A stretch of DNA of 20,856 nt from assembly GCA_018398765.1 (NCBI GenBank), contig JAHBMJ010002256.1, positions 1 through 20,856 of the forward strand, in the 5' to 3' direction. This DNA comes from Chromera velia (lineage: Eukaryota > Sar > Chromeraceae). The translations under genes were made by a program, and so were the position numbers. The first letter of the stretch is position 1, and every line of letters begins with the position of its first letter. Positions 1 through 20,856 of the stretch are shown piece by piece. The notes beneath the pieces are model-generated. The model saw only the letters and a program-made list of their open reading frames with translations. It was not told where the DNA came from and did no database searches.

Positions 1-357
1 GAATAAGGATGCAGATGTTTATTTATATGATTTTCTTTCATTTCTCAAGAATTGTAGAGGATGCTATAGATTTATATATTACTTTAACTCAATTATAAAA
101 CTACTTTACACACAGTAGCGTTTTCAAATCCAGAAGACAGCTGCTTTACATTTTGCAGCCTGGTGTTAGGGAGGAAACATAAAAAAAAATGAAGAATTGA
201 CAACTTTTCAAAAAAATGGTTTGTATACATTATGTAAACTAAGCAATATCAGGAGCGATGTAATATCTCTTTAACTTATTTGTTAAATTGGTTTTTCATT
301 CAGTCTAGAAAACACTTTGATTATATACTTCATTGTAAAGCTAGATCATTTTTTGAA
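1..357. other. AT-rich sequence without a gene
   Basis: Strongly AT-rich DNA with homopolymer A and T runs. I see no long reading frame, RNA gene or recognisable motif. It leads directly into the duplicated units that begin near 358. Confidence 0.6.
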
Positions 358-501
358 AAATGACGTTCCACCTGTGGAAAAATTATTAATAAAAAAAATC
401 GCCAAAAATTCTAGCATGTTTTAAATTTAAAATGACGTTCCACCTGTGGAAAAATTATTAATAAAAAAAATCGCCAAAAATTCTAGCATGTTTTAAATTT
501 A
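358..501. repeat. Exact 72-bp tandem duplication
   Basis: Two head-to-tail copies (358-429 and 430-501) are identical over the 72-bp unit. Each contains the dyad TTCCAC-CT-GTGGAA (366-379 and 438-451) followed by an A/T-rich stretch. Perfect identity suggests a recent duplication, or an assembly artefact. Neither copy encodes a protein. Confidence 0.9.
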
Positions 502-990
502 GTCCCCAAAAATGTTATCTATTTGATTACAGAGTGCGGGGTTTAAAAACCTTAATTTTTAAATTTTATAGAGTCACTAGACTGTAAAGGTAAAAAACTA
601 TAAAAAATATTTCAGTTTTGAAATTTAATTTTTTTCTGACTTTTTTGAAAAATATAATCTTTGATATTTCATTCTTGAATCACCTCAAAACTATCTATTA
701 CAGAGTGCGGGGTTTAAAAACCTTAATTTTTAAATTTTATAGAGTCACTAGACTGTAAAGGTAAAAAACTATAAAAAATATTTCAGTTTTGAAATTCAAT
801 TTTTTTCTGACTTTTTTGAAAAATATAATCTTTGATATTTCATTCTTGAATCACCTCAAAACTATCTGTGTTTTATAAAAAAATAGTTTGCAGTTGTTGT
901 AAGATATTCTCAAAATATTAGCTTCATATCATGGTTAGTTTGAGAGTTAAGACTAGGAAGAAGGCTCAAATAATTTTTCCACAGGTGGTA
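366..990. mobile_element. Candidate miniature inverted-repeat element
   Basis: The 20-mer CCACCTGTGGAAAAATTATT at 369-388 (again at 441-460) occurs as its exact reverse complement at 969-988. It therefore flanks about 600 bp of AT-rich, non-coding sequence containing the 171-bp duplication. Each arm carries the dyad TTCCAC-NN-GTGG. Such an arrangement is typical of non-autonomous DNA transposons (MITEs). I see no clear target-site duplication and no transposase, so this remains a structural inference. Confidence 0.4.
526..867. repeat. 171-bp tandem duplication
   Basis: Two head-to-tail copies, 526-696 and 697-867, begin ATTACAGAGTGCGGGG and end CCTCAAAACTATCT. I see one substitution between them (GAAATTTAAT versus GAAATTCAAT). 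Both are non-coding and AT-rich. Together with the 72-bp repeat just upstream this makes two separate local duplications within 510 bp. Confidence 0.9.
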
Positions 991-1129
991 GGTAAGTAAA
1001 AATGCTGCAACAGTGCTTGACTGATGCCCATACAGATTCTTGGGAAACTCTTTCGGTTTTCTGTTGTGACCGGGGGGGCAGGAGGACTTGCGGTAGATAT
1101 GCAGGGCTCACAGGCCCCTCCTCATGTTT

Positions 1130-1720
1130 CCTTTTCTGAGCTAAGGAGGCTTCAACGCCTTCAAGGGAGCACGAAGGCATGTAGTTCGTTGTTTGTTGGG
1201 AGTTAGAGGGGAAAGAAAGTGTTGGTAAAGTTTACAAAACAACATAAAGACGTGCCATGCCTTCTAGGGGAGTGCCAGCTGATGAGCAGTGTCATGGAGG
1301 TGGAGATGGGGGCGTTATAGGGCGTTCCTGGGAGTAACATTCAACTTTTCAAAGACAGAGGACTTCCTAGGATACGTGGGCCTCGTGTTGGAACACCAGG
1401 GGGAAAGTTTGAAGGGGTGCTTCAGGAAGGTGGCTCAGAAGGACCAGCCCCTCTTCCTCTAGAAGGTCCTGAAGGAGGTGGTACGGCAGCTGGCAAGGGA
1501 GTATAAGAAGAAGGGAATCTGCCACTGCGATGTGAAGGACGGGAACATCTTGATAGAGGTGGGTAGGCAGGGGGGGAATCCAGAGGGTCACAGTGATTGA
1601 TTTCAGTATGTCGAAAATCATCGACACTATGACTGGGAAGGTTGTCGATAGTGTGGCGGGGGTTGGGGGTACGTTGCCCTTCATGCCCTAGCTTCATGCC
1701 TGAGGAGTCTCTCAAGGGGC
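1130..1720 (+). pseudogene. Degenerate protein kinase domain
   Basis: Kinase landmarks occur in order but in three different frames. A VLVKF segment near 1219-1233 could be the ATP-binding Lys strand. A hinge-like LVLEHQGESL lies around 1382-1411. The catalytic loop HCDVKDGNILIE is at 1523-1558. An activation-segment-like IID...GTLPFMP lies at about 1617-1688, where DFG is replaced by DTM. In-frame stops TAG (1460-1462), TAG (1689-1691, at the APE-like position) and TGA (1698-1700) break it. TTCCTAG before 1371 and TTTCAG before 1607 could be splice acceptors, so some frame changes may be introns. The stops and lost DFG argue for a dead copy. The hinge and loop wording resembles divergent FunK1-like kinases; that affinity is only a suggestion. 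Confidence 0.65.
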
Positions 1721-2483
1721 TGCATCAGTCCCAGAGGGTAGACGTCCCTCCGATTGGTGAGATGATGCGGAGAACTTTTCAAGGGTTTCTAGGGTGGGGG
1801 CCGGAGAACTCCTTCTTTGTTGTCACATATTGCTGCGGTAACGAGCTTGTCCACCATCCTTCGTTGGACGTCCTACATCGGTTCTTCGTATGGTGGGAGA
1901 GGAACGGCCTGGTAGACGCGGCCGCACATCTGTCGTTTGTCCCTCCTTCTCCCACCTCCACGTCTTGGAGTCCCGTTTTGGATCGGTTTGCAGCAGAGAC
2001 CGGCTTGAGGGTGATAGGCTTCAGGACAGGTCTCCTTTTGGAGGTTGCAGCGGCTGTAGGACAGGGGGGGCGGACCATGAGAAGAAGATCAGCATTCGAT
2101 CTCGCCAACCAGCTGGGCATGCTACGACTCTCAGGAGGGATGGGGGGGGTCAACATGCTGGAGAGAAACAGGCTGATGAAAATTCTGTTCACCACCCCCA
2201 CGTTCCCCCTGCAAGCCCCTCAAGGAGTGTTGTCCCTTCCGGCGCCTCCTCTGCCTCGCCAGGCTCGTCCGCCCCCCCCAGGACACCCTTTGCCGCCGCC
2301 ACCCCCTGGACCTCCACCTCCACCGCCCCGTGGACCGGCACCACCACAGGGCAGAGCTGGACGGCACCAGCAGACAGGGAGGGGAGGAACAACGAACCGT
2401 CAAGGACCAAGGCTGACGGTAAATCACGCTTTGTTTTTGGGAGGACGCCTTTCAGTCGGCTCCGAAAGGGCTATTGTAATTGA
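1721..2483 (+). other. Open but unassigned stretch after the kinase remnant
   Basis: Two overlapping plus-strand frames stay open here. One (1642-2736) contains a polyproline run at about 2260-2340 and continues into the 66-bp repeats. The other (1890-2483) is Ser/Thr/Pro-rich and is in the same frame as the activation-segment part of the kinase remnant, so it could be that protein's former low-complexity tail. No conserved domain is visible in either. I do not claim either as a functional gene. Confidence 0.3.
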
Positions 2484-2726
2484 GATTATTGAAACCCAAT
2501 CACTCTTTCTTTTTGTATCATTCAGCTCCGAAAGGGCTATTGTGATTGAGATTATTGAAACCCAATCACTATTTCTTTTTGTATCATTCGGCTCCGAAAG
2601 GGCTATTATGATTGAGATTATTGAAACCCAATCACTCTTTCTTTTTGTATCATTCAGCTCCGAAAGGGCTATTGTGATTGAGATTATTGAAACCGAATCA
2701 CTCTTTCTTTTCTGTTTGCTGGTCTG
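2460..2726 (+). repeat. 66-bp minisatellite, four copies, in an open frame
   Basis: Four consecutive units start at 2460, 2526, 2592 and 2658, each beginning CTCCGAAAGGGCTATT. They differ at only a few bases. Because 66 is divisible by three, the repeat stays in frame within the reading frame open from 1642 to 2736 and would encode a 22-residue unit (SERAIVIEIIETQSLFLFVS) four times. Whether it is translated is unknown. Confidence 0.9.
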
Positions 2727-2736
2727 TTTGCTCTGA

Positions 2737-3267
2737 TGTTTTCGGTGTTTGTTGTTTCATGCATGTTCAAGCAGCGGTGGTCAATAGTCTGACTTCTTCA
2801 ATTGTGGTGTATGATTTCCTTTTTTTGGGTGAGTGAAAAGCTGGTATGACGTACGCTTTTCAGACATTATTATTTATCTGATCACTTTAATTGGATCAAT
2901 GTGCTTTCTTTATTTTATCCATTCTTATGTCTCCCTCCTGCTCTTCCCCCCCCCTCTTTTTTTGTAGGGTAGAGGCCGAGGCAACTGAGGTGAGGGTATT
3001 TCAAAGGATGTACGCATAAGACAGTAACGATTTGTCCTTTCCGTATCTGGATGGGGATGGCTAACAGGTTTTTGCTCTGCTATGCAGGCAGATGAAGTGA
3101 GATGAGAAGAAATGAAGTGGATGAGAGACTCAGAACATCAGAAAGATCAATGTAGGGAAGAGAACAAGAGACCAACAAAGAAATGAAAAAGCAAAAGGAT
3201 GGAGGCCGAAGAAGAAATTGGGGAATGGAAGCGACAAGTATCGATATAGAAAAAAAGGCTTGATGAA
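2737..3267. other. Gene-free interval
   Basis: Mixed-composition DNA with T- and C-rich runs near 2940-2965 and purine-rich sequence after 3100. No long reading frame with protein-like composition, RNA gene or repeat was found. Confidence 0.5.
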
Positions 3268-3269
3268 GT

Positions 3270-3272
<3 letters not shown>

Positions 3273-3300
<28 letters not shown>
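3273..3300. repeat. (GA)n microsatellite
   Basis: An uninterrupted dinucleotide run on the plus strand, in intergenic sequence. Confidence 0.95.
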
Positions 3301-4184
3301 AGCAGATCGAGAGGAAGATCTTTGGATCAGATGCATTCTATCTCTTCTCGCCCGGGACTCTCGTCCTTTCAAGCGAATCGACCTTTTCGATCACATCCTC
3401 AGAGTTTGGGGGGGGGGAGTGAAGGGATACAACATTCATCCCATAAGGTTCTCTGTGTTGTTTTGACAATGAAAGTCTGTTTGATAACAAAAAAATGACT
3501 GTCCGTCTGTTTGATGTTTTTGACAATGATCGTCTGATTGATGTCTTTAACCCCGCCTGGTTGTGGGCAGAGTGCGTCTGATCGAAGGTAGGTAGGGGAA
3601 GGAGGATTCTCTCTTAGCCTCTCCGGCGGTGACATTGTGTGCACACTGCAACAATCTGTGTGTACATGTATGGAAGTCTACATCGAAACCTGTTTCTGTG
3701 CATGTGTCGCTAGAGGTTCTACATGCTTCAAAGGAGTCATCATCTCAGCTCCGAGTCAGTCTCACACAGTACGTCTTTGAAGAACATATAGGATCCAGGT
3801 CTCTCCGTCTCCCCCGACGCCTGGCCCCACTCAAACATTTGCTACGGTGTCATATGTGTCTCATAAAGTAAAGTCTGAAGTAGGCTTCAAGTAGCTGAAT
3901 CAATACATGAGCATGTGAATATAAATCTGTATGGTGAGTCATTGCTTCAGTGGCTTGTAGTATTATGCCATGACTTCAATTGTCATGAGAACCGTTATGC
4001 TTCAGGACCGGGGTTTCAGGACCTTGATGACATATAACGTCTGAGACAAAGCTAAGTCGGAGGCTTCAAACCTAGGTAGCTTCAAATAAACTTTATTGAA
4101 GAACAGTAATTTCAAAAGGAGGGGATAAATACGGTAATTATAAAATAATAAATTCTAAGCCCGATAAATTGAAGTTATTAAAAG

Positions 4185-4204
4185 ATATATGTAAATACAT
4201 ATAT
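4185..4204. repeat. Perfect 9-bp inverted repeat
   Basis: ATATATGTA and TACATATAT are separated by AA. It lies in AT-rich intergenic DNA and has no associated gene. Confidence 0.8.
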
Positions 4205-4315
4205 TAGTATATATAAGCCTGATCGATCGAACAAACCTAATTAAGAGAATAAGCCCATGTATATAATTGTATATACTCTAATATACCCTCAGTACAGGAC
4301 CACTACAGGTAGCTG

Positions 4316-4400
4316 AGATTTTATGAGATTTTAGGCTAGGATTTCATGGGATTTTAACTTACAGGATTTTGCTCTAGATTTTACTAAATTTTACGAGATT
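4316..4400. repeat. Irregular array of GATTTTA-like words
   Basis: The words GATTTTA, GATTTCA and close variants recur about eight times at spacings of roughly 8-20 bases. The spacing is irregular, so this is not a simple tandem repeat. It may be a decayed short-period satellite. Confidence 0.55.
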
Positions 4401-4754
4401 TAAACCCCGGACTTTAGCTTGCATTTTTAGCAACCGACGAGCATGAAGTATTAAGTAGTAAGAACTATAGTCTAGTAAGTACTGAGTAGTAATAACTTAT
4501 ATCAGCTGATCGTAAACTAATTCAATCCTGCATAATTGTGTTTAAGACACACATTTGATTCAGCAATCGTTGCTTATAATGCTTAGGAATATAAAAATTA
4601 TAAAATCCACTGTTTTTACATTTTTACATATACGATTACCGACTATAGATTACCGAAGTCGTTTGGTAGGAATTATAGCAGACGTTCCCAATTTTTGAGG
4701 TCAATCAGCTAGTCAATCAGTGGCTAGAAAAAAGCCTAAAAGACCTACAAACAT

Positions 4755-4793
4755 AAATTAATAAATTGTGGCGGTCCACTGGTGGAACAATTT
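4755..4793. repeat. Diverged copy of the TTCCAC dyad with outer inverted arms
   Basis: TCCAC-TG-GTGGA (4775-4786) is nested between outer arms AAATTGT and ACAATTT. The core, and the AT-rich sequence to its right, resemble the 72-bp unit at 358-501, suggesting a related dispersed element end. Confidence 0.5.
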
Positions 4794-5134
4794 CTGAATA
4801 AATTAATCTATAGATGGCTAGCTAGATAGAGACATAGTAGGAAGGCTTAGTATGGAAATAATCAAGCAATCAATGATATTCAATCAAATAATCAATCAAT
4901 AAACGAACCAAATATGATCAAATCTATACTGTGAAGATATTCGAAACTAGATTTGAATTTTAATCAACTTTATTAATTTACTCATGAATATTTGTGCTGC
5001 AAATGTTTTTTTAATAATTTAATTTGTTTCACCATAAATTGTAGTAGTTCTATTTACAGCGGTATGCTGAATCAATGCTGATTCAAATAATATATGGTTA
5101 ATTTAAATGTGCATGTTTCCTTTGTTTATTTAGT

Positions 5135-5362
5135 TTGGGGGTCTACGTGCTTCTAGACGTGCTTCGATTCCCTTCGCCTTCCAGCACTGGCAGAGCCCTC
5201 AGACGAGCCGCCTCCTTCATCTGCGGACTGTGCGCCCGGAGAACATTTGGACCCGCCCCCGTCCCCACAGACCACCACGGTGCACTCATCACCCAGACCG
5301 ACCGCCGCAACCTGCATTCAGGGATGCCAGAGCAGCGCAGACCTATTGAATTGAATTGAATA
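5135..5362 (+). mobile_element. GC-rich island ending in TTGAA repeat; probable truncated retroelement 3' end
   Basis: Composition jumps abruptly from AT-rich to GC-rich at about 5135. One plus-strand frame (5181-5354) is open, Pro/Ser/Thr-rich, and ends ADLLN-stop inside a TTGAATTGAATTGAATAAA run (5346-5364). Many non-LTR retrotransposons end in a short simple repeat, so a 5'-truncated insertion is a reasonable reading. I see no target-site duplication and no reverse transcriptase here, so the call is tentative. It could instead be the last exon of an unrelated gene. Confidence 0.35.
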
Positions 5363-5414
5363 AAGCCGGTGAGCCACCTCTTAGGCTCTGGCCAACCACG
5401 GGGCATGATATTCA

Positions 5415-5728
5415 ACGTTCCTATACATATTCGCGTTCAACACAAAGCTGATGTACGGTCTGAGGAAGACATTCGGCTTTCTGGTGAAAGTCTGTGAAGG
5501 GGGTAAAGTTTTCGATCCGTCCTTCAACAGAGAAGTGAACCCTTTCCATCTATCCGGTTACACACGTGTCTCTTGATCAGACGAAATGTGTGATGCCTCC
5601 TTGTTTTTCCCACCGGACAGCGACACGAAGAGGAAGAGTCATGCTGGCCTGCGCATCGCACAGGCTCGCACTCCGAAAAGAGAAATGAACAGAAGGTCTA
5701 TACAACCCCCCAAGCAGCATTTATTCTA
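5415..5728 (+). pseudogene. Coding-like remnant with one internal TGA
   Basis: A frame with protein-like composition (around LMYGLRKTFGFLVKVCEGG) runs from 5415 to a TGA at 5574-5576. It then continues open in the same frame to a TAA near 5726-5728. The first segment has no good upstream ATG of its own (an ATG lies internally at about 5451), and an in-frame TGA precedes it. It could be a terminal exon ending at 5576 with 3' untranslated sequence after it, or a gene fragment. I do not recognise the family. Confidence 0.3.
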
Positions 5729-6255
5729 AAGAAGGGAAGATGATTCGCGTTTCTCTTCTGTCACTGTCACTGGGGCCAGAACTTGCACGGAATATTTATC
5801 GAATCGCGACAAAGAAAGCAAAGACACACAGACCCACAAGAAAGGCGCTCGAGTGATTTAATTTAATTCACTCGGCCTCAAACAGACCAACAGAAGATCG
5901 ACGCGATGATTCCTCCCCCCCGGCCCTCAACCTAAACACGCAATGTTTCTGTTCTTTAATTTGGGCAGTTTGGTAGAGTGTGCATTCCTTGCTTACAGCG
6001 GCTGACGGAGGAGCTACCTGCCGGACTAACCTTCATGTGCAAAAGCGAGTGGATCAGCCGCGGCTGCACCAGAAAGGAAAAAGAACAAAGGCCGACACGA
6101 ATATGTGCATACATCATACAGGAATTGTACACAAAGACCCAAAACTGTCTGCACAAGAAAGACACAAGCAGAGAATCCCAGAGAGAAAAGCAAAGCTGGA
6201 AAGAAAGAACTTCGTATCCCCACAACAAGAGGGAGAAAAAGAAAAACGACAGACA
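5729..6255. other. Sequence downstream of the RCC1-repeat gene
   Basis: Lies 3' of the minus-strand RCC1-repeat gene and probably includes its 3' untranslated region. On the minus strand an AATAAA-like word lies at about 5719-5726, but I cannot say it is used. No separate gene is supported; open frames here are low-complexity. Confidence 0.4.
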
Positions 6256-6323
6256 CTATTGATGTACGCCCCCTTCACCGACCCGGAAGCAGCCCTCCTC
6301 TAGAGTAGAGGCAATCGCAGTTC
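6256..6323 (-). CDS. RCC1-repeat gene exon 11 (candidate terminal exon)
   Basis: After acceptor TTCATGCAG it reads TAIASTLEEGCFRVGEGG and stops at TAG (6258-6256). It resembles the missing second half of blade 7 ('HTaaiT..G'). The usual 'V..V.CG' just before it is weak in the joined product, so a small extra exon between 6758 and 6324 may have been missed. Confidence 0.5.
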
Positions 6324-6574
6324 CTGCATGAACACAAACAATCAAAAGGGCACTTGCAGTCATGCATGGGGGAGGCATGCAGGAGGGAGAAGAGACCACC
6401 AACCAGACGGCCATCAAGAAGAGAGACAACTAAACTTCGTCTCTCCCTTACAAGAAGGCAGAAGACGCACGAGGTAAGAAGAACAGGGAGAACAAAGAGA
6501 AGAGACATGCTACAGCGATCGAACAGCTGTTTCCCATTCTTCACAAAAACACCACAAACTCCCATTTACTCACT

Positions 6575-6611
<37 letters not shown>

Positions 6612-8850
6612 CATACACACATACACAGTGACACACAAAAAACACACACACACACATACACACACAGAAAGAGGAGAGAGAGAGAAAGAGAAAGAGAGAG
6701 AGCACCCGCGCGACAGAACCGGACAAATCCAGAATAACCATTCCATTCTCTGACCCACCTGGCTGCACGCCCCCCCCCTCCTGTTCGGGGACTCCCAACC
6801 CTTCCTTCCACTGCCCTCCTGCCAGGCAGAGACGCCCGTCTCCCCCCTTGCCCCACATGAACAAGCGACCGTCATCTGCAAGCAGCAAGGACACATGCAG
6901 CCCGAAACGGTGAGGCAAACGCAAAGGACAAGCCGCACATGACAAAGACAAAGCCAATCAGCAGAGCGTACATTCATATTGTATTTGTGGGGACTCTGAT
7001 TCGTTCGTGCTTTCTTCCATCCTCTCTGCACATTCCCACCCAATCCTTCACACGCTCGCCCCAGCCTCGAACACATTCATTCAACGAACTCTGTATGGAG
7101 CGTTCCGAAAGTGACTCGTCCATTGTGCAGGATTCAAAAGGCCACAGAAGGAAAAGTGAGGGGACAGAAACAGTTAGCAACCAAATCAGCACAAACGCAA
7201 ACATTCCCACCCCAACCAACCCGAAACACTGGCGGAGTGCGTCTCTCCTGCTGCGACGTCTCTCGCCCTCAACCGCGCCCTCTGAGCCGTCAGCATCGGG
7301 AGCTGCACGCACAGTTGAAAGATCAAAAAAGGCCGCCGGGTTTCTCTTCTCTCTTTCTTCCGTGCATAATTTCCAAGAAAGCTTTCGTGCGTATCATGAA
7401 AAACGCAGGACGAATCTACAGTTCAGGCAACTCTAGATGCAAATCGATTTGCACGTCCGGTGGAATGGCTTTACTGTGAAGAACACTGAAGGGCATGAGG
7501 GAAGCGGGGAGCACAAACATATGGAAGGAAGAAGGGATTTTTTTTTTTTCAAGTGTGACGTTTCGGTCATCCAAACGCGACACCCAACCAACCGTCAATT
7601 AGAAGAATATCATATGAAAGAGAAATTCAATGAATGAAGCAAGGAAGTTGGGAGATCATAGAGAGCACTGAATATCATTTATTTTTTTATTTCTCCGCTC
7701 ACCCTTTCAGGTCTTCCAATCACCTCGCGTCTCTGTGTCTGTCGTCTCGGAGCCCTCCATGCCTCCAGCTCTGTGACTCCCCCTTCCCCCCCCACACCGC
7801 ACTGCCCCGACCCGTTTGCTCCCCATGCCATCATTCTCCCGTCATCCCTGCGTGCGCAAGTACAGATCCACACATGAATGTATGCCAAGAAACGGTACCC
7901 CGTAACGACACCACTGTCGGAAAGGAACACAACACTGATTTTGCTCCAAGCAGAGACGGGGACGGATAATCGGCAAGAAGGACAGAAAGACGAGAAAACA
8001 AAAGAGAAGCTGAGAACAATTTCAAGTGCGAAATGACGGACTGACTTTGAAGCTTTCCGTTTCCATACAACAAATGTCCTGTCAGACAAACAAACACAAG
8101 AGATAGAATCTGATCAAATCTGTGAACCTTCGCATAAGCACGAACAGACAGACCTAATCAGCAGCCCATGTCTCTTCCCTGCGGCTATTCGTTTGACTCC
8201 TGTGCTCTTCAACTTGAACGGGCTCAGACCGTCAAGCAGGGTACCCCTCAACGACACGGCTGCTGTCGGGGGAATATCGGCGTGACCTGAGTGGGTTTGA
8301 GGATGAGGAAGCCCTGCTGTGTCCGCATTTCTTCCCCTTCCCCCCGCCCTCCTCTCCCCCTTCCTGCTGGCCCGTCTCCCCTCCCCGACAGCCCTGGCAG
8401 AAGACCCCAGAGCCCTCCTCCCCCCTCCCCCCGTCTCGCTGAAAGAATCGTCGCCCAACACCCACAGGGCACCTAGACCTGCGTGCATGGACGGGACACT
8501 AAGGTTCACAACTACCGTGTTTGTTCTTCTTACGCACAAATTCAGGGCTGCATGGGAGAGAGCCTGTAGGTTTATCTCTCTTCCTTGCTCCCTTGTCCAT
8601 CCGACAGGCAGGCAAGCAGGCAGACAGACTATATGTTTCTTCTTCTGCCTCCCTTTCTTCATGTACACAACAGGTAGGCAGACAGATGCACAAACAGAGA
8701 GAATATAGAAAAATGGAAGGGAAAGAAGGCGAGCCGGTGCCTGGGCAGAGGTTTTCTCCTTCCTCCTTCTCTCTCTTCCTTCCATCGTTCAAACTAGAGG
8801 TCACTGACTTGCCCACTGACCAGCTACTAACTCTCCGATCGATTGACAGT

Positions 8851-8881
<31 letters not shown>

Positions 8882-11800
8882 ACTGACTGACTGACTGTCA
8901 AGCACAGCGACGAAATGTCCCCCCACAGCCAATTGAGTGATCCCATACGGTTGCGACTCAGGGCCCATTCCGTGCTCTGCCTCTCCCTCTCCCTCTCGGG
9001 AAGGCACCCGGTCCCTTTCCCCATGCACCTCCCCCCGATGCCCCCTCCCGCCTTTGTCTCCAGAAAAGGAAAAAGAGACTGCTGCCTCTCCTTCCATCCC
9101 CTCCTGCCGTCCCCTTTCTTTCTCCCCTTTCATCTGCTGTCTTCTTTCAGGACTCGAGTCTGTGTCCACACTCGGGGACACCCCCCTCCTTCCTGACGGT
9201 AGAAGAGAAGAAGGATTCGGTCCGGGGTCCCGAAAGCAGTGCAGGAGAGTAGGCTCATGGAGAGCCACGAGACCACACACAAGACCCCACGCATACAGAT
9301 TCCCCGATTCAGCTGCACAGAAGACCTGTCGATCCCTGGAGCCAATCGCTGTAAACCTCTCAAAAGATTCTTCATCCACTTTCCACCCACCCCCCTGACG
9401 CACGCTACCGCCTTGGCCCACCGCACTGAGCAGTCGTCTGGGACCCTTCCCGGCTGTGCGTTTTTTCTGCAGAAACAAATTCATTTGTTCGTTCGTTTCC
9501 AGCATTGACCCTAGCAAAAATTGATTTGACGAACAGAGAAAAACTCAAAGAATATTACAGGATGGTGTATGTGTAAATGGGTGTTATCCTCTCCCCCTTT
9601 TCCCGCTTCTCTGTCCTTGTACGCATCGAGAGGCATACCCGCAGGACGAGAGGAAGCTGAGGGGCATCTATTTATTAGACGCATGAGAACATGCAGCTGC
9701 GCAAAACCAGATGGGGGGTTGCAGGCATATAGACATGCAGGCATATATCGTGCGCACCCACAACTTCAGAAAGACAAAAGAGGGAAAGAAAAAAGAGGGG
9801 AGGAAGAAGACCAAAAACAATTAAGGGATTGGAACAATGACACAAAATAAGAGTGATCCCCATCATCGTTCCTCCCGAACTCTCCAACAAGACAGAAAGG
9901 AACATACCGAAGCAGCCTCAGCTTCTTTTTTGTCCTTCTCCCTTTTGTTACTCCGGACCCGCAACGCAGCAGGAAACACCACGTCGTCCTGTAACGACGG
10001 AGGCAGGTCCGTGGTCCTCTGATCTCTCCCTCCCCCAGATTCTTCCATTTTCATCAGATCAAAAAAAGGGGAAGAAGATCGAAGGGCGTCTTCGTTTTTG
10101 CCGTCTCTAGTTGAGGCTGCAGATGCAGACAGAACCGATTTTCTGACCACTGCATTTGCGACACGGTCCAGTTCTGCCCAGGCAGACTCTCTCATTCTCT
10201 TTGCCATCTCCCTCTCTCCAAACGCGACCTCAAATTCTCCCTCGACCCCCTCCTGCCTCTGCCCGTCTCCCTCCTGCTCTTCTACAGCCCCAGCTTTATT
10301 TTCGTTTTCATCTCTGCCCCTCAAGTTAGCTCTCAGTCGTGACACACCATTACTCTGACACACAAACCCGAGCCCGTCCACCAGATCCCCTCCTTCTGTC
10401 TGCCCGGAAACGGGAGGGGATCTTTCCCTGTTGTCCTCCTTTTCTTTTGGGTTCTCGGCAGGACGGTCTTCAGATACAAAGGAGGAAGCCACGCCCGCGA
10501 CCTCCCGCGATCCCCACAAGAAAATTTCACCCTTCATTCACATGCAAACACACGAATCAAACATTTTTAAGTTGAAACAGGCAAACGCGCAGAGGAACAC
10601 AGAACGAGGAGAAAGCGACCCGCACAAATATATATACACACACACACTCACACGTCCAGACAGACAAACTATATGTTTCTCCTCCAGAGACAGACAGACA
10701 GACAGACAGACACACACACACACACACACGGAGAGAGAGAGAAAGAGAGAGAGGATGAGGTCGACTCCCATCTCCCAAAACCCTTGCTTGCAGGCAGACA
10801 GGCAGGCAGGCGGCTCACCGCATCAGTCAAGGCCACAGAGTGGAACGCCCCCGCTGCGATCTCCTTCACACGCAGAGACCCCACTCTCAAGTCCAGTCCC
10901 GTTCTCTCTCTCACTTCTTCCCTTTCACTCTCCTCCAACCCCTCCAAGGCACTCACCCAAGGAAGATGCCGTCTCTGTCCCGACACCGAAGACTTCCGTC
11001 CCCTCCCTCCCAGGACCAATTCAGGACTAGAGACGTACTCACGCACCTCTATGTCCAGGCAGGTTGACTCCCTTTCCCCTTCCTCCTCTGCCCCTACTGA
11101 GGACCCCTCGACCTCCCTCGCAACGACCACCCCACACTGCCCCCTCTGATTCGAACCACAGGCCCACACCTCCCCTCCGGCTGCAATTTTGGGGAGGAGG
11201 GTCGGAGTTCATGAATACCCAGCACACGGCCGCACGAATGCAGATATTGCGAATGCGTTTTTCCGATAAAATGTAGAAATTCGCAACACATGCGGGCTTT
11301 GTTTGTACTCAGGCAGAATGGGAGCAAACACGTTGAAGGAACAGAATGCACGCAGGTCCCTCCATGATTGCGGCTGTGATTCTTTTCATTTTCCCTGCGT
11401 CTTCTCCACTCCTTTCTCCTCCCTCGCTCCCTTCCTCCCGAAAATCGGCGTAAATTGCCTTCCTTTAAGAGAGAGAAAGAACATGCAAGAGAGAGAAAGA
11501 ACACGCAAGAGAGGAAGAACATGCAAGAGAGAGAAAGAACAGCAAGAGAGAGGAAGAACACGCAAGAGAGAGGAAGAACATGCAAGAGGAGGAAAGAAGC
11601 AAGGAAGGAAAGGACGGAGGGAGAGAAGAAAGGAAGCCAAACAAAGAAAGAGGAACAATCGCTCTGACCTCCAAGCAGAATCAAATGAGATGACCCCACA
11701 GCTACTTGACGAATCGGCGCGTCAAACAGCTGATCGAAAATTGCAGACACTCCACTCAGAGACGGCAGCGCCATTCCTCCTATCCCATTCTTTCCAGGAA

Positions 11801-12746
11801 CGTTCGCACCCCCACACTCACACACCACTCTCCGGTCTTTTTCTCTCTCATTTGCACGGACCTGTCTCCCCCCTCCACCTGCACCTATTCCCGAAAGCTC
11901 AACTCCCGACATTCCCCCTCCCCCCTCCCCCCCCGTCTCCAAGCTGACCCCAACTCCAACTCCCGGCATCACCCCCCCAAATCGCCCAGTCAACCCCCGC
12001 ATGAGCCCGCCGCCACCCCGCCCCTCCCCGTCTCCACGGAGGCCATGCGAATCCTCACCCACACCCGCTCCTCGCAGAAAGTGCGCAAACTCACGAGCCT
12101 TCGCAAGCGACGCACCAAGCTCTGAAGCTGAAGCGACGGAGGTCCCCTCAGCTATCTGCTCAGCGCTACTAAAAAGTTCTGACCACACACACACACACAC
12201 ACGCACAAGAAACAAGGGGGGGGGCATGATTGTGTGTCCGTCCGTTCGTCCAACTGTCTTTGTTTCTGCCAGTATGAGTGTCTTTCCGTCGGTGCGTATG
12301 GCATTGACATTGTCTCTCTCTTTGTGTTTCCTCTTCTCTCTCTCTTGCCGCTTCTCTTTTTCTTTCTCTGTCTCTCTGTCCCCCGTCGCACCCACTTCTC
12401 TCGCTCTTCACAACGTCACGTCATCTGACGTCCGTCTATCTACCTATCCATGTCTCTTATCTGTCCGAACACCAGCCCATCCGCCGAACCATCAACCCAC
12501 AGGTTCATTTTCCACGCATCCATACTCCAGTCGACCGACTCACTTCCCCAACAGAAGACCAGCGTGGGCGTGCAGCTGCTCCCCTTCTCGGGCGGTGTCC
12601 AGACTGCAGTCATCCCATCCATTCAGGCACACAAAACGCATCTGTTTTCTTTCTTTCCTTCCGTTCCTCTTCCAGGCAAAAGACAGGTGCGCGCGTACAA
12701 AGACACACACACGCACACGCACGCACACGCACGCGCGCGCGCGCAG

Positions 12747-12793
<47 letters not shown>

Positions 12794-12978
12794 GAGAAAG
12801 ATGGATGCAAAGATAGAAAAACACAGGGAGACAGGGACGAAGGTGGGTAGACGGGCAGAGAGCGACAGCTAGAGCACGAGAACACATCCTGCCTGCATCA
12901 AGGATTGATCTGACTGACTGACTGACTCCAGTCTGTACTCGTGAGGAGCTTCTTGTGACTTTGCTGCTTCGTCGCCAT
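6256..12978 (-). CDS. RCC1-repeat (beta-propeller) protein, 11 exons
   Basis: Eleven exons join in phase with GT-AG introns into about 971 codons: 12978-12927, 12603-12544, 12178-11669, 11180-10819, 10531-9908, 9466-8896, 8478-8154, 7847-7703, 7302-7221, 6875-6759 and 6323-6256. Start: ATGGCG at 12978, preceded by GGCACG, a purine-containing eukaryotic start context. The product shows seven W-G or C-G blade motifs (FCWGK, VWACGSN, IFLWGSR, LYAWGL, LWVLGDD, MMAWGAN, LFMWGKG) and seven partners of the 'AAG..HSLALT' type (VGSSHLILL, AAGAFHSVALT, GSRDRQVFCAA, VGGHFVAVL, AAGKRHGLL, AAGETHSASV, TAIAST). RCC1 propellers have seven such blades and usually act as protein-interaction or GTPase-exchange platforms; the specific role here is unknown. 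Long Gly-, Glu- and Ser-rich inserts make it more than twice the size of RCC1 itself. The last junction is uncertain. Confidence 0.85.
6579..6702. repeat. Compound (CT)n-(CA)n-(GA)n microsatellite in RCC1-gene intron 10
   Basis: On the plus strand the order is CT, CA, GA. In the sense of the host gene it reads (CT)n, (GT)n, (GA)n. Confidence 0.9.
6759..6875 (-). CDS. RCC1-repeat gene exon 10
   Basis: Residues 912-949 opening DGRLFMWGKGGDGRL, the seventh W-G motif. Acceptor TGCTTGCAG. I placed the donor at GTGGGT (6758); an alternative phase-1 donor lies about 50 bases further on. Confidence 0.65.
7221..7302 (-). CDS. RCC1-repeat gene exon 9
   Basis: 82 nt encoding residues 884-910 with RARDVAAGETHSASVS, the second half of the unit begun in exon 8. 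It is too short to stand out as a reading frame and was found from the motif and the phases. Acceptor GCGTGCAG, donor GTTGGT. Confidence 0.8.
7703..7847 (-). CDS. RCC1-repeat gene exon 8
   Basis: Residues 836-883. Opens DDGRMMAWGANGSGQCG, a near-canonical first half of an RCC1 unit. The donor GTGAGC leaves phase 0. Confidence 0.85.
8154..8478 (-). CDS. RCC1-repeat gene exon 7
   Basis: Residues 728-834. Opens LGALWVLGDDSFSET and closes VKRIAAGKRHGLLI, with a Gly/Arg-rich loop between. It ends in phase 2 at donor GTCTGT. Confidence 0.85.
8851..8896. repeat. (CTGC)n-(TGAC)n microsatellite abutting a splice donor
   Basis: Thirty bases of CTGC units followed by four TGAC units. On the gene strand the TGAC part supplies the exon 6 donor, GTCAGTCAGTCAG. 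Confidence 0.9.
8896..9466 (-). CDS. RCC1-repeat gene exon 6
   Basis: Residues 537-726. The first part ends a blade (ERFTAIGSRDRQVFCAAESG), followed by NLYAWGL, an acidic/basic insert, and ITQLAVGGHFVAVLD. The acceptor is TTTCTGCAG; the donor GTCAGT lies at the head of a (GTCA)n/(GGCA)n repeat. Confidence 0.85.
9908..10531 (-). CDS. RCC1-repeat gene exon 5
   Basis: Residues 329-536. Opens GEIFLWGSREV, then is almost entirely a charged, Ser/Glu/Arg-rich insertion. It includes a Glu/Gln-rich stretch and an Ala/Arg/Glu-rich segment (MRESAWAELDRVANAVV) that may be helical. Donor GTATGT; phase 0 both ends. Confidence 0.8.
10687..10754. repeat. (GACA)n-(CA)n-(GA)n microsatellite in RCC1-gene intron 4
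   Basis: In the sense of the gene this reads (CT)n, (GT)n, (GTCT)n. Confidence 0.9.
10819..11180 (-). CDS. RCC1-repeat gene exon 4
   Basis: Residues 209-328. Opens GGEVWACGSNQRGQCG, has a Glu/Arg-rich insert, and closes VKEIAAGAFHSVALTDA. It is one complete RCC1 unit framed by acceptor TTGCAG and donor GTGAGC. Confidence 0.9.
11467..11600. repeat. About 20-bp minisatellite, six copies, in RCC1-gene intron 3
   Basis: Units containing GCAAGAGAGAGAAAGAACA recur with GCAAGAG starting at 11485, 11505, 11523, 11542, 11562 and 11582 (periods 18-20). On the gene strand it is a pyrimidine-rich tract. Confidence 0.9.
11669..12178 (-). CDS. RCC1-repeat gene exon 3
   Basis: Residues 39-207. It begins LFSSAEQIAEG and continues through a Gly-rich low-complexity insert to RQVAVGSSHLILLG, the end of blade 1. 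The acceptor follows a (GT)n tract; the donor is GTCAGA. Confidence 0.85.
12183..12204. repeat. (CA)n microsatellite next to exon 3 acceptor
   Basis: Reads (GT)n on the gene strand and ends only a few bases before the AG of the exon 3 acceptor, partly replacing the polypyrimidine tract. Confidence 0.9.
12544..12603 (-). CDS. RCC1-repeat gene exon 2
   Basis: 60 nt from acceptor GACTGCAG to a consensus GTGAGT donor. It encodes residues 19-37 ending TLVFCWG, the first blade motif. Phase 1 at both ends matches both neighbours. Confidence 0.75.
12702..12800. repeat. (CA/CG)n-(GA)n microsatellite in RCC1-gene intron 1
   Basis: Reads (CT)n then (GC/GT)n on the gene strand. It includes an alternating GC run (12732-12744) with Z-DNA potential. 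Confidence 0.9.
12927..12978 (-). CDS. RCC1-repeat gene exon 1 (start)
   Basis: Encodes residues 1-17, starting MATKQQSHKK. It ends in phase 1 at a GTCAGT donor that is itself the start of a (GTCA)n run. Confidence 0.7.
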
Positions 12979-14014
12979 CGTGCCTTCCCTCACCATGCGT
13001 AGGTCCAAATGCAGCCACAGAGAGCCACAGAGAGCGATGCAATTCAAGGCCACTGGAGTTTGGTCAGCAAGGAACTGCAAACGCAGATCGATTCATGTAG
13101 AGAGACGCCCTTCCCGCTCGCATGAAAAGACACAAGAGAATTTGAGTGAAAACGTGCTAATTGATATACGATCCTGTTTTTTTCTGTTAGGGGTTGCTGG
13201 CTCCTTCAACTGCTTGCTGGACCGGAAGCTGAGTCTACTGATGGCCTCTTGCATCTGTCTGTCCTGACTCTGGTGTTTAGACTTCGAGGCGAGCCAGATG
13301 CAATGAAGAGTGCATGAGCCTTGTCAGCCAACACATCAATGCAAGCAGGAGTCAGGACGTCATCTGAGTGGTACGGCGTCTGTCTCGTCTGGACGCAAAG
13401 ACGGATCATGGCAGCTCGACTCACGTACTGGGGCCGTACTACTGGCATAGTCACTGCCGGAAGGATGCAGCAAACCGGACGCTGTTGCAAATTCAACACG
13501 TCGCCGATGGCTCGCCGACGGTCGACTAGCTGTATACTAGCTGTTGCACGCGCAACACGTTCCGTTGCAAGTTGTGTACTAAGACGGATGTAGAATGGAT
13601 GTAGACGGTGAAATGGTGCCTCTCAGAAAGTCTGACTGGGAGTCAAGTCTGACTGCTCAATGTCGCGTCACAATCGAAGTTTCAGGGACATATCTCGCCA
13701 ACAGTCGCGGCTACAAATGTATGTAGCTAGTCTATGGACACGCTCCAGCCGACCTTCGTTCTGCTTTTAAGCGGTCAATGTACGTTTACACTATCGCTTA
13801 TCATTGCGACTGAAAATTGTAGGATAAGTAGCTTTTGCTACAGAAGCGAACCCAGAGTGGTGATCGCTTGGCACTGTCAACAAGTTTGGAGCCCCTTCCG
13901 CATTTGAGCCTGACGAAACGAGTCTTCTGGATTGGTCTAGGGGGTCTCTGAGATAGTCTGGAAGGAGACGGGAGAAGGAGAGGAAGGTTGAAAGAAGGAA
14001 GAGTGGGAGAGAAG
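12979..14014. promoter_or_regulatory. Head-to-head intergenic region
   Basis: About 1 kb separates the start codons of the two divergent genes, so it should contain both promoters. I see no TATA box I would trust. It holds a pair of related 21-mers (13481-13501 and 13540-13560) with identical arms GCTGTTGCA and CAACACGT and a variable 4-base centre. It also holds an 11-bp direct repeat of ACTAGCTGTAT (13525-13546). Open frames at 13206-13593 have no recognisable protein features. Confidence 0.45.
13540..13560. repeat. Short hairpin in the divergent intergenic region
   Basis: GTTGC (13543-13547) and GCAAC (13552-13556) form a perfect stem around ACGC. A related copy with centre AATT lies at 13481-13501, where the arms GTTG and CAAC are kept. 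Confidence 0.6.
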
Positions 14015-14540
14015 ATGATGCCATTACCACCAAAAGATACACTCAAGCTTTGGAATGTGTCTGGTGGGGATTTTCATGTTTTTCTATCGCTTTGTTTGGC
14101 CGGAGGTTTGCTCTTTCTTTCTTTCGTTATTGTAGGGGGAGCAGACAAGATTGCCGTCTCCCTCACGCTCTTTGGGAGGTTCATGCACTGTTCGATACTC
14201 TCCTTTCTGTTCCCTTGTGTTTTCTCTTTCCGTGTGTGTCCGGCTTTCTGTCCACGGTTTGAGCAAACCGTGTGGAGAAAATCTCTGTGTCCCAACCTTT
14301 TGCTCCTCTGCGTATCTGCGTGTCTCTTTTTCCTCTGCGTGGATGCGTGCGTGCGTGCGTGCGTGCATGCATGTATCTGACTCTTTACACACTCACCCCA
14401 ACGCTTTGTCTGTGGCGTTGCAGGAGGCGCCTATCGGACCAAGGAAGCGGAAGACAGTCAGCTATCTCAGTGTACCTCTCTTTCCATCTTCATGCCTCAC
14501 TCCGTTTGTTTCTTTTTGTTCTCTCTCTCTCTCTTTCTCT

Positions 14541-14589
<49 letters not shown>

Positions 14590-15348
14590 TGAGTGAGTGT
14601 GTGTGAGAGAGTGAGAGAGAGAGTGGGGGGGGGGAGAGAGGGAGTGATGCACGTGCTCACTTCAAGACACAGAGGTCCTTCCAAAGCACGGATGCATGGA
14701 TGGATGGTTAGATGGGTGGATGGGCGGTTGAATGGGCGAATGGACAGACAGATGGATGGATGGGTGGGTGTGTGGCTGCTCGGATATGTTTCGCTTGCAT
14801 GAATTATTCCTCTGGGGGCAGTGCATTGGTTGTCATGTACGTTGGTATGTTTTCTGTTTTGCTTTACACTTCTTCTTCATTCACGCTTTTGTCTCCTGCT
14901 TTCACTCTTGTTCCTTGCAGCATTGTATGAGCGCATTTCCTGTCGGAGAGGAGAAAGAGAAGGAGAGGGACAAGAAGCAGAGAGCCGATTGCCTGCTGAA
15001 CGGGTCAGTGATGTGGGAAGGGGAGTGATAGGAGGGAAGGGAAGAATGATTCTTCGTATTGAAGCTGAGAGTGGCATCTGATGGCCTGGCCATCTCCGTT
15101 TCCCTGTTTTTGGGTTTATGGAATTGTCAACAATACATCACATATTCTGTGGCTGCATCTTTGTGTGTACGCTTCAATGTTTGTGTTGTCTATCTTCCGT
15201 CAGTCGTTTCTGTCTAGAACTTGTGTTTCTCCTCGTTTTCGACAGAAAATCTTTCGAGAACCTTTCCGTGCCTGTCGTCATCCTTGCGTATGATAACGCG
15301 TTCATTGATTCAGAGGATGTGCACATTTGTCCTTTTTCTGTTTCTCTA

Positions 15349-15390
<42 letters not shown>

Positions 15391-16193
15391 TTATTGTCCC
15401 TTTTTTTTCTTGCGAGACGAAATCTTTCTCAATCGTCGCGAGGATTCTCGTGGACTGCGGGAAGGTGAATGGATGTATTGCTCTGCAGCAGAAGAGGATG
15501 CCCGATTTTTCTTTCGCATTGCAGCCGTTGGCCTTTGTGGTCTGTCTGCTGGGGGTGTATGGGTCGATGAACGTCGGGTGCATCTGTCGGATGGCTTCCG
15601 TGTGCGGGTACGTGGGTCTGTACGTGCATGGGTGGGCGAGGTATGGTGGGGGAATTCCATTTTATTTGTTTTTTCCTCAAACAGAGGGAGGGAGCTTCAT
15701 CGTGTGTTCGGCTGAGAGAGAGGCTCCTTCTGTTCTCTCTGGCTTGAGTGGTTGGATGGATGACGAGGCATGCGTGGTGTGGGTATGCTCAAAGAAACAA
15801 GAAGCTGTTGTGGCGTCTATCCTCTCAAAAACTCGAGATGCTGCCTTCAAGTTTGCTTTGCATTCGACAGTCTTTCTGGGAACAGAAGTCAATTAAGTCC
15901 TGGACTCTTTCTTCGTCTTTGTGGACTGCGGCCTGGATTCTCCTTCCGTTCTGACTGCATGTGTGCAGGTGTGAGAAAGTCATTCTTATCGGTGAGTCAC
16001 TCCTCTATCCTTCCCCCCACCCCCCACCTCTTTTCTCTCTTTCTGTCTGCCTGCCTGCCTGTCTGTCTGCCTGTCTGTGGTCAAAGGACAGAAGAAAGAA
16101 AAACGAAGAAAGGTAGTCATAGATTCTAGTCTGTCTGCCTGCCCGCCTATAGTTTTCTTTGAAGACATTTTGGTCGGATCGACACCCTTTTTG

Positions 16194-16231
<38 letters not shown>

Positions 16232-17398
16232 GACCACCGTCCTTCTCTTCTTTCAACCCTTCGCCCTCTCCTTCCTTCTCTTCGTTTCTCCACCCCATTC
16301 TCTCTTTCTGTTTCTTCTCTCTCTCTCTCTCACACACACACACACGCACGCGGCTTTCGAGTATTCCTCTCCAGCGCTTGCACGTTCGTTCTCGCTCGCT
16401 TTTCTCCGACCTGTCTCTATCCCTTCTTCGCTCTCTCAGGTGCGGGGAAGCTCGACGAATGTTCTCTTGTTGATGCCGAGCGGTGGATGTGCGTTGAACG
16501 ACTGGACGCGCCCATTCAGGATGATGAAAAGGGAGCAGACACACAAGACCAATGTGACAAAGGGGATACTTCAGCAGGTGTATCGATGAAGGTCCCCGCA
16601 CGGCATGAGAAGGAGAGGAGGGACGGATCAGATAAACGTGAGCTCGTGGAACGAGTCTGTGCGGATGTGACAGATCCAGAGGGGGCCTCTCGGAATGTAC
16701 CCAGGTCCTCCCCTCCCCTGGAAGGCGGCCAAACCTCTTCTTCTTCTTTTTCTTCTTCTTCTTCTTCTTCTTCTGTGTCTGAGCTCTTTTGGGAGAAGAT
16801 GAGGGAGGAGAGACTGTGGCCTATTCCAATCGGTCAGTTGGTTCTTTTTGTGCCAATGGGGAGCGGGGGATCTGATGAATCGTGTCTCTCCCTCTAGCCT
16901 TTTGTGCATCGGGGTGGCTAAAGGCAGGCAGACAATTCCTGAATGGACGGCTTCAGACGGCCCACCCTGCTTCTATCCTGCCGTCCTGTGGTCAGTCTGC
17001 ATTGCTCGTCCCTATCTGGTTTTTCCTCATCAGCAGCACCCAGTCCTCCATCCAGCAGCAAGGGGCAGATAGATGAAGTGGGACGGCAGGTGCATGAGAT
17101 TTTGGACCTGTGTTTTGCGTCACGCGTTCTGGGATTTTCTGTGTCTTGTTCATGTGATACATACAAGTGTGTGTGTTTTGTTCTGCATGGTCATGTGCAC
17201 GTGTGAATGTGCAGAGACGGGGGGGGCCTCGTTGTCTTTAGTCGAAGGGGAAGAAACTCGAGAGGTTGGTGAGAGGGCAGGGAAGGGATCGGGAGTGAGG
17301 GGCGGGAAAAAAGGGGCACGTTTTCCTTGGGAGTCTTATTTCTGTTTATTTCAGAGGGTGGAGATTCCACCGTTCTTCTTGTTTCTTGCTTTGTTTGT

Positions 17399-17453
<55 letters not shown>

Positions 17454-17566
17454 TGTGTGTCTGTTCGTTTCGTTTCTTTGCTTGCTTGTTTGTTTGACTG
17501 TTCTTTCGCTTCGTTTGTTTGTGTGTTTGCTGATTTCTTCATATTGTGTTTGCCTGCCTACATGCC

Positions 17567-17618
<52 letters not shown>

Positions 17619-17788
17619 TGGTCTTTGTTGGCAGTGGGAGCAGATACTTGGCCCGATTTTCTCTCAAGGTCTTCGCCCCTGTCTCTGCCTGGGTGGTGAG
17701 GGCGAAGGAATCCCTTCATGGCTGCGGCCTGGCAATGGGAGAGAAGAGGTGGCAGAAGCAGAAGAGTTCGGTGAGGGGGGACAATTGA
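14015..17788 (+). CDS. Multi-exon gene of unknown function
   Basis: A phase-consistent chain of 11 exons (about 386 codons) is: 14015-14056, 14424-14471, 14921-15003, 15246-15318, 15417-15464, 15687-15850, 15969-15991, 16440-16832, 17034-17166 and 17635-17788, with the 23-nt fragment at 15969 as a microexon; I count ten listed segments plus possibly unseen ones. Start MMPLPPKDTLKLW. Central part: VPVVILAYDNAFIDSED, then FSIVARILVDCGKGGSFIVC, VVWVCSKKQEAVV and CEKVILIGGAGKL. This alternation of beta strands and helices resembles the C-terminal half of class I methyltransferases (METTL/FAM86 type), but no SAM-binding motif I was found upstream, so I leave it unassigned. Exon 16440-16832 is polar with a poly-Ser run. 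Alternative: the gene ends at TAG 16895-16897 by reading through the GTCAGT at 16833. Exons 1, 9 and 10 are the least certain. Confidence 0.5.
14520..14640. repeat. (CT)n-(GT)n-(GA)n microsatellite in intron of the plus-strand gene
   Basis: Same order as the sense reading of the repeat in the minus-strand gene's intron 10. Confidence 0.9.
15351..15392. repeat. (TTTC)n microsatellite
   Basis: Pyrimidine tetranucleotide tract lying 25 bases before the proposed acceptor at 15416, within a short intron (15319-15416). Confidence 0.9.
16197..16345. repeat. (CT)n tract and nearby (CT)n-(CA)n tract
   Basis: Two arrays, 16197-16227 and 16317-16345, in the intron before the exon at 16440. The second is (CT)n-(CA)n and does not follow the CT-then-GT order seen elsewhere. 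Confidence 0.9.
16440..16832 (+). CDS. Largest exon of the unknown plus-strand gene
   Basis: Starts after CTCTCTCAG in phase 1 and reads AGKLDECSLVDAERWMCVERL, then a charged region, a poly-Ser run encoded by TCT codons, and FWEKMREERLWPIPI before a GTCAGT donor. The acidic and basic clustering with few hydrophobics suggests a disordered linker. Confidence 0.6.
16735..16774 (+). repeat. (TCT)n coding trinucleotide repeat
   Basis: Twelve or so TCT codons, broken once by TTT, encode a poly-Ser run inside the exon at 16440-16832. In-frame length variation between strains would be expected. Confidence 0.8.
17403..17461. repeat. (CT)n-(GT)n microsatellite
   Basis: Sense-oriented compound repeat within the last proposed intron of the plus-strand gene. 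Confidence 0.9.
17571..17620. repeat. (CT)n-(GT)n microsatellite just before a splice acceptor
   Basis: A second compound repeat in the same intron, ending 15 bases before the proposed acceptor AG at 17633-17634. Confidence 0.9.
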
Positions 17789-17994
17789 AGAAAGAAACAT
17801 GCATTCATGAAACAGGAAAAGAAGACAGATTGCCGGTGCAGTTTATTTCGATTCCGATGAGTTCCACAAGGAGTGTCGCATCTTTGAACGTGTCTGCAGC
17901 AGCTGCAATTGCAATTTTGGAAGTCAATCAAATGATACATATGAATAAGTGATTGGATAGATAAATGATAACGATGTTTTTAAACAATGTCATA

Positions 17995-18380
17995 TGAATG
18001 AATGAACGAACGAACGAATGAATGAACGAATGAACGAAGGAAGGAAGAAAGGAAGGAAGGAAGGAAGGACGGAATGAAGGAAGGAAAGAAGGAAGGAAGG
18101 AAAGAATGAATAAAGGAAGGAAGGAAGGAAGGAAAGAAGGAAAGAAGGAAGGAAGGAAAGAATTAAATTTCAATGAATTAGTGAGTGAGTGAGTGAGTGA
18201 GTGAGTGAGTAAGTAAGTGAGTGAGTGGGTGAGTGAGTGAGTGAGTGAGTGAGTGGGTGAGTGAGTGAGAGGGTGGGTGAGTGGATGAGTGAATGGGTGA
18301 TTCAGTGAGTATGTGAGTGAGTGAGTGACTGAGTGAGTGAATAAGTGAGTAAGTAAGTGAGTGAGTGAGTGGGTGAGTGA
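17995..18380. repeat. Tetranucleotide repeat block: (GAAT/GAAC)n, (GGAA)n, then (GAGT)n
   Basis: 17995-18037 consists of GAAT/GAAC units, 18038-18165 of GGAA/AGAA units, and 18180-18380 of about 50 GAGT units with scattered variants. The plus strand is almost pure purine in the middle part. The frames that stay open through it (Thr-His-Ser-Leu type on the minus strand) are repeat artefacts. Confidence 0.95.
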
Positions 18381-18390
18381 ATCAATCATT

Positions 18391-18604
18391 GTAACATCAT
18401 TTCTAAATTAATTGCTAGCCTCTAAATTTTAGTTGCATGTGATTTGTAAAAGTATTTTATATCTACCTAGGTCTTTGCAGGATATAGTTTTACATTTCAT
18501 ATTTAAAGTTAGTCTTCAATTTTTTTTTTTCATATTGCAACATGCATTAAGTTCCAAAGAAAGACAGACAGTTGTGCCTAGCAATATATACTCGACAGTC
18601 TTCA
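18391..18604. other. AT-rich spacer
   Basis: About 200 bases of AT-rich DNA between the tetranucleotide block and the retrotransposon end. Nothing recognisable. Confidence 0.5.
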
Positions 18605-20756
18605 TGATTGATTGATTGATTGATGCAAAACCCTAGGTGGAGTTAGAACTCCCGGGCGGCGCATACATGCATGGGTTTGTTCAATTATGCCAGCTGCAAG
18701 CTAAGTGGACGACAGTTATTCGAACTTAATCTAATCAATCATTTACTACAACATGACGAGAAATCATAAAGAGGAGAGGGGGTTAAGAGTGCAAGAGCGA
18801 TGTAATGAACTTGCGAATCCCCAGATCAGAAAAGGAGGCGGATGCAAAGGGTGAATCACAACGAGTGAAGCGATCTGATTGAATTAATGCCAACCACTAT
18901 AAAAAGCCTTGTTCGGCAGTCTATCGGGGGCAGACAGAGAGCTGATGAATAAAATCATCTACACACTGGCAGCAGGCTTCATAGGTGCACAGCTTTTTAT
19001 CAGAGCAACCAACAGGCAGCCCACCTTGCCCGCCGATCGGGTTGTATGTCAGTATGCGCAAAAAAGAAAAGAATCAAAAGATCGAGCCATCCGTAACCGA
19101 CAGGGCAGAACGGGGAAGAGCAGAGACGGAAAGAACATCGGAGGACGACTTACTACACAGGAGGAAAACAAACATATGGCGGGAGGACGAGAAATCACGC
19201 TACAGAGGGGTGAGTCTAGCAAGGAGGGGAAAGTGAGAAGAAGATTGCCCATCATCCTTAGAAGCCTTCATGCATTCCTTTACAACTGTCTGTCTCACCT
19301 TGCCCTTAAAGAAAAGTGAGCCAGTGTCTTGTGCCCTACGACCATTCTGCCCACGTTGGGAAGACAGATCGGGCTCGACCCTCAGCGAGCGGACAGAAAT
19401 CAAATCAGCCCAACAAAGCAGCCTGTCTATAGACCTTATGAATTGTTGGCAGCAGTTATTCTTCCAGGCATGCAACATGGCTGCAGGAATAGTGTGTGTT
19501 GTGATGGAAAGAGAGTGCCACCAGTCAGCCACGCAGGAGCAGAGAAAGGCTTTGCAGGGAAGTCTTAGAAGACCAAGAATACAAAGAAAGAGCAAGCAGA
19601 AGCTGCGAGCAGACAAATGGCCATACCAACGGGCAAACTAAAGCTGCAAAGCATTAAGAGCAAGCAGGTTTGCATCCCGGACTGGTAGATATTTAAGGCA
19701 GTAGAGCGCTACGAAGGGCCCGGAGGCTCTAAAGACTGTTACCTGCGTATCAATGCTGAGCGGGCCCATACTCGCAATCAATCTAATTACCCCTCCCAGA
19801 GCCCGTAAAGCAGAAGCAATACGGGACTCAATTGCCTTGTTTAAGCACCCCCCTTCAAAGAAAACATACCCCAGATATTTGTATTCGGATGTCGATTCAA
19901 CTTCCCTCCCACCATACATGACTCTACCTGCAGACTGCCCCAGAGCCAAGGCAGACAGGCACAAGATTTTCATTTTTTTTAAGTTCACAGTCAATCCCTA
20001 TTCCTTGCAATACCCTTCCAAGGCTGAGAACTTCTTTTGCAGATCTGAGACGGAATGAGCAAGGAAACAGAGATCATCCGCATACCCCAGACTACCTAAG
20101 ATACAGTTGTCAAGGAGGACAGGTTTGGGCTCTCTCTCGGGCTCCTCGACGCTGCCCTCCCCCATTCTGCTATCTGACCATCCTACTCCCTCTGTTTCTC
20201 TATCTACAGCCCCCTCGTTCTTACTAACTGAACACACACGGGGAAGGTCATTGATATAGATAAGAAAGAGAATAGGAGAGAGAGCATCACCTTGCTTTAC
20301 CCCAGCGCCCTCCCGAAAACGCAAAGAGTCCCCGTCTACCTTTTTCCAGACCTCCCTGTACATTATACATATCATACACACATCTGCCTCACACACACCT
20401 TCTCAGAGTCTTCTCAGTTTCTGAATTAGCTTACCTCTCGGCACAGTGTCAAAGGCTTTGGAGAAATCAATAAAGCTTGCCAGCAGAGCTTTCTAAGGCT
20501 TTTTTTTTTTAGAGAAGAAAATGGCAGAGACAAGCGCGCCTACTCTTTCCCTCGTTTCCACGGTGATCCCTTGTCTGAAACCTAACTGCCTGTCGTTAAG
20601 CTCAACTTGAGAGTGCACACAGCCGTCCATCAGCAAACCAAAAAGTTTTGCGAAAGGGTTGACAACGTGAATAAGCCTCTATTCATTAGGAGAGGGAGAG
20701 GCAGGGCCTTTAGGGACAGGGCAGATATGCAGCACATTTCAGAAGGGCATACAAAG
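18605..20756 (-). mobile_element. Non-LTR (LINE-type) retrotransposon, decayed
   Basis: The minus strand carries a reverse-transcriptase frame (20750-19200) followed by about 600 bases of non-coding sequence. That ends in a four- to five-copy CAAT-type repeat (plus strand GATT units, 18605-18624), a typical LINE 3' terminus. The upstream edge is unclear: recognisable protein stops near 20750, where AT-rich sequence begins, so the copy is probably 5'-truncated. I see no endonuclease domain in the window. No target-site duplication was found by eye. Confidence 0.7.
19200..20750 (-). pseudogene. LINE reverse transcriptase, interrupted by six stop codons
   Basis: One continuous frame contains the RT blocks in order: ICPVPKG, HVVNPFAKLFG, LNDRQLGFRQG, ASFIDFSKAFDTVPRGKL, GVKQGDALSPILFLIYINDLP, GYADDLCFLAHS (YADD at 20073-20084, the catalytic aspartates intact), LTVNLKKMKIL and YKYLGYVFFEGG. 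In non-LTR elements this enzyme primes cDNA synthesis at a nicked chromosome. Premature stops lie at 20739-20741 (TGA), 20679-20681 (TAG), 20493-20495 (TAG), 20403-20405 (TGA), 19998-20000 (TAG) and 19638-19640 (TAG). No frameshift is needed over the RT domain. Beyond about 19600 the frame stays open to 19200, but no domain is clear. Not functional as it stands under the standard code. Confidence 0.9.
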
Positions 20757-20856
20757 ATATGCATATAATTAAACAAAATAAAAAGTAAAAAACAAGAGAG
20801 CGCCGAGTGCGCAAAACAAAGGTTAAGCCGAGCGGGGGAGATTCTTTCAAAGCCGG
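20757..20856. other. Window end, flank of the retrotransposon
   Basis: A short AT-rich stretch followed by GC-richer sequence; too short to interpret. Confidence 0.4.

Follow-up and report, generated by a model that had tools for sequence, protein, structure and literature searches.

Adjoining dinucleotide arrays in the genome of Chromera velia follow a 5'-to-3' order, CT-(GT or AC)-AG, which is genome-wide, strand-symmetric, sharper with increasing block length and far stronger than the preference of the same repeats for one strand of genes. That preference, a lean of CT and GT repeats towards the sense strand inside genes, is supported by our counts as well. The lean is about that of the surrounding DNA, and the arrays probably for the most part inherit the T-rich composition of introns.

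The order was scored with exact 28-mers over the whole 177.8-Mb assembly (4040 contigs), on both strands and with exact matches only. The phase-continuous neighbours (TC)(TG) and (TC)(AC), whose blocks are one substitution apart and which thus constitute compound microsatellites, were present as (TC)7(TG)7 in 5585 and as (TC)7(AC)7 in 1428 exact copies (the latter 694 and 734 by strand). The opposite orders were found 67 times for (GT)7(CT)7 (25 forward and 42 reverse) and 79 times for the AC compound (33 and 46), giving skews of about 83:1 and 18:1, respectively. Because reverse complements count together, CT before GT and CT before AC are a single rule; since this rule reads alike on either strand, it cannot on its own follow the direction of transcription or replication. 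An earlier sequence-only reading of this DNA had treated the CT-then-GT order as a signal of the gene strand, a claim that fails as the compound is equally common on both strands (2785 forward and 2800 reverse copies).

The effect of block length was followed in 249 kb, where the ratios of CT before GT to the opposite order at block lengths of 1+1 to 4+4 units were 3622:2973, 54:26, 10:1 and 5:0, and those of CT before AC were 1821:1854, 15:7, 7:0 and 6:0. Long blocks of AT and GT are also polar: with seven units each, AT preceded GT in 315 copies genome-wide (166 and 149 by strand) and followed it in 47 (24 and 23). This polarity was absent from short AT and GT blocks of 1+1 to 4+4 units in the 249 kb (1110:1064, 7:9, 1:2 and 1:2). 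As a control of generality, (TC)6(TG)6 and its opposite order were sought in viral contigs and gave no match, and among at least 238 loci listed with TC/TG arrays in prokaryote and viral contigs a single compound array was found, with GT then CT. The order polarity is strong, simple and countable in any assembled genome, and it could reveal how one microsatellite spawns another, by pointing to the end that mutates and to DNA structure or polymerase direction.

The stretch of DNA analysed, hereafter the window, comprises 20,856 nucleotides and corresponds to contig C2244 of the assembly. Pfam profiles identified a divergent gene pair around 13-14 kb, an RCC1-repeat gene on the minus strand and a SpoU-like gene on the plus strand, which bears out the divergent genes described earlier, although the SpoU-like match lies under its curated cut-off. 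Head-to-head clustering of genes is described for Chromera velia in PMC4501334. Exon boundaries within the window were judged by eye.

6326..12158, minus strand: RCC1-repeat gene, from Pfam, open exon translations and splice sites read by eye; both ends open
12158-11664, 11180-10817, 10532-9908 and 9511-8896, minus strand: RCC1 gene exons, first part, by eye and approximate
8479-8151, 7848-7702, 7303-7228 and 6876-6760, minus strand: RCC1 gene exons, remaining part, by eye and approximate
14424..17949, plus strand: gene with a SpoU-methylase-like C-terminus, from Pfam; introns by eye

Matches to RCC1 or RCC1_2 were obtained on 3 of the 7 scanned exons of the minus-strand gene. The SpoU_methylase match falls on the last exon of the plus-strand gene (E 0.00037; 21 bits, against a curated cut-off of 29.7), and we infer that the plus-strand exons of 14424..17949 belong to one gene. 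All eight arrays named by the sequence-only reading are present in the window, and they are given here together with two further arrays, distances to splice sites being judged by eye.

6578..6702, minus strand: compound array of CT, GT and GA in sense order, in the intron at about 6759-6326
10687..10754, minus strand: compound array of CT, GT and (CTGT)n in sense order, about 60 nt past a donor
12183..12204, minus strand: (GT)n in sense orientation, about 24 nt ahead of a likely acceptor
12702..12800, minus strand: compound array reading CT and GC/GT in sense orientation, upstream of the first exon recognised
14520..14623, plus strand: compound array of CT, GT and GA, about 63 nt past a likely donor
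16197..16226, plus strand: (CT)15
16316..16345, plus strand: CT then AC
17403..17464, plus strand: CT then GT, about 40 nt past a likely donor
17571..17620, plus strand: CT then GT, 14 nt ahead of a likely acceptor
3274..3299, strand not assigned: (AG)13, outside both genes and left out of the strand count

At 6579-6702 and 14520 the described succession of CT and GT on the sense strand is correct, but both arrays also carry GA parts that had been overlooked, (GA)16 at 6578-6609 and a GA part at 14572-14622; further sense-strand AG runs, likewise missing from the earlier account, lie at 10903 and 12335. The (CT)15 at 16197-16226 had also escaped notice, yet it agrees with the claimed sense orientation. 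The array at 16317-16345 had been singled out as an exception; its succession of CT and AC is confirmed, but it obeys the genome-wide order rule, under which CT before AC is the prevailing form (1428 against 79). All arrays had been called intronic, which is not supported for 12702-12800, upstream of the first recognisable exon (12158). Of the proximity to acceptors that had been attributed to several arrays, two of the eight listed (17571-17620 and 12183-12204) have a likely acceptor within about 30 nt, and four others begin about 40-63 nt past a likely donor, all judged by eye.

The strand lean in the window was counted on CT, AG, GT and AC runs of at least five units in the spans 6300-13300 (minus) and 13900-18000 (plus), one CG run being left out. 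CT or GT stood on the sense strand in 20 of the 26 runs, and AG or AC in the other 6 (two-sided binomial p 0.009 on the assumption of independence, which does not hold for these runs). When the arrays were grouped into 13 clusters, 9 were sense, 2 antisense and 2 tied (p 0.065); with 13 clusters, the window by itself is not enough to establish a rule. The proposal that CT and GT follow the sense strand of each gene thus stands as a lean over single runs; it is less clear by cluster, and the GA blocks are of the antisense type.

A wider sample was obtained from a Pfam myosin profile search, which returned 37 exon matches of known strand from 9 contigs. Seven myosin loci holding 35 of these matches were sampled, and the DNA between their exon matches, together with eleven window introns, made up 24.2 kb. 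This sample is small and drawn mainly from one family, with two loci (C1231 and C3136) that look closely related, and the DNA between myosin matches also takes in exons missed by the profile search. Runs of at least four units numbered CT 20, AG 5, GT 9 and AC 7 between the myosin exon matches, and CT:AG 35:9 and GT:AC 17:8 on the sense strand of the whole 24.2 kb. By length (2, 3, 4, 5-7 and 8 or more units), CT:AG was 280:155, 50:23, 19:5, 8:2 and 8:2, and GT:AC was 174:97, 32:6, 5:1, 6:5 and 6:2, with no lean of GT over AC at 5-7 units and few arrays in the longest class (10 CT/AG and 8 GT/AC). The sense strand of this DNA is rich in T over A (skew +0.22 overall, +0.34 for the window introns and +0.19 for the stretches separating myosin exon matches); an excess of G over C was not found in the 24.2 kb (GC skew -0.009).

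Eight compound arrays (L001-L008) were picked by pattern alone, after which the strand of the gene around them was sought. For two of the eight, the surrounding gene was identified by homology and the array stands in sense orientation, in L003 with SUEL lectin and EGF exons and in L005 between two PNK3P exons. None of the eight was antisense by homology; L001 was antisense by a weaker codon model, whose top segment was sense at 5 of the 8 loci, antisense at this one and absent at 2. The model was derived from 35 myosin exon matches, two of which hold a stop, and assigned the correct strand to 35 of 35 when one gene at a time was left out. As a gene finder it was rejected, window exons scoring poorly, and it served as an aid for these eight loci only; when the DNA was reversed it still called many segments (20 against 50 at a threshold of 10). 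A codon-usage gene finder trained on long open reading frames was rejected as well, having called plus segments within the minus-strand RCC1 gene, and Pfam on ten exon candidates of contig C1 gave one match, to malate synthase. Neighbouring repeat clusters shared orientation in 0.61-0.74 of pairs up to 1.5 kb apart, in 0.52-0.56 of those 1.5-4 kb apart and in 0.34-0.50 of those 4-10 kb apart, the pairs not being independent of each other. Among 100 listed compound arrays of the (TC)7(TG)7 type, shared orientation at 1.5-5 kb was absent (5:5).

The lean was compared with a first-order Markov model of the same 24.2 kb from which runs of three or more units had been removed. At 2, 3, 4, 5 and 8 units the model predicts a CT share of 0.65, 0.71, 0.77, 0.82 and 0.91 and a GT share of 0.70, 0.78, 0.85, 0.90 and 0.97, the two-unit values being partly circular as the training DNA kept two-unit runs. 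A lean clearly beyond the sequence background was not found, the observed share being at or below expectation in 8 of the 10 length classes and above it for CT at 4 units (0.79 against 0.77) and GT at 3 units (0.84 against 0.78). As two-unit runs already lean, this indicates that arrays mostly take over the composition of the introns in which they lie. The strand lean is hence a caution that a splicing function should not be assumed for repeats which may be mere mirrors of T-rich introns.

Taken together, these counts make it probable that the strand lean comes from a T-rich background, on which an independent process of block order at the DNA level is superimposed. Pyrimidine-rich tracts and the avoidance of false acceptors may account for the T-over-A skew of gene-internal non-coding DNA, in which short runs such as CTCT and GTGT are about 1.8 times as frequent on the sense strand as AGAG and ACAC. 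Arrays would grow from these runs as skewed seeds and inherit their lean, and during growth a strand-symmetric process, presumably mutational and not driven by splicing, would place the GT or AC block 3' on the pyrimidine strand. Tentatively, and with less confidence than in the two-part account, the CT-(GT or AC)-AG grammar may be ascribed to a directional process acting on homopurine-homopyrimidine arrays at one end, e.g., triplex-directed mutation. In triplex DNA of the H-y3 form the purine strand has its 5' half unpaired, and in this candidate route the unpaired half would mutate, with slippage to follow. As long AT-GT blocks are polar too, a cause more general than a triplex is needed.

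Selection might instead keep the arrays as sense-oriented splicing signals, CU and UG repeats of the pre-mRNA binding PTB-like and CELF/TDP-43-like proteins. CU- and UG-rich intronic enhancers are bound by PTB and CELF, and the present arrays are alike in motif composition and unlike them in having a bias that is not clearly above background. The sense-strand arrays of the lectin (L003) and PNK3P (L005) loci and the two window arrays immediately ahead of likely acceptors agree with such a role, as does one of two counts made with an acceptor proxy, (CT)7 or (AG)7 within 30 nt upstream of TTGCAGG, which is one acceptor form only and has many genomic copies that are no acceptors. Distinct sites on both strands, counted by hand in contigs C1-C1874, for which the CT and AG sets are complete, numbered 34 for CT and 19 for AG (p about 0.05, by hand); forward matches were nearly equal, 31 for (CT)7 and 27 for (AG)7, which speaks against the proposal. 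These two measures were used since variable-gap patterns overcount the reverse strand (raw reverse counts of 193 for CT and 87 for AG). The GTAAGT donor pattern with (CT)7 gave 50 forward matches, a count made for this one orientation and not drawn on here. The CT excess near TTGCAGG is weak and no greater than the background lean, by which a role at acceptors is neither shown nor excluded; a modest preference for the acceptor side is possible. With the lean within background in most length classes, GA blocks inside the same window introns and an order rule that is strand-symmetric, recruitment as splicing enhancers, as put forward in the sequence-only reading, is not supported, and selection for splicing signals appears distinctly unlikely. 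A direct bias of sense-strand repeat growth by transcription-coupled repair or transcription-associated mutation is unlikely also, if marginally less so. In mammals, transcription-linked asymmetry comprises T over A plus G over C on the sense strand. The first is shared here, in myosin loci and window introns alike, but the second is not, the GC skew of the same DNA being about zero, and arrays add nothing clear above background; the transcription-coupled repeat bias suggested earlier survives in a weak form only.

Least probable of all is that the order rule is an artefact of sequencing or assembly, with loci of the opposite order dropped from a short-read assembly. The Chromera velia assembly of PMC4501334 is indeed described there as short-read, with low-complexity regions being troublesome, and contig C1 contains 17,325 N in 200,000 bases. 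Against this, loci of the opposite order would present the same GT or AC flank as single arrays that were assembled, and the order is already visible at 2+2 (54:26) and 3+3 (10:1) units, lengths which short reads span.

Strand-biased intronic microsatellites are known already. In introns of Daphnia pulex, CT exceeds AG and GT exceeds AC on the sense strand, with T-rich motifs preferred (PMC3152781), and the same two inequalities hold in our 24.2 kb from a different eukaryote, with a lean largely explained by the background model. The parts of PMC3152781 consulted contain no mention of compound order. Kofler and colleagues described AC-AG compound microsatellites in eight animals, and section 2.7 of their paper tabulates conformation, not the 5' block (PMC2644718). 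Like those compounds, ours have adjacent blocks one substitution apart and occur in both conformations (CT-GT and CT-AC); unlike those tables, our counts score block order, with its skews of about 83:1 and 18:1. Vowles and Amos reported 5'-3' asymmetry in sequences flanking human (AC)n (PMC509290). Here, too, a dinucleotide array has non-equivalent ends, the asymmetry lying between whole adjoining repeat blocks and being counted genome-wide, unlike in PMC509290. A search by title and beginning of abstract found no report of the CT-(GT or AC)-AG rule, which is weak evidence of its absence from the literature.

Further repeats were noted in the window. Nearly perfect tandem duplications (72 and 171 bp) lie at 357-867 and 2452-2711, regions which include a 66-bp repeat of 3.9 copies whose reading frame stays open. 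Long tetranucleotide arrays (GAAG then AGTG-like) occupy 17996-18380, just beyond the stop of the plus-strand gene, and a pyrimidine-rich 20-bp minisatellite, CT-rich on the sense strand, lies in an intron of the RCC1 gene at 11467-11598. Two introns of this gene share, by eye, a stretch like AGAAACATATAGTYTGTCTG (about 10680-10655 and 8640-8615, minus strand). A fragment resembling reverse transcriptase at 19998-20402 on the minus strand (RVT_1, E 3e-5, under the curated cut-off) is probably an old retrotransposon. Donors in loci L029-L034 and the window introns, read by eye, often resemble GTNYGY (e.g., GTCTGT, GTGCGT or GTACGT) and not GTAAGT, and the acceptors mostly end in GCAG.
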